From: Streptomyces sp. RPA4-2
GTDB taxonomy: Bacteria > Actinomycetota > Actinomycetes > Streptomycetales > Streptomycetaceae
DNA length: 64,000 nt
Direction: 5' to 3'
Assembly (NCBI RefSeq): GCF_012273515.2
Contig: NZ_CP050975.2
Span: 2,108,001 to 2,172,000 of the forward strand
Shown here in pieces: positions 1 through 64,000 of this stretch; positions within the stretch are counted from its first letter, which is position 1; each line of letters starts with the position of its first letter. The notes below the pieces were generated by a model. The model saw only the letters and a list, made by a program, of their open reading frames with translations, was not told where the DNA came from and made no database searches. Position numbers and translations under genes: made by a program.

Positions 1-1
1 C

Positions 2-1237
2 GTCCACAACGCCATCGTCTGGCAGGACACCCGCACCGACGCGCTCTGCAGGGAGCTCGGCCGCAACGTCGGCCAGGACCGCTTCCGCCGCGAGACCGGC
101 CTGCCGCTCGCGTCGTACTTCGCCGGCCCCAAGGCCCGCTGGCTGCTCGACAACGTCGAGGGCCTGCGCGAGCGCGCCGAGGCCGGGGACATCCTCTTCG
201 GCACGATGGACACCTGGGTCATCTGGAACCTGACGGGTGGTGTCGACGGCGGCCGCCACGTGACCGACGTCACCAACGCCTCCCGCACCATGCTGATGAA
301 CCTGCACACCCTGGAGTGGGACGAGAAGATCGCCGAGTCCATCGGCGTCCCGCTGGCGATGCTCCCCGAGATCCGCTCCTCCGCCGAGGTCTACGGCGAG
401 GTCACCGGAGGCCCGCTCGGCGAGCTGCTCGGCGGCATCCCGGTCGCCTCCGCGCTCGGCGACCAGCAGGCGGCCCTGTTCGGCCAGACCTGCTTCTCCG
501 AGGGTGAGGCCAAGTCCACCTACGGCACCGGCACGTTCATGCTGATGAACACCGGCGACAAGATCATCAACTCGTACTCGGGTCTGCTGACCACCGTCGG
601 CTACCGCATCGGCGACCAGGCTCCGGTGTACGCCCTCGAGGGCTCCATCGCCGTCACCGGTTCGCTGGTGCAGTGGATGCGCGACCAGATGGGCCTGATC
701 AAGTCCGCCGCCGAGATCGAGACGCTCGCGTCGTCGGTCGAGGACAACGGCGGCGCCTACTTCGTACCGGCCTTCTCCGGCCTGTTCGCCCCGTACTGGC
801 GCTCCGACGCCCGCGGTGTGATCGCCGGCCTGACCCGGTACGTCACCAAGGCGCACATCGCGCGCGCCGTCCTGGAGGCGACCGCCTGGCAGACCCGCGA
901 GATCACCGACGCCATGACGAAGGACTCCGGCGTCGAGCTCACGGCCCTCAAGGTCGACGGCGGCATGACCTCCAACAACCTGCTGATGCAGACCCTCGCC
1001 GACTTCCTGGACGCCCCCGTGGTGCGCCCGATGGTCGCCGAGACCACCTGCCTCGGCGCCGCCTACGCCGCCGGCCTCGCCGTCGGCTTCTGGTCCAACA
1101 CCGAGGACCTGCGCGCCAACTGGCGCCGGGCCGCGGAGTGGACCCCCAACATGGACGCGGACATCCGCGACCGTGAGTACAAGAGCTGGCTCAAGGCCGT
1201 CGAGCGGACCATGGGCTGGATCGAAGACGAGAACTGA
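2..1237 (+). CDS. glpK: Glycerol kinase, 5' end missing
   Basis: Phosphorylates glycerol with ATP to sn-glycerol 3-phosphate in the cytoplasm. The frame is open from base 2, beginning inside the conserved [12 protein letters not shown] segment, so about 100 N-terminal residues of a ~510-residue enzyme lie before the window. 411 codons are visible. FGKY/GHAK-superfamily features follow: the [11 protein letters not shown] segment, the [14 protein letters not shown] phosphate-binding loop, and near the C-terminus [15 protein letters not shown], the adenosine-binding motif. The stop is 19 bp before glpD, which has its own Shine-Dalgarno, so the two are co-transcribed. Identification is secure; the missing start is only a window-edge effect. 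Confidence 0.96.
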
Positions 1238-1256
1238 CGAGGAGTAAGAACCCGCA

Positions 1257-2873
1257 ATGACCAGCCAGTCCACCCTGCAGTCCGTGCCTGCCCTCGGTAC
1301 GCACCCGGCCTCCGGCTCGAACCCGAGCCGCGCCGAGACCCGGGAGCAACTCTCCAAGGCGACGTACGACCTTCTCGTGATCGGCGGCGGCATCCTGGGC
1401 ATCTCCACCGCCTGGCACGCCGCGCAGTCCGGTCTGCGGGTGGCCCTGGTCGACGCCGGTGACTTCGCCGGCGCCACCTCCTCCGCCTCCTCCAAGCTTC
1501 TCCACGGCGGTCTGCGCTACCTGCAGACCGGCGCGGTGAAGCTGGTGGCGGAGAACCACTTCGAGCGCCGTGCGGTCTCCCGCCAGGTGGCCCCCCACCT
1601 GGCGAACCCGCTCACGTTCTACCTCCCCGTGTACAAGGGCGGGCCGCACGGCGCGGCGAAGCTCGGAGCCGGTGTGTTCGCGTACTCGGCGCTCTCCGCG
1701 TTCGGTGACGGCGTGGGGCACCTGCTCAGCCCCTCGAAGGCGGCGCAGGACGTGCCGGAACTGCGCACCGACAACCTGAAGGCCGTCGCGGTGTACGGCG
1801 ACGACCAGATGAACGACTCCCGGATGGCCCTGATGACCGTCCGCGCGGCCGTCGAGTCGGGTGCGGTGGTCCTCAACCACGCCGAGGTGACCGGTCTGCG
1901 CTTCACCCGGGGCCGGGTCACGGGAGCGGAGCTGAAGGACCGCACGGACGGTGCCGAGTTCGGCGTCGACGCGCGCCTCGTCCTCAACGCCACCGGCCCC
2001 TGGGTCGACCACCTGCGCCGGATGGAGGACGCGAACGCCGCGCCGTCCATCCGCCTGTCCAAGGGCGCGCACCTGGTCCTCAAGCGCACCTCCCCCTGGA
2101 AGGCCGCGCTCGCGACCCCGATCGACAAGTACCGCATCACCTTCGCCCTCCCCTGGGAGGACATGCTGCTGCTCGGCACCACCGACGAGGAGTACGAGGG
2201 GGACCCGGGCGAGGTCGCGGTCAACGAGAAGGACATAGCCCAGATCCTCGACGAGGCCGCGTTCTCCATCCGCGACCAGCAGCTCTCCCGCGATCTGATC
2301 ACGTACTCCTTCGCCGGTCTGCGGGTGCTGCCCGGCGGTCCCGGCGACACCTCGAAGGCGAAGCGCGAGACGGTCGTCACCGAAGGCCGTGGCGGCATGC
2401 TCTCGGTCGCGGGCGGCAAGTGGACCACGTTCCGGCACATCGGCCGTACGGTCATGAAGAAGCTGGAGTCGCTGCCCGGCCACCCGCTGGGCGAGGACTT
2501 CGAGCCGATCTCCGCGCTGCCGAAGAAGCTGCCGCTGCCCGGTGTCGCCAACCCGCGCGCGGTCGCCCACCGGCTGCTCGTCGACGGCCCGGCACCCGGC
2601 CCGCGGATGGGCGCCGACACCGCCAGGCACCTCGCGACGCACTACGGCTCGCTGGCCTTCGACATCGCGCGCCTGGCGAACGAGGACGCGGCACTCGGCG
2701 AGCGCGTCCACCCGGACGCCCCCGAGATCTGGGCGCAGGTCGTGTGGGCCCGGGACCACGAGTGGGCCGAGACGACGGACGACGTGCTGCGCCGCCGTAC
2801 GACGCTGACGATCCGCGGTCTGGCCACGGACGAGGTGCGCGCCAAGGTGCAGGACGTGCTCGACAAGAAGTAG
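1257..2873 (+). CDS. glpD: Glycerol-3-phosphate dehydrogenase (FAD-dependent)
   Basis: Oxidises glycerol 3-phosphate to dihydroxyacetone phosphate at the membrane, passing electrons through FAD to quinone. The 538-residue protein has a Rossmann FAD motif, DLLVIGGGILGISTAWHA, at about residues 38-56, followed by the SSKLLHGGLRYLQ segment typical of GlpD, and the C-terminal DAO_C region (ILDEAAFSIR, AGLRVLPGG, SVAGGKWTTFRHIG). The start is the ATG with GAGGAG 12 bp upstream. It follows glpK by 19 bp, and a large GC-rich hairpin follows it. Length is normal for the family. In S. coelicolor the equivalent gyl operon is glycerol-induced; its regulator would lie left of the window. Confidence 0.96.
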   Translation: MTSQSTLQSVPALGTHPASGSNPSRAETREQLSKATYDLLVIGGGILGISTAWHAAQSGLRVALVDAGDFAGATSSASSKLLHGGLRYLQTGAVKLVAENHFERRAVSRQVAPHLANPLTFYLPVYKGGPHGAAKLGAGVFAYSALSAFGDGVGHLLSPSKAAQDVPELRTDNLKAVAVYGDDQMNDSRMALMTVRAAVESGAVVLNHAEVTGLRFTRGRVTGAELKDRTDGAEFGVDARLVLNATGPWVDHLRRMEDANAAPSIRLSKGAHLVLKRTSPWKAALATPIDKYRITFALPWEDMLLLGTTDEEYEGDPGEVAVNEKDIAQILDEAAFSIRDQQLSRDLITYSFAGLRVLPGGPGDTSKAKRETVVTEGRGGMLSVAGGKWTTFRHIGRTVMKKLESLPGHPLGEDFEPISALPKKLPLPGVANPRAVAHRLLVDGPAPGPRMGADTARHLATHYGSLAFDIARLANEDAALGERVHPDAPEIWAQVVWARDHEWAETTDDVLRRRTTLTIRGLATDEVRAKVQDVLDKK

Positions 2874-2924
2874 ACCGGGCACACCAGTCCCAGGCAACCA
2901 GCGGTTCGAGAAATGGATCGAACC

Positions 2925-2969
2925 GTGCGGAGGGGGCGGCTCCCACGGGGGGAGCCGCCCCCTCCGCAC
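2925..2969 (+). terminator. GC-rich hairpin after glpD
   Basis: Perfect 20-bp arms (2925-2944 and 2950-2969) around a 5-nt loop, 51 bp after the glpD stop. No T-tract follows, as is usual for streptomycete terminators. It probably ends the glp transcript. Confidence 0.75.
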
Positions 2970-2974
2970 GCCAC

Positions 2975-2997
2975 GGCACGGCACGGCGTGCCGTGCC
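2975..2997. repeat. Short palindrome behind the glpD hairpin
   Basis: Perfect 11-bp arms, GGCACGGCACG and CGTGCCGTGCC, around a single G. It lies 5 bp after the first hairpin and could be a second terminator stem or a protein-binding palindrome. The remaining ~215 bp up to the regulator gene hold the direct repeat GAGACATC(G/C)GGA at about 3170-3197 and nothing else clear. Confidence 0.45.
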
Positions 2998-3215
2998 TCT
3001 GTGGGCCTGGTCACGGGTGAACCTCCGTCAGCCCCCCGTCGCCTCACGCACGATCACCGGTATGAGGAGTCACACCGATGCCCTCGGGGCCCTCGATCCA
3101 GGGGCGCTCGCCCGATCCGGCCAGGGATTCCGTGTCCGGACAACCCGCTGACCCCACATAATGGCCTGAGACATCGGAGGTCTGAGAGACATCCGGAGCG
3201 ACAGGGGGGTCCGCC

Positions 3216-3887
3216 ATGGCAGTCACCGACGAGGCGATCGAGAAGATCAAGGGCATGATCGTCTCCGGCACACTGCGCCCCGGCGACCGGCTTCCCAAGG
3301 AGAGCGAGCTCGCCGCGGATCTCGGGCTCTCCCGCAACTCCCTGCGGGAGGCGGTGCGGGCACTCTCCCTGATCCGCATCCTGGACGTGCGCCAGGGCGA
3401 CGGCACGTACGTGACCAGCCTGGATCCCCAGCTCCTCCTGGAGGCGCTGAGTTTCGTCGTCGACTTCCACCGTGACGACACGGTGCTGGAATTCCTCGCG
3501 GTGCGCCGCATCCTGGAGCCCGCGGCGACCGCGATGGCCGCCTCCAGGATCAGCGAGCAGCAGCTGGACGCGCTGACCTCCCAACTGGACGCGCTCGGCA
3601 CCGCGCCCTCGGTGGAGGAACTCGTCGCCTGCGACCTGGAGTTCCACCGGGGAATCGTGCAGACCTCCGGGAACTCGGTCCTGTGCTCCCTGCTGGACGG
3701 CCTCTCCGGCCCCACCACCCGGGCGCGGGTCTGGCGCGGTCTGACCCAGGAGGACGCGGTCAGCCGCACCCTCCACGAGCACCGGGCCATCCTGACCGCG
3801 CTGCGCGACCGTGATGCGGAGGCGGCCCGCTCCTGGGCGACGGTGCACATCGCGAGCGTGGAGCAGTGGCTGCGCAGCACGCTCTGA
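3216..3887 (+). CDS. FadR/GntR-family transcriptional regulator
   Basis: A 223-residue DNA-binding regulator with an N-terminal winged helix of the GntR type (residues ~5-70: IEKIKGMIVSGTLRPGDRLP, then ELAADLGLSRNSLREAVRAL) and a C-terminal all-helical FCD ligand/metal domain (FLAVRRILEPAATAMAA ... DLEFHRGIVQTSGN ... EHRAILTALRDRD). The FCD histidines and aspartate that bind a divalent metal are present. The start is the ATG at 3216 with an AGGGGGG Shine-Dalgarno. It follows the glp operon in the same direction but is separated by strong hairpins, so it is its own unit. FadR-type regulators usually sense organic or sugar acids; the ligand here cannot be told. Confidence 0.9.
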   Translation: MAVTDEAIEKIKGMIVSGTLRPGDRLPKESELAADLGLSRNSLREAVRALSLIRILDVRQGDGTYVTSLDPQLLLEALSFVVDFHRDDTVLEFLAVRRILEPAATAMAASRISEQQLDALTSQLDALGTAPSVEELVACDLEFHRGIVQTSGNSVLCSLLDGLSGPTTRARVWRGLTQEDAVSRTLHEHRAILTALRDRDAEAARSWATVHIASVEQWLRSTL

Positions 3888-4291
3888 CCGGCCGCCGCAC
3901 GGAGGCCGCGGCACGGAGGCCGCCGCCGGACCGGCCGGCGGTGGCGCACCCCTGCCCGTCCTTTCCCGCAGGCCCCGGGCGCCGACTTCCCGCAGGCCCC
4001 CGGGCGCCCCTTTCCCCAGGTCCGGGGCGTTCGCGGCCGGCAGCCGGCGGGCGGCGTCCGGGTGTCGTACCCGCCACTCCCCCGGTCATCGGACGTATCA
4101 CCCGCCCGCGGGGCGACGCCCCAGGTCGCCGGTGAGGTTGACCAAGAACAGCTCGGATGACTGGAGGGTGTTTCAGGGGGAGGAACGGGGCAGTGATCCG
4201 TTCACTCCCCTGTGCAAGGGGGCTGCGGAGGCACCCTCGGCACGCCGTAAGGTTGGGACGTACGCGAGGGCACGTCGGAAGGAGGCGCTGG
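3888..4291. other. Intergenic region upstream of parJ
   Basis: About 400 bp without a gene. It contains a direct repeat of roughly 22 bp (TTCCCGCAGGCCCCGGGCGCC-like, near 3961-4010). A TAAGGT hexamer near 4249, about 40 bp before the parJ start, could be a -10 element. No convincing -35 is visible. Confidence 0.4.
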
Positions 4292-5332
4292 GTGATCGAG
4301 CTGGAGGGGGTTCCCGAGCTGATCGACCCAGTCATGGTGGCCGCGTTCGAAGGCTGGAACGATGCCGGCGACGCCGCCTCCACCGCGGTCGCGCACCTGG
4401 ACAGGGAGTGGAAGGGCGAGGTCTTCGCGGCACTCGACGCCGAGGACTACTACGACTTCCAGGTGAACCGCCCCACGGTGTGGCTGGACGGCGGCGTGCG
4501 CAAGATCACCTGGCCGACCACGCGTCTGTCGGTGGTCCGGGTCGGCGGCGAGAAGCCGCGCGACCTCGTGCTGGTGAGGGGCATCGAACCGTCGATGCGG
4601 TGGCGCTCGTTCTGCAACGAGCTGCTCGGCTTCGCGCACGAGCTGGGTGTGGAGCTGGTGGTGATCCTGGGCGCGCTGCTCGGCGACACCCCGCACACCC
4701 GTCCGGTGCCGGTCAGCGGGGTCACCTCCGATTCCGACCTGGCCCGCACGATGGACCTGGAGGAGACCAAGTACGAGGGCCCCACCGGCATCGTCGGCAT
4801 CCTCCAGGAGGCGTGCACGCACGCGGGTGTACCGGCGGTGTCGCTGTGGGCGGCCGTACCGCACTACGTCTCGCAGCCGCCGAACCCGAAGGCGACGCTC
4901 GCCCTCCTCAACCGCCTGGAGGACCTCATCGACCTGCGGATTCCGCTGGGCGAGCTGCCCGAGGACGCGCGGGCCTGGCAGCTGGGTGTCGACCAGCTGG
5001 CCGCCGAGGACAGCGAGGTCGCCGAGTACGTGCAGACACTGGAGGAGGCGCGGGACACCGCCGAGCTGCCGGAGGCGTCGGGCGAGGCCATCGCTCGCGA
5101 GTTCGAGCGGTATCTGCGGCGGCGGGACGGCGGGGGTCCGGCGGGCCCGGCTCCCGGCGGTCACGCCACGGCCGACGGCAGCGACAGCGCGTCCTATCTG
5201 CGGGACAACCCGGGCGCGCGCCCGAAGCCGCCCAAGCCCCCGAAGCCGGACACCGAGACCGAGACCGACAGCGGCACCGGCAGCAGCAGCAGCAGTAGCG
5301 GCGCCGAGGACGAGGACTCGTCGGAGGACTGA
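4292..5332 (+). CDS. parJ: PAC2-family protein, ParJ-like (ParA partner)
   Basis: A 346-residue actinobacterial PAC2 protein. The start is GTG at 4292, behind an AAGGAGG Shine-Dalgarno. The core (VPELIDPVMVAAFEGWNDAGDAA ..., LVLVRGIEPSMRW, LGALLGDTPHTRPV, EAPTGIVGIL-like) is the fold of proteasome-assembly-chaperone-2 and of the actinobacterial signature proteins ASP1/ASP2. In S. coelicolor the gene in this place, between the glycerol operon and mshC, is SCO1662 = ParJ, reported to modulate ParA polymerisation in sporulation septation. The symbol is given on family plus synteny. The last ~50 residues are low-complexity, Pro/Lys then Thr/Glu/Ser/Asp-rich, and probably disordered. The paralogous PAC2 protein (SCO1997 type) is the main alternative. 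Confidence 0.75.
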   Translation: MIELEGVPELIDPVMVAAFEGWNDAGDAASTAVAHLDREWKGEVFAALDAEDYYDFQVNRPTVWLDGGVRKITWPTTRLSVVRVGGEKPRDLVLVRGIEPSMRWRSFCNELLGFAHELGVELVVILGALLGDTPHTRPVPVSGVTSDSDLARTMDLEETKYEGPTGIVGILQEACTHAGVPAVSLWAAVPHYVSQPPNPKATLALLNRLEDLIDLRIPLGELPEDARAWQLGVDQLAAEDSEVAEYVQTLEEARDTAELPEASGEAIAREFERYLRRRDGGGPAGPAPGGHATADGSDSASYLRDNPGARPKPPKPPKPDTETETDSGTGSSSSSSGAEDEDSSED

Positions 5333-5807
5333 GCGGACGGCCGGGTCGAGCGGGCGGTTCAGACGGGCGATTCACGCGGGCGGGGCGGTGCGCACACGGC
5401 GCGCCGCCCCGCCGCACGTCCGGCACCGTGTCGAGGAGGGCGTACGACGCGCCGTATGGCATGCGGTTCCGGCCCGGGTTGCGCGGTGGTGGTCACGCCG
5501 TTCGGCGCCGACTGCCCCTGCCCGCACGCCCCATGACCCACACCCCGCAGCCTTTGGCCTGATTCCTGCGTGACATCTCTTTCAGGACGGATTGCACAGG
5601 TTTCCCCATTCAACTTGTTCTCAAACCCGGTTCGCGAAGGCGGGGTGGACGAGCCGCCGTGGGCGTGCCAGGTTGTGCCCCGAAGGCGCGGCCCCAGGAC
5701 GGGAAGTGACACCGCGTCGTCCCGCGACACAGCACCCGCACGGACCGAGCGGCACCACCGCGGACACCCGACAGCGCGCCCGCGGGGACCGAAGGGAGCG
5801 GCACGCG
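5333..5807. other. Intergenic region upstream of the subtilase
   Basis: 475 bp with no credible gene. A patch of lower GC around 5560-5635 (TTTGGCCTGATTCCTG, TTGCACAGGTTTCCCC, TTCAACTTGTTCTC) stands out from its surroundings and is the likely promoter region of the protease gene. I see no convincing -35/-10 pair. Confidence 0.4.
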
Positions 5808-7556
5808 ATGACCGACCAGGGACAGCCGGCGCAGGGCCCGGGAACGACCGGGCCAGGGCCCGACGGAGCGGGATTCACCTATCGAGGGGCGGAAGAGGAG
5901 CTGATCGTCGTCGCCCGCCCCGAGGCACGGCTGCGCGCCCGGCCCGAGGGCGTCCACTCGGCGGCGGGTGCAGACGTCTCGGCCGTCAACATGTTCCTCA
6001 GCGACGAACACCTCACGCTGGAGCCGCTGTTCGGCAGTGAGGAGCGACTACGGCAGGCCGCCGCGGCGGGCGGCGACATCAGCCCCGACCTCACGCTCTT
6101 CCACCGGCTGCGCGGCGGCGGGAACCGCGCCCAGGAACTGCGCTCACGGATCGCCGCGCTGCCCGGGATCGACACGGCGTACGTGAAGCCCGGCGCCGTC
6201 CCCGCCTCGGCCGGGACCGCCGGACACACCGCGGAGGGCGCCGACGGCGGCCGGCGGGTGAAGGAGGGCGCGCCGGTCACGCCGGACTTCACCAGCCGCC
6301 AGGGCTATCTCCGGCCGGCGCCCGAGGGCATCGACGCGTACTGGGCCTGGCAGCGGCCGGGCGGCACGGGCCGGGGCGTGACGGTGATCGACGTGGAGGG
6401 GGCCTGGCAGCTCGGCCATGAGGACCTGGCGGCGAAGCTCACCGGTGTCGTCGTCGGCACCCCGCTCACGGACCTCGCCTGGCGCAACCACGGCACCGCG
6501 GTCATCGGGGTCATCGGCGCCGAACGCGACGAGTCCGGGATCACCGGCATCGCGCCGGACGCGGTGACCGCCGCCGCGTCCTTCCAGGGCATCGGCACGG
6601 CGGCCGCGATCCATGCGGCGGCCGACCGGCTGAGTCCCGGTGATCTCCTACTGGTCGAACTGCACGCGCCCGGCCCGCGGTTCGACTTCGAACAACGCGA
6701 CGACCAGCGGGGATACATCGCGATCGAGTGGTGGCCCGACAACTTCGCGGCCATCCGGTACGCGACCGCCAAGGGCGTCCTCGTGGTCGCGGCGGCGGGC
6801 AACGGCGCCGACTCGCTCGACGACGCGGTGTACGAGCGCCGTCCCGCCGAGTTCCCCGAGTGGTGGCGCAACCCCTTCAACCCCTCCCACCCGTCCTCCG
6901 GCGCGGTGCTGGTCGGCGCGGGGGCGCCGCCGCCGGGCACGCACGGCCGCGACCACGGCCCGGACCGCTCGCGTCTGGCGTTCTCCAACTACGGCGCACG
7001 GGTGGACGCGCAGGGCTGGGGGCTCGAGGTCACGACCACCGGCGGATTCTGGGACCGGCCCGGCGATCTGCAGGGCGGCGCCGAGGAGACCGGCTGGTAC
7101 ACGGACACGTTCTCGGGGACCTCCTCCGCCTCCCCGGTGGTGGCCGGGGCGCTGGCCGCGCTGCAGGGCATGCTCAGGACGGCCGGGCGGGAGCCGATGT
7201 CACCGGAGCTCGCCCGCGCGGTGCTCCGGGCCGGCGGCTCCCCCCAGCAGGACGCGCCGGGCCGGCCCTCCTCCCAGCGGATCGGCAACCGGCCGGACAT
7301 CAGGGCGGCGGTCACCCGACTGCTGCCGGAGGCGGTCGGCTCGGGCCGGGCCGAACGGTACTGGGACGAGCTGCTGCCGTACCCGCGCGAACTCCCGCCC
7401 CGGCTCCGGCTGTTCGTGGCCGGTGACTGGCGCAGCCTGAACAACCCGTCCCCCGAGATCCGCCAGGCGGTGCACTCCGCCTTCGCGGGCGCACGGCCCG
7501 ACGTACGTGTCTGGTTCTCGGACGACGAGATCGTCGGCCTGGTGGTCACGGGCTGA
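5808..7556 (+). CDS. S8-family serine protease (subtilase) with extra C-terminal domain
   Basis: 582 residues; the ATG at 5808 has GAAGGAG 11 bp upstream, although the frame stays open further upstream. The subtilase triad is readable: D195 in VIDVEGAW, H228 in NHGTAVIGVIG, S439 in GTSSASPVVAGALAAL, with the oxyanion Asn in VAAAGNGAD. There is no signal peptide: the N-terminus is polar (MTDQGQPAQGPG), followed by ~130 residues of alpha/beta sequence before the protease, so it is predicted to be cytosolic, unusual for a subtilase. Residues ~517-582 form a separate domain (WDELLPYP ... LRLFVAGDWRSLNNP) that recurs in the next gene, 41 bp downstream. The two are almost certainly one operon. Substrate unknown. 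Confidence 0.88.
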   Translation: MTDQGQPAQGPGTTGPGPDGAGFTYRGAEEELIVVARPEARLRARPEGVHSAAGADVSAVNMFLSDEHLTLEPLFGSEERLRQAAAAGGDISPDLTLFHRLRGGGNRAQELRSRIAALPGIDTAYVKPGAVPASAGTAGHTAEGADGGRRVKEGAPVTPDFTSRQGYLRPAPEGIDAYWAWQRPGGTGRGVTVIDVEGAWQLGHEDLAAKLTGVVVGTPLTDLAWRNHGTAVIGVIGAERDESGITGIAPDAVTAAASFQGIGTAAAIHAAADRLSPGDLLLVELHAPGPRFDFEQRDDQRGYIAIEWWPDNFAAIRYATAKGVLVVAAAGNGADSLDDAVYERRPAEFPEWWRNPFNPSHPSSGAVLVGAGAPPPGTHGRDHGPDRSRLAFSNYGARVDAQGWGLEVTTTGGFWDRPGDLQGGAEETGWYTDTFSGTSSASPVVAGALAALQGMLRTAGREPMSPELARAVLRAGGSPQQDAPGRPSSQRIGNRPDIRAAVTRLLPEAVGSGRAERYWDELLPYPRELPPRLRLFVAGDWRSLNNPSPEIRQAVHSAFAGARPDVRVWFSDDEIVGLVVTG

Positions 7557-7597
7557 CGTACCCGCAGAGTCCACGATTCACGGAAGGTGGCACCCGT

Positions 7598-8188
7598 ATG
7601 AGCACCACCCCGCAGATGAGTCAGCAGCAAGGACACCAGCACCACCCGTTGCAGGGCCCGAGCACGGCACCGCCGCAGCCCTTCGGGCAGCAGCCGCAGC
7701 AGCCCTTCGGACAGCAGTCCCCCGGACAGCAGCAGACGCCTCCGCAGATGTCGCCTCAGCAGATGTCCCATCAGGTCCCGCCGCACCTGCGCCAGCAGCT
7801 CCAGCAGATGGGGCAGCAGCAGCCCTTCCAGCAGCTGCTTCAGCAACTCGGCGGGCAGCAGCAGGGACAGGTGCCCGCACAACTGCCGGGGCAGATGCCC
7901 GGGCAGGGACAGATGCCGTGGCAGGGACAGTCGCCGGTGCCGATGAGCGCCGTCGCGTCGCAGTCGCTGGTGAGCGGGACCGCCCAGCACTTCTGGGACG
8001 TGGTCACCCCGCTCCCGGGCCAGCCGTCCGTCCTCTACCTGTTCATCGACAACGCCTGGCGTCCCCTGGTGAACCCCGGCCAGGTGACGCACGACGAGGT
8101 CCAGCGGGCCTTCGCCCACGGGCAGCAGGTCATCGGCGTCTACGACGGCGACAGCGGTACGGTGCAGGCCGTCATCGTGAACCAGTGA
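7598..8188 (+). CDS. Gln/Pro-rich protein sharing the subtilase's C-terminal domain
   Basis: 196 residues, start ATG with GAAGGTGG upstream. Residues 1-~120 are extreme low complexity (Gln, Pro, Met, Gly; runs such as QQPFGQQPQQPFGQQ), likely disordered and possibly phase-separating or an interaction tail. Residues ~131-196 form a folded-looking domain, HFWDVVTPLPGQ ... LYLFIDNAWRPLVNP ... VQRAFAHG. This aligns end to end with the last 66 residues of the protease encoded just upstream (shared W-D, LF, WRxLxNP, AF, terminal IV/VV). No signal peptide or membrane segment is visible. The pairing suggests an adaptor, substrate or scaffold for the protease; that is inference. Confidence 0.8.
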   Translation: MSTTPQMSQQQGHQHHPLQGPSTAPPQPFGQQPQQPFGQQSPGQQQTPPQMSPQQMSHQVPPHLRQQLQQMGQQQPFQQLLQQLGGQQQGQVPAQLPGQMPGQGQMPWQGQSPVPMSAVASQSLVSGTAQHFWDVVTPLPGQPSVLYLFIDNAWRPLVNPGQVTHDEVQRAFAHGQQVIGVYDGDSGTVQAVIVNQ

Positions 8189-8205
8189 CGGTCTGAGCGG
8201 ACCAC

Positions 8206-8239
8206 GGGGCGCCGGGCGGACACCACCGCCCGGCGCCCC
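8206..8239. terminator. Bidirectional hairpin between convergent genes
   Basis: Perfect 14-bp arms (8206-8219, 8226-8239; GGGGCGCCGGGCGG) around a 6-nt loop. It sits between the Gln-rich gene (+) and mshC (-) and probably serves both. Confidence 0.75.
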
Positions 8240-8259
8240 TCACGTACGAAGCCGACGGG

Positions 8260-9489
8260 CTACAGGGCGACACCCAGCAGGGCGTCCACGGCGCGCGAGA
8301 CCACACCGGGGGCGCCCTCGTCCGTGCCGCCCCGCTCGTGCTGGAGCGCCGCCCAGCGGTCGACCGCGGCGAGCGCGGCCGGCGCGTCCAGGTCGTTCGC
8401 CAGGGCGTCGCGGATCTCCTCGACGACCGCCTCGGCGGACGGGCCGTCGGGCCGGGACACGGCGGCGCGCCAGTTCTGCAGGCGGGCGACCGCGTCCACG
8501 AGGACGGTGTCCGTCCACTCCCAGTCGGTGCGGTAGTGGTGGGCGAGGAGCGCGAGCCGGATGGCGGCCGGGTCGACCCCGTCGCGCCGGAGGCCGGACA
8601 CGAAGACGAGATTGCCCTTCGACTTCGACATCTTCTCGCCGTGCAGTCCGACCATGCCGGCGTGGACGTACGCCTTGGCCATCGGGAACTCGCCGGTGAG
8701 CACCTGGGCGTGCGAGGCGCCCATCTCGTGGTGCGGGAAGGCGAGGTCGGAGCCGCCGCCCTGGACGTCGAAGCCCATCCCCAGGTGATCCAGGGCGATG
8801 GCCACGCACTCGATGTGCCAGCCGGGCCTGCCGCGGCCGAGCGAGCCCCCGTCCCAGCTGGGCTCACCCTCCCTCGCGGTCATCCAGAGCATCGGGTCGA
8901 GCGGGTTCTTCTTGCCCGGACGGTCCGGGTCGCCGCCCCGCTCGGCGGACAGCAGACGCATCGCGGCGGCGTCCAGGCCGGACACGTTGCCGAAGTGGGG
9001 GTCGGACTCGACGGAGAAGTACACGTCCCCTTCGAGCTCGTACGCGGCCCCGGCGTCCCGCAGTCGCTCGACGAGCGGCACGATGCCGGGTATGGCCTCG
9101 ACGGCGCCTATGTAGTGCCGCGGCGGAAGCATCCGCAGGGCGGTCATGTCCTCGCGGAAGAGGGCGGTCTCCTGCTCGGCGAGTCCCACCCAGTCGACGC
9201 CGTCGCGCTCCGCCCGCTCCAGGAGCGGGTCGTCGACGTCGGTCACGTTCTGGACGTAGTGAACCTGCCGCTTGGTGTCGAGCCACACGCGCTGAACGAG
9301 GTCGAACGCGTTGTAGGTCGCCGCGTGACCCATGTGGGTCGCGTCGTACGGCGTGATGCCGCAGACGTAGATACGGGCGACGGGACCGGGGTCGAGGGTG
9401 ACAAGACCGCCGGTCGCGGTGTCGTGGATCCGGAGGTCGCGGCCCTCGCCGGGCAGGGCGGGGACCTCAGAAGCGGGCCAGGCATGCAT
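8260..9489 (-). CDS. mshC: Cysteine:GlcN-Ins ligase (mycothiol biosynthesis)
   Basis: Joins L-cysteine to 1-D-myo-inosityl-2-amino-2-deoxy-alpha-D-glucopyranoside using ATP, the third step to mycothiol. 409 residues, a class-I tRNA-synthetase fold derived from CysRS. Zinc-site Cys43 lies in [16 protein letters not shown], which also contains the HIGH-equivalent; KMSKSKGN is present at about residue 291; [10 protein letters not shown] and [12 protein letters not shown] carry further zinc ligands. It lacks the long C-terminal anticodon domain of a true CysRS. That and the place between parJ and the SCO1664-family gene support MshC over CysS. The ATG at 9489 has no Shine-Dalgarno; a -10-like TAGGCT ends 6 bp before it, so the message may be leaderless. 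Confidence 0.93.
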
Positions 9490-9495
9490 GTCATG

Positions 9496-9519
9496 AGCCT
9501 AACCGGACGGAACTTCCGT
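9496..9519 (-). promoter_or_regulatory. Putative mshC promoter with palindrome
   Basis: On the minus strand, TAGGCT (9501-9496) ends 6 bp before the mshC ATG, placing the transcription start at or near the ATG. Just upstream is the palindrome ACGGAACTTCCGT (9507-9519, 6-bp arms, 1-nt centre), where a regulator or sigma factor could bind. No good -35 is visible. Confidence 0.45.
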
Positions 9520-9820
9520 ATACGAACCGGACCAGGCCTGATGGCTCGGAAGGCCCTCTTGTGCGGGACATCTCACTGTGCATCGGCGCTCTTTCCGGCC
9601 GACGCGGGAGCGACGGGGGTCGGTCGCGGCGGAGTCGACCAGGCCACACGCCTGCACATATATAGGCATAAGCACGCAATGCCGGGTATGGCGTCGCACC
9701 TGTGTGCGCCACGGGCACCAGAAGAGCGGCGCTCCGGCGCGTACCGGGCGGGCGCACCCACCCGGTGGCATCCTCCGCGTCGGGTTCCTCACATCGGCGG
9801 CCACCGGGCCGGAGGTCGCC
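9520..9820. other. Gap between mshC and the SCO1664-family gene
   Basis: About 300 bp. No gene, tRNA or strong hairpin is evident. There is an AT-richer patch (ACATATATAGGCATAAGCACGC) near 9656-9677 that could hold a promoter. Confidence 0.35.
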
Positions 9821-10648
9821 TCAGACCGGTGGCCAGGGAATCGCCGGCCACTCCCCGCCCGGTTCCGGATGTTTCCCCGAGGCGAGCATCGCCTCGACAC
9901 GATCGCGTGTGGCGTCGATCTCGGCGGTGGTGATGAGTTCGGCCAGCCGGGTGGCGAGCGGCGCGCCGGACGCGAGGCCGTCCCGCAGCGAGGTGAGGAC
10001 GTCGACCGCCTCCGGGGTCAGCGGCTCCCCGGCCCAGCCCCACAGCAGCGTGCGCAGCTTGTTGTCCGCGTTGAAGGTGACCCCGTGGTCGATGCCGTAC
10101 AGCCGCCCCTCACCGGTGGGCAGCAGATGGCCGCCCTTGCGGTCGGCGTTGTTGATCACGGCGTCGAGGACGGCGAGCCGGCGCAGCCGCGTGTCGTCGG
10201 CGTGCACGAGCAGCGCCGTGCGCCCCTCGCCCACCTCGGCGAAGCCGATGGCCTTCCAGCCCTCCGCGGGCTCCTCGTCGTCCACCAGGGCGAGCAGACC
10301 GGCCCCGTCGTCCTCCGGGGACGCCTCGACCCACAGCTGGCACATGCCCTCGCCGTAGGGGCCGTCGCGCAGCACGGTGGTGGGCACCAGCCCCCACCCG
10401 GTCGCTTCGGAGACCTCGTACGCGGCGACCTCGCGCTGGGCCAGGGTGCCGTCCGGGAAGTCCCACAGGGGGCGCTCCCCTGCGACCGGTTTGTAGACGC
10501 AGTACGCGTCGCGGCCCTCGTAGGAGACGGTGCAGTACAGCACCGCGTTCGAGGCCTCACGGATCTGTCCGCGCACCTTCAGCTCGCCCTGGGCGAGCAG
10601 CTCGGCCGTGGTCACGCTCCGCGGCGGTATCCGTTCTGGCGCGGACAT
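9821..10648 (-). CDS. SCO1664-family conserved actinobacterial protein
   Basis: 275 residues; the ATG at 10648 has a strong GGAAGGA Shine-Dalgarno. The sequence reads like the conserved family that sits beside mshC, DUF3090 and a histidine phosphatase in actinobacteria. The body resembles a HipA/PI3K-like kinase fold: AVLYCTVSYEGRDAYCVYKP (ATP-lysine-like strand), then LAVLDAVINNADRKGGHLL with the N-x-D-R-K catalytic motif and YGIDHGVTFN with the metal-binding IDHG. So a kinase-like activity is plausible, but no substrate is known to me. The start overlaps the end of the DUF3090 gene by 37 bp, showing translational coupling. Confidence 0.8.
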   Translation of the reverse strand: MSAPERIPPRSVTTAELLAQGELKVRGQIREASNAVLYCTVSYEGRDAYCVYKPVAGERPLWDFPDGTLAQREVAAYEVSEATGWGLVPTTVLRDGPYGEGMCQLWVEASPEDDGAGLLALVDDEEPAEGWKAIGFAEVGEGRTALLVHADDTRLRRLAVLDAVINNADRKGGHLLPTGEGRLYGIDHGVTFNADNKLRTLLWGWAGEPLTPEAVDVLTSLRDGLASGAPLATRLAELITTAEIDATRDRVEAMLASGKHPEPGGEWPAIPWPPV

Positions 10649-11202
10649 ACGTGTCCTTCCGGGTCGAGCGGGAGGCTGCACAGCGGGCAGGGCGGCCGGC
10701 CCGCGTTGACGACGTCGAGGGCGCGCTTGGCGAAGGCACGGGCCTGCGCGCCGGTGAGCCGGACGCGGAGCATCGGCGGACCGTTCTCCTCGTCCTGGAG
10801 GAGCCGTTCCTCGGCCTCGGCGAGGTCCTCGTCGGAGTCGGCGTCGAGCTCCACGAGGGCCTGCGCCTCGACGATCATGCGCTGCTCGTCACCGTCCCAG
10901 GCCAGCGCCATGGTGCCGACCCGGAACTCCTCCTCGACGGGCGTGTCGAGGGGGGCGGTGTCGGACACCTCGGCCGAGGCGACGGCCGGGACCGGGGCGA
11001 TACCGCCGGTGCGCCGTACGACCTCGTCGAGGAGCTCGTCCATGCGTTCGGCGAGTGCGGCGACCTGGGTCTTCTCCAGCGCCACGCTGGTCACCCGGGG
11101 GCCCGAGGAGGCCTGCAGGAAGAAGGTACGGCGCCCGGGCAACCCGACCGTACCGGCCACGAAACGGTCCGGGGGGTCGTAGAGGAACACCTGACGGGAC
11201 AC
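10612..11202 (-). CDS. DUF3090 protein with C-terminal zinc ribbon
   Basis: 196 residues starting at GTG 11202 (MSRQVFLYDPPDRFVAGTVG), chosen because that N-terminus is the conserved one and GGAGA lies upstream; the frame itself runs further upstream. The family (DUF3090) is actinobacterial and of unknown function. Near the C-terminus CPLCSLPLDPEGHVCPRQNG forms a C-x2-C ... C treble-clef-like zinc site. The middle is acidic (ALVELDADSDEDLAEAEERL). It is followed with a 37-bp overlap by the SCO1664-family gene and preceded by the histidine phosphatase gene, 121 bp away, all on the minus strand, a conserved trio. Confidence 0.85.
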   Translation of the reverse strand: MSRQVFLYDPPDRFVAGTVGLPGRRTFFLQASSGPRVTSVALEKTQVAALAERMDELLDEVVRRTGGIAPVPAVASAEVSDTAPLDTPVEEEFRVGTMALAWDGDEQRMIVEAQALVELDADSDEDLAEAEERLLQDEENGPPMLRVRLTGAQARAFAKRALDVVNAGRPPCPLCSLPLDPEGHVCPRQNGYRRGA

Positions 11203-11323
11203 GTCCTGTCTCCATTGGATTCGGCATGCGGACCGGCTGACTGCGTCGGCCCGCATCGGTTGCTGACGACTTGCTGACAACTGATGCGCTGCTTCGACCG
11301 CTTCACCCTACTGCGGCCGACGA

Positions 11324-12010
11324 TCACGGTGCGCCCGCACCGCCCCCGACCGGGGCGTCGCCGCTCGGGGGCTCTTCGCGCGGCGCCAGGGAGGCGAGAT
11401 CGCCGGTGTCCCCGAGGCGGACGAGGAACGGACGCAGTCGTGTGTAGCGGATGGCGGTGATGGAACACGGTTCGACAGAGATCCGCTGGAAGAGGTCCAG
11501 GTGAAGTCCGAGTGCGTCGGCGACGAGCGACTTGATGATGTCGCCGTGCGAACACATGAGGTAGACGGCGTCGCTGCCGTGGTCGCGCTCCACGCGCGCG
11601 TTCCACTCGCGTACCGCCTCGGCGGCGCGGGTCTGCATGGCCCGCATCGACTCGCCGCCGGGGAAGGCCGCCGCGGAGGGATGCGCCTGGACGACCTCCA
11701 TCAGCGGCTCGTCCCTCAGCTCGGCGAGCTTGCGGCCGGACCAGTCGCCGTAGTGCGCCTCGCCGATGCGCTCGTCGGTGTGCGCGCGCAGCTCGGGCCG
11801 GGCGTCGAGCAGCGGCTGCACGGTCTCCTGGCAGCGCTGCAGGGGGCTGGTGACGACTTCGGAGAGCGGCAGCGCGGCGAGCCGCCCGGGCAGCGCCGCG
11901 GCCTGCTGGGCCCCGCGCTCGTCGAGGGCGACGCCGGGGGTCCAGCCGGCGAGCAGACCCGCGGTGTTGGCGGTCGAGCGTCCGTGCCGGACGAGGATCA
12001 GGGTGGGCAT
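11324..12010 (-). CDS. Histidine phosphatase family protein
   Basis: 228 residues of the phosphoglycerate-mutase-like superfamily. The RHG signature is at the N-terminus (LILVRHGRSTANTAGLLAGW), the second catalytic arginine is in SPLQRCQET, and the second histidine is in YLMCSHGDIIKSLVADAL. It corresponds to the actinobacterial subfamily (MSMEG_4193 type) that co-occurs with DUF3090 and the SCO1664 family, so the three probably act together; the phosphorylated substrate is unknown. The last ~25 residues are Pro/Gly-rich. Divergent from corA. Confidence 0.88.
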   Translation of the reverse strand: MPTLILVRHGRSTANTAGLLAGWTPGVALDERGAQQAAALPGRLAALPLSEVVTSPLQRCQETVQPLLDARPELRAHTDERIGEAHYGDWSGRKLAELRDEPLMEVVQAHPSAAAFPGGESMRAMQTRAAEAVREWNARVERDHGSDAVYLMCSHGDIIKSLVADALGLHLDLFQRISVEPCSITAIRYTRLRPFLVRLGDTGDLASLAPREEPPSGDAPVGGGAGAP

Positions 12011-12108
12011 GCGAACCAGCGTAAACGGGTGACGCCCGGACCCGTCCGGGCCTGTGGACGGCCGCGGCCGGCGTGCGCGCCGGCCTGGGCAGCGGGAGAA
12101 TACGCTCC

Positions 12109-13107
12109 GTGATCGTCGACTGGGCCATCTACCGCGCCGGACACCGGACCGAGGGCCCCGAGGACCTCTCGGACGCCCTGGACACGGCGCGTGCCGAGGG
12201 CGACGCGTTCGTCTGGATCGGTCTGAACGAACCGACGGAGCAGGAGTTCGACCTCGTCAGCAGCGAGTTCGGACTGCATCCGCTGGCGGTGGAGGACGCG
12301 CTGAAGGCGCACCAGCGGCCCAAGCTGGAGGTCTACGACGACTCGCTGTTCATGGTCCTCAAGCCGGTCTGCTACGAACCGGAGAGTGATGTCGTCACCG
12401 CCGGCGAGGTCATGGTCTTCGTCGGCGATTCGTTCGTGGTGACCGTCCGGCACGGCGAGAGTTCACCGCTCGCGGCCGTACGGCGCCGTCTGGAGGCGGA
12501 CCCCGAGTCGCTGCGGCGCGGGCCGACGACGGTGCTCTACTCGATCGCCGACGCGACGGTGGACCACTACCTGGAGGTGGCGACCGAGCTGGGGGCCGAC
12601 CTGGAGGAACTGGAGGCGGAGGTCTTCTCACCGTCCGTCGGCGGCTCGCGGCACACCGCGTCCAGGATCTACGCCTTCAAGCGCCAGGTCATGGAGTTCC
12701 GCCGGGCGACGGGCCCGCTGGCCGTCCCGCTGACCCGGCTCGCCGGAACCGGCGCGACCGGTACCGCGGTGCCGTTCGTGAACGCCGCGGCGCAGCCCTT
12801 CTTCCGGGACGTCAACGACCATCTGGCGCGGGTGAACGAGTCGGTGGAGGGTCTGGACCGGCTGGTGTCGGACATCCTCTCGGCGCATCTCGCACAGATG
12901 AGCGTGCGGCAGAACGACGACATGCGGAAGATCTCCGCGTGGGCGGCGATGGCCGCGGTCCCCACGCTGATCGCCGGGATCTACGGCATGAACTTCGACC
13001 ACATGCCCGAGCTGCACTGGCTGTGGTCGTACCCGGCGGTGGTACTGGGGATGGTCACGCTGGAGATCCTGCTGTACCGGCTCTTCAAGCGGCGGGGCTG
13101 GCTGTAG
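12109..13107 (+). CDS. corA: CorA-family Mg2+/Co2+ transporter
   Basis: 332 residues starting at GTG 12109 (MIVDWAIYRAGHRTEG, the usual N-terminus), with GGGAG upstream; an ATG 12 codons earlier is in frame but not conserved. Large cytoplasmic funnel domain followed by two C-terminal transmembrane helices (AAMAAVPTLIAGIYGMNFD and YPAVVLGMVTLEILLYRLF). The ion-selectivity signature GMN is at residues 293-295. A pentameric Mg2+ channel. Monocistronic, divergent from the histidine phosphatase, convergent with the ferritin-like gene. Confidence 0.93.
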   Translation: MIVDWAIYRAGHRTEGPEDLSDALDTARAEGDAFVWIGLNEPTEQEFDLVSSEFGLHPLAVEDALKAHQRPKLEVYDDSLFMVLKPVCYEPESDVVTAGEVMVFVGDSFVVTVRHGESSPLAAVRRRLEADPESLRRGPTTVLYSIADATVDHYLEVATELGADLEELEAEVFSPSVGGSRHTASRIYAFKRQVMEFRRATGPLAVPLTRLAGTGATGTAVPFVNAAAQPFFRDVNDHLARVNESVEGLDRLVSDILSAHLAQMSVRQNDDMRKISAWAAMAAVPTLIAGIYGMNFDHMPELHWLWSYPAVVLGMVTLEILLYRLFKRRGWL

Positions 13108-13218
13108 CGGCGGGTCCGCGCACGCCCGGGGCGCCGGCAGTCGGGGCACCGGCGGCCGGGGCACCCGAGGCCGGCCCGCCGTCAGCCGCGTGGACCGGCC
13201 GGGGCGTCCGGCCGCGGA

Positions 13219-14007
13219 TCACGCGAACTCGTGCGCCGCGGCCGGGGGACCGCCCAGCGCGTCACGCCGTTCGGGCATCCTCAGGGAGGCCATGCGGCGC
13301 CAGCCGCCCGCCCGCTCGTAGGCGTAGACGGCGTGGATGCCCGCGGTGAGCGTCACCGCCTTGGCCCGGGGCCAGCCGAGGATGCGCCCCATGTGGGCCG
13401 TCACCGCGAGACTGACATCCCGGTAGACGCGGATCTCGGCGAGCGCGCAGGCGCGCAGCGTCCGCCGGATGGCGTGGTCGTGCCCGGCCGAGGCGAAGCG
13501 CAGCAGCTCCTCGTGGCAGTAGGCGAGATGGCCGTCCTCGTCGTCGGAGATCATCCGGACGGCGCGGCCGAGATCGGGATGGTCCGCGAAGTGCCTGCGC
13601 AACAGATCCATCTGCTCGGACGCGCGCTGCTCGGTGACCCGGCTGTGGGCGAGATACGTGACGATGTCCCGCACGCTGAGCCGCTGCTCGCTCCTGAGCT
13701 TCTCGTGGGCGAGGCCGATGCCCCGGCGTTCGAGGAGCATCGTGTAGTCCGCGTCGGCCGGGACGGCGACCGGGGCGAGGCCCCGCTTCTTCATCAGGGC
13801 GTTGAAGATCCGCCCGTGCTTGTCCTCGTCGGCGCCGTGCCGGGCGATCTTCGGCGCGAGCCCGCGTTCGTCCGGGGGGACGAGCGCGGCGATGCGCCCG
13901 TTCTCCCAGCCGCCCTGCGATTCCCCGCTGGCGGCGATGGAGCAGAAGAGCCGGAACGACTCGTCATTGTCGAGGATCTCCTGGAACAGACTCTTGGCCG
14001 AAAGCAT
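13219..14007 (-). CDS. Ferritin-like domain protein
   Basis: 262 residues, ATG at 14007 with GGAGAGG 8 bp upstream; a GTG three codons earlier is too close to the Shine-Dalgarno. The protein reads as a ferritin-like four-helix bundle: acidic/His helices such as RHGADEDKHGRIFNALM, SEQMDLLRRHFADH and MISDDEDGHLAYCHEELLRF carry E/D-x2-H pairs that could hold a di-iron centre. Similar actinobacterial proteins are annotated only as ferritin-like; reaction unknown. The C-terminus (ALGGPPAAAHEFA) is flexible. Confidence 0.8.
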   Translation of the reverse strand: MLSAKSLFQEILDNDESFRLFCSIAASGESQGGWENGRIAALVPPDERGLAPKIARHGADEDKHGRIFNALMKKRGLAPVAVPADADYTMLLERRGIGLAHEKLRSEQRLSVRDIVTYLAHSRVTEQRASEQMDLLRRHFADHPDLGRAVRMISDDEDGHLAYCHEELLRFASAGHDHAIRRTLRACALAEIRVYRDVSLAVTAHMGRILGWPRAKAVTLTAGIHAVYAYERAGGWRRMASLRMPERRDALGGPPAAAHEFA

Positions 14008-14160
14008 GACTCGCACCTCTCCGCAGGTTCCGCAGAAAACGAGTCAAATCGGATGCCGGAGACCCGGCAACCGATGTGTCGGACAAATCCGCCGAACGAA
14101 GGAGGGACAGGGAGGCCAGGGCGCGTAACCGAGCGGGCTCCCGCGCGTTGTTCACGGTGA

Positions 14161-14201
14161 CGGCCGTGGCGGGGAAGACCCCCGAGCCCCCACCACGGCC
14201 G
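14161..14201. repeat. Spaced inverted repeat between LLM and ferritin-like genes
   Basis: CGGCCGTGG (14161-14169) and CCACGGCCG (14193-14201) could form a stem with a GC-rich loop, on the 3' side of the LLM oxidoreductase gene. A weak terminator candidate. Confidence 0.4.
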
Positions 14202-14252
14202 CAGAACTCTTCTGTCGGACCAGGTCAAGGTATTCCGACGTAATCCTTCGCG

Positions 14253-15308
14253 TTACGCCAGACCGGCCCGCTCCAGGGCGTCGGTGCCGGCGCGCAGCGA
14301 GGCGATGCGATCGTCCAGCGTGAAGCCCGCGGGCGCCAGGGTGAGGGTGGTGACGCCGGCCGCCGCGTACGCGCGCATGCGGTCGGCGATGCGGTCGACG
14401 GAGCCGAGCAGCGTGGTCTGGTCGATCAGCGCGTGCGGGACGGCGGCCGCGGCGCCCTCCTTGTCGCCGGACAGGTACTTGTCCTGGATCTCCGCGGCCT
14501 CCTTCTCGTACCCCATGCGCTGGGCGAGCTGGTTGTAGAAGTTCTGCTTGCGGCTGCCCATCCCGCCGACGTACAGCGCGGTGTAGGGGCGGAACATGTC
14601 GGCGAGCGCCGTCACGTCCTTGTCGGCGCCGACGGAGAGCGGCAGCGTCGGGCAGACGTCGAAGCCCTCCATCGTCAGGCCGGCCTTCTCCCGGCCCGCG
14701 CGCAGGTACGTGATCGCGGTGTCCTCCAGGTGCTCGGCCGAGGGGAAGATCAGCAGCGCGCCGTCGGCGATCTCACCGGTCTGCTCCAGGTTCTTCGGGC
14801 CGATCGCGGCGACGTACAGCGGGATGTGCTCGCGCTCGGGGTGCACCGTCAGCTTGATCGGCTTGCCGGGCCCGCCCGGCAGCGGCAGCGTCCAGTGCTC
14901 GCCCTCGTACGAGAGCCGCTCCCGGGTCATCGCCTTCCGTACGATCTCCACGTACTCGCGGGTCCGTGCCAGCGGCTTGTCGAACTTGACGCCGTACCAG
15001 CCCTCCGAGACCTGCGGCCCGGAGACGCCGAGACCGAGGCGGAAGCGGCCGCCGGAGAGCGAGTCGAGGGTGGCGGCGGTCATCGCGGTCATCGCCGGCT
15101 GCCGGGCCGGGATCTGGAAGATGGCCGAGCCGACGTCGATGCGCTCGGTCTGTGCGGCGACCCAGCTGAGCACGGTCGCCGCGTCGGAGCCGTAGGCCTC
15201 GGCGGCCCAGCAGACGGCGTATCCGAGCCGGTCGGCCTCCTGGGCGACGGCCAGATTGTCCGCGTCCATTCCGGCACCCCAGTAGCCGAGGTTGATCCCG
15301 AGCTGCAT
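14253..15308 (-). CDS. LLM-class F420-dependent oxidoreductase
   Basis: 351 residues of the bacterial-luciferase-like (LLM) superfamily, TIM barrel: MQLGINLGYWGAGMDADNLA at the N-terminus, then AEAYGSDAATVLSWVAAQTERI, MTAATLDSLSGGRFRLGLGVSGPQ, and a C-terminal VTTLTLAPAGF. This arrangement matches F420-dependent (methylene-H4MPT reductase-like or glucose-6-phosphate dehydrogenase-like) members rather than flavin monooxygenases; streptomycetes make F420. Substrate unknown. The start ATG follows GGGGATC. An inverted repeat TTAC-N6-GTAA lies 12-25 bp upstream of the ATG and is shared with a site upstream of the FAD dehydrogenase near 40.1 kb. Confidence 0.88.
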   Translation of the reverse strand: MQLGINLGYWGAGMDADNLAVAQEADRLGYAVCWAAEAYGSDAATVLSWVAAQTERIDVGSAIFQIPARQPAMTAMTAATLDSLSGGRFRLGLGVSGPQVSEGWYGVKFDKPLARTREYVEIVRKAMTRERLSYEGEHWTLPLPGGPGKPIKLTVHPEREHIPLYVAAIGPKNLEQTGEIADGALLIFPSAEHLEDTAITYLRAGREKAGLTMEGFDVCPTLPLSVGADKDVTALADMFRPYTALYVGGMGSRKQNFYNQLAQRMGYEKEAAEIQDKYLSGDKEGAAAAVPHALIDQTTLLGSVDRIADRMRAYAAAGVTTLTLAPAGFTLDDRIASLRAGTDALERAGLA

Positions 15309-15319
15309 GGCCGATCCCC

Positions 15320-15334
15320 TTACCGATCAGTAAC
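15320..15334. promoter_or_regulatory. Operator-like palindrome before the LLM gene
   Basis: TTAC-CGATCA-GTAA (15320-15333). The 13-mer ACCGATCAGTAAC (15322-15334) recurs exactly, on the opposite strand, at 40155-40167. It lies at the translation-start region of the LLM gene and could be a repressor site. Confidence 0.45.
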
Positions 15335-15459
15335 GTCCCTTGTGCCGGAGACCCTAGCGCGCGGGCGGGCATCCTGGCAGGAACGGGTTCCGGCTCTGAT
15401 CATCCGGGTTGTCCACAGGGCCACCACGAGGTGAGTTCTGGCCAGTAATCTCGGCGTCC

Positions 15460-16443
15460 ATGGAGCAGAGGCATCTCGGCCGTACCGGCCTTCGCGTGTC
15501 CCGGATCGGGCTCGGCACCCTCACCTGGGGGCGGGACACCGACGAGCATGACGCCGCGGAGCTGTTGAAGGTGTTCTGGGAAGCGGGCGGGAACCTCGTC
15601 GACACCGCGGACGTGTACGGCGACGGGGAGGCCGAGTACGTGCTCGGACAACTCATAGAAGGGCTGGTGCCGCGCCGCGACCTGGTCATCTCCACCAAGG
15701 CGGGCAGTGTCCCCGACCCGGACCGGCGGTTCGACGGCTCGCGCGGACACCTCCTGTCGGCACTCGACGCCTCGCTCCAGCGTCTGGGCACCGACTACGT
15801 GGACCTGTGGCACGTGCACGCCTTCGACCCCGGCACCCCGCTGGACGAGACCCTCCAGGCACTCGACCTCGCGGTCAGCAGCGGACGCGCCCGGTACGCG
15901 GGCGTGTCGAACTTCTGCGGCTGGCAGCTCGCCAAGGCGGCGACCTGGCAGCTCGCCGCGCCCGGGACACGGACCCGGCTGGCCAGTACGCAGATGGAGT
16001 ACTCCCTGCTCCAGCGCGGCGTCGAACGGGAGGTGCTGCCCGCGGCCCTCGACCTCGGCGTCGGGCTGCTGCCCTCCTCCCCGCTCGGCCGGGGCGTGCT
16101 CACCGGGAAGTACCGGGGCGGTACGCCGTCCGACTCCCGGGGCGGCTCGGAGCACCTCGCGCCCTTCGTCGCGCCGTACCTGGACGACACGGCGAGCAGC
16201 ATCGTGGACGCGGTGACGACCGCCGCGGACGGCCTCGCGGTCACGCCGCTCCAGGTCGCGCTCGCCTGGATCCGCGACCGCCCCGGAGTCGCGGCCCCGA
16301 TCGTCGGCGCGCGCAACGCGCAGCAGCTCATGGGCGCTTTGTCAGTGGAGGCCCTTAGTCTTCCTGACGAGATCCGCCGGGCGCTCGACGATGTGTCGGC
16401 ACCGGTGCACCACTATCCCGATCACGACTGGAGCACGCTGTGA
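15460..16443 (+). CDS. Aldo/keto reductase
   Basis: 327 residues; ATG 15460 (MEQRHLGRTGLRVSRIGLG) is the conserved N-terminus. NADPH-dependent (alpha/beta)8 barrel. The catalytic tetrad is recognisable: Asp in NLVDTADVYGDG with Tyr four residues on, Lys in VISTKAGSV, His in VDLWHVHAFDP. The nucleotide-binding end GAVPIVGAR-like motif appears as AAPIVGARNAQQLMGAL. Belongs to the YdhF/IolS-like group; physiological substrate cannot be told. Its stop overlaps the GTG of the next gene by 4 bp (GTGA), so the two are translationally coupled. Confidence 0.92.
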   Translation: MEQRHLGRTGLRVSRIGLGTLTWGRDTDEHDAAELLKVFWEAGGNLVDTADVYGDGEAEYVLGQLIEGLVPRRDLVISTKAGSVPDPDRRFDGSRGHLLSALDASLQRLGTDYVDLWHVHAFDPGTPLDETLQALDLAVSSGRARYAGVSNFCGWQLAKAATWQLAAPGTRTRLASTQMEYSLLQRGVEREVLPAALDLGVGLLPSSPLGRGVLTGKYRGGTPSDSRGGSEHLAPFVAPYLDDTASSIVDAVTTAADGLAVTPLQVALAWIRDRPGVAAPIVGARNAQQLMGALSVEALSLPDEIRRALDDVSAPVHHYPDHDWSTL

Positions 16444-18731
16444 GCACGGAGCCCGAGACCACGGAGGAAGCGGAGCCGGGGGCCCTGGGCGCCGCGGCGG
16501 AGGGCGACACCACCCCCGGGCCCGGTGAGGTGACCGGGGCGGGTGACGCGTCCTCCACAAGCGTGGACACGGACGGGGACGTCGAGGGCGAGCCGGGGAG
16601 TGCCGAGGCCCTGACCGAGGAAGCCACGGACAAGACCGAGGACGCCGGAGCCGGGACCGAGGGGGGGGCCGCCCAGCTGTCCGAGGCCGCGGCCGAGTTG
16701 GCGGCCCAGCGGCTGGAGCGGGAGCGGATCGAGCGGCGGAAGGCCGAGAAGCGGGGTCCGATCGCCGCCGGTACCGGGCTCAGCGGGACGGCCGCCGACC
16801 TGCTGGCGGCGGTACGGGCCGTGGAGAGCGGCGAGAAGCCCGTGGCCACCGCCTTCCGCGAGCCCGAGCAGGCCCCGCGCGGTACCGCGCCCGAGCCCGC
16901 GCGACGCCCGCGACCGGTGTCCGCCCCGGCCGCGTCCCCGTCGGCTCCCGCCCCGCGGACCGTCGAGGCCGTTCGTGCCGTCCTGACCGGCGGCGGCGCT
17001 CCCGACGGTCTCGCACCGCAGGTCGTCGCCGCCCTGGGCGAGGGCGCGGACGGACAGCTGCGCGAGGACCCCTGGCAGTTGCTGCGGGTCACCGGGGTGC
17101 GGCCCGAGCAGGCCGACGGGTTCGCCCGGGCGCTGCTCGGCGCGGAGTGCGGTCCGGACGACGAGCGGCGCGGCCGCGCCCTCACCGTGTGGCTCCTCGA
17201 ACAGGCGGCGCTCGCCGGGCACACCGCCCTCGACGCTCCGGCGCTCACCGCCGCGCTCTCCCAGCGCGCCGTCCCGGACCCGGACGAGGCCGTGCAGAGC
17301 ACCCTCGCCGAGGGCGAGGCCCTGGTCTTCCAGGACGCGCTGGAGACGACGGCCCCCGTGGCGGCCCCCGCACGCGACGACGCCGAGGAGAGCGCCGAAG
17401 AAGGCGAGGAGCGCCCGGTGCGCGTCCTCGTGGGCCTGGAGCGGTACGCGCTGGCCGAGGAGAGCCTCGCCGACGGGCTGGCCCGGGTGATGAACTCCGC
17501 GCCGAAGGACGAGGGTTCGGCGGCCGGCTGGGAACAGGCCGCGGCCTCCGCCGGCCGCTCGGCCGCCGAACTGATCCGCACGGTCGCCGGCCACGGCCTG
17601 GTCCTGCACACCGGCGGGGACGCCTCCCGGGCCGAGGCGGCGGCCCTGTTGCACGCCGCGCGCGGTCTCGGCCTGCGCGCCTGGGCCGCCACGCACACCT
17701 CCGGCGGCCGTGACCTCCGCGCCTCCGGACCGGCCGGGAACGACCTGGCGGACGGGCCCGAGGGCGGCAAGGACACCACCGTCGTCACCGTCGCGGATCT
17801 GCTGTCCGGCGCCGAGGGCCCGGGCCGGGACGCGGACGGCGCCCTGGACCTGGACCTCCTCGTCGTCCTCGACGCACCCCAGCTCGACGTGGAGACGGCG
17901 GCCGTGCTCGCCGAGTCCCTGCCGGACGGCGCACGGCTGGTGCTGAGCGGGGACCCGGGGGTGCTGTGGTCCGCGGGCCCCGGCAGGGTCTTCGCGGACC
18001 TGCTCGCCGCCCGCGTGTGCCCGCAGGTCGCCTCGCGGACACCGGACCCGGGCCCCGTCGGGGAGCTGGTCTCCGGAGTCGGGATCGGCGAGCTGAACCA
18101 GGTCGAGGCTCCCGGCAAGGAGGTCGTGATCGTCCCGGTGCGCGACGCCGGTGAGGCGGTGCACCGCGCCGTGCAGCTGGTCGCGGACTCGGTGCCGCGC
18201 GCGATCGGCATCCCGGCCGAGCAGACGCAGGTGATCACTCCGGGGCACGGCGGCGCGGTGGGCACCCGCGCGCTCAACACCGCGCTCAAGGAACGGCTGA
18301 ACCCGGGCCCCGGCCGCTTCGGGGGCTTCGACCCGGGTGACCGGATCGCCTACTCCCCCGCGCCGGGCCGGACGATGCCGGGGCACGTGGTGAGCGCCGA
18401 CACCGACGGGCTGCACCTGGACTGCTCGGGTGCCCCCGTCGTCGTACCGAAGGAGCGGGTGGAACAGTCCGTTCGGCTCGGGTGGGCGCTCACCGCGCAC
18501 CAGGCGGTCGGCCTGCGCTGGCCCGCCGCGGTCGTGGTGCTCCCGGGCGACGCCGCGGCCGCCCTGACCAGACCGTGGGTCTACACCGCCTTCGGCCGCG
18601 CCGAGCGCCATCTGTCCGTGGTCCACGGGGTGGAGCAGGCGCTGCAGCGGGCGGTGGCCGAGGTCCCGCAGAAGCCGCGCACCACGCGCCTGCCGGCCCT
18701 GCTCAGGGCACAGGTCCCGACCGCGGGCTGA
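16440..18731 (+). CDS. RecD2-like helix-hairpin-helix protein with degenerate helicase motifs
   Basis: 763 residues, starting at a GTG that overlaps the aldo/keto reductase stop. Residues 1-~170 are acidic and Glu/Ala/Pro-rich (disordered). Residues ~210-240 hold a RecD2-type helix-hairpin-helix segment, EDPWQLLRVTGVRPEQADGF. From ~385 on the sequence follows the SF1B/RecD2 helicase order, but in decayed form: motif I region is GLVLHTGGDASRAEAAALL with no GKT; motif II is LVVLDAPQLD instead of DEAS; motif III is fairly intact (LSGDPGVLWSAGPGRVFADL); motifs V/VI are GWALTAHQAVGLRWPAAVVV and PWVYTAFGRAERHLSVV. ATPase activity is therefore doubtful; a DNA-binding structural role is likelier. This type is conserved in streptomycetes, so it is not a pseudogene. 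Confidence 0.8.
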   Translation: MSTEPETTEEAEPGALGAAAEGDTTPGPGEVTGAGDASSTSVDTDGDVEGEPGSAEALTEEATDKTEDAGAGTEGGAAQLSEAAAELAAQRLERERIERRKAEKRGPIAAGTGLSGTAADLLAAVRAVESGEKPVATAFREPEQAPRGTAPEPARRPRPVSAPAASPSAPAPRTVEAVRAVLTGGGAPDGLAPQVVAALGEGADGQLREDPWQLLRVTGVRPEQADGFARALLGAECGPDDERRGRALTVWLLEQAALAGHTALDAPALTAALSQRAVPDPDEAVQSTLAEGEALVFQDALETTAPVAAPARDDAEESAEEGEERPVRVLVGLERYALAEESLADGLARVMNSAPKDEGSAAGWEQAAASAGRSAAELIRTVAGHGLVLHTGGDASRAEAAALLHAARGLGLRAWAATHTSGGRDLRASGPAGNDLADGPEGGKDTTVVTVADLLSGAEGPGRDADGALDLDLLVVLDAPQLDVETAAVLAESLPDGARLVLSGDPGVLWSAGPGRVFADLLAARVCPQVASRTPDPGPVGELVSGVGIGELNQVEAPGKEVVIVPVRDAGEAVHRAVQLVADSVPRAIGIPAEQTQVITPGHGGAVGTRALNTALKERLNPGPGRFGGFDPGDRIAYSPAPGRTMPGHVVSADTDGLHLDCSGAPVVVPKERVEQSVRLGWALTAHQAVGLRWPAAVVVLPGDAAAALTRPWVYTAFGRAERHLSVVHGVEQALQRAVAEVPQKPRTTRLPALLRAQVPTAG

Positions 18732-18798
18732 GCCTCCGGGCAGGTCTCGGGGCGGGCCTCACACGCGGGCCTCACGGGGAGGGCCTCGCAGGCAAAAA

Positions 18799-18837
18799 GG
18801 AGGTGGCGGTCACCGGACTCCGGTGACCGCCACCTCC
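18799..18837 (-). terminator. Intrinsic terminator of the acidic-protein gene
   Basis: Perfect 19-bp arms (18799-18817 and 18819-18837) of GGAGGTGGCGGTCACCGGA. Read on the minus strand it is followed by CCTTTTTGCC, a true U-tract, so it terminates the minus-strand gene; it also lies between convergent genes. Confidence 0.85.
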
Positions 18838-18848
18838 TCGCGCCGGGG

Positions 18849-19556
18849 TCAGCGATCGGCGTCCAGGGGCTCCAGGTCTCCGTCCTCGTCCAGCTCGGAG
18901 TCCGTGTCGAGGTCGTCGTCCTCTTCCTCGTCGTCCGACTCGTCGTCGAAGACCGCGCTGACGTCGAAACGGCAGACGACGCGCTGGGGGTCGATCGCCT
19001 CGAAGGGGGTCTCCAGCCACTCACCGGGGTCGGCCGGTTCGTCCGCGGCCGTGACCCAGAGCGTGGAGTCGCCCTCCTCCAGACCGAACTCCTTGTGCCG
19101 GGAGGCGATCTCGTCCGGTTCGAACTCGCCGAACAGGACACCGAGCGCCCCGTGGACCGTGCCGGACGCCGCGTCGAAGCCCGCCGCCGCGGTGGCGCCG
19201 TCCTCCTCCACCGCCTCCACCCGCTGGGCCTGTGCCAGAAGCCGCTGGGGCTCCACCACCGCGTAGTCCCGGCGGATCAGGACGCTCAGGGCGTTCGGCT
19301 CCTCGGGGCCCGTGTACGGCGGCAGTGTGTCGTCGCCGGCGGGGATCTCGAAGGGGGTGACCTCGTCGTAGCGGTCGTAGAGCAGCTCGTCGTACTCCTC
19401 GGCCGCGGCGGCCAGCTCGTTGAACGCCTCGTAGACGGCCGGGTCGTCGTCGCCCGACCTGTGCTCGACCGCGGCCAGGTGGCGGTCGAGTGCGGTCTTG
19501 ACAGCCTCGGCGGCGGCGCGTACCTCGGCAGCGGTGGGCTGCACAGCATCAGACAT
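18849..19556 (-). CDS. Acidic conserved streptomycete protein, function unknown
   Basis: 235 residues starting at ATG 19556 (MSDAVQPTAAEVRAAAEAV); the frame runs further upstream, but this start is just before a divergent promoter region. The N-terminal half is helical and Ala/Glu-rich (RHLAAVEHRSGDDDPAVYEAFNE split by a possible coiled coil). The middle (NALSVLIRRDYAVVEPQRLL ... STLWVTAADEPADPGEWLETPF) looks folded. The last ~30 residues are almost all Asp/Glu. No signal peptide, no known catalytic motif. I do not recognise a family. Divergent from the DUF5703 gene by 47 bp. Confidence 0.75.
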   Translation of the reverse strand: MSDAVQPTAAEVRAAAEAVKTALDRHLAAVEHRSGDDDPAVYEAFNELAAAAEEYDELLYDRYDEVTPFEIPAGDDTLPPYTGPEEPNALSVLIRRDYAVVEPQRLLAQAQRVEAVEEDGATAAAGFDAASGTVHGALGVLFGEFEPDEIASRHKEFGLEEGDSTLWVTAADEPADPGEWLETPFEAIDPQRVVCRFDVSAVFDDESDDEEEDDDLDTDSELDEDGDLEPLDADR

Positions 19557-19603
19557 AGTGCAGACGCTATCCGTACACGGCCTCTGCCCGCACAATAGAT
19601 GCG

Positions 19604-19792
19604 ATGCCGGAATACGAATTTGTCGACGTGTACGTACCGCGCGGGGTCTCCCGCAAGGACGCCACACGTCTGCTGACGGACCATGCGGAGTACGGACACT
19701 GGGAGTTGGACCGCCTCAGCCTGCATCGCGACGGCAGCCGCAGGGTGCGGCTGCGCCGGCGGATCATCCGCCAGGTGCGTGCCACGTGGTGA
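19604..19792 (+). CDS. DUF5703 family small protein
   Basis: 62 residues: MPEYEFVDVYVPRGVSRKDA then TRLLTDHAEYGHWELDRLSL, ending in a strongly basic stretch (RRVRLRRRIIRQVRATW). The family is short, actinobacterial and uncharacterised; the basic tail suggests nucleic-acid or membrane-surface binding, which is inference. Divergent from the acidic protein; the opposite charges of these two neighbours are noteworthy but prove nothing. Confidence 0.8.
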   Translation: MPEYEFVDVYVPRGVSRKDATRLLTDHAEYGHWELDRLSLHRDGSRRVRLRRRIIRQVRATW

Positions 19793-19812
19793 GCGGAAGC
19801 GGCTGAAACGGA

Positions 19813-19838
19813 GCGGGCCCCGCTGGTGCGGGGCCCGC
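19813..19838. terminator. Hairpin between DUF5703 gene and chpC
   Basis: GCGGGCCCCGC - TGGT - GCGGGGCCCGC, perfect 11-bp arms, between convergent genes. Confidence 0.7.
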
Positions 19839-19943
19839 CGGGTTCGCGGCGCCACCGGGGGACACGGGTGGTGTCGCGATGGCACATGTGCCGATGCCTG
19901 CGGCCGCGTGCGTACCTGTCCCCCGGCCTGCCCGTCGTGCCGG

Positions 19944-21002
19944 TTACGCGCTCGCGCGCGCCCGGCGGTAGAGCACCGCACCCGCCAGGAGCGCGCCCGC
20001 GCCCACCGGGATCACCGCGCCGAGCGGCAGCTCACTGCCGGTGTGGGCGAGCTGTGCGGCGCTGTGCGGCTGGGAGACGGACTGCGTCCCCGGGTGAGCG
20101 GGGTGCGCCGGCGTCACGGGCTGACCCGGGGTGCCGGGAGTTCCGGGCTGACCCGGGGTACCGGGGGTGCCGGGAGTGCCGGGAGTTCCAGGCTGACCCG
20201 GGGTGCCAGGAGTTCCGGGCTGGCCCGGATTCCCCGGCTGACCGGGGTGGCCAGGGTGGCCGGGATGCCCAGGGTGACCCGGATGTCCCGGGTGCCCAGG
20301 CTGGCCGGGGTGCCCAGGGTGACCCGGATGTCCGGGGTGACCAGGCTCACCCGGGTACCCCGGGTGGTGGTGGTCGGGAGGACAAGGGTGACCGGGCTCA
20401 CCGGGCTGCCCCGGATGTCCGGGGTGCCCCGGGTGACCGGGATGTCCAGGGTGGCCGGGGTGCCCAGGCTGACCCGGGTGTCCCGGGTGTCCCGGGTGTC
20501 CCGGGTGTCCCGGAGGTGTCTGGTGGCCGCCGCCGTGTCCGCCGGTACCGTTCCCGCACGCGTTGCCCAGCGCCCCGTTGCCGATTCCGATCACGTTCAC
20601 GCTGTTGCCACAGGCGTTGACCGGCACGTCGATCGGTACCTGGATGTGGTTGCCGGAGCCGACCCCCGGGGAGCCGACGGCGTGCCCGCCGGCGTGCGCA
20701 CCACCACCGTGACCACCCCCGTAGCCGCCTCCGTGACCTCCGGAGGACGACGAACCGCCGCCCTGATTGACGCACGTGTTGCCCATCGCCGGGTTCAGCA
20801 ACCCGACGACGTTCACGGTGTTTCCGCAGACATTGACCGGCACGTGCACCGGCGCCTGCACCGTGTTGCCCGACAGCACGCCGGGTGAGTTCGAACTGAA
20901 GCCGCTCGCACCCGAGTCGGCGTGCGCGTAGCCCCCGGTCGCGGCGATCACGCCGGTCGCGGCCGCCACGGTCATCAGGCCCTTGCGGGTGACCTGTCGC
21001 AT
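19944..21002 (-). CDS. chpC: Long chaplin with collagen-like stalk and sortase signal
   Basis: 352 residues; ATG 21002 (MRQVTRKGLMTVAAATGV) begins the signal peptide (cleavage near ...YAHA-DS, ~residue 29). Two chaplin domains (~36-80 and ~107-152) each have the paired cysteines (C59/C77, C131/C149) and NTVNVVGLLNPAMGN-type amyloid-prone strands. They are followed by ~140 residues of Gly-X-Pro triplets (mostly GHP, later GTP/GQP; ~163-302) broken by a His/Cys island (HPCPPDHHHPGYP), then the streptomycete sortase motif LAHTG (318-322), a transmembrane helix and RRARA tail. Long chaplins are wall-anchored by class E sortase and recruit short chaplins to aerial hyphae. Position next to chpH matches SCO1674 (ChpC), but the stalk is far longer than I recall for ChpC. 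Confidence 0.85.
   Translation of the reverse strand: MRQVTRKGLMTVAAATGVIAATGGYAHADSGASGFSSNSPGVLSGNTVQAPVHVPVNVCGNTVNVVGLLNPAMGNTCVNQGGGSSSSGGHGGGYGGGHGGGAHAGGHAVGSPGVGSGNHIQVPIDVPVNACGNSVNVIGIGNGALGNACGNGTGGHGGGHQTPPGHPGHPGHPGHPGQPGHPGHPGHPGHPGHPGHPGQPGEPGHPCPPDHHHPGYPGEPGHPGHPGHPGHPGQPGHPGHPGHPGHPGHPGHPGQPGNPGQPGTPGTPGQPGTPGTPGTPGTPGQPGTPGTPGQPVTPAHPAHPGTQSVSQPHSAAQLAHTGSELPLGAVIPVGAGALLAGAVLYRRARASA
20098..20515 (-). repeat. Collagen-like 9-bp coding repeat in chpC
   Basis: About 46 Gly-X-Pro triplets encoded by tandem 9-bp units such as GGGCACCCC/GGACATCCG. Such DNA is prone to slippage, so the stalk length probably varies between strains. Confidence 0.8.
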
Positions 21003-21081
21003 AGCTGTTTTCCCTGCCTTAGCCCTCGGCTTGGACCATCCGGAAAGCGCGCGCACCCCTACCGGCGCGTGCGCGGAAGCC

Positions 21082-21122
21082 GGTCGGCCCCGGAGCGCAT
21101 GGCGCGCGCTCCGGGGCCGACC
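21082..21122 (-). terminator. Terminator hairpin downstream of chpH
   Basis: Perfect 17-bp arms (21082-21098 and 21106-21122, GGTCGGCCCCGGAGCGC) with a 7-nt loop, between chpH and chpC. It would let chpH be expressed far more than chpC. Confidence 0.75.
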
Positions 21123-21182
21123 GCTCAGCCCCTCGTGGGGTCGGGCCCCAGCGGAGCCGGACCCCAGGGGTGGGGCACAACG

Positions 21183-21416
21183 TCAGTGGTTGATGCAGGT
21201 GTTGCCGAAGGCGGGGTTCAGCAGCCCGATCACGGAGACCGTGTTGCCGCAGACGTTCACGGGGATGTGAACGGGCACCTGGATGACGTTGCCGGAGACG
21301 ACGCCCGGGGAGTGCACGGCGGCACCCTGAGCACCGGAGTCGGCGACGGCCAGGCCCGCACCCGCGAGAACCAGACCACCAGTGGCAGCCGCAGCGGCGA
21401 CGACCTTCTTGATCAT
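21183..21416 (-). CDS. chpH: Short chaplin
   Basis: 77 residues with a consensus Shine-Dalgarno (AAGGAGG) 6 bp before ATG 21416. Signal peptide MIKKVVAAAAATGGLVLAG..., cleaved around A25-D26; the mature ~50-residue chaplin domain has VQVPVHIPVNVCGNTVSVIG-like strands and the conserved cysteine pair (CGN ... NTCINH). Short chaplins assemble into the amyloid film that lets aerial hyphae break surface tension. Adjacent to the long chaplin gene as in S. coelicolor (SCO1675 = ChpH). Upstream 21417-21500 is the promoter region; BldN control is known for S. coelicolor chpH, but I cannot assign its boxes here with confidence. Confidence 0.93.
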   Translation of the reverse strand: MIKKVVAAAAATGGLVLAGAGLAVADSGAQGAAVHSPGVVSGNVIQVPVHIPVNVCGNTVSVIGLLNPAFGNTCINH

Positions 21417-21560
21417 TATTCCTCCTTGTAGGCAAATGCGATCCCAAGTAGCTGATCGCAACACCTGTAACGAGGAAGGAGTAGTAGAGCTACGAGCTGA
21501 TGAGCACATTCACCCGTGCCGGGCGACCTTCGTACGGGCGGGCGAATGTCGGCGTCAACG

Positions 21561-22886
21561 TCACGACGCGTCGATGAAGCGGTCCAGCACGCGCACGCCG
21601 AACCGCAGCCCGTCGACCGGCACCCGCTCGTCCACGCCGTGGAACATGCCGGCGAAGTCCAGCTCCGGCGGCAGCTTCAGCGGGGCGAAGCCGAAGCAGC
21701 GGATGCCGAGGTCCGCGAAGGACTTGGCGTCAGTGCCCGCCGAGAGCATGTAGGGCACCGCGCGGGCGATCGGGTCCTCGGCGGAGAGAGCGGTCTGCAT
21801 CGCGTCGACGAGGGCGCCGTCGAAGCTGGTCTCCAGGGCCTTGTCCGCGTGCACGTCCTCACGCTTCACGCGCGGGCCGAGGATGCGGTCGAGGTCGGCG
21901 AGGAACTCCTCCTCGTATCCCGGCAGGTAGCGGGCGTCGACGTGGGCGGTGGCCTGCCCGGGGATCACGTTCACCTTGTAGCCGGCGCCGAGCTGGGTCG
22001 GGTTGGCGGTGTTCTGCAGAGAGGCGCCGATGAGCTTGGCGATGCCGCCGAGCTTGGCCAGCGTCTCGTCCATGTTCTCCGGGTCGAGCTCGGTGCCGAG
22101 GGCGTCGCCGAGCTCGTCGAGGAAGTGCCGCAGGGTCTTGGTCACCCGCACCGGGAACTTGTGCCGGCCCAGCCGGCCGACGGCCTCGGACAGCTCGGTG
22201 ATGGCGTTGTCCCGGTGGATCATCGAACCGTGCCCGGCGGTGCCGTCCACGGTCAGCTTCATCCAGTGCATGCCCTTCTGCGCGGTCTCGACGAGATACA
22301 GCCGCAGCTTCTCGTTGACCGTGAAGGAGAACCCGCCGACCTCGCCGATCGCCTCCGTGACGCCCTCGAAGAGGTCCGGGTGCTTGTCGACCAGGTGCCG
22401 GGCGCCCCAGGTGCCGCCGGCCTCCTCGTCCGCCAGGAAGGCGAGGACGATGTCACGGGGCGGCTTGCGGCCGGTGCGCAGCCGGTCCCGTACGACCGCC
22501 AGCGTCATGGCGTCCATGTCCTTCATGTCGACCGCGCCGCGGCCCCAGACCATCCCGTCCGCGATCTCGCCGGAGAACGGGTGGTGGGTCCAGTCCGCCG
22601 CGTTGGCCGGCACGACGTCCGTGTGCCCGTGGATGAGCAGCGCGGGGCGCGAGGGGTCCTCGCCCTCGATGCGGGCCACCGTGGAGGCGCGGCCCTGGTG
22701 GGACTCGAAGATCTGCGGTTCGAGCCCGACCTCGGCGAGCTTCTCGGCCACGTACTCCGCGGCCTTGCGCTCACCCGGCCCGGAGTGGTCGCCGTAGTTG
22801 CTGGTGTCGATCCGGATCAGGTCGCGACAGAGGTCCACGACCTCGTCCTCGCCGGAGACGCTCCTGGTCGTGTTGGACTCGCTCAC
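21561..22886 (-). CDS. M20-family metallopeptidase/dipeptidase
   Basis: 441 residues, GTG 22886 (MSESNTTRSVSGEDEVVDLC) with GGGAGGAAG upstream. Metal ligands of the M20/ArgE/CPG2 type can be read: H in LLIHGHTDVVPAN with its D two residues on, the bridging D in GRGAVDMKDMDAM, the general base E-E in FLADEEAGGTWGARHL, D in HVDARYLPG, and the final H in FHGVDERVPVDGL. A dimerisation lid lies between. Hydrolyses dipeptides or N-acyl amino acids; exact substrate unknown. Single gene between chpH and tRNA-Leu. No signal peptide, so cytosolic. Confidence 0.92.
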   Translation of the reverse strand: MSESNTTRSVSGEDEVVDLCRDLIRIDTSNYGDHSGPGERKAAEYVAEKLAEVGLEPQIFESHQGRASTVARIEGEDPSRPALLIHGHTDVVPANAADWTHHPFSGEIADGMVWGRGAVDMKDMDAMTLAVVRDRLRTGRKPPRDIVLAFLADEEAGGTWGARHLVDKHPDLFEGVTEAIGEVGGFSFTVNEKLRLYLVETAQKGMHWMKLTVDGTAGHGSMIHRDNAITELSEAVGRLGRHKFPVRVTKTLRHFLDELGDALGTELDPENMDETLAKLGGIAKLIGASLQNTANPTQLGAGYKVNVIPGQATAHVDARYLPGYEEEFLADLDRILGPRVKREDVHADKALETSFDGALVDAMQTALSAEDPIARAVPYMLSAGTDAKSFADLGIRCFGFAPLKLPPELDFAGMFHGVDERVPVDGLRFGVRVLDRFIDAS

Positions 22887-23072
22887 GCTGCTTCCTCCCA
22901 CTGTCACTGCTGGTGGTCCCCTCATCCTCTCCCCCACCCCCCGCCCGGCCCAAGGCCGGTCCCGGCCCGTCACGCGCCGTTCACGCGGCGACGGGGTGTG
23001 ATCGGAGGCCCTCGAAAGCCTGGTAATGTTTCCTCTGTCGCCGCGAGGGAAACCCCGCGCGACAGACACCTT

Positions 23073-23157
23073 GTCCGGGTGGCGGAATGGCAGACGCGCT
23101 AGCTTGAGGTGCTAGTGCCCTTTATCGGGCGTGGGGGTTCAAGTCCCCCCTCGGACA
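23073..23157 (+). tRNA. tRNA-Leu (anticodon GAG)
   Basis: Acceptor 5' GTCCGGG pairs with CTCGGAC, D-arm GCGG...CGC, anticodon stem CTAGC/GCTAG with loop TTGAGGT (anticodon GAG), long class-II variable arm (TGCCC...GGGCG), T-arm GGGGGTTCAAGTCCCCC, discriminator A. Reads CUC/CUU leucine codons. CCA is only partly encoded (ACA). Confidence 0.97.
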
Positions 23158-23166
23158 CATAGTGAC

Positions 23167-23204
23167 GAGCGAGGGCCGCGACCATCAGGTCGCGGCCCTC
23201 GCTC
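23167..23204 (+). terminator. Terminator of tRNA-Leu
   Basis: Perfect 17-bp arms (23167-23183, 23188-23204; GAGCGAGGGCCGCGACC) with loop ATCA, beginning 10 bp after the tRNA. Confidence 0.85.
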
Positions 23205-23462
23205 ATTGTGTTCGCCGCGTCACGGACGGATGTGGGGCAGATCTCGTCAGCCTGACATACCCCCACGTCAGAGCCTCGCCCGCACAGCGGAATGATCGGT
23301 TCCGATGGCTCGCGCGGCCGCCTCACATGGCTGATGACCAGGCACGGGGCTAGCGTCGTACTAAAATTCCACGCTTGTTTGGAGCTGGACCGGAATATCC
23401 CCAGGCATACCTGCGGGCCCACCAGCGCCCCGGACGCTCCGGGAACAACTCGTGAGGACCTG

Positions 23463-26400
23463 ATGGCAGCCCTCGAGCAAGGCCCCGCTCTCGCACTGTT
23501 CGACGAGGAGGTGCGCGCGGAGTTCGGCGACCCGGCGCGCTTCTCCGCCTCCGCCGCCGCCTCTCCCCGCACCCTGGTCGACATCCTCGACGCCTCCGTC
23601 CGGGCGTACCCCGACGAGCCCGCCCTCGACGACGGACACCGCAGCCTCACCTACCGCGCCCTGTCCGTCGAGGTCGAGACCCTCCGCGCGCGGCTGAGCG
23701 ACGCCGGGGTGGGCCTCGGCGACCGCGTCGGCGTCCGCGTCCCCTCGGGCACCAACGATCTGTACGTCGCCGTCCTCGCCGTACTGGCGGCCGGCGCGGC
23801 CTATGTGCCGGTGGACGCCGAGGACCCCGACGAGCGCGCCGAGCTGGTCTTCGGCGAAGCCGGGGTACGGGCGGTCGTGGGGGCCGGGCACCGGCTGGCC
23901 GTCAACGGCGTCTCCGACGTTCCCGCCGCGCGGCCCGGAGTCGATCACGACGCGTGGATCATCTTCACCTCGGGCTCCACCGGCCGCCCCAAGGGCGTGG
24001 CCGTCAGCCACCGCGGTGCCGCCGCCTTCGTCGACGCCGAGGCGGACCTCTTCCTCACCGAGGACCCGATCGGACCCGGCGACCGGGTCATGGCGGGCCT
24101 CTCCGTCGCCTTCGACGCCTCCTGCGAGGAGATGTGGCTGGCCTGGCGGTACGGCGCGTGCCTGGTGCCGGTGCCGCGCTCCCAGGTCCGCAGCGGCGCC
24201 GACCTGGGGCCCTGGCTGGTCGAGCAGGAGATCACCGTCGTCTCCACCGTGCCCACGCTGGCCGCCCTCTGGGAGCCGGAGACCCTCAACGAGGTCCGGC
24301 TGCTGATCTTCGGTGGTGAGGCCTGCCCGCCCGAGCTGGTGCAGCGTCTGGTGACCGAGGGCCGCGAGGTGTGGAACACCTACGGACCCACCGAGGCCAC
24401 CGTCGTCGCCTGCGCCTCCCTCATGACCGGCGAGGAGCCGATCCGTATCGGCCTGCCCCTCAACGGCTGGGAGCTCGCCGTCGTCGACGAGGCCGGCGAG
24501 CCCGTCGCCATGGGCGACAGCGGCCAGCTGGTGATCGGCGGGGTCGGTCTCGCCCGGTATCTCGACGCCGAGAAGGACGCGGAGAAGTACGCGCCGCTTG
24601 CGTCGCTCGGCTGGCAGCGCGCCTACCGGAGCGGTGACCTGGTGAAGGCCGAACCCGAAGGGCTGGTCTTCCTCGGGCGGGCCGACGAGCAGATCAAGCT
24701 CGGCGGCCGCCGGATCGAGCTGGGCGAGGTGGACGCGGCCCTGCAGGCCCTGCCGGGCGTCGCCGGCGCCGCGGCCGCCGTCCGCACCGCCCGCGGCGGC
24801 AACCAGCTCCTCGTCGGCTATGTCGTCACCCAGGACGGCTGGGACCACGCGAGCGCCGTCGAGAAGCTGCGCGCCGCGCTGCCGGCCGCCCTCGTCCCGC
24901 TGCTCGCCCCGGTCGGGGACCTGCCCACCCGGACGTCCGGCAAGGTCGACCGCGCCGCGCTGCCCTGGCCGCTGGAGGGCCTGGGGACCGGCGGGGCGAA
25001 GGAACAGCTCTACGGCACCGAGGCCTGGCTCGCCGAGCAGTGGAGCGAGGTCCTCGGCATCCCCGTGGGCAGCGCCTCCGACGACTTCTTCGCGATCGGC
25101 GGCAGCAGTCTCGCCGCCGCCCAGCTCACCACCCGGCTGCGCGCCCGCCACCCCAGCGCCGCCGTGCTCGACATCTACCAGCAGCCGGTGCTGCGCAAGC
25201 TGGCCCGGCACCTGGAGAAGTCCGCGCAGGACGACGGCGCCGAGCGTGTCATCGCGCCCGTCCCGCTGCGGGCCAAGGTCGTCCAGCTGCTCGTCCTCGT
25301 CCCGCTCTTCACCCTGCTCGGGCTGCGCTGGACCGTGGCGCTGGCCGCGCTCGGGAACGTGCTGCACTGGTTCGGTCCCTATCCCTGGGCGCCGAGCACC
25401 TCGTGGTGGCTCGTCGGCGCCGGCGCCCTCGTCCTGTTCAGCCCGCCGGGGCGGCTCGCCATCGCGGCGGGCGGGGCCCGGCTGCTGATGCGCGGCGTCA
25501 GGCCCGGCCGCCATCCGCGCGGCGGCAGCGTGCACCTGCGGCTGTGGACGGCCGAGCGGCTGGCCGAGTTCAGCGGAGCGACCTCACTGACGGGTTCCTG
25601 GCTGGAGCGGTACGCACGCGCCCTGGGCGCCAAGGTCGGCACGGACGTGGATCTGCACTCCCTGCCGCCGGTGACCGGCCTGCTCAAGCTGGGCCGGGGT
25701 GCCGCCGTCGAGTCCGAGGTGGACCTGTCGGGGCACTGGCTGGACGGTGACCGCCTGGAGATCGGCCCGGTGAAGGTGGGCGCGCACGCCGTCGTCGGCA
25801 CCCGCAGCATCCTCTTCCCCGGGGCACGCGTGGGCAAGCGGGCCGAGGTGGCTCCCGGCTCGGCCGTCGTCGGACAGGTCCCCACCGGGCAGCGCTGGGC
25901 CGGAGCGCCCGCCGTGAAGCTCGGGAAGGCGAAGCACGCCTGGCCCAAGGAGCGCCCGCGCCGTGGCACGTACTGGCGCGCGATGTACGGCGCGACGGGT
26001 TTCGCGCTGACCGCGCTGCCGCTGCTCGGCGGGCTGGCCGCGCTCCTCGTGGCGAGCCGGTTCGTCACCCCGGACGCCGGTCTCGGCGAGGCCCTGCGGG
26101 GCGCCGCGGTCGCGCTGGTGCCGGCCACGCTCGCCTTCGGTCTCACGTACGCGCTGCTGATCCTCGTGGGCGTACGGCTGTTCAGCCTCGGGCTGCGCGA
26201 GGGCACGTATCCGACGCACAGCCGGGTCGGCTGGCAGACCTGGACGGTCACCCAGCTGATGGACCGGTCCCGGGAGACGCTGTTCCCGCTGTACGCCGGA
26301 CTGATCACACCGGTGTGGCTGCGGCTGCTCGGGATGAAGATCGGCCGGGGTGCCGAGGTCTCCACCGTGCTGGCGCTGCCGAGCCTGACCACGGTCGGTG

Positions 26401-27338
26401 AGGGAGCCTTCCTCGCGGACGACACCCTGACCGCTCCGTACGAGCTGGGCGGCGGCTGGATGCGCATCGGGCGGGCCGAGATCGGGCGCCGCGCGTTCCT
26501 CGGCAACTCCGGGATGACCGCGCCGGGCCGCAGCGTGCCGGACGGCGGTCTGGTCGGCGTGCTCTCCGCGACCCCGAAGAAGGCCAAGAAGGGCAGCTCC
26601 TACCTGGGGCTGCCGCCGGTGAAACTGCCGCGCGCGACGCAGGACGGCGACCAGAGCCGTACCTACGAGCCGCCCGCGCGGCTGCTGTGGGCCCGCGCTC
26701 TGGTGGAGCTGTGCAGGATCGTGCCGGTGTTCTGCTCGGCCGCGCTGGCCGTGCTCACCATCGCCGCGCTGAGCGCGCTGGGGGTGTGGGCCTGGGCGCT
26801 GAGCGGAGTGGTGCTGCTGGTCGCGGGCGCCGCCGCCGCGGTGCTCTCCATCGCCGCGAAGTGGCTGCTGGTGGGCCGTCACCGGGCCGGCGAGCACCCG
26901 CTGTGGAGCGGGTTCGTGTGGCGCAACGAGCTGGCGGACACGTTCGTCGAGGTGGTGGCCGTGCCGTGGCTGGCCGGATCCGTGCCCGGTACGCCGTTGA
27001 TGACGGCGTGGCTGCGCGGCCTGGGCGCCCGGATCGGCAAGGGCGCCTGGATCGAGAGCTACTGGCTGCCCGAAACGGATCTCGTGACCCTGGGGGACGC
27101 CTCCACGGTCAACCGTGGCTGTGTGCTGCAGACCCACCTCTTCCACGACCGGATCTTGCGGACGGATAATGTGGTCCTCCGTGAGGGCGCCACCCTGGGC
27201 CCGGGCGGAATCGTCCTTCCCGGCAGCACAGTCGGGGCGCGCAGCACACTGGGACCCGCGTCGCTCGTCATGGCGGCGGAATCCGTTCCCGACGACACCC
27301 GCTGGCTGGGCAACCCGATCGAGGCATGGCGTTCCTAG
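23463..27338 (+). CDS. Pls/PosA-family NRPS with membrane and hexapeptide-repeat domains
   Basis: 1291 residues from ATG 23463. Order: adenylation domain (~40-520; A3 IIFTSGSTGRPKGVAVSH, A5 NTYGPTEATVVA, A7 YRSGDLVK, A8 GRADEQIKLGGRRIELGEVD, A10 RTSGKVDRAALP); peptidyl carrier (~525-595; DDFFAIGGSSLAAAQL, the phosphopantetheine Ser near 548); then about six transmembrane helices alternating with three left-handed beta-helix (hexapeptide) modules, e.g. VGTRSILFPGARVGKRAEV and LREGATLGPGGIVLPGSTVG. There is no condensation or thioesterase domain. This is the architecture of epsilon-poly-L-lysine synthetase (Pls) and PosA: a membrane enzyme that polymerises or transfers one amino acid. Product unknown. 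The M1 peptidase gene starts within 75 bp. Confidence 0.9.
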   Translation: MAALEQGPALALFDEEVRAEFGDPARFSASAAASPRTLVDILDASVRAYPDEPALDDGHRSLTYRALSVEVETLRARLSDAGVGLGDRVGVRVPSGTNDLYVAVLAVLAAGAAYVPVDAEDPDERAELVFGEAGVRAVVGAGHRLAVNGVSDVPAARPGVDHDAWIIFTSGSTGRPKGVAVSHRGAAAFVDAEADLFLTEDPIGPGDRVMAGLSVAFDASCEEMWLAWRYGACLVPVPRSQVRSGADLGPWLVEQEITVVSTVPTLAALWEPETLNEVRLLIFGGEACPPELVQRLVTEGREVWNTYGPTEATVVACASLMTGEEPIRIGLPLNGWELAVVDEAGEPVAMGDSGQLVIGGVGLARYLDAEKDAEKYAPLASLGWQRAYRSGDLVKAEPEGLVFLGRADEQIKLGGRRIELGEVDAALQALPGVAGAAAAVRTARGGNQLLVGYVVTQDGWDHASAVEKLRAALPAALVPLLAPVGDLPTRTSGKVDRAALPWPLEGLGTGGAKEQLYGTEAWLAEQWSEVLGIPVGSASDDFFAIGGSSLAAAQLTTRLRARHPSAAVLDIYQQPVLRKLARHLEKSAQDDGAERVIAPVPLRAKVVQLLVLVPLFTLLGLRWTVALAALGNVLHWFGPYPWAPSTSWWLVGAGALVLFSPPGRLAIAAGGARLLMRGVRPGRHPRGGSVHLRLWTAERLAEFSGATSLTGSWLERYARALGAKVGTDVDLHSLPPVTGLLKLGRGAAVESEVDLSGHWLDGDRLEIGPVKVGAHAVVGTRSILFPGARVGKRAEVAPGSAVVGQVPTGQRWAGAPAVKLGKAKHAWPKERPRRGTYWRAMYGATGFALTALPLLGGLAALLVASRFVTPDAGLGEALRGAAVALVPATLAFGLTYALLILVGVRLFSLGLREGTYPTHSRVGWQTWTVTQLMDRSRETLFPLYAGLITPVWLRLLGMKIGRGAEVSTVLALPSLTTVGEGAFLADDTLTAPYELGGGWMRIGRAEIGRRAFLGNSGMTAPGRSVPDGGLVGVLSATPKKAKKGSSYLGLPPVKLPRATQDGDQSRTYEPPARLLWARALVELCRIVPVFCSAALAVLTIAALSALGVWAWALSGVVLLVAGAAAAVLSIAAKWLLVGRHRAGEHPLWSGFVWRNELADTFVEVVAVPWLAGSVPGTPLMTAWLRGLGARIGKGAWIESYWLPETDLVTLGDASTVNRGCVLQTHLFHDRILRTDNVVLREGATLGPGGIVLPGSTVGARSTLGPASLVMAAESVPDDTRWLGNPIEAWRS

Positions 27339-27412
27339 GCGCGGCCCGTACGGCGTCCGGGGACGGTGCACCGGCACGTCGTACGAGCACAGCGCAGGGA
27401 GCAGACGCAGCA

Positions 27413-28792
27413 GTGACCGTTCAGCAGACAGTGGGATCGGACCCGTACTTCCCGGCCAACGGCGATTCCCGCTACCGGGTGCATCGGTACGAACTCGCGC
27501 TGGACTACCGCCCGGGCCCGAACCGGCTCTCCGGCACCGCGCGGATCAACGCGATAGCGGGCCGGGCCGCGCTCGCGGAGTTCCAGCTCAACCTGGCCGA
27601 CTTCCGGATCGGCCGGATCCGGGTCGACGGCAAGGCACCGCACTACTCGCACCGTGGCGGCAAGCTGCGGGTCCGCCCGGCGAAGCCGATCCGGGCCGGG
27701 GCCGCCTTCACCGTGGAGGTGCACTGGGCGGGCAACCCCAAGCCGGTGAACAGCCCCTGGGGCGGGCTCGGCTGGGAGGAGCTGGAGGACGGGGCGCTGG
27801 TGGCGAGCCAGCCGGTGGGGGCGCCGTCCTGGTATCCGTGCAACGACCGGCCGGCCGACAAGGCCTCGTACCAGATCTCGGTCACGACGCCGTCGGCGTA
27901 CGTGGTGGTGGCGGGCGGCAGGCTGCTGACCCGTACGACGAAGGCGTCGACGACCACCTGGGTGTACGAGCAGGCGGCGCCGACGTCCAGCTATCTGGTC
28001 GGGCTGTCGATCGGGAAGTACCAGACGGTGCTGCTGGGCGACCCGGGGCTCGGTGGTGTGCCGCAGTCCGGGCATCTGCCCGCGGATCTGCTCGCCGAGT
28101 TCTCCCGCGACTTCGCGCGGCAGCCCGCGATGATGGAGCTGTTCGAGGAGCTCTTCGGGCCGTATCCGTTCGGCGAGTACGCCGTGGTGGTGACCGAGGA
28201 GGAGCTCGACGTCCCGGTGGAGGCGCAGGGGCTGTCGCTGTTCGGCGCGAACCATGTGGACGGGGCGCGCGGTTCGGAGCGGCTGATCGCGCACGAACTG
28301 GCGCACCAGTGGTTCGGCAACAGTGTCTCCATCGCGGACTGGCGGCACATCTGGCTGAACGAGGGGTTCGCGAAGTACGCGGAGTGGCTGTGGTCGGAGC
28401 GGTCGGGCGGCCGTACGGCACAGCAGCTGGCCGCGGTGGCGCACCGGAAGCTGGCCGTGCGGCCGCAGGACCTGGTGCTGTCCGACCCGGGTCGCAAGCT
28501 GATGTTCGACGACCGGCTGTACGAGCGCGGCGGGCTCACGCTGCACGCCCTGCGCTGCGCGATGGGCGACACGGCCTTCTTCCGCATGCTGCGCGGGTGG
28601 GCCGCCCTGCACCGGGGTGGCGCCGTCAGCACGGCGGCGTTCATCGCGCATGCCGCCCGGTACGCGGAGGAACCGCTGGACGACCTCTTCACGGCGTGGC
28701 TGCAGACGTCGAAGCTGCCGGCGCTGCCCGTCCTGACGGCACCGATCCCGGCGCGGCCCTCGTACCCGCCGACGAACGCCGACTCGGCCTGA
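27413..28792 (+). CDS. M1-family zinc metallopeptidase
   Basis: 459 residues from GTG 27413 (MTVQQTVGSDPYFPANGDSR); an ATG at 27326 overlapping the NRPS stop is in frame but poorly supported. The zinc site HELAHQWFGN starts at H294, with the third ligand E in HIWLNEGFAKYAEW. The usual GAMEN exopeptidase motif is replaced by VEAQGLSLFG, and the large C-terminal helical domain of ~850-residue aminopeptidases is missing, as in other short actinobacterial M1 proteins. No signal peptide. It directly follows the NRPS gene, so it may trim or degrade the NRPS-derived product, or simply be co-transcribed. Confidence 0.88.
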   Translation: MTVQQTVGSDPYFPANGDSRYRVHRYELALDYRPGPNRLSGTARINAIAGRAALAEFQLNLADFRIGRIRVDGKAPHYSHRGGKLRVRPAKPIRAGAAFTVEVHWAGNPKPVNSPWGGLGWEELEDGALVASQPVGAPSWYPCNDRPADKASYQISVTTPSAYVVVAGGRLLTRTTKASTTTWVYEQAAPTSSYLVGLSIGKYQTVLLGDPGLGGVPQSGHLPADLLAEFSRDFARQPAMMELFEELFGPYPFGEYAVVVTEEELDVPVEAQGLSLFGANHVDGARGSERLIAHELAHQWFGNSVSIADWRHIWLNEGFAKYAEWLWSERSGGRTAQQLAAVAHRKLAVRPQDLVLSDPGRKLMFDDRLYERGGLTLHALRCAMGDTAFFRMLRGWAALHRGGAVSTAAFIAHAARYAEEPLDDLFTAWLQTSKLPALPVLTAPIPARPSYPPTNADSA

Positions 28793-28860
28793 GGGCTGCC
28801 GGGTGATCCCCGCCGGTGCGACGCGCGGGGGCGGACGCGGGCTGGGGGACAATGGCGGTC

Positions 28861-29235
28861 ATGACCAGTCGTACCTGTCCGTGCGGGCTGCCCGAGCCGT
28901 ACGCGAAGTGCTGTGGGCGCTTCCACCGTGGTGAGGCGGCCGCGCCGACCGCCGAGGCGTTGATGCGGTCGCGGTACAGCGCGTTCGTCCAGCGGGACGA
29001 GGGGTATCTGCTGCGGACCTGGCATCCGCGCACGCGGCCGCCCCGGGTGGAGTTCGACCCCGGGACGCGGTGGACGGGTCTGGAGATCCTCGGGACGGGT
29101 CAGGGGTCGGCCTTCCACTCCACGGGGACCGTGACGTTCCGGGCGTCCTACCGGGGCGGCTCGCTGCACGAGCGGAGCCGTTTCGAGCGGGTCGACGGTG
29201 CCTGGGTGTACGTGGACGGCGACTTCGCCGAGTAG
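28861..29235 (+). CDS. YchJ-like SEC-C motif protein
   Basis: 124 residues from ATG 28861; an ATG three codons earlier (28852) is also possible since GGGGGAC lies 4 bp before it. The N-terminus carries a SEC-C-like zinc motif (CPCGLPEPYAKCCGRFHRGE), then EALMRSRYSAFVQRDEGYLL and the conserved TWHPRTRPP, as in the UPF0225/YchJ family with an NTF2-like middle domain. Function unknown; SEC-C zinc fingers generally bind proteins. Short gap after the M1 gene, convergent with the GntR gene. Confidence 0.88.
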   Translation: MTSRTCPCGLPEPYAKCCGRFHRGEAAAPTAEALMRSRYSAFVQRDEGYLLRTWHPRTRPPRVEFDPGTRWTGLEILGTGQGSAFHSTGTVTFRASYRGGSLHERSRFERVDGAWVYVDGDFAE

Positions 29236-29262
29236 TCCCGGCAGGGCACGGCCGCGGGGCGG

Positions 29263-29964
29263 TCACGGCGCCAGGATGTCGAGTTCCTGGAGGGCGCCGA
29301 CCGTGATCTCGCGGGTGAGCTGCTCGGCGCGGACCGCGTCGCCCTCGCGGACCGCCTCCGCGACCTGGACGTGCAGGGTGACGGCGGCGGGGTCGGGGTC
29401 CTCGAACATGATCTCGTGGTGGGTGCGGCCCGCCAGTACCTCGGCGACGACGTCGCCGAGGCGGGCGAACATCTCGTTGCCCGACGCGTTGAGGATCACC
29501 CGGTGGAAGGCGACGTCGTGGACGAGGTACGCCTCCAGCTGATGACCGCGTGAGGTGGCGACCATGCCGAGGGCGCACTCGGTGAGTTCGGCGCACTGCC
29601 CGGCGGTGGCGTGCCGGGCGGCCAGTCCCGCCGCGACGGGTTCGAGGGCGGAGCGCAGCACAGTGAGCGAGCGCAGCTGGTGGGGACGGTCGGCGCCGGC
29701 CAGCCGCCACCGGATGACCTGCGGATCGTAGACGTTCCACTCGGCCTTGGGACGGACGGTCACACCGACCCGGCGGCGGGACTCCACCAGGTGCATGGAC
29801 TCCAGCACCCTGACCGCCTCGCGCATCACGGACCGTGACACCTCGAAGCGCTGGGCCAGCTCGTCCGTGCGCAGCACGCTCCCCGGGGGGTACTCGCCCG
29901 CCGTGATGGCCGGTCCGAGGGCGTCCAGTACCTGTCCGTGCAGCCCCCGGCCCCGTGTGCTCAT
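29263..29964 (-). CDS. gntR: FadR/GntR-family repressor of the gluconate operon
   Basis: 233 residues, ATG 29964. GntR winged helix (LDALGPAITAGEYPPGSVLR, ELAQRFEVSRSVMREAVRVL), then an FCD domain with its metal-binding D/H residues (VLRSALEPVAAGLAARHA; VHDVAFHRVILNASGN; LHVQVAEAVREGD). Divergently transcribed from gntK-gntP, the standard arrangement for an autogenous repressor relieved by gluconate or 6-phosphogluconate; S. coelicolor SCO1678 in the same position is reported to repress the gluconate operon. Two candidate operators lie between the genes. Confidence 0.87.
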   Translation of the reverse strand: MSTRGRGLHGQVLDALGPAITAGEYPPGSVLRTDELAQRFEVSRSVMREAVRVLESMHLVESRRRVGVTVRPKAEWNVYDPQVIRWRLAGADRPHQLRSLTVLRSALEPVAAGLAARHATAGQCAELTECALGMVATSRGHQLEAYLVHDVAFHRVILNASGNEMFARLGDVVAEVLAGRTHHEIMFEDPDPAAVTLHVQVAEAVREGDAVRAEQLTREITVGALQELDILAP

Positions 29965-30029
29965 GGGGTCAGGGTACGAGGCCCGGCTCAGGAACAAAAA
30001 GTCAGACTTATATGTCACACACTCTTGAA

Positions 30030-30043
30030 TTAGTCGTACCTAA
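30030..30043. promoter_or_regulatory. Candidate GntR operator, gntR-gntK
   Basis: TTAG-TCGTAC-CTAA, a 4-bp-arm palindrome close to the TnGTnnnACnA pattern used by FadR-type regulators, in the AT-rich divergent promoter region. Confidence 0.5.
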
Positions 30044-30055
30044 TAGGTTTCAGTG

Positions 30056-30078
30056 TCGTCGACATCAGATGTCGACGA
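30056..30078. promoter_or_regulatory. Perfect palindrome upstream of gntK
   Basis: TCGTCGACATC - A - GATGTCGACGA, 11-bp perfect arms with one central base, ending 16 bp before the gntK ATG. Either a second operator or an RNA stem just ahead of the GAGG Shine-Dalgarno. Confidence 0.55.
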
Positions 30079-30094
30079 AGACGGTGAGGCAGCG

Positions 30095-30613
30095 ATGAGC
30101 ACCCCCCATGTCGTCGTGGTCATGGGCGTCGCAGGTACCGGCAAGACCACCATCGGTCCCCTGCTTGCGGCCCGGCTCGGCGTTCCGTACGCCGAGGGCG
30201 ACGACTTCCACCCCCCGGCCAACATCGCCAAGATGACGGCCGGGACACCCCTGAGCGACGAGGACCGTTGGCCGTGGCTGGACGCCATCGGCCGCTGGGC
30301 GCACGAGCGCGACGGGCTCGGCGGGGTCGTCAGCAGTTCGGCGCTCAAGCGCGCCTACCGCGACCGGCTGCGGGCCGCGGCACCCGGGATCGTCTTCGTG
30401 CATCTGACCGGTGACCGCGCGCTCATCGAGGACCGGATGTCGCACCGTCAGGGGCACTTCATGCCGACGGCGCTGCTGGACTCGCAGTTCGCCACCCTCC
30501 AGCCGCTGGAAGCCGACGAGGCGGGCGTCCGCGTGGACGTCACCGGTGGCCCCGAAGAGATCACCGAACGGGCCGTGGCCGCGCTCCGGTCCCTCGCCCA
30601 GCCCTCGCGGTAA
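30095..30613 (+). CDS. gntK: Gluconokinase
   Basis: 172 residues from ATG 30095 (MSTPHVVVVMGVAGTGKTTI), chosen over an upstream in-frame ATG because of GAGG and because the palindrome at 30056-30078 would otherwise be coding. Walker A GVAGTGKT is at residues 11-18; EGDDFHPPANIAKMTAGTPLSDEDR is the gluconokinase signature (given here in part: EGDDFHPPANIAKM), followed by VSSSALKRAYRDRLR. Phosphorylates D-gluconate to 6-phosphogluconate with ATP. First gene of the gnt/idn operon. Confidence 0.95.
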   Translation: MSTPHVVVVMGVAGTGKTTIGPLLAARLGVPYAEGDDFHPPANIAKMTAGTPLSDEDRWPWLDAIGRWAHERDGLGGVVSSSALKRAYRDRLRAAAPGIVFVHLTGDRALIEDRMSHRQGHFMPTALLDSQFATLQPLEADEAGVRVDVTGGPEEITERAVAALRSLAQPSR

Positions 30614-30658
30614 CCCCGCGCACCCGTCCGAAGACCTTTCTCAGAGCAAGGGAAAACC

Positions 30659-32056
30659 GTGACCAGACTCAGCGTCGAGATGCTGGCAGCGGACGCCGTC
30701 GAGCCGATCACCTCCGCGGGCCATGCCCAGCTGGGGGTCGCCGTGCTGGCGGGCATCGCCGTCATCGTCCTGCTGATCACCCAGTTCAAGCTGCACGCCT
30801 TTCTGGCCCTGACCATCGGCTCGCTCGCGCTCGGCGCGGTCGCCGGGGCGCCGCTCGACAAGGTGATCGTCAGCTTCACCACCGGCCTCGGCTCCACCGT
30901 CGCCGGTGTGGGCGTCCTGATCGCGCTGGGCGCGATACTCGGCAAGCTGCTCGCCGACTCCGGCGGCGCCGATCAGATCGTCGACACGATCCTCGCGAAG
31001 GCGGGCGGTCGCGGCATGCCGTGGGCGATGGTGCTGATCGCGTCCGTGATCGGGCTGCCGCTGTTCTTCGAGGTCGGGATCGTGCTGCTGATCCCGGTCG
31101 TCCTGATGGTCGCCAAGCGCGGCAACTACTCCCTGATGCGCATCGGCATCCCGGCGCTGGCCGGCCTGTCCGTGATGCACGGCCTGATCCCGCCGCACCC
31201 CGGCCCGCTGGTCGCGATCGACGCGGTCAAGGCCAACCTCGGCGTCACGCTCGCGCTCGGCGTTCTGGTCGCCATCCCGACGGTGATCATCGCGGGCCCG
31301 GTCTTCTCCCGGTACGCGGCCCGCTGGGTGGACGTACCGGCGCCCGACCGCATGATCCCCGCCCGCGCCTCCGAGGAACTGGAGAAGCGTCCCGGTTTCG
31401 GCGCCACCCTCGCCACCATGCTGCTGCCGGTCGTGCTGATGCTGTCCAAGGCGCTGGTCGACATCGTCGTGGACGACCCGGCGCACAAGGTGCAGCGCGT
31501 CTTCGACGTCATCGGCTCGCCGCTGATCGCGCTGCTGGCGGCCGTGATCGTGGGCATGTTCACGCTGGGCCGCGCGGCCGGTTTCACCAAGGACCGTCTG
31601 TCCACCACGGTGGAGAAGTCCCTCGCGCCGATCGCGGGCATCCTGCTGATCGTGGGCGCGGGCGGCGGCTTCAAGCAGACCCTGATCGACGCCGGTGTGG
31701 GCCAGATGATCCTGGACATCTCCAAGGACTGGTCGATCCCCGCGCTGCTGCTCGCCTGGCTGATCGCGGTGGCCATCCGCCTCGCGACCGGTTCGGCGAC
31801 CGTCGCCACCATCTCGGCGGCCGGCCTGGTCGCCCCTCTCGCCGCCGACATGTCGACCGCGCACACCTCACTCCTGGTGCTGGCGATCGGCGCGGGCTCG
31901 CTCTTCTTCAGCCATGTCAACGACGCCGGTTTCTGGCTGGTCAAGGAGTACTTCGGTCTGAGTGTCGGCCAGACGGTCAAGACCTGGTCGGTGATGGAGA
32001 CGATCATCTCCGTGGTGGCCGGCGGACTGGTCCTCCTGCTGTCACTCGTGATCTAG
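30659..32056 (+). CDS. gntP: Gluconate permease, GntP family
   Basis: 465 residues, GTG start 45 bp after gntK with AAGGGAA upstream. Hydrophobic throughout with ~12 transmembrane helices, e.g. LGVAVLAGIAVIVLLITQF and WAMVLIASVIGLPLFFEVGI; the GntP-family HGLIPPHPGPL motif and the RLATGSATVATISAAGLVAP segment near the end are diagnostic. Imports gluconate (or idonate) by proton symport. Sits between kinase and two dehydrogenases, consistent with a gluconate/idonate uptake operon. Confidence 0.94.
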   Translation: MTRLSVEMLAADAVEPITSAGHAQLGVAVLAGIAVIVLLITQFKLHAFLALTIGSLALGAVAGAPLDKVIVSFTTGLGSTVAGVGVLIALGAILGKLLADSGGADQIVDTILAKAGGRGMPWAMVLIASVIGLPLFFEVGIVLLIPVVLMVAKRGNYSLMRIGIPALAGLSVMHGLIPPHPGPLVAIDAVKANLGVTLALGVLVAIPTVIIAGPVFSRYAARWVDVPAPDRMIPARASEELEKRPGFGATLATMLLPVVLMLSKALVDIVVDDPAHKVQRVFDVIGSPLIALLAAVIVGMFTLGRAAGFTKDRLSTTVEKSLAPIAGILLIVGAGGGFKQTLIDAGVGQMILDISKDWSIPALLLAWLIAVAIRLATGSATVATISAAGLVAPLAADMSTAHTSLLVLAIGAGSLFFSHVNDAGFWLVKEYFGLSVGQTVKTWSVMETIISVVAGGLVLLLSLVI

Positions 32057-32066
32057 GGGTACGGGG

Positions 32067-32825
32067 ATGGGCCACCCTCTGTTCGACATCAGCGGCCGTA
32101 CGGCCCTGGTCACCGGCTCCAGCCGGGGCATCGGACTGGCGCTCGCCCGCGGGCTCCTGGAAGCGGGCTGCACGGTCGTCCTCAACGGGCGCGACGCCGG
32201 CCGCCTCGGCCGGGCCGCCGCCGGACTGCCCGGCGACGTGCGCACGGCGGTGTTCGACGTCACCGACGGCCCCTCGGTGGCCGCCGGCATCGCGGACGTC
32301 GAACAGCGGGTGGGCCCGCTCGACATCCTGGTCAACAACGCGGGCATGCAACTGCGGGCCCCACTGCTGGAGTTCACGGACGCGGACTGGCACCGGATCC
32401 TGGACACCAACCTCACGAGCGCGTTCCTGGTCGGCCGGGAGGCCGCGCGCCGGATGACCGGACGCGGCCACGGCAAGATCATCAACATCTGCTCGCTGCA
32501 GAGCGAGGTCGCGCGTCCGGGCATCGCCCCGTACGCGGCCACCAAGGGCGCGCTGAAGATGCTCACCAAGGGCATGTGCGCGGACTGGGGGCCGCACGGG
32601 GTACAGGTGAACGGACTGGGTCCCGGATACATCGAGACCGAACTGACCCGGCCCCTCGTCGAGGACGAGGAGTTCAGCGACTGGGTGCGGCGCCGCACCC
32701 CGGCCGGACGGTGGGGCCGAACCGAGGACCTGGTCGGCGGGCTGCTCTTCCTCGCCTCGCCGGCGGCGGACTTCGTCGGCGGGCAGGTGCTGTACGTCGA
32801 CGGCGGCATGACGAGTGTGCTCTGA
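32067..32825 (+). CDS. SDR oxidoreductase, gluconate 5-dehydrogenase-like
   Basis: 252 residues, ATG 10 bp after gntP with GGGG upstream. Classical SDR: TGSSRGIGLALARGL cofactor loop, NNAG, catalytic Ser in ICSLQSE, YAATKGALKMLTKGM with the Tyr-x3-Lys pair, then LGPGYIETELTRPL. The order permease-SDR-zinc dehydrogenase and the sequence pattern fit gluconate 5-dehydrogenase (IdnO), which interconverts 5-ketogluconate and gluconate. Other sugar-acid reductases of the family remain possible. Confidence 0.82.
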   Translation: MGHPLFDISGRTALVTGSSRGIGLALARGLLEAGCTVVLNGRDAGRLGRAAAGLPGDVRTAVFDVTDGPSVAAGIADVEQRVGPLDILVNNAGMQLRAPLLEFTDADWHRILDTNLTSAFLVGREAARRMTGRGHGKIINICSLQSEVARPGIAPYAATKGALKMLTKGMCADWGPHGVQVNGLGPGYIETELTRPLVEDEEFSDWVRRRTPAGRWGRTEDLVGGLLFLASPAADFVGGQVLYVDGGMTSVL

Positions 32826-32875
32826 GAGGTCCGAGAGGGACCCTGGATCCGAGGGATTCTGAGAGGGATACGGCG

Positions 32876-33910
32876 ATGCTCGGTTGTGTGATCCACGGGC
32901 AGGGCGATCTACGGGTCGAGGATCTGCCCGTGCCCTCCGCCGGGCCCGGGCAGGCGCTGGTCGCCGTCCGGTACGGCGGGATCTGCGGGTCCGATCTGCA
33001 CTACTGGCGGCACGGCGGCGTCGGGGACTTCCGGCTGCGGGAGCCGATGGTGCTGGGCCACGAGGTCGTCGCAACGGTGGTGTCGTACGGCGCCGGGGCC
33101 TCGGGCCCGCTACCGGGTACGGCCGTCGCCGTGCACCCGGCGACGGCGTGCGGAACGTGCCCCGAGTGCGCCGGCGGGCGGGCGAACGTGTGCCGGGAGA
33201 CCCGCTACCTGGGCAGCGCGGCGCGTACGCCGCATGTCCAGGGCGGGTTCTCGGCCCTGCTGGCGGTACCCGCCGCGCAGCTGCGCGCGCTGCCCGCGGG
33301 GCTCTCCCCGCGGCGGGCCGCGCTCGCCGAACCGCTGTCGGTCGCCCTGCACGCCGTGCGCCGGGCCGGGGAGGTGCGGGGCCGGCATGTGCTGGTCACG
33401 GGGGCCGGGCCGATCGGCTGCCTCGTGGTGGCCGCCGCGAAGGCCGCGGGCGCGGCGCGGGTGACCGTCACCGATCCGCTGCCGCGGGCTCTGGAGTACG
33501 CGTCCCGGGCCGGGGCCGACGCCCTCGTACGGGCCGACGACCCGGCCGATCCCGGGTGGCCCTCGGAGATCGATGTGGCCGTCGAGGCGTCCGGGGTGGC
33601 CGCGGGGCTGGACACCTGCCTGCGCCTCGTACGGCGCGGCGGGGTCGTGGTCCAGCTCGGCATGCTGCCGCCCGGAAGCAGCGCGTTCGCGGCGAACCTG
33701 CTGGTGAGCCGCGAGATCGAGCTGCGGGGCGCGTTCCGTTTCGACGCGGAGTTCGACGAGGCGCCGGCCCTGCTCGCCGCCGAGCCCCGCTTCGACGCGC
33801 TGATCAGCGCGGTCGTGCCGGTGGCGGACGCCGCGTCGGCGTTCGCCCTGGCGGCGGACCGCAGCCGCTCGTGCAAGGTGCTGCTGGACTTCGGGGAGCC
33901 CGCCCGGTAG
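32876..33910 (+). CDS. Zinc-dependent dehydrogenase, L-idonate 5-dehydrogenase-like
   Basis: 344 residues of the medium-chain dehydrogenase family. Catalytic zinc ligands: Cys in YGGICGSDLHYWRHGG and GHE in MVLGHEVVATVV; structural zinc cysteines in CGTCPECAGGRANVCRE; Rossmann motif LVTGAGPIGCLVVAAAKAAG. The ICGSDLHYWRHG segment is typical of idonate/sorbitol dehydrogenases. With the SDR upstream it would turn L-idonate into 5-ketogluconate and then gluconate for GntK. Last gene of the operon. Confidence 0.83.
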   Translation: MLGCVIHGQGDLRVEDLPVPSAGPGQALVAVRYGGICGSDLHYWRHGGVGDFRLREPMVLGHEVVATVVSYGAGASGPLPGTAVAVHPATACGTCPECAGGRANVCRETRYLGSAARTPHVQGGFSALLAVPAAQLRALPAGLSPRRAALAEPLSVALHAVRRAGEVRGRHVLVTGAGPIGCLVVAAAKAAGAARVTVTDPLPRALEYASRAGADALVRADDPADPGWPSEIDVAVEASGVAAGLDTCLRLVRRGGVVVQLGMLPPGSSAFAANLLVSREIELRGAFRFDAEFDEAPALLAAEPRFDALISAVVPVADAASAFALAADRSRSCKVLLDFGEPAR

Positions 33911-33924
33911 GTCCCCTGTCGGGG

Positions 33925-34569
33925 CTAGAGCCTGTCGTCGGGCCGCCACAGCGGGTGTTCGCGCTCCGCCCAGTCCCGGCTCACCGTGCCGGTGCGCATC
34001 CCCCGCCGGGCCTCCGGGTCGCCGAGGGCCATCCCGATGTGGCCCCCGAGGACGATGCCGATCGTCAGGGCCAGCCAGTCGTGGACGAACGTCGCCGAGG
34101 TCCGCCACATCAACGGGGTGAGGTGCGTGAACCACATGAGGAGCCCCGTGGCGAGCATGACCAGACTCGCGCCCGCGATCCAGGCCGCGTAGGTCTTCTG
34201 GCCCGCGTTGAACTTGGCCGCGGGCCGGGAGGAGAACCGGTCACGCCGCAGTGCCGCACGCATCCACCGGCGGTCGTGCGGGCCCCAGCGGTTCAGGCGG
34301 CCCAGGTCCGCGCGGAAGGCACGGGAGGCCAGGCCCGCCAGGACCGGCACCGGGAGCAGCAGGCCCGCGAACTCGTGGACCCTGACGACGAGTTCACGGC
34401 GGCCCACCAGCTCGGCGAAGAACGGGAGGTACAGGCACGCCGCCGTCGCCACGCACACGCCCATCAGCAGGGCCGTCAGGCGGTGCACCCAGCGTTCCGC
34501 CCGGCTGAAGCGACGTACGTGCGCGGAGGGCGCCGAGACGGCGGGGGTGTCGTCAACTCGTGGGTGCAT
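33925..34569 (-). CDS. Cytochrome b561-like membrane protein, molybdoenzyme partner
   Basis: 214 residues from ATG 34569, overlapping the end of the molybdoenzyme gene by 17 bp. Four predicted membrane helices (WVHRLTALLMGVCVATAACL, VHEFAGLLLPVPVLAGLA, WIAGASLVMLATGLLMWF, FVHDWLALTIGIVLGGHIGM) with histidines placed to bind two b hemes (VHR, VHEFAG, FTHL, HDW, GGHIG). It should carry electrons between the quinone pool and the adjacent molybdopterin enzyme, by analogy with YedZ/MsrQ and other cytochrome b subunits. Last gene of a two-gene operon. Confidence 0.82.
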   Translation of the reverse strand: MHPRVDDTPAVSAPSAHVRRFSRAERWVHRLTALLMGVCVATAACLYLPFFAELVGRRELVVRVHEFAGLLLPVPVLAGLASRAFRADLGRLNRWGPHDRRWMRAALRRDRFSSRPAAKFNAGQKTYAAWIAGASLVMLATGLLMWFTHLTPLMWRTSATFVHDWLALTIGIVLGGHIGMALGDPEARRGMRTGTVSRDWAEREHPLWRPDDRL

Positions 34570-35362
34570 CGTCGCGTCCGTTCGAACGGCCGACCCATGC
34601 GTCCGCGTCGTAGCCCCGGTCCTCCCAGTACCCGGGACGCACGTCCTCGGTGACGGTGATGCCGGAGAGCCACTTGGCGGACTTGTAGAAGTACATGGGG
34701 GCGACGTAGAGGCGGACGGGGCCGCCGTGGTCGTGGCCGAGGGCCTTGTCCTGCATCCGGTGGGCCACCAGGACATCGGGGCGCCGCGCCTGCCGCAGGG
34801 TGAGGCTCTCCGTGTACGCCCCGTCGAAACAGGTGAACCGGATCGCGCGGGCCATGGGGCGTACGCCCGCCGCGTCGAGGAGGTGCGAGAGGCGCACCCC
34901 CTCGAAGGGCGTGCCGGGCACCCGCCAGCCTGTGACGCACTGCACGTCGTGCACGAGCCGGGTCTGGGGCAGTGCCGTGAGGTCGGCCAGGGTGTAACTG
35001 CGGGGGTGGTCGACCAGGCCGTCGATGGTGAGGCGGTAGTCCGCGGGGCCCTTGTGCGGGACGGAGGAGGTCACGGAGTAGTAGCGGAAGCCGCCGCCGT
35101 TGGGGAGCAGGCCGGTCAGTCCCGTGGGGTCGCCGGCGAAGAGCGACTCCAGGCCACGCTGGAGCGGGGGCGCGGCCAGCACGCCGAGCGCGCCAAGTCC
35201 GAGGGTGCCGAGCAGGAGCCGGCGGCCGATGGGTGTGCCGGGCTCGTCGGGGCGCTCAGGTTCCCGTTCCGCCGGCCGCTCGGGCGAGCGCGCCGGCGGG
35301 GCCTGCGGAGCACGCCCCCGCTGCCGCTCCGGTCCCGGCTCTCGGGAATGTTCAGGGTTCAC
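34553..35362 (-). CDS. Molybdopterin-dependent oxidoreductase, sulfite-oxidase fold
   Basis: 269 residues from GTG 35362. The N-terminal ~45 residues are Pro/Arg/Glu-rich, then a twin-arginine-like hydrophobic segment (GRRLLLGTLGLGALGVLAA) that directs export or anchors it. The catalytic part has YYSVTSSVPHKGPADYRL, LVHDVQCVTGWRVPG with the molybdenum-ligating cysteine, MARAIRFTCFDGAYTESL, and GPVRLYVAPMYFYKSAKWL. Relates to YedY/MsrP and sulfite oxidase. Together with the cytochrome b downstream it forms an extracytoplasmic redox pair; the substrate (sulfoxide, sulfite or nitrogen oxide) cannot be told. Confidence 0.85.
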   Translation of the reverse strand: MNPEHSREPGPERQRGRAPQAPPARSPERPAEREPERPDEPGTPIGRRLLLGTLGLGALGVLAAPPLQRGLESLFAGDPTGLTGLLPNGGGFRYYSVTSSVPHKGPADYRLTIDGLVDHPRSYTLADLTALPQTRLVHDVQCVTGWRVPGTPFEGVRLSHLLDAAGVRPMARAIRFTCFDGAYTESLTLRQARRPDVLVAHRMQDKALGHDHGGPVRLYVAPMYFYKSAKWLSGITVTEDVRPGYWEDRGYDADAWVGRSNGRDDAPTS

Positions 35363-35532
35363 ACACCTATACGAGCACTCGCGACCCCTTTCAGGCCAGC
35401 GGCAGCGGGTGTCCGTCAGAATTCCGTCACCATTTTCTCAGCTTTCTCAGACACCGGCCGGGCGTCCGGGGGCGCCGCGGGCCTGCCCGGCCCACGGCGC
35501 CTGCCCGTCTCCCGGCACCGCCGGGAGACCCC

Positions 35533-37140
35533 TCAGGCCCCGGCGCCGGCCCCGGAGTCGGAGTCGACCGCGGACCCGGACCTGGAATCCGCCGCCTTGT
35601 CCAGCTGGAAGGCCTCGTTGCCGAGTCCGATCCGGGCGTGTGCCTCGGGGGCGCGGGACCGCAGCACCAGGCCCTGGACCAGGCCGACGACCAGGGCGGC
35701 CGCGACGAGGGCGGGCAGCAGCCGGCTCAGTGCGGAGCCCGGGCCGGTGCCGACCAGGACGTCGAAGTCCTTGACGGTGTAGCCGGCGATCACGAGCAGG
35801 GCGACGCCCGAGACCGCCGCGGTGACCAGGCGCCAGGCCTGGGCCCGTGCGGCGCCTCGGCGGACGAAGAAGACGATGACGGAGAGCGAGGCCGCCGCCA
35901 TCAGCAGGATGACGCCGAGCGCGCCGACGTTGCCGCCCCAGGTGAACAGGCGCAGCACCGGCGCGGTCGGGTCACCGTTCGGCTTGTCGTCGGTCACGGC
36001 GAAGGCGACCAGAACGATCAGGGAGATGGTGGTCTGCAGGAGCGAGCCGGTGCCGGGGGCGCCGCTGGCTCCGGTGGTCCGGCCGAAGGCCTTGGGCAGC
36101 AGCCCCTCGCGGCCCATGGCGAAGGCGTACCGCGCGACGACGTTGTGGAAGCTGAGCAGCGCCGCGAACATACCCGTCACGAAGAGGACGTGCAGGACGT
36201 CCGTGAAGGTCCCCCCGAGCCGTGACTCGGTGAGGAAGAACAGCAGTCCCGCGCTCTGCTTCCGGGAGGCGCCGACGATCCCGGCGGGTCCCGTGGCGAC
36301 GGTCAGCGCCCAGGAGCTGATCGCGAAGAAGACGGCGACGAAGCCGATGGCCAGGAACATCACCCGGGGTACGAGGATGTGCGGGCGGCTCGTCTCCTCC
36401 GCGTACACCGGTGCCTGTTCGAAGCCGGTGAAGGCGGCGATGCAGAAGCACAGCGCGGTGCCGACCCCGGCCCCGGTGAGCGTGTCCGGGTTGAAGGCGT
36501 GCAGCGAGAGCCCTTCCTTGCCGGGATCGGCGACGGCCGCGACGTCGAAGATGACGACGAGCGCCACCTCGACGACCAGCAGGACGCCGAGCACCCGCGC
36601 GTTGACGTCGACCTTCAGCCAGGCGAGCGCGCCGACGACCAGCACGGCCACCAGGGCGGGTATCCACCAGGCCAGGTCGACGTCGAGGTACTTGGAGAAC
36701 AGCCCGGACACCTCGAAGCCGAAGATGCCGTAGATGCCGACCTGGAGCGTGCTGTACGCGAGCAGCGCGACCGCGGCGGCGCCCGCGCCCGCGGTGCCGC
36801 CGAGCCCGCGGGCGACGTAGGCGTAGAAGGCGCCCGCGTTGTGGACGTGGCGGCTCATCTCGGCGTACCCGACGCTGAAGAGCACCAGCACCACGCCGAG
36901 GATGACGAAGAGCAGCGGCTGTCCGACGATGCCCATCACCGCGAATGTGGTGGGCATGACACCTGCGACCACCATGAGGGGGGCCGTCGCGGCGAGGACG
37001 GACAGGAGCAGCCCTCCGGTGCCCAGCCGGTTGGCCTTCAGGGCCCGGTCCTGCCCCTTGAAGGTGCTGATGCCGCCGTCGGCAGCGGCGGGTCTTCCCG
37101 TGTTCGCACTGCTCGATGTGCTCGAACTGCCCGTCGTCAT
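35533..37140 (-). CDS. APC-family amino acid permease
   Basis: 535 residues with about 14 hydrophobic helices, e.g. LLLSVLAATAPLMVVAGVMP, IVGQPLLFVILGVVLVLFSV, AAAVALLAYSTLQVGIYGIF. Contains the APC-superfamily consensus FAFTGFEQAPVYAEE (here IAAFTGFEQAPVYAEETS) and GAFYAYVARGLGG. Cytoplasmic N- and C-terminal tails are polar, the C-tail acidic (DSRSGSAVDSDSGAGAGA). Imports an amino acid or polyamine; specificity unknown. Transcribed after the TPR-like gene with a 55-bp gap. Confidence 0.9.
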   Translation of the reverse strand: MTTGSSSTSSSANTGRPAAADGGISTFKGQDRALKANRLGTGGLLLSVLAATAPLMVVAGVMPTTFAVMGIVGQPLLFVILGVVLVLFSVGYAEMSRHVHNAGAFYAYVARGLGGTAGAGAAAVALLAYSTLQVGIYGIFGFEVSGLFSKYLDVDLAWWIPALVAVLVVGALAWLKVDVNARVLGVLLVVEVALVVIFDVAAVADPGKEGLSLHAFNPDTLTGAGVGTALCFCIAAFTGFEQAPVYAEETSRPHILVPRVMFLAIGFVAVFFAISSWALTVATGPAGIVGASRKQSAGLLFFLTESRLGGTFTDVLHVLFVTGMFAALLSFHNVVARYAFAMGREGLLPKAFGRTTGASGAPGTGSLLQTTISLIVLVAFAVTDDKPNGDPTAPVLRLFTWGGNVGALGVILLMAAASLSVIVFFVRRGAARAQAWRLVTAAVSGVALLVIAGYTVKDFDVLVGTGPGSALSRLLPALVAAALVVGLVQGLVLRSRAPEAHARIGLGNEAFQLDKAADSRSGSAVDSDSGAGAGA

Positions 37141-37195
37141 CGCGGGGTGGTCCTTTCGGATGTCCGGTGGTCCGGTTCTCTGGAGCGGTCGTCGT

Positions 37196-38155
37196 TCACA
37201 CCGTGCCGAGCGCGCTGGCGCGGGCGGTACGGAAGGCCTTGTACGGGTCGCGGTCCGGGTACGACCAGGGCACCGGGGTGGCGTGCGGGCCGATGCGGTG
37301 GAAGAGGGCGGCGGCCTCGGCGCCCCGGCCCTCGCAGGACTTCGCGTGGGCGAGGAAGTTGAGGTCGAGGAGACGGCGGGGGTGGTCGTCGTGCTCCCAC
37401 TCCAGCCACCAGTCGAAGGCGGCCTTCATCACCTGGCGGGCCCGGCGCCCGACCCAGTGCCCGGAGGCGGCCGGGTCGGCTGATTCGCTGCCCGCGGTGG
37501 CGAGCACGCGGTAGCGCTCGGCGTGCGCGACGACGGGCAGGATCGCGAGCGGCGAGTCGGCGGGGGCCTGCTCGGCCGCCCAGTTGGCGAAGTCGTAGAC
37601 CTCGTGGAGCGGGTCCTGGCCCGCCTGGGCGCGGCGCTCGGCGAGGCGGGCGACCATCAGGTGGTGGGCCTGGTGGTGCTCGGGATGGCGGTGGCGCACC
37701 TCGTCGAAGAGCCGGACCACGTCGGTCTCGGCGCCGAGCGTGCGCTCCAGTGTCAGCAGGCCGAGCCAGGGCGTGGGGTCGGCGGGCGCGAGCGCGGCGG
37801 CGGCGTGACAGGCCTCGCGGGCCCGTTCGGGACGGTCCTTGCCGTCCAGGGCACGCTGGACGGTGGCACAGGCGAGGAGCACCGAGGCGTCGGCGGACTC
37901 GGGTTCGGCGAGTCGCCAGTCGCGCGCCCAGGCGAGGGTGGTGGGCTCCTGCGCGAGGGCGGTGACGCGGTGTCCGCGACGGTCCCACTCGTCGCCGGTG
38001 ACGGCGAGCAGCGAGCGGACCGCGGTCCAGCGGCCCTGTGCCAGCGCGGAGCGCGCGACGACGAGTTCGGCGTCGTCGAGTGCGGCGTCGAAGGACTGGG
38101 CCGTGCCCTTGCGGCCGCGGCCGAGGGGAGGAGGGGGTGGCGGGGGTGGCGGCAC
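37196..38155 (-). CDS. TPR-like helical protein with polyproline N-terminus
   Basis: 319 residues from GTG 38155, with GAGGAAA 9 bp upstream. Starts with nine consecutive prolines after Met, then GRGRKG. The rest is helical with TPR-like A/B helix pairs rich in Ala, Leu, Arg and Trp (ELVVARSALAQGRWTAVRSL; DASVLLACATVQRALDGKDR; AREACHAAAALAPADPTPWL; LDLNFLAHAKSCEGRGAEAA). No signal peptide or catalytic motif. Similar streptomycete proteins exist without function. The nine-proline run would require EF-P for translation. Probably co-transcribed with the permease. Confidence 0.75.
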   Translation of the reverse strand: MPPPPPPPPPLGRGRKGTAQSFDAALDDAELVVARSALAQGRWTAVRSLLAVTGDEWDRRGHRVTALAQEPTTLAWARDWRLAEPESADASVLLACATVQRALDGKDRPERAREACHAAAALAPADPTPWLGLLTLERTLGAETDVVRLFDEVRHRHPEHHQAHHLMVARLAERRAQAGQDPLHEVYDFANWAAEQAPADSPLAILPVVAHAERYRVLATAGSESADPAASGHWVGRRARQVMKAAFDWWLEWEHDDHPRRLLDLNFLAHAKSCEGRGAEAAALFHRIGPHATPVPWSYPDRDPYKAFRTARASALGTV

Positions 38156-38369
38156 CGCGAGGTTTCCTCACAGACGCGGCTGGTCAGGTGGCGATCGCGG
38201 ACAGCAAACCCTTGGCTGAGGGTTCACGTCAAGGCCCACCCGATGTCCTACACGTGTCAACTCCTCAGACTCGAGCACGAGTTGGTGGCAGGAACCGGGA
38301 GAAGCGGGTGGTGGAGAGACGTGCGGGCGGCTCACTCGCGTCCGCACGTCGGGCAACCGTGGAGGGGGC

Positions 38370-40025
38370 TCAGCCCACCGCCTCGGCCGCCGCGCGCCCC
38401 GCCGTGCGGCCGGAGAAGAGGCAGCCGCCCAGGAACGTACCTTCGAGGGACCGGTAGCCGTGCACGCCGCCGCCGCCGAAGCCGGCGACCTCCCCCGCCG
38501 CGTACACGCCCTCCAGCGGATCCCCGCCCTCGGTCAGGACCCGCGACGAGAGGTCCGTCTCCAGGCCGCCGAGCGACTTGCGGGTGAGGATGTGGAGGCG
38601 TACGGCGATGAGCGGACCCGCCTTCGGGTCGAGGATGCGATGCGGCGTGGCCGTACGGATCAGCTTGTCGCCGAGGTAGGCGCGGGCCCCGCGGACCGCC
38701 GTCACCTGGAGGTCCTTGGTGAACGGGTTCGCGATCTCCCGGTCGCGCGCGACGATCTCGCGGCGCAGCGCGGCCTCGTCGATCAGCGGCTCCTTGGTGA
38801 GCGCGTTCATGCCGCGCACGAGCGCGCCGAGGTCCTTCTCGACGACGAAGTCGGCGCCGTTGTCCATGAACGCCTTGACCGGTCCGGGGACGTCGGCGCG
38901 CGCCCGCCCGATGACACCCCTGACCGACTTGCCGGTCAGATCGGGATTCTGTTCCGAGCCCGAGAGCGCGAACTCCTTGCCGATGATCTTCTGGTCGAGC
39001 ACGAACCACGTGTAGTCGTACCCGGTCTTCATGATGTGTTCGAGCGTGCCGAGCGTGTCGAAGCCGGGGAAGAGCGGCACCGGCAGCCGGTTGCCACGCG
39101 CGTCCAGCCAGAGGGAGGAGGGGCCGGGCAGGATACGGATGCCGTGGTTCTCCCAGATGGGGTTCCAGTTCTGGATCCCCTCGGTGTAGTGCCACATGCG
39201 GTCGCGGTTGATGAGGCGCGCGCCGGTCTCCTCGGCGATCCCGAGCATCCTGCCGTCGACGTGGGCGGGCACACCGGAGATCATCCGCTCGGGCGGGGTG
39301 CCCAGCCGCTCGGGCCAGTTGGCGCGCACCAGGTCGTGGTCGCCGCCGATACCGCCCGAGGTGACGATCACCGCCTGCGCCTTCAGTTCGAACGCGCCGG
39401 TCACGGTCCGCCCGCTGGCCTGGCCGCGCTCGATCCCGGACGGTTCCAGGATCTCGCCGGTGACGGTGTCGACCGCGCCCGCGCTGCGGGACAGGCCGGT
39501 GACCCGGTGACGGAACCTGAGCTCGACGAGGCCGCGCGCGACCCCGGCGCGCACCCGCCGTTCGAAGGGGGCGACCAGTCCGGGCCCGGTCCCCCACGTG
39601 ATGTGGAAGCGGGGTACGGAGTTGCCGTGGCCGTTGGCGTCGTAGCCGCCGCGCTCCGCCCAGCCCACCACCGGGAAGAAGCGCACCCCCTGCTGGTGCA
39701 GCCAGGACCGCTTCTCGCCGGCCGCGAAGTCCACGTACGCCTCGGCCCAGCGGCGCGGCCAGTGGTCCTCGGCGCGGTCGAAGCCCGCCGTGCCCATCCA
39801 GTCCTGGAGGGCGAGGGCATGACTGTCCTTGATGCGCATCCGGCGCTGCTCGGGCGAGTTCACGAAGAAGAGACCGCCGAAGGACCAGTGCGCCTGGCCG
39901 CCGATCGACTGCTCCGGCTCCTGGTCGAGGAGGATCACCTTGCGGCCCGCGTCGACGAGCTCCGCGGTCGCCGCGAGTCCCGCGAGACCCGCTCCGATCA
40001 CGATCACATCTGCGTCGTAGGCCAT
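38370..40025 (-). CDS. FAD-dependent dehydrogenase (fumarate reductase/KstD-like)
   Basis: 551 residues from ATG 40025. N-terminal Rossmann motif DVIVIGAGLAGLAATAELVD; C-terminal FAD-binding end EGVYAAGEVAGFGGGGVHGY then LEGTFLGGCLFSGRTAG, as in the FAD_binding_2 family of fumarate reductases and 3-ketosteroid delta-1-dehydrogenases. The middle has TSGGIGGDHDLVRANWPE, and LRGRKSLGGLETDLSS-like substrate cap sequence (LTRKSLGGLETDLSSRVL). Annotated elsewhere as FAD-binding dehydrogenase without known substrate. A 13-bp sequence identical to one upstream of the LLM gene lies ~130 bp upstream. Confidence 0.87.
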   Translation of the reverse strand: MAYDADVIVIGAGLAGLAATAELVDAGRKVILLDQEPEQSIGGQAHWSFGGLFFVNSPEQRRMRIKDSHALALQDWMGTAGFDRAEDHWPRRWAEAYVDFAAGEKRSWLHQQGVRFFPVVGWAERGGYDANGHGNSVPRFHITWGTGPGLVAPFERRVRAGVARGLVELRFRHRVTGLSRSAGAVDTVTGEILEPSGIERGQASGRTVTGAFELKAQAVIVTSGGIGGDHDLVRANWPERLGTPPERMISGVPAHVDGRMLGIAEETGARLINRDRMWHYTEGIQNWNPIWENHGIRILPGPSSLWLDARGNRLPVPLFPGFDTLGTLEHIMKTGYDYTWFVLDQKIIGKEFALSGSEQNPDLTGKSVRGVIGRARADVPGPVKAFMDNGADFVVEKDLGALVRGMNALTKEPLIDEAALRREIVARDREIANPFTKDLQVTAVRGARAYLGDKLIRTATPHRILDPKAGPLIAVRLHILTRKSLGGLETDLSSRVLTEGGDPLEGVYAAGEVAGFGGGGVHGYRSLEGTFLGGCLFSGRTAGRAAAEAVG

Positions 40026-40154
40026 GGGCCCGTCCTCTCGGCATGACGAGGCACGTGTCGGCTTCGTCACAAGTCGCCGTCGTCACGGCTGGTTGACAGG
40101 AAAGTGGCGGTCAGGACATCGGCGGCCGACCGGGACAGCCGGTGACCCGCCGTT

Positions 40155-40167
40155 GTTACTGATCGGT
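40155..40167. promoter_or_regulatory. Operator-like 13-mer shared with the LLM gene
   Basis: GTTACTGATCGGT, exact reverse complement of 15322-15334; here extended to TTACTGATCGGTCAG. Lies in the 283-bp divergent region between the FAD dehydrogenase and the DMT transporter, where I see nothing else distinctive. Confidence 0.45.
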
Positions 40168-40308
40168 CAGATCCTTCGGCAAGAGGAGTGACCGAGTCAA
40201 CCGCCCTGTCGCCGGTACTCCGTGGGCGGCGCCCGGCGGGTGGCACTACAGTCGGCGGGATACGCACCCGTGACCCGATCCGACTCCGGATGTATCGAGG
40301 TACCCAGC

Positions 40309-41202
40309 GTGTCGCTTCTCGTTCTGATTCTCTCGGTGAGCGCGGCCTGTTGCCTGGGTTTCGGCTTCGTGCTCCAGCAGAACGCCGCGTCCCGCGCCCC
40401 GCTGAACGACTTCCTGTCCCCCCGTCTGCTGCTGGACCTCATCCGGGTGCCCCGCTGGCTGGGCGGTATCGGGCTCATGGTGTGCGGCATGGTCCTCGGC
40501 GCGATCGCGCTGGGCAAGGGCGAGGTCTCCCAGGTGGAACCGCTCCTCGCGACCAACCTGCTGTTCGCGCTCGGCCTCTCCCGCCACCAGACGAAGAAGC
40601 CGCTGGGCCGTCAGGGCTGGTCCGGGCTCGCCCTGCTCGCGGGCGGGGTGACCGCGTTCATCCTGGCGGGCCGCCCCAAGGGCGGTGACGCGGTGTCCGA
40701 TCCCCTGCGGCACTGGCTGATCATCGGCATCATGATCGGGCTCGCGCTGCTCCTCACCACGTACGCCAAGCGCTCCCGGCTGGGCGCCGCTCCGGTGCTG
40801 CTCGCCCTGGCCGCGGGGGTGCTGTACGGGGTGCAGGACGCGCTCACCCGGGTGAGCGGGGAGCGGTTCGGCGAGGGCGGCTGGGGCGAACTGCTCGTCA
40901 GCTGGCAGCCGTACGGGGTGCTGGTGCTCGGCGTGTCGGGGCTGGTGCTGGTGCAGAGCGCCTTCGAGACGGCGGAGCTGCGGATGTCGCTGCCCGCGCT
41001 CACCGCCGCCCAGCCGCTCGCCGGGATCCTCTGCGGGGTGGGGTTCCTCGGGGACCGGCTGCGGACCGACGTGGGCGCACTGACCTGGGAGGCGGCGGGA
41101 CTCGCGGCGATCGTGACGGGCATCGTGCTGCTCGGGATGCACCCCGCGATGCCGGCCGGCGCGAAGGGGACGGAACCCGCGCTGGACCTCCAACGGCGCT
41201 GA
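40309..41202 (+). CDS. DMT-superfamily transporter
   Basis: 297 residues from GTG 40309, with GAGG upstream. Nine or ten transmembrane helices, e.g. LLVLILSVSAACCLGFGFVL, IGLMVCGMVLGAIALGKGEV, LIIGIMIGLALLLTTYAKRS, LLALAAGVLYGVQDALTRV. The order and the FGFVLQQNAA N-terminus fit the DMT subgroup sometimes linked to magnesium/NIPA-like carriers. The C-terminal tail (GAKGTEPALDLQRR) is cytoplasmic. Substrate unknown; monocistronic, divergent from the FAD dehydrogenase. Confidence 0.85.
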   Translation: MSLLVLILSVSAACCLGFGFVLQQNAASRAPLNDFLSPRLLLDLIRVPRWLGGIGLMVCGMVLGAIALGKGEVSQVEPLLATNLLFALGLSRHQTKKPLGRQGWSGLALLAGGVTAFILAGRPKGGDAVSDPLRHWLIIGIMIGLALLLTTYAKRSRLGAAPVLLALAAGVLYGVQDALTRVSGERFGEGGWGELLVSWQPYGVLVLGVSGLVLVQSAFETAELRMSLPALTAAQPLAGILCGVGFLGDRLRTDVGALTWEAAGLAAIVTGIVLLGMHPAMPAGAKGTEPALDLQRR

Positions 41203-41560
41203 GGGCCGGGGCAGGCTCCCGCCCCGGCCGAGCACGACGGCCCAGGCGGCCCGGTGAGCCGCGCGGCCTGCCCGGTCGAGCGGCACCGCCCACGCGGGGC
41301 ACGGACACCCGATCGGCCCAACGGCACGCGCCGCCCCGGAAACACCCGGTCGGCGGAGCGGCACGTGCGCACCGCGCCTGAGAAACACCCCGGGGGCCGG
41401 GCGGCGGGCGGTGGCCGGGGGGCGGAAGCACGAGGACGCGGCAGCCGGCGCGGTCGGGACAGCGGCCGGTCGGGACAGCGGCCCGGGGCGGGGGCGCGAT
41501 GCCCCGGGACCTCCGGGGCGGCCCGGCCGGTAAGCCGAACGGGGCTGGTTGGATGGAGGC
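41203..41560. other. Gene-free stretch before the NUDIX gene
   Basis: 358 bp, very GC-rich. A short direct repeat GCCGGTCGGGACAGCG-like occurs twice near 41451-41480. No hairpin or promoter stands out and no coding frame looks real. Confidence 0.4.
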
Positions 41561-42076
41561 ATGAGCGCCGCTGACGAGATCCTCGACATCGTGGACGAGA
41601 ACGACGTGGTCGTCGGAGAGTCCCCGCGCGGCGAGGCGTACGCGCGCGGACTCCGTCACCGGTGCGTGTTCGTCCAGGCCCGGGACGCGGACGGCCGGCT
41701 CTTCGTCCACCGCCGCACCGCCACCAAGCTCGTCTTCCCCTCCCTGTACGACATGTTCGTCGGCGGGGTCGTGGGCGCGGGCGAGTCGTACGACGCGGCG
41801 GCCCTGCGCGAGGCCGAGGAGGAACTGGGCGTCTCCGGACTCCCGAGCCCCGTCCCCGTCTTCAAGTTCCTGTACGACAACGGCGCCGGGCAGACCTGGT
41901 GGTCCGCCGTCTACGAGGTCCGCTGCGACCTCCCCGTGAACCCCCAGACGGAGGAGGTCGCCTGGCACGCCTTCCTCACCGAGGAGGAGGTGGAGCGGCG
42001 CCTGACGGAGTGGACGTGGGTGCCGGACGGGCTGGCGGCGTACGAACGCCTGCGGGAGCACCGGGCGACGGGCTGA
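41561..42076 (+). CDS. NUDIX hydrolase
   Basis: 171 residues, ATG 41561 with GGAGG directly upstream. The Nudix box is complete (GGVVGAGESYDAA, then REAEEELGV), preceded by RHRCVFVQARDADGRLFVHR and followed by VKFLYDNGAGQTWWSAVYEV-type sequence (FKFLYDNGAGQTWWSAVYEV). The N-terminus DEILDIVDENDVVVGESPRG is typical of the IPP-isomerase-like/YfcD NUDIX group. Hydrolyses a nucleoside-diphosphate-X compound; substrate unknown. Confidence 0.93.
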   Translation: MSAADEILDIVDENDVVVGESPRGEAYARGLRHRCVFVQARDADGRLFVHRRTATKLVFPSLYDMFVGGVVGAGESYDAAALREAEEELGVSGLPSPVPVFKFLYDNGAGQTWWSAVYEVRCDLPVNPQTEEVAWHAFLTEEEVERRLTEWTWVPDGLAAYERLREHRATG

Positions 42077-42148
42077 GCCTTTCCCGCGCCCGCGCCCGGC
42101 CCGACGGTGGCGGCCGGCACCGCGGAGCGGCCGAGTAGGGTCCCCGTC

Positions 42149-42541
42149 GTGATCGAATTCGTACGGAACGTCCGGCTGTGGTTCGCGCCCGAGGAGGTCC
42201 GGAAGGAGGGCGGCACTCCCGACTACCGGTTCTCGCTGGCCAACGAGCGCACCTTCCTGGCCTGGCTGCGCACCGCGCTGGCGCTGATCGGGGGCGGGTT
42301 CGCCGTGGACCAGTTCCTGCCGGACCTGCGGTGGGCCTGGCGGGTCGGTCTCGCGCTGGCCCTGTTGGCGGCGGGCGTGCTCTGCTCGCTGCGGGCCGTC
42401 AACCACTGGGTGCGGTGCGAGCGGGCGATGCGGAGAGGGGAGGACCTCCCCGTGTCGCGCTTCCCGGCGCTGCTGGGCATCGCCGTCGCGGTGGTGGCGG
42501 TCGCGATGGTCGTCGTCGTCCTCGTCGGCTGGGAAGGATGA
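42149..42541 (+). CDS. YidH/DUF202 membrane protein
   Basis: 130 residues from GTG 42149. The DUF202 signature RFSLANERTFLAWLRTALALIGGGFAVD is present (first part: RFSLANERTFLAWLRTALAL), with three membrane helices, the last VAVVAVAMVVVVLVGWEG. The N-terminal ~30 residues are cytoplasmic. Function of the family is not established. ATGA overlap with the next, related gene shows coupling. Confidence 0.9.
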   Translation: MIEFVRNVRLWFAPEEVRKEGGTPDYRFSLANERTFLAWLRTALALIGGGFAVDQFLPDLRWAWRVGLALALLAAGVLCSLRAVNHWVRCERAMRRGEDLPVSRFPALLGIAVAVVAVAMVVVVLVGWEG

Positions 42542-42864
42542 CCGCGCCCGTCCCGGAACGCGACCCGGGGCTTCAGCCGGAGCGCACCCGGCTCGCGTGG
42601 CGACGTACGACCCTGTCGAGCACCGTCACCGCGGTCCTGGCGGCGAAGGCGGCGCTGCACGGCGGTCCGTCGGCGACCGGTGTCGTGGCCGGTGTCCTGT
42701 GCGGCGCGCTGTGGCTGGGGTTCCTGGCGCTCGCGCACCGCCGCATCCGGGTGCTGGCCGCGTCCCGCACCGCCGGCCCGCCCGCCCTCGCACCGCGCCA
42801 CGCGACGGCCGCGACCCTGTGCACGCTCGCGCTGGCCGTCTGCGCGGCGGCACTGGTGTTCTGA
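42538..42864 (+). CDS. Second DUF202 membrane protein
   Basis: 108 residues; ATG overlaps the stop of the previous gene by 4 bp. A shorter DUF202 relative: GLQPERTRLAWRRTTLSSTV matches the NERTFLAWLRTALAL motif of its neighbour, followed by membrane helices AAKAALHGGPSATGVVAGVL, LCGALWLGFLALAHRRI and ATLCTLALAVCAAALVF. The pair may form a heteromeric membrane protein. Function unknown. Confidence 0.88.
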   Translation: MTAPVPERDPGLQPERTRLAWRRTTLSSTVTAVLAAKAALHGGPSATGVVAGVLCGALWLGFLALAHRRIRVLAASRTAGPPALAPRHATAATLCTLALAVCAAALVF

Positions 42865-43014
42865 GAACCCGAGGACCGAGCGGGGCCGCGACCCAACCGG
42901 GGCACCGGACGGCGCCGCGACCGACCCGGGGACCGGACGGCGCCGCGGCCCCCTCCCCCCTTCGCCCAGCCCTTCGTGCCCCCGGACGGCACGCATGCCC
43001 GAATGGTGGTGAAT

Positions 43015-43028
43015 TGACAGAAATGTCA
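43015..43028. promoter_or_regulatory. Palindrome upstream of the His-rich gene
   Basis: TGACA-GAAA-TGTCA in the AT-richest part of the 220-bp intergenic region, 57 bp before the ATG. Candidate operator; it does not resemble the streptomycete Zur box I know. Confidence 0.4.
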
Positions 43029-43084
43029 CGCTTTCTGGCGCTAGCCTGAGCCGTCGCTTCCCGCCACGCACGAAGGTGAGCACC

Positions 43085-43384
43085 ATGACCACCCTCCATC
43101 CGGAGCACTCGGCCCATCAGCACACCCACGGCCCGGCCTGCGGGCACACCGCGGTACCGCATGGGGACCACGTCGACTACGCGCACGATGGGCACCTGCA
43201 CCGCGAGCACTCCGGGCACTGGGACGAGTGCGAGCCGGGCGGCCACACGGCGCACGGCGACCACGGGGGCCACCGGCACGGCGAGGGCTGCGGTCACCCG
43301 GCGGTCGAGCACGGCGACCATCTCGACTACCTGCACGACGGGCACCGGCACGCCGAGCACGACGGTCACTGGGACGACCACTAG
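43085..43384 (+). CDS. Small His-rich protein with internal duplication
   Basis: 99 residues from ATG 43085 (GAAGGTGAG upstream); a GTG at 43076 is in frame. About a quarter of residues are His. Two ~30-residue units repeat: CGHTAVPHGDHVDYAHDGH then LHREHSGHWDE, and CGHPAVEHGDHLDYLHDGH then RHAEHDGHWDD, each with one Cys and about eight His plus acidic residues. No signal peptide or membrane segment. The composition implies binding of several Zn2+, Ni2+ or Cu2+ ions per chain: metal buffer, storage or metallochaperone (inference). Just after the stop, GHWDDP...DDGHGGHP is still readable in another frame, like the remains of a third unit. Confidence 0.78.
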   Translation: MTTLHPEHSAHQHTHGPACGHTAVPHGDHVDYAHDGHLHREHSGHWDECEPGGHTAHGDHGGHRHGEGCGHPAVEHGDHLDYLHDGHRHAEHDGHWDDH

Positions 43385-43578
43385 GGGCGGCGGACACTGG
43401 GACGACCCTAGGGACGACGGCCACGGCGGACACCCCGGGCCCTCCCGCCGAACACCCCGGAACCCCCTCCGGCGTCTCTTCTCGACGCCCGCCCGACGTC
43501 TCCCCATGACGCCCGTTCGGCGTCTCCCCCACCCCCCGGAGGAGACGCCGATCACGTTTGGCGTACACCCTGGACGAC

Positions 43579-43596
43579 ATACCGACTGGTCGGCAT
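43579..43596. promoter_or_regulatory. TetR-type operator before the kinase-dehydrogenase operon
   Basis: ATACCGACTGGTCGGCAT, CCGAC-TG-GTCGG core. The 14-mer ACATACCGACTGGT (43577-43590) recurs exactly, inverted, at 49315-49328 before the SDR-ligase-TetR operon. It is 39 bp before the kinase start. Confidence 0.7.
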
Positions 43597-43634
43597 CATG
43601 GTCACGTCCCGCTCCCTCGCGTGTAGGAGAAACG

Positions 43635-44657
43635 ATGAGCCCCGACCACCCGCCAGGTCTCGATCTCGACCGGCTGCGCGGCCTGCTCGACGGCGAGCGG
43701 CCCGGCCTGACGCACGGCCCGCTGACCGGCCGGCTGATCGAGGGCGGACGGTCGAACCTCACGTACGCGGTCACGGACGGCACCACGCGATGGGTCGTAC
43801 GGCGGCCTCCGCTCGGCCATGTGCTGGCCACCGCGCACGACATGAAGCGCGAACACCGGGTGATCAGCGCACTGCACCAGACGGCCGTCCCGGTGCCGCG
43901 CCCGGTGCTGCTGTGCGAGGACGTGGAGGTGCTGGGCGCGCCCTTCTACGTCATGGAGTTCGTGGACGGCACGCCGTACCGCACCGCCGATCAGCTCGCC
44001 CCGCTCGGCCCGCGGCGCACGCGGGACGCGGTGCTCGGACTGGTCGACACGCTCGTCGAACTGCACTCCGTGGATCCCGCCGAGGTGGGCCTCGCCGACT
44101 TCGGCCGGCCCGAAGGCTTCCTGGACCGTCAACTGCGGCGCTGGGGCAAGCAGTTGGACGCCTCCAGAAATCGTGAGCTGGTAGGGATCGACGAGCTGCA
44201 GGCGGCCCTGGGGCGCGCGCTGCCGCACTCTCCCGCGCCCACCGTCGTGCACGGCGACTACCGGCTCGACAACGTGCTGATCGGCGAGGACGACCGGATC
44301 AAGGCGATCCTGGACTGGGAGATGTCCACGCTCGGCGATCCGCTGACCGACCTGGGCCTGCTGGTCATGTACAGCGCGCCCCTCGATCTGCCCGACTCCC
44401 CCATCAGTACGACCGCTTCGGCCGCCGGACACCCGGACCCGGACGAGATCGTCGAACGGTACGCCGCGCGCTCGGGGCGCGACGCGTCCGACGTCGCCTG
44501 GTACACGGCGTTCGCCTGGTTCAAGCTCGCCGTGATCCTGGAGGGCATCCACTACCGCTACACGCTCGGCCAGACGGTCGGCGCGGGTTTCGACCGCATC
44601 GGTGACCTGGTGCCGTTCTTCATCGAGCACGGCCTGACCACTCTTCAGGAAGGCTGA
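43635..44657 (+). CDS. APH-fold kinase, ACAD10/11 N-domain and LvaA-like
   Basis: 340 residues, ATG 43635 with AGGAG upstream. Aminoglycoside-phosphotransferase fold: GGRSNLTYAVTD, RWVVRRPPLGHVLATAHDMK, PFYVMEFVDGTPY, catalytic VVHGDYRLDNVLIG with D208, and metal-binding ILDWEMSTLGDPLTDLG. This sequence pattern is that of the kinase domain of ACAD10/ACAD11 and of LvaA, which phosphorylate the 4-hydroxyl of 4-hydroxyacyl-CoA. The acyl-CoA dehydrogenase gene begins 6 bp later, so the two make a split ACAD11. Probably controlled by the TetR regulator of the facing operon. Confidence 0.88.
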   Translation: MSPDHPPGLDLDRLRGLLDGERPGLTHGPLTGRLIEGGRSNLTYAVTDGTTRWVVRRPPLGHVLATAHDMKREHRVISALHQTAVPVPRPVLLCEDVEVLGAPFYVMEFVDGTPYRTADQLAPLGPRRTRDAVLGLVDTLVELHSVDPAEVGLADFGRPEGFLDRQLRRWGKQLDASRNRELVGIDELQAALGRALPHSPAPTVVHGDYRLDNVLIGEDDRIKAILDWEMSTLGDPLTDLGLLVMYSAPLDLPDSPISTTASAAGHPDPDEIVERYAARSGRDASDVAWYTAFAWFKLAVILEGIHYRYTLGQTVGAGFDRIGDLVPFFIEHGLTTLQEG

Positions 44658-44663
44658 TCCGCC

Positions 44664-45878
44664 ATGGACTTCGCATTCGACGCGCGCACCGAGGAACTGC
44701 GGGGCAGGCTGCTCGCCTTCATGGACGAGTACGTGTACCCGGCGGAGGCGGTGGCGGAGGAGCAGCGCGCCCTGCTGGCCTCCCCGTGGGACACGCCCGC
44801 CGTGGTCGGGGAGTTGAAGGCCGAGGCACGCAGGCAGGGGCTGTGGAACCTCTTCCTGCCCGACGCCGAGCACGGTGCCGGGCTCACCAACCTCCAGTAC
44901 GCGCCGCTCGCCGAGATCACCGGCCGCAGCCCGCACCTGGCGCCGACCGCCCTGAACTGCGCGGCGCCGGACACCGGCAACATGGAGGTGCTCGCGCAGT
45001 TCGGCGACGAGCGGCAGAAGAAGCAGTGGCTGGAGCCGCTGCTCGCCGGTGAGATCCGCTCGGCGTTCGCGATGACCGAGCCGGAGGTGGCCTCCTCCGA
45101 CGCGACCAACATCACCACCCACATCGAGCGGGACGGCGACGAGTACGTCGTCACCGGCCGCAAGTGGTACATCTCCGGGGCGATGAACCCGGACTGCCGG
45201 ATCTTCATCGTGATGGGCAAGACGGACCCGGACGGGCCGGACATCCGCCGCCAGCAGTCCATGGTCCTGGTGCCGCGCGACACGCCGGGGGTCGAAGTCC
45301 GGCGCGCCATGCAGGTGTACGGCTACGAGGACCACTCCCACGGCGGCCACGCGGAGGTCGTCTTCCACGGGGCCCGCGTTCCCGTCACCAACCTGGTCGG
45401 CGAGGAGGGCGGCGGCTTCGCCATCGCCCAGGCGCGGCTCGGCCCCGGCCGTATCCACCACTGCATGCGGCTGATCGGCATGGCGGAGCGGGCGATCGAG
45501 CTGATGTGCCGGCGGGCGGTGGCCCGGACGGCGTTCGGCAAGCCGCTGGCACAGCAGGGCGTGGTCCAGAACTGGATCGCCGACGCGCGGGTCGCCGTCG
45601 AGCAGCTGCGGCTGCTGGTGCTGAAGACCGCGTGGATGATGGACACGGTCGGCAACCGGGGCGCCCACACCGAGATCCAGGCCATCAAGATCGCCACCCC
45701 GCGCACGGTCGTCGACATCCTCGACAAGGCGGTGCAGCTGCACGGTGCCGGGGGTGTGAGCCAGGACTTCCCGCTGGCGGAACTCTGGGCCGCCGCGCGC
45801 ACCCTGAAGCTGGCGGACGGGCCGGACGAGGTGCACCAGCGGTCGCTGGCGCGGCGGGAGATCAAGAAGTACGTGTGA
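44664..45878 (+). CDS. Acyl-CoA dehydrogenase, ACAD11/LvaC-like
   Basis: 404 residues, 6 bp after the kinase gene. Flavin acyl-CoA dehydrogenase: AMTEPEVASSDATNITTHIE, KWYISGAMNPDCRIFIVMG, GPGRIHHCMRLIGMAERAIE, FGKPLAQQGVVQNWIADARV, VQLHGAGGVSQDFPLAELWA, ending KLADGPDEVHQRSLARREIK. The ADGPDEVH ending is the ACAD10/11 hallmark, where E is the likely base region in place of YEGT. Expected to convert the 4-phosphoacyl-CoA made by the kinase, by elimination and rehydration, to a 3-hydroxyacyl-CoA for beta-oxidation. Function inferred from family and pairing. Confidence 0.9.
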   Translation: MDFAFDARTEELRGRLLAFMDEYVYPAEAVAEEQRALLASPWDTPAVVGELKAEARRQGLWNLFLPDAEHGAGLTNLQYAPLAEITGRSPHLAPTALNCAAPDTGNMEVLAQFGDERQKKQWLEPLLAGEIRSAFAMTEPEVASSDATNITTHIERDGDEYVVTGRKWYISGAMNPDCRIFIVMGKTDPDGPDIRRQQSMVLVPRDTPGVEVRRAMQVYGYEDHSHGGHAEVVFHGARVPVTNLVGEEGGGFAIAQARLGPGRIHHCMRLIGMAERAIELMCRRAVARTAFGKPLAQQGVVQNWIADARVAVEQLRLLVLKTAWMMDTVGNRGAHTEIQAIKIATPRTVVDILDKAVQLHGAGGVSQDFPLAELWAAARTLKLADGPDEVHQRSLARREIKKYV

Positions 45879-45919
45879 CGCCGGGGGCGGTGGGGGTCTT
45901 CGCCCCCGCCGCCCCGTAC

Positions 45920-45938
45920 CTGGGGGCTCCGCCCCCAG
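45920..45938. terminator. Hairpin after the acyl-CoA dehydrogenase gene
   Basis: CTGGGGGC-TCC-GCCCCCAG; flanked by CCCGTAC and GTACGGG, which extend the stem. First of two hairpins between convergent genes. Confidence 0.65.
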
Positions 45939-45964
45939 ACCCCCGTACGGGCCTCAAGGGCCTT

Positions 45965-46056
45965 GTCCTCGAACGCCGGACGGGCTGGACATGCGGGCCC
46001 GCCCTGAAAGGCTGGCGCCCAGGCCGGGCACTTCAGCCCGTCCGGCGTTCGAGGAC
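45965..46056. repeat. 23-bp perfect inverted repeat around a 46-bp spacer
   Basis: Arms 45965-45987 and 46034-46056 (GTCCTCGAACGCCGGACGGG + CTG) are exact reverse complements, with weaker complementarity beyond them. Sequences like this arm occur widely in streptomycete intergenic regions (remembered), so this is a dispersed palindromic element probably acting as a terminator here. Confidence 0.75.
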
Positions 46057-46107
46057 GAGCCCTTCGGGCGACAAGCGGGTGCCCAGGGCGGGCCCCGGGG
46101 ACGGGGA

Positions 46108-46701
46108 CTACGGTCGCAGCGCGCGCAGCAGCAGGTCGGCCAGATGGTCGGCGACCTCCTGGGGGTTGAGCGGGCCGTCCGGGCGGTACCACGTCGACAG
46201 GTGGTGGACCGAGCCGAAGTGGTAGTCGACGACCAGGTCCGCCGGGGTGGCCGTGGAGAAGACGCCCTTCTTCTGGCCCTCCTCGATCAGCGCGCGGAAG
46301 CGCTCGTGGTAGCGGCGCCGCTCGGACCGCACCTGCTTGAGCTTCTCCGGGCTGAGGTGGTGCATCGACCGGAAGAAGATCGAGGCGTCGTCGAGGTTGT
46401 CGATGGTCGTGACGACCACGTCGGCCGCCGCGCCCCGGACCCGCTCCTCCACCGGCGCGCCGGAGTCCGCGAACGCGTCCAGCCGCTCCTGCTGGATGCG
46501 CAGCACGCGTGCGTACACCTCGTGCAGGAGGTCGTCCTTCGAGCCGAAGTAGTGGTAGAGCGCGCCCTTGGTGACGCCCGCCGCCTCCACGATCTCCTGC
46601 ACGGAGGTCCGGTCGTAGCCCTGCTCGGCGAAGAGCCGGGTGGCGGCGGCCAGGAGCCGCTGCGGGACGGGCGTACCGTCGCCGTCCGTCGTTCTGGGCA
46701 C
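46108..46701 (-). CDS. TetR-family regulator of the 4-hydroxy acid cluster
   Basis: 197 residues from GTG 46701 (AGGTGG 5 bp before it); the frame continues upstream without a better start. N-terminal HTH: RLLAAATRLFAEQGYDRTSV, QEIVEAAGVTKGALYHYFGS, KDDLLHEVYARVLRIQQERL. C-terminal ligand domain helical, with VDYHFGSVHHLSTWYRPDG. It is last in the SDR-ligase-TetR operon. Because the same 14-bp palindromic sequence precedes both this operon and the facing kinase-dehydrogenase operon, it most likely represses both, with an acyl-CoA as inducer (inference). Confidence 0.88.
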   Translation of the reverse strand: MPRTTDGDGTPVPQRLLAAATRLFAEQGYDRTSVQEIVEAAGVTKGALYHYFGSKDDLLHEVYARVLRIQQERLDAFADSGAPVEERVRGAAADVVVTTIDNLDDASIFFRSMHHLSPEKLKQVRSERRRYHERFRALIEEGQKKGVFSTATPADLVVDYHFGSVHHLSTWYRPDGPLNPQEVADHLADLLLRALRP

Positions 46702-46794
46702 TGCCGCCACCTGCCTTCCGTGCGTGGTTCGATGAAAGCGCCGTCCGGTGGCGGACGCCGCTCGGCGAGGAGCGTCCACCACGGAGATTGTTGT

Positions 46795-48456
46795 CTACTC
46801 CGGGCCCTGCGAGCGCGTACGCAGTTCCCGACGGAGGATCTTCCCACTCGCCGTCTTCGGCAGGTCGGGCAGGATCTCCACGTACCGCGGATACTTGTAG
46901 GCGGCCAGTCTCTCCTTGCAGTACGCGGCGAGCGCGTCGGGGTCCTCCTCGGCGCCCGGTCGCAGGCTGATGTAGGCCTTGACGGTCTCGCCGCGGTAGC
47001 CGTCGGGGATGCCCACGACGGCGGCCTCGCGGACCGCCGGATGGGTGTAGAGCACGTCCTCGACCTCGCGGGGCCACACCTTGAAGCCGGACGCGTTGAT
47101 CATGTCTTTCTTGCGGTCGACGACGTAGAGCCAGCCCTCCGGGTCCATGAATCCGATGTCGCCGGTGCGCAGCTCACCGTCCGGGAAGGTCTCTGCGGTG
47201 GCCTCGGGGCGCTGCCAGTAGCCCGGCACCACCTGCGGTCCCCTCACGAGGATCTCGCCCTGTTCCCCGAACGGGACCTCCAGGCCCTGCTCGTCGACGA
47301 TCCGTACGACGCTGTCGGGTCCCGGCAGGCCGACGGCCAGCGTGCCCGAGACCGGGTCGACGGGGGCCTCCCGGCCCGGCGGCACGGAGGCGCAGGGCGC
47401 GGTGCACTCGGTGAGCCCGTAGCCGTTGCGGATGTAGGGCCCGAATCCGGCGCGGAACTTCTCCACCAGGGCGGGCGGCAGCGGCGCTCCGCCGGAGGAG
47501 ATGTTCACGAAGGACGAGAAGTGGTCCGGAGTGACGGACGGATGGGCGGCCAGGGCCATGAAGGCGGTCGAGGGGCCGACGGTGTAGAGCGGCCGGTGCT
47601 CGGCGAACGCGTCGAGCACGACCCCCGCCTCGAAGCGGTAGGCGAGGACCAGCGTGCCCCCGCTGTTGAGGCAGGCGGCGAGCTGGCAGACCATGCCGGT
47701 GATGTGGAACAGGGGCGCCATCGCGAAGTACACCGGCGCCTCGGGCAGCGCGAGACCGGTCCGCTGCCGCTCGGCGTTGTACATGATGTTGCCGTGCGTG
47801 TTGGTGGCGCCCTTGGGGGTGCCGCTGGTGCCGGAGGTGTAGCTGATCAGCGCGATGTCGGAGGGGTCGGCGTCGCGGCCTTCGGGGGCCTTGTTCCGCT
47901 GAGCGGCGACCGTCCCGAGGTCGTCGGCGTCCGCGGCCGACGAAAGGCGCTCGAAGGTCAGGACGCGCGCGTCGTCGCGGGTCTGGAAGTCCAGTTCGCA
48001 GGCGGTGAGGACGATGCGCACGGCCGAGTCGGCCGCCGTCTCGCGCAGATACGACTCCCACGCGCGGTCGGAGCAGACCAGGGCGCGCACGTCCGCGTCG
48101 TGCAGGACGTGGCGGACCTCGCCCGACTTGTACATGGGGTTGACCGGCACGACTGTCGCGCCGGCCTTCCAGGCGCCGAGCAGCGCGAGCACGAAGTGCG
48201 GGGAGTTCTGCAGCAGGATCGCGACCCGGTCGCCGCGCTCCAGGCCGCGGGCGGCGAGATGCCCGGCGACCGAGTCGCTCAGCTCGTCCACCTCGCGGTA
48301 GCTCAGGCGGCCGTCGAAGTAGGTGAGCGCGGTGCGGTCCGGAACGTCCTCCACGGCCACGCGCAGGGCGTGCACCAGGGAGTCGGCGGGGCTCACCGGG
48401 GCGCTCTGCGCGTCGCTGAGGAGGGCCACCCAGGGGCGGTCCGCGTAGGTGGTCAC
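46795..48456 (-). CDS. Acyl-CoA synthetase (AMP-forming)
   Basis: 553 residues from GTG 48456, which overlaps the SDR stop by 4 bp. ANL-superfamily motifs: ISYTSGTSGTPKGATNTHGN (P-loop), NGYGLTECTAPC, TGDIGFMDPEGWLYVVDRKK, and the C-terminal acylation lysine in LPKTASGKILRREL. Activates a carboxylic acid as its CoA thioester. In this cluster it would prime a 4-oxo or 4-hydroxy acid (LvaE-like role). The same frame stays open far upstream across the SDR gene, but that part is a shadow of the SDR and not coding. Confidence 0.92.
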   Translation of the reverse strand: MTTYADRPWVALLSDAQSAPVSPADSLVHALRVAVEDVPDRTALTYFDGRLSYREVDELSDSVAGHLAARGLERGDRVAILLQNSPHFVLALLGAWKAGATVVPVNPMYKSGEVRHVLHDADVRALVCSDRAWESYLRETAADSAVRIVLTACELDFQTRDDARVLTFERLSSAADADDLGTVAAQRNKAPEGRDADPSDIALISYTSGTSGTPKGATNTHGNIMYNAERQRTGLALPEAPVYFAMAPLFHITGMVCQLAACLNSGGTLVLAYRFEAGVVLDAFAEHRPLYTVGPSTAFMALAAHPSVTPDHFSSFVNISSGGAPLPPALVEKFRAGFGPYIRNGYGLTECTAPCASVPPGREAPVDPVSGTLAVGLPGPDSVVRIVDEQGLEVPFGEQGEILVRGPQVVPGYWQRPEATAETFPDGELRTGDIGFMDPEGWLYVVDRKKDMINASGFKVWPREVEDVLYTHPAVREAAVVGIPDGYRGETVKAYISLRPGAEEDPDALAAYCKERLAAYKYPRYVEILPDLPKTASGKILRRELRTRSQGPE

Positions 48457-49217
48457 CGGCCCGCCTCCCACTTCTGCTGGATGTGGTTCATGTTCGTCAG
48501 CCAGCGGTCCGGCTCGGTGGCCCGCACCTGGTAGTAACCGGCCACCTCGGGGTGCGGCAGGATCAGGAAGCGGTCCTCCTCGATCCCCGTGAAGAGGGCG
48601 TTCGCGACGTCCTCCGGCTCGATGGCGGTCGGCTGGAGCACCAGGTCGCCCGCGCTGCCGGTGGCGTCGAGCATGTCGGTGCGCACTCCCTGCGGACAGA
48701 TCGCGTGCACCTTCAGGCCCCGGTGGCGGTAGGTCAGCGACAGCCACTCGGCGAAGGCGTACGCGCCGTGCTTGGTCACGCTGTAGGGCGCGGCGCCGAT
48801 CATGGTGAGCAGTCCGGCGGCGGAGACGGTGGAGACGAAACGGCCGCTGCCACGCTCCAGCCAGGCCGGGAGCAGCTCGTGGGCGGCGCGGACGTGGGCC
48901 ATCACGTTGACGTCCCAGGCCAGCTCCCAGACCTGCTCGCCGGCCGCCTCGGTGCCGCCCGAGGCGACGCCCGCGTTGGCGCAGTAGACGTCGATCGTGC
49001 CGCCGAGGGCGTCCCGGGCCTCGGTCACGATCGTGGACGCGTCGCCGGGGACCGCGATGCCGCCGATCTCCTCGGCCACGGCCCGAGCCTTGGCGGCGTC
49101 GAGGTCGTTGACGACGACTCTGGCTCCCTCGGCGGCGAAGCGGCGGGCCAGCGCGGCCCCGATGCCGCCTCCCGCACCGGTGACGACCACTCCCGCATCC
49201 TGCACGGCTTCCACCAT
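48453..49217 (-). CDS. SDR oxidoreductase, first gene of the CoA-ligase operon
   Basis: 254 residues, ATG 49217 with AAGGAG upstream. Classical SDR: VVVTGAGGGIGAALARRFAA, NDLD after beta-2 (NAD-preferring), YCANAGVAS, catalytic Ser in VSTVSAAG, YSVTKHGAYAFAEWL with Tyr-x3-Lys, ICPQGVRTDML. Within the cluster it could reduce a 4-oxoacyl-CoA to the 4-hydroxy form, the LvaD step. The C-terminus ends YYQVRATEPDRWLTNMNHIQ. Translationally coupled to the ligase. A TetR-type operator and four 16-bp direct repeats lie immediately upstream. Confidence 0.9.
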   Translation of the reverse strand: MVEAVQDAGVVVTGAGGGIGAALARRFAAEGARVVVNDLDAAKARAVAEEIGGIAVPGDASTIVTEARDALGGTIDVYCANAGVASGGTEAAGEQVWELAWDVNVMAHVRAAHELLPAWLERGSGRFVSTVSAAGLLTMIGAAPYSVTKHGAYAFAEWLSLTYRHRGLKVHAICPQGVRTDMLDATGSAGDLVLQPTAIEPEDVANALFTGIEEDRFLILPHPEVAGYYQVRATEPDRWLTNMNHIQQKWEAGR

Positions 49218-49241
49218 CGGTCTCCTTCGACGCGACGCCAA

Positions 49242-49305
49242 TCGGCTCTGCAAGCAGTCGGCTCTGCAAGCAGTCGGCTCTGCACGCAGCCGGCTCTGCT
49301 GCGAC
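49242..49305. repeat. Four tandem 16-bp repeats upstream of the SDR gene
   Basis: TCGGCTCTGCAAGCAG at 49242-49257 and 49258-49273, TCGGCTCTGCACGCAG at 49274-49289, and a decayed fourth at 49290-49305. They fill the space between the operator at 49315-49328 and the SDR start, so they lie in the probable 5' leader. Confidence 0.85.
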
Positions 49306-49314
49306 GCCAGACTA

Positions 49315-49328
49315 ACCAGTCGGTATGT
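49315..49328. promoter_or_regulatory. TetR-type operator before the SDR-ligase-TetR operon
   Basis: On the minus strand ACATACCGACTGGT, identical to 43577-43590. This copy lacks the full right half-site (TTAG instead of CGGC). About 100 bp before the SDR start. Confidence 0.68.
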
Positions 49329-49492
49329 TGCAAGGGAAGAGGCGCAGGCTCCGCGTGGGCGCCCGGGAGTGTGACATTGCGCGGCGCCGCCGCGCGGGCC
49401 CGACCAGGCAACGGGCACCGGCGGCTTCCGCACGTCGGGCGGTTGCGCATAGCGTGCCGGTGCTCACCTTCCGCGATCACGGAGGTCCCCCC

Positions 49493-50746
49493 ATGCGCCT
49501 CTCCCGGCGAGCCCTTCTCACGGCCACCGCGGCGGCCGGTCTGGCGACAGCCCCCGCCTCCCCCACCCCGGCCCCGGTCCCCGCGGCCGCCACCGGTGAC
49601 CGTCCGCGCACCGGCTTCGACCGCCTTCGGAGCGCGGGTTACTCGCTCCTGCACGGCCACAGGGTCGGGATCGTGACGAACCCCACCGGCGTCACGACGG
49701 ACGTGCGCCACATCGTCGATGTCATGCACGCCGACGCCCGGGTGAACCTCGTCGCCGTCTTCGGCCCGGAACACGGCTTCCGCGGCACCGCGCAGGCGGG
49801 CGGCTCGGAGGGCCGCTACGACGACCCGGCGACCGGTCTGCCCGTCTACGACACCTATCTCAAGAGCGGGCAGCCGCTCGCCGACGTCTTCACCGCCTCC
49901 GGCGTGGACACCGTGGTCTTCGACATCCAGGACGTGGGCGCGCGCTTCTACACGTACATCTGGACGCTGTACGACTGCATGGAGGCGGCCCGGCTCGCGG
50001 GCAAGCGTTTCGTGGTGCTGGACCGGCCGAACCCGGTGACCGGGCGGGCCGCCCTGGGGCCGGTGCTCCACAAGGAGTTCGCGAGCTTCGTCGGCCGGCA
50101 GCCGATCGCGCAGGCGCACGGGATGACGGTGGCGGAGCTGGCACGGCTGTTCAACAAGGAGTTCCTGACGAAGCCGGTGGCGCTGGAGACCGTCCTGATG
50201 TCGGGCTGGAAGCGGTCGGACTTCTACGACGCCTCCGGGCTCCCCTGGGTGCCGCCGAGTCCGAACATGCCGACGGCCGACACGGCTCTGGTGTACTCCG
50301 GCACCTGTCTCTTCGAGGGGACGAACCTGTCGGAGGGACGCGGCACCACACGGCCGTTCGAACTGCTCGGCGCGGAGGGCCTGGACGGCCGGTGGGCCGG
50401 GGCGGTCGGCGGCCTCGGGCTGCCCGGCGTGCACTTCAGGGAGGCCTATTTCGCCCCCACCTTCTCCAAGTTCGAGGGCACGACCATCGGCGGCGTGCAG
50501 ATCCATGTGAACGACCGGGCCGCGTTCGACCCCGTACGGACCGGCATCGCGCTCCTGGTGACCGCCAAGAAGGTCTGGAGCGGCTTCGCCTGGCGCTCCG
50601 ACCACTGGATCGACAAGCTGACCGGCTCCACCGGCGTGCGCACGATGATCGACGCGGGGGCGACGACCGACGAGGTGGTGGCGTCCTGGCGGGACGAACT
50701 GGCGGCCTTCCGGCGGACCCGGAAGGAGCATCTCCTCTACGGCTGA
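49493..50746 (+). CDS. namZ: Exported NamZ-type exo-muramidase (DUF1343)
   Basis: 417 residues, ATG 49493 with GGAGG 6 bp upstream. Begins with a twin-arginine-type signal (LSRRALLTATAAAGLATAPA) and an Ala/Pro linker. The DUF1343/GH171 core has VGIVTNPTGVTTDVRHIVDV, FGPEHGFRGTAQAG, VVFDIQDVGARFYTYIWTLY, VVLDRPNPVTGRAALGPVL, and GTNLSEGRGTTRPFELLGAE. In Bacillus NamZ removes terminal N-acetylmuramic acid from peptidoglycan fragments; a wall-recycling role is expected here. Monocistronic; a MITE-like element begins at the base after the stop codon. Confidence 0.9.
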   Translation: MRLSRRALLTATAAAGLATAPASPTPAPVPAAATGDRPRTGFDRLRSAGYSLLHGHRVGIVTNPTGVTTDVRHIVDVMHADARVNLVAVFGPEHGFRGTAQAGGSEGRYDDPATGLPVYDTYLKSGQPLADVFTASGVDTVVFDIQDVGARFYTYIWTLYDCMEAARLAGKRFVVLDRPNPVTGRAALGPVLHKEFASFVGRQPIAQAHGMTVAELARLFNKEFLTKPVALETVLMSGWKRSDFYDASGLPWVPPSPNMPTADTALVYSGTCLFEGTNLSEGRGTTRPFELLGAEGLDGRWAGAVGGLGLPGVHFREAYFAPTFSKFEGTTIGGVQIHVNDRAAFDPVRTGIALLVTAKKVWSGFAWRSDHWIDKLTGSTGVRTMIDAGATTDEVVASWRDELAAFRRTRKEHLLYG

Positions 50747-50945
50747 CTAAGGGCTGTCCCGTAATCCCCGGTGGATCAGCGCGCGGCGTCAGATGCGGTG
50801 CATCGCAAGGCGGAGGGTCGTCCTCATACTGGGCGTATCAGGGCGATCCGACAACGCGGCGTGGGGGTCCCCCCTGCTCGAAGAGCTCGGGGGAGTGCCG
50901 TAGCTGTCGTCGTGCGCCCGCCGGGGATTACGGGACAGCCCTTAG
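50747..50945. mobile_element. MITE-like element, 25-bp terminal inverted repeats
   Basis: About 199 bp bounded by perfect 25-bp inverted repeats (50747-50771 and 50921-50945; outer end CTAAGGGCTGTCCCGTAATC). Each end is flanked by TA, consistent with a 2-bp target duplication. There is no transposase gene; internal sequence has a small palindrome ATACTGGGCGTAT. Very similar sequences are, from memory, common in streptomycete genomes. It sits directly after the namZ stop codon. Confidence 0.8.
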
Positions 50946-51020
50946 GCGTACGGCCGATGCCCGGCGGCGGGTCGGGGGCTCCGATCCGCCGCCGGGCGGG
51001 AGTCGACGGCGCGACCGGGG

Positions 51021-53813
51021 TCAACGGTGCGACGTGTACTCCACGACCTGCTGGTACGTCGGCCGGTTCTGCCAGGTGATCCGGCCGTGCTTGATGCCGC
51101 CGAGCGCCCGCTGGACGATCGAGTCGGCGCACCACTGGTCACCCGCCGAGCACTGGTCGTCGCCGGGGTAGACCTGGGCGGCGGTCAGGCCCGCGGCCGT
51201 CTTGAGCGTGCTGATCAGGATGTCCCGGCAGGCGCTCAGGCTGCCGCCGCCGCAGTACTTCTGCGCCAGTCCGCCCTGCACCGGCTGACCCAGCACCGCC
51301 CTGATGTCCTTGTCGACATAGCTCCACCAGCCGTACTGGAAGGAGCTGCCCGCGTGCGCGCCGGTCGGGCCGTGCGCCGCGGACGGCGACTCGTCGATGG
51401 GCAGGTTGGCGGTGAAGGCGGTGTACAGGTCGGTGCCGAGGCCCGGCGCGAACTCGGCCTTGACCATCAGCGGCCACCAGGCGTCCAGGATGCGGATCGC
51501 GTCGGCGTTGGCGTAGGTCTTCGAGCCGGCCGAGGTCTCCTTGCGCCTGGCTCCGGCCGTCACCCAGTCGGACAGCTTGGTCACCGCCGCCGCGGCCGCG
51601 GTGTCCGTGACCGGCGAGCTCTTGACGACCTGGAGCAGCTTCGGCAGCACGTCCTCGGCGCGCAGGTCGGCCAGCGCCGCGTCGGCCATCGCCCGGGTCA
51701 GCGCGGACCTGGTCACCCCGCCCGCGGCGGCCAGCTTCTTCACCCGGTCCTCCAGGAGGTTGCCGCGGTGCACGGAGCCGTCGCCCCAGGGAGCCGAGGT
51801 GTAGTCCTTGGCCTGCTTGTTGTTCCAGGAGATGTAGTAGTCCTGGTCGACCGAGTTGGGGTGGGCGGACGCCGGGGTGTAGGCGGCGGTGTTCGTGGCC
51901 GGATCCCAGTTCTGCCACTCGTAGGCGGCCTGCGCCCAGACCGGGAACTCGGCGTCCACGCCACTCGCCCGCACCGGGTTGTCGCCACTGTTGTAGTACG
52001 CGGTGTGCGCGGAGTCGGCGTAGAACCAGTTGAAGGTGTAGTTGATGTGCTGCACCGCGCTCTGGAAGGTCCCCGGGCTCTTCACGTAGTCCGGGTCGTT
52101 GAGCATCTGGAAGCCGATGATCGAGTCGGCCTCGTGCATGTAGGAGGAGCGCAGGGTGGTGTAGGCGACCTTCTTGCCGCCGACCGTCGCGCGGTACTCC
52201 ACCGGGCCGTACTTGGTCCGGTAGACCTGCATGCGGTACGAACCCGCCGCGGTGCCGTCCGCCGTGGTCGGCTTCCAGGAGTTGGTCCGCTCGACCTTGT
52301 CCATGGCGGTGCAGGTGCCGTGGTAGAGGTAGTGGTAGTCGTCCTGGCACAGCTCGACGGCGTAGGTGTCGATGATGTCCTGGCCGGACGTCGTCGCGCT
52401 CCACGAGTAGTCCTGGCCGCGGCCGAGCTCCACGTACATGCTCAGTCCCGCGAAGGAGGCGCCGCGTGCGCTGAGGCCCGGCCCCTGGATCTCCTGGAGC
52501 ATGAGGAGCTGTGGCGCGAAGTAGCCGGTCTGCGGGCCGAAGACGGCGATCGGGTGGCCGCTGGCGGTGGCCTTGCCGCTCACCACGAGGGCGTTGGACA
52601 TCCCGCGCTTGGCCGAGGTGAGCGTCGTCGCGGCCGCCGTGGCCGAGGCACCGGTGGCCTTGGCGGTGCCGGCGCTGCCGGCGCGGTCGTAGACGAGCGG
52701 CTCCTGGGCCACCGAGCCCGCGTCGGGCAGCGCCTCGCCCTGCGCGGTGTCGGGCTTGGTGGCGTACGGGAAGCTCTCGCCGTCGTGGACGGTGAGCGCG
52801 GCCTCGGGGTCGTTGCGTTCGCGGAAGGACTCCCAGACCTTGGTGCCCTCGGTCACGCCGTACTGGGACTGGGCGGCGAGCAGCGAGAGCGCGTTGTTGA
52901 CCTCGCCGCCGCCTCCGGAACCGAACAGCGCGCCGATCACCGAGGCCAGGGCGACCAGGTCGGTGAGTTTGAAGTGGTCGATCGTGCCGGCGTTGGTGAT
53001 GGCGTCCTTGTGGCCGGTCAGGACGTACTCGCCGGGGAAGTAGCGGCCGCTGTCGGAGGCGTCGATGTAGGAGTTGATGCCGTCGAGGTAGGCGTTGGCG
53101 TCCGCGAGGGCCTGGGCGCCGCGGGCGCCGGCGTTGGCGGTGGCGCTGTCGATCTGCGCCTGCAGATCGGCCTCGGTGTAGGGCGCGTTGCGCCAGAACT
53201 CCTGCTCCAGGCCCTGGTTGGAGGGGGCACCGCCGGCGAAGGAGGTCAGTTGGCCGCGGCCGACGTGCCGGAAGACGTCCATCAGCCAGAGCCGGTCCTG
53301 GGCCGCCGCATATCCGGCGCCGTACTCGGTCCCATAGCGGGTAGTACCAGTGATGTGGGGCACACCGGACTTCTTGTCGCGCACGATCGTCACGTCCGTG
53401 CGGCCGCCCGGCTTGGTGGTCGAGGCGACCTGGTCGGAGGCGACGCCGAAGGACGCGTCGTTGAAGAAGGTGTTGATCTTGTCGTCGGTGAGCGTGGAGT
53501 AGCCCGCGGCGAGGTTGCTGTACGGGCCGAGCTGGTCCTCGGCATGGTCGGGCTGGGTGCCGAAGACCTGGTTGAGGAGGATCTGGGCGAGGGTGGCGTT
53601 GCCGTTCTCGCCGGGCGGGAGGATGTCGGAACACTGACCGCCGCAGTAGTCGTTCGCGGCGAGCCCGGCCGTGCCGCCCGCGGCGGCGGCCTGGGTCAAC
53701 GGGGACAGCAGACCGGCGACCAGGACGCAGATGGATGCGGCCTTCAGGAACTTGGGGAATCTGCGGGGAGTTCTCAGTCTGTCGAGGGTGGTACGTGGGG
53801 TGCACCGTGGCAT
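51021..53813 (-). CDS. Exported penicillin-acylase-family N-terminal-nucleophile hydrolase
   Basis: 930 residues from ATG 53813, GGGAGGAG upstream; an upstream ATG is in frame but unsupported. Signal peptide with hydrophobic core AASICVLVAGLLSPLTQAAA. Alpha chain, linker, then the autoprocessing site with nucleophile S406 in KRGMSNALVVSG, where self-cleavage would expose the Ser; beta chain has ASFAGLSMYVELGRGQDYSW and WNNKQAKDYTSAPWGDGSVH. Relatives cleave penicillins, N-acyl-homoserine lactones or other amides (e.g. aculeacin acylase, AhlM). It is longer than the ~800 residues usual for that group. Secreted; single gene, divergent from the zinc-ribbon gene. Confidence 0.9.
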   Translation of the reverse strand: MPRCTPRTTLDRLRTPRRFPKFLKAASICVLVAGLLSPLTQAAAAGGTAGLAANDYCGGQCSDILPPGENGNATLAQILLNQVFGTQPDHAEDQLGPYSNLAAGYSTLTDDKINTFFNDASFGVASDQVASTTKPGGRTDVTIVRDKKSGVPHITGTTRYGTEYGAGYAAAQDRLWLMDVFRHVGRGQLTSFAGGAPSNQGLEQEFWRNAPYTEADLQAQIDSATANAGARGAQALADANAYLDGINSYIDASDSGRYFPGEYVLTGHKDAITNAGTIDHFKLTDLVALASVIGALFGSGGGGEVNNALSLLAAQSQYGVTEGTKVWESFRERNDPEAALTVHDGESFPYATKPDTAQGEALPDAGSVAQEPLVYDRAGSAGTAKATGASATAAATTLTSAKRGMSNALVVSGKATASGHPIAVFGPQTGYFAPQLLMLQEIQGPGLSARGASFAGLSMYVELGRGQDYSWSATTSGQDIIDTYAVELCQDDYHYLYHGTCTAMDKVERTNSWKPTTADGTAAGSYRMQVYRTKYGPVEYRATVGGKKVAYTTLRSSYMHEADSIIGFQMLNDPDYVKSPGTFQSAVQHINYTFNWFYADSAHTAYYNSGDNPVRASGVDAEFPVWAQAAYEWQNWDPATNTAAYTPASAHPNSVDQDYYISWNNKQAKDYTSAPWGDGSVHRGNLLEDRVKKLAAAGGVTRSALTRAMADAALADLRAEDVLPKLLQVVKSSPVTDTAAAAAVTKLSDWVTAGARRKETSAGSKTYANADAIRILDAWWPLMVKAEFAPGLGTDLYTAFTANLPIDESPSAAHGPTGAHAGSSFQYGWWSYVDKDIRAVLGQPVQGGLAQKYCGGGSLSACRDILISTLKTAAGLTAAQVYPGDDQCSAGDQWCADSIVQRALGGIKHGRITWQNRPTYQQVVEYTSHR

Positions 53814-54190
53814 GGCAGCTCCTCCCGACGGGGTGGGCCGGACGTTACCGCCGGTATCCCCGAGTTGGAAGATGAACATGCGTCAACTTTTAACGATCAC
53901 AGGGTGGTTGAGGGACGAGGGGCCGCGCGGGAACCCCCGGTCGGCAGCCCTCGGGGATCACCGGGCCGCGGGAATCCTCCGGCGCCCCGGAGTCCCGACT
54001 CACAGCCGTTTCCACAGGTGAGAACAGCGAAGAGGGGTAGGCCGGGGGAGTTCGGCCGGTGACTTGTGGCCCTCGTCGGAAATCGGAGGGAGCCGAATCG
54101 CGTGTCGATACGTCTACTCGGCGACGTCCTTACGACGACGACGCCGAAGTGACCGAAGTACAGGTGCAGGTGTGACGGAGGTGCAGGGCG
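53814..54190. other. Divergent promoter region, acylase / zinc-ribbon gene
   Basis: 377 bp. On the minus strand TTGACG near 53886 in an AT-rich patch (GATCGTTAAAAGTTGACG) is a plausible -35 for the acylase, but no matched -10 is evident. No hairpin or small gene seen. Confidence 0.4.
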
Positions 54191-54793
54191 ATGGCCGGTT
54201 TCCGGAGTCTGGCGAGACAGGTGCGAGATCCGAGGAGTGATCTGGCACTGCGACGCTATTCACTGCGCAAGTGCCTTGAGCGATTCGCCCCTTATGGGCA
54301 TCGGGCGACCTGGGACCATCTGTGTTCCCGGGCCGGTTTCGGCCCGGAGGACCGGTCTCCCGACCCGGCGCGGCTCGTGGCCGCACTGGAGGAACTGGAG
54401 GAGGCCCGCTCCGTCTGGCTCGCCTACGAGGTCGGATTCGCCGAGCGTCGCAAGAAGGAGAAGCACGACGGGCTGCGCCGGCCGGGCAGCGTGGACGACT
54501 GGCACCGGCTGACCTGGGGCGGCTTCGGTGTCGCGTGGTGCGACGACCCCAGGATCCATCCCCGCGAGCCCATGGCCGAGGTGTTGCGCCGGCTGATCGC
54601 CGCGCTGGAGCGGGAGCCCGGGGCGGTCTGCCCCGTGTGCACCGGGGAGCGCCTCGCGTGGAAGTACGACCTGGCCCACGAACCGTCGTCGGGTCCGGTG
54701 TGCAGGGGCTGCGGGATCGTCGTGCCGCGGCCCGTCCTGACCCCCGCGGCGGTGGCGGAGGCGCGGCGCGGGCGGCTGCTCGTCTCGGCGTAG
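54191..54793 (+). CDS. Unknown protein with C-terminal zinc ribbon
   Basis: 200 residues; ATG 54191, GGAGG 9 bp upstream. I do not recognise a family. The N-terminal ~80 residues are helical and basic (RQVRDPRSDLALRRYSLRKC; HRATWDHLCSRAGFG; ARLVAALEELEEARSVWLAY). The middle is Trp-rich (SVDDWHRLTWGGFGVAWCDD). The C-terminal part has paired cysteines, AVCPVCTGERLAWKYD and GPVCRGCGIVVPR, a four-Cys zinc ribbon. The layout suggests a nucleic-acid-binding or small regulatory protein. Stands alone. Confidence 0.75.
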   Translation: MAGFRSLARQVRDPRSDLALRRYSLRKCLERFAPYGHRATWDHLCSRAGFGPEDRSPDPARLVAALEELEEARSVWLAYEVGFAERRKKEKHDGLRRPGSVDDWHRLTWGGFGVAWCDDPRIHPREPMAEVLRRLIAALEREPGAVCPVCTGERLAWKYDLAHEPSSGPVCRGCGIVVPRPVLTPAAVAEARRGRLLVSA

Positions 54794-54882
54794 TCGCTCC
54801 GCTGGGTTGAGCGGTTGGGCGCGGTTGGGTTGGGGTGAGTTGTCCTGGTTGGGTGCGCTGGGGTGAGTGGCGGCGCGTGGGG

Positions 54883-55229
54883 GCTGCGGGTCAGTTGTCC
54901 GCCGCGGGTCGTTCGTGGCTGGGCGCGCAGTTCCCCGCGCCCCTCAAGACAGGCATGCCGCCCCGCCGTCCGCCGAGCGCTTCAGGTACGAGGGACTGCC
55001 GGTCAGGTGTCCACCGCCGGTCGTTCGTGGCTGGGCGCGCAGTTCCCCGCGCCCCTCAAGACAAGCATGCCGCCCCGCCGTCCGCCGAACGGTCCAGGTA
55101 CGAGGGACTGCGGGTCAGGTGCCCACCGCCGGTCGTTCGTGGCTGGGCGCGCAGTTCCCCGCGCCCCTCAAGACAGGCATGCCGCCCCGCCGTCCGCCGA
55201 ACGGTCCAGGTACGAGGGCTGCGGGTCAG
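54883..55229. repeat. Three tandem 112-bp repeats
   Basis: The segment GTTCGTGGCTGGGCGCGCAG recurs at 54911, 55023 and 55135, spacing exactly 112 bp, with near-identical flanks; a fourth partial copy (CGAGGGCTGCGGGTCAG) ends the array. Each unit holds the hairpin GGGCGCG-CAGTTCC-CCGCGCCC, a sequence I remember as dispersed in streptomycetes. The period is not a multiple of 3, so the open frames through it are not conserved protein. The array fills most of the 458-bp gap before the BKACE gene. Confidence 0.85.
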
Positions 55230-55251
55230 TCCGGGTGGCAGGATCGGGGGT

Positions 55252-55980
55252 GTGGTGCAGGTTTGTCTGAATGGGGCGCGCGGGGCCGGTGACGGGGTCG
55301 GGGTGCCGTTGTCGCCCGGGGCGTTGGCCGAGTCCGCGGCCGGGGCGGTCGGGGCCGGGGCCACGGACGTTCATGTTCACCCCAAGACCCCCTGCGGGCA
55401 GGACACCTTGTCGCAGAGGGCGGTCGCGGCGGTCCTCGACGCGATCCGGGCCCGGGTCGACGTCCCGGTCGGTGTGACGACCGGCGCGTGGGCCGCGCCC
55501 GGTCCCGTCGCCCGCGTGGAGCGGGTCCGGTCCTGGACGGTGCTGCCCGACCACGCCTCGGTCAACTGGCACGAGCCGGGCGCCGAGGAGCTGGCGGCGG
55601 CGCTTCTCGACCGCGGCGTCGGTGTGGAGGCGGGCATCTGGTCCGGCACCGACGGCGCCGCCCGCTTCGCGGCGTCACCGCTCGGACCGCGCGTACTGCG
55701 GGTGCTGGCCGAGGTGACCGACCCCTCCCCGCGGACGGCCGAGCGGTCGGCCCTGGACCTCCTCGCCGGCCTCGGCACCGCGCACGGCGTCCCCGTCCTG
55801 CTGCACGGCGAGGAGGGCGGCACCTGGCCGGTGCTGCGGCTCGCGGGCCGGCTGGGGCTGGCCACCCGGATCGGGCTGGAGGACACCCTCGTCCTGCCGG
55901 ACGGCGAGCGTGCGGAGTCCAACGCGCGATTGGTGGCCGAGGGACTGGTTCAGTACGGGGCCGCCCGGCGTCCGTCGTAG
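55252..55980 (+). CDS. BKACE family (3-keto-5-aminohexanoate cleavage protein-like)
   Basis: 242 residues from GTG 55252 (VVQVCLNGARGAGDGV); a GTG one codon later is equally possible and the Shine-Dalgarno is weak. TIM barrel: VQVCLNGAR, VHVHPKTPCGQDTL carrying the His-x-His zinc ligands, VGVTTGAWAAPG, VNWHEPGAEELAAALLDRGV, LLHGEEGGTWPVLRLAGRLG, and RIGLEDTLVLPDGERAESNA with the conserved EDT and N. The family condenses a beta-keto acid with acetyl-CoA. It is shorter than the ~270-310 usual, so some loops are trimmed. The 112-bp repeats end just before the start. Confidence 0.83.
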   Translation: MVQVCLNGARGAGDGVGVPLSPGALAESAAGAVGAGATDVHVHPKTPCGQDTLSQRAVAAVLDAIRARVDVPVGVTTGAWAAPGPVARVERVRSWTVLPDHASVNWHEPGAEELAAALLDRGVGVEAGIWSGTDGAARFAASPLGPRVLRVLAEVTDPSPRTAERSALDLLAGLGTAHGVPVLLHGEEGGTWPVLRLAGRLGLATRIGLEDTLVLPDGERAESNARLVAEGLVQYGAARRPS

Positions 55981-56029
55981 CGCGGGCCGGAAGGCGGGGC
56001 GGACGGCAGGCCGCGCGGCGCCGCGGGCC

Positions 56030-56089
56030 GACGTGCGCCGACGTGCGCCGACGTGCGCGGACGTGCGCGGACGTGCGCGGACGTGGGCC
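56030..56089. repeat. Tandem 10-bp repeat upstream of the RNA ligase
   Basis: Six units of CGACGTGCGC/GGACGTGCGC in perfect 10-bp register (last one decayed), about 115 bp before the RNA ligase start. The period matches one DNA helical turn. Confidence 0.85.
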
Positions 56090-56157
56090 CCGGAAGCCGA
56101 CGATAACAGCCGTAAATCCGCTCGCTCCACTCCTTTGCGGTCCGGACAGTTGGAGGC

Positions 56158-56172
56158 GATGAAACCGGGCTG
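56158..56172 (+). other. Possible 4-codon leader ORF
   Basis: ATG AAA CCG GGC TGA with TTGGAGGCG directly before it, 29 bp upstream of the RNA ligase ATG and its own AGGAGAGG. It could be a translated leader or chance. Confidence 0.3.
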
Positions 56173-56201
56173 AGAAACCCGCGGAACCCGAGGAGAGGCC
56201 G

Positions 56202-57269
56202 ATGTCGACGCTGCGCGTCACCGCCGAAGTCCTGACCGTCCACGAGCACCCGAACGCCGACGCGCTCGAACTGGCCCAGGTAGGCCTCTATCGGGCCGTC
56301 GTCGCCAAGGGCACCTACCGCACCGGCGAGACCGCGCTCTATATCCCGGAGCAGTCCGTGCTCCCGCCCGGGCTGATCGAGGAGCTGGGGCTGACCGGAC
56401 GGCTCGCGGGCAGCTCGTCGGACCGGGTCAGGGCCGTACGGCTGCGCGGAGAGCTGTCGCAGGGGATCGTCTGCCGCCCCAGGGCACTGGCGGACGTCGA
56501 CCTGGCGCGCGCCGCCGCGGACGGCACCGACTTCGCCGAGACGCTCGGCATCGTCAAATGGGTGCCCCCGATCCCGCCCACCATGAGCGGCGAGGTCGAG
56601 TCCGCGCCCGGACTGCTGCCCTGGGTCGACATCGAGAACATCCAGCGGTACCCGGACATCTTCGCGCCGGGCGAGCCCGTCGTACTGACGGAGAAGCTGC
56701 ACGGCTCGGCCTGCCTGGTGACCCACCTCGCGGACGAGGGGCGCGCGTACGTCTCCTCCAAGGGCTTCGGGGCCAAGTCGCTGGCGCTCAAGGAGGATCC
56801 GCGCAATCTGTACTGGCGCGCCGTGCACGGCCACGGGGTCGCGCGGGCCGCGGCCCGGCTCGCCGAGCGGCTCGGCGCGCGCCGGGTGGGCATCTTCGGC
56901 GAGGTGTACGGGGCGGGCGTACAGGACCTCTCCTACGGCGCCGACGGCCGCCGCGAGTCCCTCGGCTACGCCGTGTTCGACGTGTCCGCGGAGATCGACG
57001 GCGAGGTCCGCTGGCTGGACGCGGCGGCGCTGCTGGAGGGCGAACTGCCCCTGGTCCCACGGGTGTACGAGGGCCCGTACACCGTCGATCGCGTGCTGGA
57101 CGCCGCCTCGGGCCGGGAGACGGTCTCCGGCCGCGGACTGCATCTGCGCGAAGGTGTGGTCATCAGGCCCGCGACCGAGCGGTACAGCCCGGTGACGGGC
57201 GGCCGGGCCATCGCGAAGGCGGTCAGCCCGGCGTATCTGACGCGCAAGGGCGGCACGGAGTACGAGTGA
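56202..57269 (+). CDS. RNA ligase, DRB0094/Rnl5 family
   Basis: 355 residues, ATG with AGGAGAGG upstream. N-terminal OB-like domain (STLRVTAEVLTVHEHPNADA ... ALYIPEQSVLPPGLIEELGL), which in this family precedes the ligase core. Nucleotidyltransferase motifs: I EKLHGS with nucleophile K165, III-like RVGIFGEVYGAGVQDLSYG, IV EGVVIRPATERYSP, V KAVSPAYLTRKGGTEYE. The Deinococcus enzyme (DraRnl) joins 3'-OH RNA to 5'-phosphate ends in nicked duplexes, so RNA or RNA-DNA nick repair is expected. No companion polynucleotide kinase or archease gene lies beside it. Confidence 0.88.
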   Translation: MSTLRVTAEVLTVHEHPNADALELAQVGLYRAVVAKGTYRTGETALYIPEQSVLPPGLIEELGLTGRLAGSSSDRVRAVRLRGELSQGIVCRPRALADVDLARAAADGTDFAETLGIVKWVPPIPPTMSGEVESAPGLLPWVDIENIQRYPDIFAPGEPVVLTEKLHGSACLVTHLADEGRAYVSSKGFGAKSLALKEDPRNLYWRAVHGHGVARAAARLAERLGARRVGIFGEVYGAGVQDLSYGADGRRESLGYAVFDVSAEIDGEVRWLDAAALLEGELPLVPRVYEGPYTVDRVLDAASGRETVSGRGLHLREGVVIRPATERYSPVTGGRAIAKAVSPAYLTRKGGTEYE

Positions 57270-57306
57270 GCCGGACGGCGTCCGGCACGGCCTGGGAGCG
57301 CCGGGG

Positions 57307-57816
57307 TCAGCGACAGTCCTCGGACTCCCTGCGCCGCTCCGGCGCCGGCCGTGGCGCGGCACCCTGCTCGACCATGAGCCGGGAACCGGTCCGGCGCTCG
57401 CCGAAGACGTCGTCCGGGTTGGAGAGCACGCAGTTGTCCAGGGACAGACACCCGCATCCGATGCAGTCGGTCAGATGGTCCCTCAGCCTGCTCAACTGCT
57501 TGATGCGCTCGTCGAGTTCGGAACGCCATGCCTCCGAGAGCCGGGCCCAGTCCGCGCGCGTCGGGGTGCGCTCCTCGGGGAGCTCGGCGAGCGCCTCACG
57601 GATGGTGGCCAGCGGGATGCCGACCCGCTGGGCGGCGCGGACGAAGGCGACACGGCGCAGCGCGTCACGGTGGTAGCGGCGCTGGTTCCCGGTGGTGCGC
57701 CGACTGCTGATCAGGCCCTTGGACTCGTAGAAGTGCAGGGCGGAGACGGCGGCGCCACTGCGGGCCGACAGCTGCCCGACGGTCAGCTCGTGGATCTTCT
57801 CAGGGATCTGGGGCAC
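57307..57816 (-). CDS. soxR: SoxR redox-sensing MerR regulator
   Basis: 169 residues from GTG 57816 ([20 protein letters not shown]); an ATG at 57861 is in frame. MerR winged helix ([40 protein letters not shown]), dimer helix, then the [2Fe-2S] cysteines C118, C121, C123, C129 in [12 protein letters not shown]. In streptomycetes SoxR is activated by redox-active metabolites such as actinorhodin and induces oxidoreductases and exporters, not SoxS. GGAGG lies too close to the GTG, so the start may be leaderless or the longer form used. Divergent from the MaoC gene. Confidence 0.93.
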
Positions 57817-57881
57817 CCCTCCAACCCTACCGACTTCGTCACCCGCCCGGTCCGTTGACATGCGCCCCGCACACGACCATG

Positions 57882-57897
57882 CTAAGCAGTCGCTTAG
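57882..57897. promoter_or_regulatory. TetR-type operator upstream of the MaoC gene
   Basis: CTAAGC-AGTC-GCTTAG, perfect 6-bp arms, 27 bp before the MaoC start. The same pattern, CTGAGC-GAGC-GCTTAG, precedes the TetR gene at 59120-59135. Confidence 0.7.
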
Positions 57898-57923
57898 ACA
57901 TGGAGTTATGGGAGGTCAGCGAG

Positions 57924-58385
57924 ATGGCAGAGCCGAGGACGTTCGCGACGGTCGACGAACTGCGTGCCGCCGTGGGCGAGCAGCTGGGATACAGCGACTG
58001 GGTCGAGATCGAGCAGAAGCGGATCGACCTCTTCGCGGAGGCGACCGGTGACCACCAGTGGATCCACGTCGACCCCGAGCGGGCCGCGTCGGGCCCCTTC
58101 GGCACGACGATCGCGCACGGCTACCTCACCCTGTCCCTGCTCCCGCTCTTCGGCCCGCAGCTGATCAGCGTCGAGGGCGTGCGGATGGGCGTCAACTACG
58201 GTACGAACAAGGTCCGTTTCCCCGCCCCCGTACCGGTCGGCTCACGGCTGCGCGCCACCGCGACGATCACCGGTGTCGACGACGTGCCCGGCGGCGTCCA
58301 GGTGTCCGTCGCCTTCGTCGTCGAGCGCGAGGGGGGCGACAAGCCGGTGTGCGTCGCGGAGTCCGTGTCGCGCTACTACGTCTGA
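57924..58385 (+). CDS. MaoC-like (R)-enoyl-CoA hydratase
   Basis: 153 residues, ATG 57924 with GGGAGG 8 bp upstream. Hot-dog fold; the hydratase-2 motif is intact: EQKRIDLFAEATGDHQWIHV, DPERAASGPFGTTIAHGYLT, with the catalytic Asp/His. Hydrates trans-2-enoyl-CoA to (R)-3-hydroxyacyl-CoA. The palindromic operator upstream matches the one before the neighbouring, convergently placed TetR gene, so it is probably repressed by it. Confidence 0.9.
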   Translation: MAEPRTFATVDELRAAVGEQLGYSDWVEIEQKRIDLFAEATGDHQWIHVDPERAASGPFGTTIAHGYLTLSLLPLFGPQLISVEGVRMGVNYGTNKVRFPAPVPVGSRLRATATITGVDDVPGGVQVSVAFVVEREGGDKPVCVAESVSRYYV

Positions 58386-58441
58386 ACGGCGCGGGCCGCA
58401 CGGCCCATGCCGGGACCGCTCCTCGGACCCGCTCCCCGGTC

Positions 58442-59071
58442 CTACTCCTCCTTGGACCCCACCATGCGCAGCACGAGGTCGGCGTAGAGCCCGCCGACCT
58501 CGTCGGGCGTGCGGGGACCGTCGACGTTGAACCAGCGGGCCACGTCGATGCAGAGCGAGAGCACCGCGAGCGTGGTGCCCGGGACGTCCGGCACGTCGAA
58601 GTCGCCGGCCGCGACACCGTCCTCGATGATCCCGCGCACGGCGGCGTCGGTCTGCCTGCGCAGCGCGATGATCTCGGCACGGGCCTCGGGGCCCAGCGCG
58701 TCGAGCTCGTACTGCACGACCCGCGCGGTGGTGTGCTGCCCGGCGTGCCACCGTACGAAGGACCGCACGGCGTCGGTGAGCCGCCCGGCGGCGTCGCCCT
58801 CGCCGTCCGCGGCGGTGCGCACGATGGCGAGGGCCTTGTCGTGCCCGATCCGGCTGATCCGGTGGAGCAGTTCTTCCTTGGTCTTGTAGTGGATGTAGAG
58901 CGCGGCCGGGCTCATGCCCGCCCGCCCGGCGATGTCCCGGGTCGTCGTCGCGTGGTACCCGCGCTCGGCGAAGGCCTCCACGGCGGCGATGAGCAGCCGC
59001 CGGGCCGCGTCCGGGGTGACCTCGGCCCACGGCTGCATCTCGCCGTCGGCCGTCTCCTGCGCCGTACTCAT
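58442..59071 (-). CDS. TetR-family regulator of MaoC gene
   Basis: 209 residues, ATG 59071. HTH: RRLLIAAVEAFAERGYHATT, TRDIAGRAGMSPAALYIHYK, TKEELLHRISRIGHDKALAI. C-terminal ligand domain includes FVRWHAGQHTTARVVQYELD and SLCIDVARWFNVDGPRTPDE, as in acyl-CoA-responsive KstR2/FadR-like TetR proteins. Its own promoter carries CTGAGC-GAGC-GCTTAG, the same pattern as before the MaoC gene, which indicates autoregulation plus control of MaoC (inference). Confidence 0.9.
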   Translation of the reverse strand: MSTAQETADGEMQPWAEVTPDAARRLLIAAVEAFAERGYHATTTRDIAGRAGMSPAALYIHYKTKEELLHRISRIGHDKALAIVRTAADGEGDAAGRLTDAVRSFVRWHAGQHTTARVVQYELDALGPEARAEIIALRRQTDAAVRGIIEDGVAAGDFDVPDVPGTTLAVLSLCIDVARWFNVDGPRTPDEVGGLYADLVLRMVGSKEE

Positions 59072-59119
59072 CGCTGGTTCGCCCCTTCCACTGGCAGGAC
59101 GAACACCATACCTCTGATA

Positions 59120-59135
59120 CTGAGCGAGCGCTTAG
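59120..59135. promoter_or_regulatory. TetR-type operator, autoregulatory site
   Basis: CTGAGC-GAGC-GCTTAG, 49 bp upstream of the TetR start; one mismatch from the perfect palindrome at 57882-57897. Confidence 0.7.
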
Positions 59136-59165
59136 CGTGCCCGCTCAGGGCGGCCCGCCTCGCGC

Positions 59166-59417
59166 TCAGAGCTTCTCGAACGGACTGTACGAACGCTGCG
59201 TGAGATGTGCCTCCTGCCGGTCCCGGATCACCTTGGCCAGGGTGAAGCACGAGGTCACCAGATAGAGGACGGCGACGCCCAGGAAGGCGCGCACCCAGGT
59301 GTCGGCCTCCAGCTTGTAGATGCCGATGGCGGTCGCGACCATGGCGACGGCGAAGGAGGCGACCGCCTGGCCGTAGAAGGCGGCGGTGGACTGCTGCTTG
59401 ACGGATGTGTCACTCAT
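59166..59417 (-). CDS. YiaA/YiaB-family small membrane protein
   Basis: 83 residues from ATG 59417. Two membrane helices typical of YiaAB: AAFYGQAVASFAVAMVATAI followed by GIYKLEADTWVRAFLGVAVL and YLVTSCFTLAKVIRDRQEAH. The G-I-Y-x-L loop and the VIRD end are family features. Function unknown. Lies 60 bp after the acyl-CoA dehydrogenase gene on the same strand and may be co-transcribed. Confidence 0.87.
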   Translation of the reverse strand: MSDTSVKQQSTAAFYGQAVASFAVAMVATAIGIYKLEADTWVRAFLGVAVLYLVTSCFTLAKVIRDRQEAHLTQRSYSPFEKL

Positions 59418-59477
59418 GCGGACCAGACTCGGCCGATTCGGTCCGGGCCGCATCCGCTCCCGTACTCACCCGCGTAC

Positions 59478-60629
59478 TCAGAAGGCCGAAACCCCGGTCA
59501 GCGCGCGCCCGATGACCAGCTTCTGTATCTGACTGGTGCCCTCGTAGAGGGTCATCACCCGGGCGTCGCGCAGCAGTTTGCCCGCCGGGTACTCGTCGAT
59601 GTAGCCATAGCCGCCGAAGACCTGGAGCGCGTTGTTCGCCGCGCGCACGGCGGCCTCCGAGGCGAAGAGCTTGGCCTTGGAGGACTCGGTGGCGAACGGC
59701 AGCCCGCGGTCGACGAGGTCGGCGACCCGCCAGGTCAGCAGGCGCGCCGCGTCCACGTCCACGGCGATGTCGCTGATCAGCTCCTGGACGAGCTGATGGT
59801 GGGCGATGGTCTTGCCGAACTGCTCCCGCTGGGTCGCGTACGTCACCGCGGCGTCCAGCGCGGCCTGGGCGATACCGACACAGCCGGCGGCCACCGACAT
59901 CCGCCCCTTGGCCAGGGCGGCCATGGCCACGGAGAATCCCTTGCCCTCCGCCCCCAGCATGGCGCTCGCGGGGACTCGGACGTCCTCGAGGACGATTTCG
60001 GCGGTGGCCTGGCCGCGCAGGCCGAGCTTGCCGTGGACGGTGTGGCGCGTCAGCCCCGGCGTGTCCGTCGGCACCAGGAAGGCGGAGACGCCCCGGTGGC
60101 CGGGGGCGTCGGTCGACCGGGCGAACAGCAGCACCACATCGGCCCACGTCCCGTTGGTGATGAACATCTTGGTGCCGTTGATGACGTAGTCGTCGCCGTC
60201 ACGCACGGCCCTGGTCGTCAGATGGCCGGCGTCCGAGCCGGTGCCGGGCTCGGTGAGGCCGAAGCAGCCCACCTGGGTGCCGGCGGTCAGCCCCGGCAGC
60301 CACCGCCGCTTCTGCTCCTCGCTCCCCCAGTGCGCGATCGTCTTGGCGACCAGGCCGAGCGAGACGGAGACGATGCCGCGCACGGACGAGTCCCCGCGCC
60401 CCAGCTCCTCCGTCACCAGGCAGTACGCGAGATGGTCGCCGCCGCTGCCGCCGTACTCCTCGTCGACCGTGAGACCGAGGAAACCGACCTCGCCGAGTTT
60501 CTTGACGAGGGACCGGTCGACTTCCTCCGCCCGGTCCCACTCGACCACGTGGGGGGCGATCTCACGGTCCACGAAGTCCTTGGCGAGCTGCCGGACGGCG
60601 GTCTGCTCCTCGCTGAGCTCCAGGTTCAT
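59478..60629 (-). CDS. Acyl-CoA dehydrogenase
   Basis: 383 residues from ATG 60629 (MNLELSEEQTAVRQLAKDFV). All family signatures: CFGLTEPGTGSDAGHLTTRA (flavin loop), KMFITNGTWADVVLLFARST, QVFGGYGYIDEYPAGKLLRD, and catalytic E363 in LYEGTSQIQKL. Oxidises an acyl-CoA to trans-2-enoyl-CoA with ETF as acceptor; short- or branched-chain type by length. Divergent from a TetR gene, with a palindromic operator in the gap. Confidence 0.94.
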   Translation of the reverse strand: MNLELSEEQTAVRQLAKDFVDREIAPHVVEWDRAEEVDRSLVKKLGEVGFLGLTVDEEYGGSGGDHLAYCLVTEELGRGDSSVRGIVSVSLGLVAKTIAHWGSEEQKRRWLPGLTAGTQVGCFGLTEPGTGSDAGHLTTRAVRDGDDYVINGTKMFITNGTWADVVLLFARSTDAPGHRGVSAFLVPTDTPGLTRHTVHGKLGLRGQATAEIVLEDVRVPASAMLGAEGKGFSVAMAALAKGRMSVAAGCVGIAQAALDAAVTYATQREQFGKTIAHHQLVQELISDIAVDVDAARLLTWRVADLVDRGLPFATESSKAKLFASEAAVRAANNALQVFGGYGYIDEYPAGKLLRDARVMTLYEGTSQIQKLVIGRALTGVSAF

Positions 60630-60668
60630 GACGAACACCCCACGTGAAAGCCGTACATCCGAAAATGT

Positions 60669-60687
60669 AAATTAGCAGTGCTAGTTT
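60669..60687. promoter_or_regulatory. Palindromic operator between ACAD and TetR genes
   Basis: AAA-T-TAGCA-G-TGCTA-G-TTT, arms of 5 and 3 matched bases around one central G, in an AT-rich divergent promoter region. The likely site for the TetR protein encoded to the right. Confidence 0.7.
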
Positions 60688-60713
60688 AAGTCTGCAGCCC
60701 TACTATGTGCGCC

Positions 60714-61355
60714 ATGGCCCGACCGCGCAAGCCCCTCCTCAGCACCGACCGGATCGTCGAGACGGCACGGGCCCTGGTGGACGCGGAGGGCCTGGCGACC
60801 CTCTCCACGCGCCGGCTCGCCGCCGAACTGGGAGTGAGCGGACCCTCCCTCTACAACCACTTCCGCACCAAGGACCAGATCCTGGAAGCGGTCGCGGACT
60901 CCGTGAGCGCACAGGTCGACCTCTCCATGTTCGAGGACGGACGGGACTGGCGCACCGCGCTGCACGACTGGGCCGTCTCCTACCGGACCGCCCTGCGCGA
61001 CCACCCGAACATCGTCCCGGTCCTCGCGCGCGGCCCCGGCCGCCGGCCCGCCGGTCTGCGCCTGGCCGACGCGGTCTTCGGCGCGATGGTCGGCGCCGGC
61101 TGGCCGCCCGCGCAGGCCACCTCCATCGGCGCCCTGATGCGGTACTTCATCATGGGCTCCGCCCTCGGCTCGTTCGCCGGCGGCTTCGTCGACGACGAGA
61201 CCGCGTACGACCCCGCCGACTACCCCCATCTGGGGCAGGCCCATCTGCTCGCCGAGCAGCAGGAGAAGATCGACGAGCGGGCGTTCGAGGTGGGTCTCAC
61301 GGCGCTGCTGGACGGGCTGGTGCAGCAGTTCCAGCGGGTGACCGGGACGGAGTAG
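60714..61355 (+). CDS. TetR-family repressor (TetR_C class)
   Basis: 213 residues, ATG 60714. HTH: RIVETARALVDAEGLATLST, RRLAAELGVSGPSLYNHFRT, KDQILEAVADSVSAQVDLSM; C-terminal TetR_C-like domain with LHDWAVSYRTALRDHPNIVP and AVFGAMVGAGWPPAQATSIG. Transcribed away from the acyl-CoA dehydrogenase gene; the shared palindrome suggests it represses that gene and itself. Ligand probably an acyl-CoA (inference). Confidence 0.9.
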   Translation: MARPRKPLLSTDRIVETARALVDAEGLATLSTRRLAAELGVSGPSLYNHFRTKDQILEAVADSVSAQVDLSMFEDGRDWRTALHDWAVSYRTALRDHPNIVPVLARGPGRRPAGLRLADAVFGAMVGAGWPPAQATSIGALMRYFIMGSALGSFAGGFVDDETAYDPADYPHLGQAHLLAEQQEKIDERAFEVGLTALLDGLVQQFQRVTGTE

Positions 61356-61453
61356 CCGGACCCGGCAAGGAGTGTGACCGGACCCGGGCCCGTGCGGGCC
61401 TCGCCCCCCATGGTTCGGCCGGCGCCGACATGTTCCTGACGCATCCTGGTCGT

Positions 61454-62167
61454 ATGAGCAGACGGAAGGATCCGGTCGCGCCCGGTCTGGCGGCGCTGGC
61501 CGGGATGATCGCCGACGAGACCCGCGCCGTCTTCCTGCTCGCGCTGCTCGACGGCCGCGCCTGGACCGCCGGTGAGCTGGCCCGGCACGCCGAGGTCGCG
61601 CCGTCGACGGCCAGCGAACACCTCGGCAGACTGGTCGCGGGCGGCCTGCTCACCGAGGAGCGGCAGGGCCGCCACCGGTACGTACGCCTGGCCGACAGCC
61701 GTGTCGCACAACTGGTGGAGGACCTCGCCGCCCAGGTCGCCCCCGGCGCCGCCGGGCGTCCCCGCTCGCTGCGGGAGGCCGGCGCGGGTTCCGCGATGGC
61801 CCGCGGACGCACCTGCTACGACCATCTCGCCGGACGGCTCGGTATCGCCCTCACCGACGCCCTCACCCAGCGCGGGCTGCTGCGCCAGGACACCGGCTTC
61901 GCCCTCACGGACGCGGGCCTGCGCTGGTTCGACACGGCGGGCATCACCCTGGACCGCACCGGCCGGCGCCCTCTCAGCCGCGCCTGCCTCGACTGGACCG
62001 AGCGCCGCCCCCACCTCGCCGGCACGGCGGGCGCGGCCCTGTGCCGCCACGCCCTGGACGCCCACTGGTGCGTACGCATCGGATCGGAGCGCGCGGTCAA
62101 GGTCACGCCGGAGGGGGAGCGCGCCTTCACGGAACTCCTGGGCATCGAGGCGACGGCACTCCACTGA
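61454..62167 (+). CDS. ArsR-type winged-helix regulator
   Basis: 237 residues from ATG 61454; weak Shine-Dalgarno. ArsR-like HTH: LAGMIADETRAVFLLALLDG, RAWTAGELARHAEVAPSTAS, EHLGRLVAGGLLTEERQGRH, RYVRLADSRVAQLVEDLAAQ. The second half (YDHLAGRLGIALTDALTQRG ... CRHALDAHWCVRIGSERAVK) is a conserved extension found in streptomycete ArsR-like proteins that flank transporters; CLDWTERRPHLAGTAGAALC contains the cysteines. Followed by the EamA transporter gene 102 bp downstream, which it may regulate. Confidence 0.88.
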   Translation: MSRRKDPVAPGLAALAGMIADETRAVFLLALLDGRAWTAGELARHAEVAPSTASEHLGRLVAGGLLTEERQGRHRYVRLADSRVAQLVEDLAAQVAPGAAGRPRSLREAGAGSAMARGRTCYDHLAGRLGIALTDALTQRGLLRQDTGFALTDAGLRWFDTAGITLDRTGRRPLSRACLDWTERRPHLAGTAGAALCRHALDAHWCVRIGSERAVKVTPEGERAFTELLGIEATALH

Positions 62168-62269
62168 GCGATCCCGCCACACCCGCTCCTCGCCCCTCGC
62201 CCCTCGCCCCTCACCACGGCGTCCGGAATCCGCCAGACCCGCACCCCGCCCGTACCTAGTCTCAGGAGC

Positions 62270-63217
62270 ATGATGAACGCCTCCTCCCCTGCCCCCGCCC
62301 GCCGCGCGGAGCTGCTCGCCGCGGGCGCGGCGACGGTCACCGTCGTGCTGTGGGCCTCCGCCTTCGTGTCGATCCGCAGCGCGGGCGCGGTGTACTCCCC
62401 GGGGGCGCTGGCGCTCGGCCGGCTGCTGGCGGGGGCCGTGGCGCTGGGCACGATCTGTCTGCTGCGGCGCGAGGGCCTGCCCCCGCGGGAGGCCTGGCGC
62501 GGGATCGCGCTGTCCGGCCTGCTGTGGTTCGGCTTCTACATGGTCGTGCTGAACTGGGGCGAGCAGCAGGTGGACGCCGGTACGGCAGCACTTGTCGTGA
62601 ACACCGGCCCGATCCTGATCGCGCTGCTCGGCTCCCGGCTGCTGGGGGACACGATGCCGCCGCGGCTGCTCGCGGGGATGGCGGTGTCGTTCGCGGGCGC
62701 GGTCGCGGTCGGGCTGTCGATGTCCGGCGGGGGCGGTTCCTCGGTCCTGGGGGTGGTCCTGTGCCTGCTCGCGGCGATCGGCTACGCGGCGGGCGTCGTC
62801 GCCCAGAAGCCTGCCCTCGGCCGGGCGAGCGCCCTCCAGGTCACCACGTTCGGGTGTCTCGTCGGCGCCGTCGCCTGCCTGCCGTTCGCGGGGCAACTGG
62901 TCCACGAGGTGGCGGACGCACCCGCCTCCGCCACCCTCAACGTCCTTTACCTGGGCGTCTTCCCGACCGCACTGGCCTTCACGACCTGGGCGTACGCCCT
63001 GGCCCGGACCACCGCGAGCCGGATGGGGGCGACCACGTACGCGGTCCCCGCACTGGTCGTCGCGATGTCCTGGCTGTTCCTCGACGAGATACCGGGGCTG
63101 CTGACCCTGGCGGGCGGCGCCCTGTGCCTGGCCGGGGTCGCGGTGTCGCGGTCCCGGCCGGGAGCCACCGTTCCGGCGCGCGCGACGGCCTCACCTCGGC
63201 CGTCGGAGCGCGCCTGA
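62270..63217 (+). CDS. EamA/DMT-family exporter
   Basis: 315 residues; ATG 62270 or 62273 (the second fits AGGAG better). A TAGTCT box ends 7 bp before the first ATG, so the message could also be leaderless. Ten transmembrane helices in two EamA repeats, e.g. ATVTVVLWASAFVSIRSAGA, LSGLLWFGFYMVVLNWGEQQ, LLAGMAVSFAGAVAVGLSMS, TYAVPALVVAMSWLFLDEIP. Probable metabolite or amino-acid exporter; substrate unknown. Downstream of the ArsR-type regulator. Confidence 0.9.
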   Translation: MMNASSPAPARRAELLAAGAATVTVVLWASAFVSIRSAGAVYSPGALALGRLLAGAVALGTICLLRREGLPPREAWRGIALSGLLWFGFYMVVLNWGEQQVDAGTAALVVNTGPILIALLGSRLLGDTMPPRLLAGMAVSFAGAVAVGLSMSGGGGSSVLGVVLCLLAAIGYAAGVVAQKPALGRASALQVTTFGCLVGAVACLPFAGQLVHEVADAPASATLNVLYLGVFPTALAFTTWAYALARTTASRMGATTYAVPALVVAMSWLFLDEIPGLLTLAGGALCLAGVAVSRSRPGATVPARATASPRPSERA

Positions 63218-63270
63218 CAGAAGGGGGGCGCGACAACAAGGAGGGGCACGCCCGGGTAGAGGGCACGCGA

Positions 63271-63356
63271 GGTTCGGGGGCACGCCCCGGCCGGGGACCC
63301 GCCCGGGTTCGGGGGCACGCCCCGGCCGGGGACCCGCTCAGGTTCGCGGGCACGCC
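63271..63356. repeat. 35-bp tandem repeat, 2.5 copies
   Basis: Units beginning GGTTCGGGGGCACGCCCCGG at 63271 and 63306, third partial at 63341 (GGTTCGCGGGCACGCC). Each contains CCCCGGCCGGGG. Lies between convergent genes; could help terminate transcription. Confidence 0.8.
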
Positions 63357-63394
63357 ACGGTGGCAGCCGCCCGCTCCCCCCGCGATCCCACCGG

Positions 63395-64000
63395 CTAGAA
63401 CACCACGAGCGCCCGTCCGCCCTTCCCGGCCACCATGTTCTCGAACGCCCCCGGGATCCCCTCCAGGCCGATCCGCTCGGTGACCAGCATCGCCAGGTCC
63501 AGTCGGCCCGCCCGGACGTGTTCGGCGAGCACCGGGAGGTCGCGCGCCGGGTCGCAGTTGCCGTACACACAGCCGGCCAGGGTCCGCCCCCAGTGGAAGA
63601 TCTCCAGCGCGTTGAAGGTGACCTGCTGATCCTTGCCGCCGATGCCGACGACCGTGGTGCGGCCGCCGCGGCGGGTGGAGTCCCAGGCGGCGCGGATGGT
63701 CACCGCGCGGCCGACGCACTCGACGGCCACGTCGACGCCCTGCTTGCCGGTGAGGGCGCGGATGTCGCGGGCGGTGGTGTCGGAGGCGACGACGTAGTCC
63801 GTGGCGCCCGCGGCACGGGCCAGCGACTCCTTCTCGGCGGAGACGTCGACGGCGACGATCTTCGAGGCGCCCGCGATCCTGGCGGCCTGGAGCGCCGCGA
63901 GACCCACCCCGCCGACCCCGAACACGGCGACGCTCTCGCCGGGCTGGACCCCGGCGGAGTGGTGGACGGCGCCGTATCCGGTGAGGACGGCGCAGCCGAG
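63395..64000 (-). CDS. Zinc-dependent alcohol dehydrogenase (class III-like), N-terminus beyond window
   Basis: The last ~201 residues; the frame continues past base 64000 (LGCAVLTGYGAVHHSAGVQP just inside the edge). Medium-chain dehydrogenase Rossmann core GESVAVFGVGGVGLAALQAA, NAD-selecting VAVDVSAEKESLARAAGATD, and the C-terminal pattern YGNCDPARDLPVLAEHVRAG, LDLAMLVTERIGLEGIPGAF typical of class III/actinobacterial zinc alcohol dehydrogenases. The zinc-binding part is outside the window, so the exact class and substrate cannot be settled. Confidence 0.88.
   Translation of the reverse strand, partial: LGCAVLTGYGAVHHSAGVQPGESVAVFGVGGVGLAALQAARIAGASKIVAVDVSAEKESLARAAGATDYVVASDTTARDIRALTGKQGVDVAVECVGRAVTIRAAWDSTRRGGRTTVVGIGGKDQQVTFNALEIFHWGRTLAGCVYGNCDPARDLPVLAEHVRAGRLDLAMLVTERIGLEGIPGAFENMVAGKGGRALVVF

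Follow-up and report, generated by a model that had tools for sequence, protein, structure and literature searches.

The window, a 64,000-nt stretch of the Streptomyces sp. RPA4-2 genome, carries five genes with consistent Pfam family assignments, all located where an earlier sequence-only reading of this DNA had placed them (Table 1). An APH-fold kinase and an acyl-CoA dehydrogenase (ACAD), separated by 6 nt, form one unit (43635-45878, plus strand), which is convergent with the SDR, ligase and TetR genes (49217-46108, minus strand). The tight coupling claimed for both units holds for kinase and ACAD and for ligase and SDR, which overlap by 4 nt, but not for the TetR gene: 93 nt separate its inferred GTG start from the ligase stop, and the two genes are thus co-directional rather than tightly coupled. 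The long inverted repeat between the two units is possibly a two-way terminator, and its arms are members of a dispersed repeat in the same genome. None of the five genes encodes a hydratase, a 3-hydroxyacyl-CoA dehydrogenase or a thiolase.

Table 1. Genes and predicted elements of the locus (positions in the window).
Feature	Position	Strand	Remarks
APH-fold kinase	43635-44657	+	Pfam APH; probable 4-hydroxyacyl-CoA kinase
ACAD10/11-LvaC-type acyl-CoA dehydrogenase	44664-45878	+	probable 4-phosphoacyl-CoA eliminase
Long inverted repeat, between convergent units	45942..46079		fold -103.5 kcal/mol, z -7.59
TetR-family regulator (TetR_N + TetR_C_24)	46108..46701	-	Pfam; GTG start inferred
AMP-forming acyl-CoA ligase	46795..48456	-	Pfam; accessory
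SDR, YxxxK motif, acidic beta-2 end	48453..49217	-	Pfam and sequence motifs
Predicted operator 1, ACATACCGACTGGTCGGCATCA	43577..43598	+	36 nt ahead of kinase ATG
Predicted operator 2, ACATACCGACTGGTTAGTCTGG	49307..49328	-	ahead of SDR
16-bp direct repeat, 3.6 copies	49242..49299		SDR leader, between operator 2 and start codon

The ACAD is probably an ACAD10/11-type enzyme that eliminates phosphate from 4-phosphoacyl-CoA, and both its phylogeny and its active-site residues bear out the proposed ACAD10/11-LvaC type. It scores 457 bits against ACAD11 (216/395 identities), whereas the top-scoring ordinary ACAD in the PDB reaches 141 bits. R626, R631, H634, R637, D753 and H597 of mouse ACAD11, linked to 4-phosphoacyl-CoA in PMC12440821, are all retained, as is the special proline described in PMC11342911. 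The window's R258, R263, H266, R269 and D385 are among the equivalents; R258, H266 and R269 stand for the phosphate-binding R626, H634 and R637 (HCMR motif), and D385, within KLADGPDEVH, for the catalytic Asp (D753) that replaces Glu. Both motifs are kept in 40/40 Streptomyces loci, and HCMR is found in one of the 20 ACAD loci of the window's own genome, namely the window's. In the ACAD tree the protein falls into a 22-row ACAD11 clade (support 97/94) apart from the six ordinary ACADs included; these sit on long branches, and one was marked as an unsafe join. HHAMR replaces HCMR in one Rhodococcus sequence of the ACAD11 clade. Since the ACAD retains the ACAD11 residues reported for 4-phosphoacyl-CoA, phosphorylation of a 4-hydroxyacyl-CoA followed by elimination is likely.

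The kinase has 111/304 identities to the ACAD11 kinase domain and keeps the catalytic Asp and Asn of the APH loop (D208 and N213, equivalent to D220 and N225 of mouse ACAD11). The motif HGD(Y/F)R.(D/N)N is present in 40/40 Streptomyces loci, 35 with Y and 5 with F. As for the CoA-contact arginines, R176 corresponds to R165, and R86, as numbered in PMC12440821, falls by number on H74, with R72 beside the alpha-C Glu. The proposed kinship with the animal kinases stands in so far as the protein belongs to the same wide family as the kinases that accompany such ACADs, but the tree groups mouse ACAD11 with proteobacterial kinases (99/99) and the window's kinase in an actinobacterial branch, so that the acceptor could differ. 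It is highly improbable that we are dealing with an ordinary antibiotic- or sugar-directed APH, or a kinase with another acceptor, located beside an ACAD by chance. Pfam does assign the protein to APH only, no NCBIfam family matches it at cut-off, and no ACAD match turned up at 19 of 22 related kinase loci from the phylum's other families (in short stretches, with kinases about 44-54% identical). Its solved relatives, however, are ACAD11 (167 bits) and, from the same family, the bacterial kinases 9o56 (228 bits) and 3dxp (172 bits), with every other APH in the PDB at 39 bits or lower, and the kinase adjoins the ACAD in 40/40 Streptomyces loci, an arrangement recurring in several phyla. Five APH proteins of the same genome in the kinase tree all lack the DWE motif; three branch off separately, and the other two, which are identical, fell inside the kinase family on a long branch. 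The remaining related kinase loci comprise one with an ACAD10/11-like ACAD and two with ACADs of 35-36%, and no operator matching at 16/22 or better was found at any of the 22. Similar actinobacterial kinases may do other work, as most of them have no ACAD neighbour.

The exact 14-mer ACATACCGACTGGT was confirmed ahead of both units, at 43577 (+) and 49315 (-), and no further match with up to 3 mismatches occurs in the window. This count is no evidence alone, since 2.42 such matches are expected by chance versus the 2 observed; it is the exactness and the placement that matter. The whole genome has 3 exact copies versus ~0.07 expected, the latter calculated for 14 random bases of uniform composition in 9.86 Mb on both strands. 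Allowing mismatches leaves a weak enrichment, with 25 matches to the 14-mer at up to 2 mismatches versus 17 for the reversed control, and, for the 16-nt palindrome with 3 mismatches or fewer, 117 matches per strand versus 74 for the control. The 14-mer is part of a larger 22-nt pseudopalindrome, ACATACCGAC(YR)GTCGGTATGT. When the kinase leaders of the window and 40 loci are aligned, identity averages 94% over columns 43576-43597 (22 columns, shifted by one base from the motif) and 41% over the remainder of the 160 nt. The site precedes the kinase in 40/40 Streptomyces loci and the SDR in 38/38 loci whose stretch includes the SDR. The palindrome ACCGAC-N2-GTCGGT is found in the predicted target promoters; the SDR site retains one arm, the other being GTTAGT.

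Across 121 genomes the strict core pattern gives 285 matches versus 11 for the reversed control. The motif occurs at least once in 114 of the 115 kinase-bearing genomes and is absent in five of the six kinase-less ones. At least 29 extra places with the core pattern were listed and 28 examined, so the tally of extra sites is a sample. In the window's own genome 22 of the 25 14-mer matches are inexact; 12 were examined (3 with one mismatch and 9 with two), and 6 of these lie inside a called ORF. Apart from L002 and L003, none of them was considered further for the regulon. The GGTTGG-type sites (L084, L087, L105 and L106) have other genes nearby and may be those of a different regulator.

These conserved sites, together with the linkage of the regulator gene, strongly support the predicted control of both units by the TetR protein. 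Elsewhere in the family, outside Streptomyces, the TetR gene is linked to the kinase-ACAD pair in 17/20 loci, and in 6/7 family loci where the two are divergent the site lies in between. The closest solved relative of the regulator is 3vpr (91 bits, distant), which we take to be PfmR. An assignment of the window's TetR as ScbR was rejected, the model match of 71 bits being below its cut-off of 150. PfmR of Thermus thermophilus and PaaR of Burkholderia cenocepacia resemble the window in operator type (TACCGACCGNTNGGTN and ACCGACCGGTCGGT), but they are TetR repressors of phenylacetate and fatty-acid genes, a different pathway, and the window's TetR is only distantly related in sequence. We consider it very unlikely that a different TetR of the same operator class binds the shared sites while the neighbouring one has another role. 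Such a reading could draw on the ACCGACCGGTCGGT operator type being common to several TetR repressors, on stand-alone paralogues of the window's TetR that occur in the family close to similar sites (L228, L233), and on a one-mismatch palindrome located 93 nt ahead of another TetR-like gene in the own genome (L111). Against it, TetR keeps the company of the kinase-ACAD pair through rearrangements and shows a degree of conservation (84-96%) similar to that of the ACAD. Given this palindrome and the 147 first-look TetR candidates in the genome, some distant sites may belong to other regulators.

The regulon could be wider than the five genes. The predicted operator lies ahead of an EstB-type esterase in 18/18 orthologues and in 0/5 distant homologues, such orthologues being present in 18/46 genomes including the window's. 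In some genomes it also precedes an F420-dependent oxidoreductase, for which no relative was found among solved structures at 1e-15. Esters or lactones may hence be the incoming substrates.

The acidic beta-2 end suggests that the SDR is of the NAD type; a comparison with solved structures yielded no informative relative. Its proposed role as an LvaD-like 4-oxo reductase is weakened, since its subfamily differs from that of the FabG-like SDR that related clusters carry in the LvaD-like place. With the Caballeronia SDR from that place as query the window's SDR gives no match at E 1e-3, and the reverse search gives 25.5% over 68%; Sulfitobacter and Tsukamurella have both SDR types within one cluster. 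The ligase appears dispensable to the cluster, as it is absent from 6 of the 39 loci not cut off.

These observations bear on the levulinate pathway proper, in which the ligase would form levulinyl-CoA and the SDR 4-hydroxyvaleryl-CoA before kinase and ACAD act. The parts list is near lvaABCDE as given in PMC6692424, and one operator is common to ligase, SDR, kinase and ACAD. We nevertheless regard this pathway as quite unlikely, given the SDR subfamily, its NAD-type look and the missing ligases. Moreover, four TetR-kinase-ACAD loci (L238, L240, L241 and L242) have neither an SDR nor a ligase match in their stretch, and a further family locus (L239) has a ligase match of only 38% identity and no SDR match. 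Levulinate, one of the substrate types considered in the sequence-only reading, was rejected as the leading specific substrate, as specific evidence for it is absent.

In the accounts of the Pseudomonas lva system in PMC6692424, PMC11342911 and PMC12440821, kinase, ACAD, SDR, ligase and the proposed chemistry are as in the window, but the regulator is the sigma54-type LvaR instead of a TetR, and LvaB is located between kinase and ACAD; the SDR in the LvaD-like place of related clusters is of another subfamily than the window's. The lack of an LvaB-like partner had been taken for a real difference. It is not special, because the P. citronellolis levulinate cluster also has none according to PMC6692424, and the main text of PMC11342911 makes no mention of LvaB in work using B. 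pseudomallei kinase/ACAD orthologues and ACAD10. Ten Pseudomonas loci among our 80 genome-contig loci have the ACAD and no kinase match, and four of these, inspected gene by gene, showed no lva operon. Animal ACAD10 and ACAD11 share with the window the complete ACAD active site, the kinase fold and the catalytic Asp, but they are kinase-ACAD fusions, whereas the window has two separate genes, with the kinase in another branch, and adds a neighbouring TetR together with SDR, ligase and, elsewhere, the esterase. Plasmid-borne clusters of Caballeronia, Bosea, Deinococcus and Streptomyces sp. WAC00288 group ACAD, SDR(s) and kinase as in the window; their kinases are 37-41% identical to the window's and three of the four include a histidine phosphatase. 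The qsd operon of Rhodococcus erythropolis (QsdA lactonase, QsdC ligase, QsdR TetR; PMC6262395) is likewise actinobacterial and puts a lactone hydrolase and an acyl-CoA ligase under a TetR, but its TetR differs and the accessible main text mentions neither a kinase nor an acyl-CoA dehydrogenase.

Our comparison shows the parts of the cluster, the operator and its conservation, the linkage and the active-site residues. We think it probable that the locus forms a catabolic regulon under TetR control that handles acids bearing a C4 hydroxyl and occurs in nearly every Streptomyces genome examined; its kinase and ACAD would yield a 2-enoyl-CoA in two steps, as animal ACAD10 and ACAD11 do. We infer the reactions, TetR binding and repression, the inducer, the substrate and the SDR step as follows. 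An acyl-CoA would first be formed by the ligase, or by a different one in loci without it; the APH kinase would phosphorylate the 4-OH of the 4-hydroxyacyl-CoA; the ACAD10/11-type enzyme, with redox-active FAD, would remove the phosphate, and the 2-enoyl-CoA would enter ordinary beta-oxidation. TetR would bind the ATACCGAC-N2-GTCGGTAT pseudopalindrome ahead of both units and repress them, along with the EstB-type esterase elsewhere and, in some genomes, the F420-dependent oxidoreductase, until an acyl-CoA of the pathway, probably, releases it from the operator. The SDR may carry out an oxidation or interconversion at the carbinol.

The most likely substrates are 4-hydroxy acids beyond 4-hydroxyvalerate alone, perhaps derived from gamma-lactones or esters. 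An alternative hypothesis, which we find somewhat unlikely, could be that the module is dedicated to a particular class of natural compounds (lactones, or gamma-hydroxylated terpenoid, steroid or polyketide fragments) rather than to 4-hydroxy fatty acids in general. By annotation, the neighbours of kinase-ACAD pairs include steroid-type dehydrogenases and an epoxide hydrolase in Sphingobium, an epoxide hydrolase in Rhodococcus and, in Tsukamurella, a ligase and a 'phosphotriesterase'; the esterase and the F420 oxidoreductase belong to the predicted regulon in part of Streptomyces. However, 115/121 Streptomyces genomes carry the kinase, which points to a common substrate, and the five-gene core has no compound-specific enzyme. 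We speculate, though the odds are rather against it, that one TetR governs a whole route from lactone to beta-oxidation. The EstB-type hydrolase, where present, would open gamma-lactones or esters, the ligase would form the CoA ester, and the NAD-type SDR subfamily, with its D(R/K/G)W(L/I) tail, would interconvert the C4 carbinol via the 4-oxo form, making both isomers available to a stereospecific kinase, with kinase and ACAD then removing the oxygen. If so, this SDR subfamily would be a general partner of the chemistry across phyla.

The chemistry itself is already known: genes for the 4-phosphoacyl-CoA route were assigned recently in animals (2024-2025 papers), and the bacterial route was worked out for levulinate in Pseudomonas, as far as the literature searched and accessible goes. 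In that literature we found no description of the TetR switch and the extra parts of the Streptomyces version. With its TetR linkage and its presence in nearly all Streptomyces examined, this version would provide a tractable genetic system with a defined operator, and the added candidate parts (esterase, SDR subfamily and F420 enzyme) could reveal natural substrates of this chemistry. Many annotations as 'phosphotransferase family protein' or 'aminoglycoside phosphotransferase' would shift towards a lipid function.

The sequence-only reading had described two convergent gene units sharing a 14-mer, and gene positions, Pfam assignments and a 14-mer search of the window (2108001-2172000 of the contig) and of the genome (one contig, 9.86 Mb) bear this out, as listed in the table. 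The window holds two exact copies of the 14-mer, and the whole genome three. Among the matches listed, the five proteins fall below the cut-off of every NCBIfam model, and the organism names listed among the best 120 relatives of the kinase are those of Streptomyces.

Positions in the window of the two convergent units and their genes
Feature	Position	Strand	Pfam
Both convergent units with sites	43577-49328		
Kinase	43635-44657	+	APH
ACAD	44664-45878	+	Acyl-CoA_dh N/M/C
SDR	49217-48453	-	adh_short
Ligase	48456-46795	-	AMP-binding
TetR	46701-46108	-	TetR_N + TetR_C_24

Three further elements lie around these genes. The arms CCGTCCGGCGTTCGAGGAC of a hairpin between the convergent units (45965-46056) form a dispersed repeat with 92 genomic matches at no more than one mismatch versus none for the reversed control, frequently as inverted pairs. 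The SDR leader carries a 16-bp direct repeat, TCGGCTCTGCAAGCAG, in 3.6 copies with 95% matches (49242-49299). The ORF immediately 5' of the kinase leader (43076-43384) encodes a small, strongly histidine-rich protein with repeated GH/HGDH motifs, which by its appearance may bind metal.

The kinase was found in 115 of the 121 Streptomyces genomes (E 1e-50), a few of the matches being fragments and that of genome G079 reaching 50% identity only. We hand-picked 40 loci from the kinase-bearing genomes. All 40 encode the kinase and the ACAD, 39 the TetR and 38 the SDR; L046 stops at a contig edge, and in L076 the ligase is partial and the SDR has no match. The ligase is absent from six of the 39 non-truncated loci (L054, L057, L071, L072, L073 and L080), with the rest of the cluster intact. 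A kinase-ACAD-SDR copy flanked by IS3-type genes is carried on a linear plasmid of Streptomyces cathayae (L119), where the TetR stretch gives two separate matches and no TetR gene is listed.

A putative operator, a 22-nt pseudopalindrome, precedes both units. The best site within 250 nt 5' of the kinase matches ACATACCGACYRGTCGGTATGT at 18-20 of 22 positions in 40/40 loci, and that within 300 nt 5' of the SDR at 17-19 in 38/38, versus a mean of ~11.7 and a maximum of 16 in random 250-nt windows from the same loci. Upstream of the TetR gene in these loci no operator-type site was found (best score 11-14/22). Column counts showed that CATACCGAC is invariant across all 78 sites while the centre letters vary, and that one arm of the SDR site is degraded (GTTAGTCTG). 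In the kinase leader the motif block is ~94% identical versus 41% elsewhere. The strict pattern CATACCGACYRGTYRG, the core of the motif, gave 285 matches in the 121 genomes versus 11 for its reversed control, with exactly two in 66 genomes; loose patterns were only weakly enriched in the RPA4-2 genome (25 vs 17 and 117 vs 74 for the reversed control). At least one strict match is present in 114 of the 115 kinase-bearing genomes and none in five of the six genomes lacking the kinase at E 1e-50 (Fisher p 1.8e-7, uncorrected for shared ancestry); in G050, the one kinase-bearing genome without a match, the kinase lies at the edge of a contig. Neither the papers cited here nor the titles and abstract openings of the others listed describe such an operator or regulon for Streptomyces, and none of the literature matches to the operator strings has Streptomyces in its title.

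Of 150 genomes from the family, 103 encode a TetR homologue (E 1e-60), and we hand-picked 20 such loci outside Streptomyces. TetR, kinase and ACAD occur together in 17 of them; L237 has TetR, ACAD and SDR, and L228 and L233 hold solitary TetR paralogues with operator-type sites nearby. Sixteen of these 17 have a site of at least 17/22 5' of the kinase; L243 has none of at least 16. In seven family loci the TetR gene is divergent to kinase-ACAD, and six have the site in between; the gap in L241, one of this arrangement, is 1.2 kb. That the genes stay linked despite rearrangement is the strongest argument for the neighbouring TetR as the probable owner of the operator. Outside the family, a scan of 22 kinase loci from the phylum, each ~4 kb or less, found no site of at least 16/22. 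Operators of the same type are given for PfmR, TACCGACCGNTNGGTN (PMC7022988), and PaaR, ACCGACCGGTCGGT (PMC2770484), both repressors of phenylacetate/fatty-acid genes. Our TetR also resembles KstR2, and these parallels suggest that its inducer may be an acyl-CoA. Operator conservation and TetR linkage lend the predicted TetR regulation of both units stronger support than the sequence-only reading could have had.

Further sites point to a wider regulon. We fetched 26 such places in other genomes and two strict-pattern sites of the RPA4-2 genome, and clustered the genes within 450 nt downstream. An EstB-type serine hydrolase follows the site at ten loci, RPA4-2 included, and a TIGR03619-type F420-dependent LLM oxidoreductase at eight. 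Two other groups have four loci each, the first divergent to the LLM gene and the second at GGTTGG-type sites; an alpha/beta hydrolase has three loci, another group has two, and the remaining genes are single. At L101 no downstream gene was called. In the reverse test, orthologues of the hydrolase and the LLM enzyme were sought in 46 genomes and their upstream regions scored. Hydrolase orthologues (~73% identity or more) are present in 18 genomes, all 18 with a site of 17-19, versus 11-12 for five remoter homologues (52% or less). The LLM gene has a site of 16-18 (two at 16) in ten of 30 loci, all ten within the eleven most similar, and the other 20 are without; no such gene was found in RPA4-2 at E 1e-90. 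The best solved relatives of the hydrolase are the carboxylesterases 7y3z and 5gmx, and its place in the regulon suggests that the pathway may receive its acid in ester or lactone form. By annotation alone, a Tsukamurella plasmid offers a parallel, i.e. a 'phosphotriesterase' and a ligase after the kinase and ACADs.

CACCATACCGACYGGTTGG-type sites recur at L084, L087, L105 and L106 adjoining a gene group of unknown family, and are perhaps the operator of another TetR. In L111 (G000:C1:4781500-4790000 of the RPA4-2 genome), near 4229, the palindrome TACCGACTGGTCTGTA, with one mismatch, lies 93 nt 5' of a different TetR-like gene.

Among solved structures the ACAD is closest to ACAD11 of mouse and of human and to another ACAD, 4hr3 (443-457 bits, the next 141); it shares 216/395 identities with mouse ACAD11. 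In the alignment it retains R626, R631, H634, R637, D753 and H597, residues tied to 4-phosphoacyl-CoA in PMC12440821, and the special proline given in PMC11342911. In a 28-row tree it shares a clade (97/94) with mouse ACAD11 and 20 ACADs from bacteria, six ordinary ACADs falling outside on long branches and one join carrying a program warning. Among the 20 RPA4-2 ACADs with loci (21 matched at 1e-10), the window ACAD alone has HCMR; a Rhodococcus plasmid ACAD inside the clade has HHAMR instead. Solitary ACADs of the ACAD10/11 type lie beside a divergent LysR-like gene in L181, L182, L190 and L198, with no kinase match nearby. The ACAD stretch of a Sulfitobacter pontiacus plasmid (NZ_CP081118.1, our match H42) is labelled 'vanG glycopeptide resistance' in the PLSDB table, which looks like a false resistance prediction.

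The kinase shares 111/304 identities with the ACAD11 kinase and keeps the catalytic D208 and N213, with R165 equivalent to R176. Its PDB matches are 9o56, named an aminoglycoside phosphotransferase (228 bits), 3dxp (172) and ACAD11 (167 and 163), others reaching at most 39. In the kinase tree ACAD11 groups with proteobacterial kinases and 3dxp (99/99), 9o56 with Bacillaceae kinases and the window kinase with actinobacterial ones. Five of 13 RPA4-2 APH loci passed the motif filter into the tree; three split off separately and two, identical, fall inside on a long branch. In a draw of 198 genomes from the phylum, 46 encode such a kinase (E 1e-70), the kinases from outside the genus being 41-54% identical. 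An ACAD10/11-like match (59%) accompanies the kinase in one of 22 such loci and ACAD matches of 35-36% in two; the short stretches of the other 19 show none. Family membership is thus well supported, but ACAD11 is a safer guide to the substrate of the ACAD than to that of the kinase.

By BLASTP the window SDR is 40-62% identical to SDR2 of Tsukamurella and of Sulfitobacter, two from Deinococcus, and others from Pirellulales, Blastocatellia, a betaproteobacterium and two family loci. Wherever the tail of these proteins was printed it has the form D(R/K/G)W(L/I), and their beta-2 ends in an Asp where it can be read. Such an Asp goes with a preference for NAD, and would suggest both this preference and the direction of the reaction. 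Identity to the FabG-like SDRs (Caballeronia, Bosea SDR1, Sulfitobacter SDR1, Rhodococcus BH4 SDR1 and Tsukamurella SDR1) is 25-31%, and the Caballeronia protein occupies the LvaD-like place; this comparison weakens the equation of the window SDR with LvaD, which we no longer propose. Both types occur within one cluster in Sulfitobacter and Tsukamurella. A second module type, with an ACAD, two SDRs, an APH kinase, a histidine phosphatase and a TetR nearby, is found on plasmid p2 of Streptomyces sp. WAC00288 (L343, 6001-10522) and resembles the arrangement on a Deinococcus plasmid.

The missing LvaB had been counted as a real difference from the Lva pathway. This point falls, since a P. citronellolis levulinate cluster is described without lvaB (PMC6692424), and the main text of PMC11342911, in which ACAD10 domains were replaced by B. 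pseudomallei orthologues, does not contain the word LvaB. Levulinate is also given up as the leading candidate for the substrate. The proposed biochemistry, in which the module would work like ACAD10/11 and Lva, is likely to be right in outline. This chemistry is already known, and what is new is the regulatory anatomy and the candidate parts.
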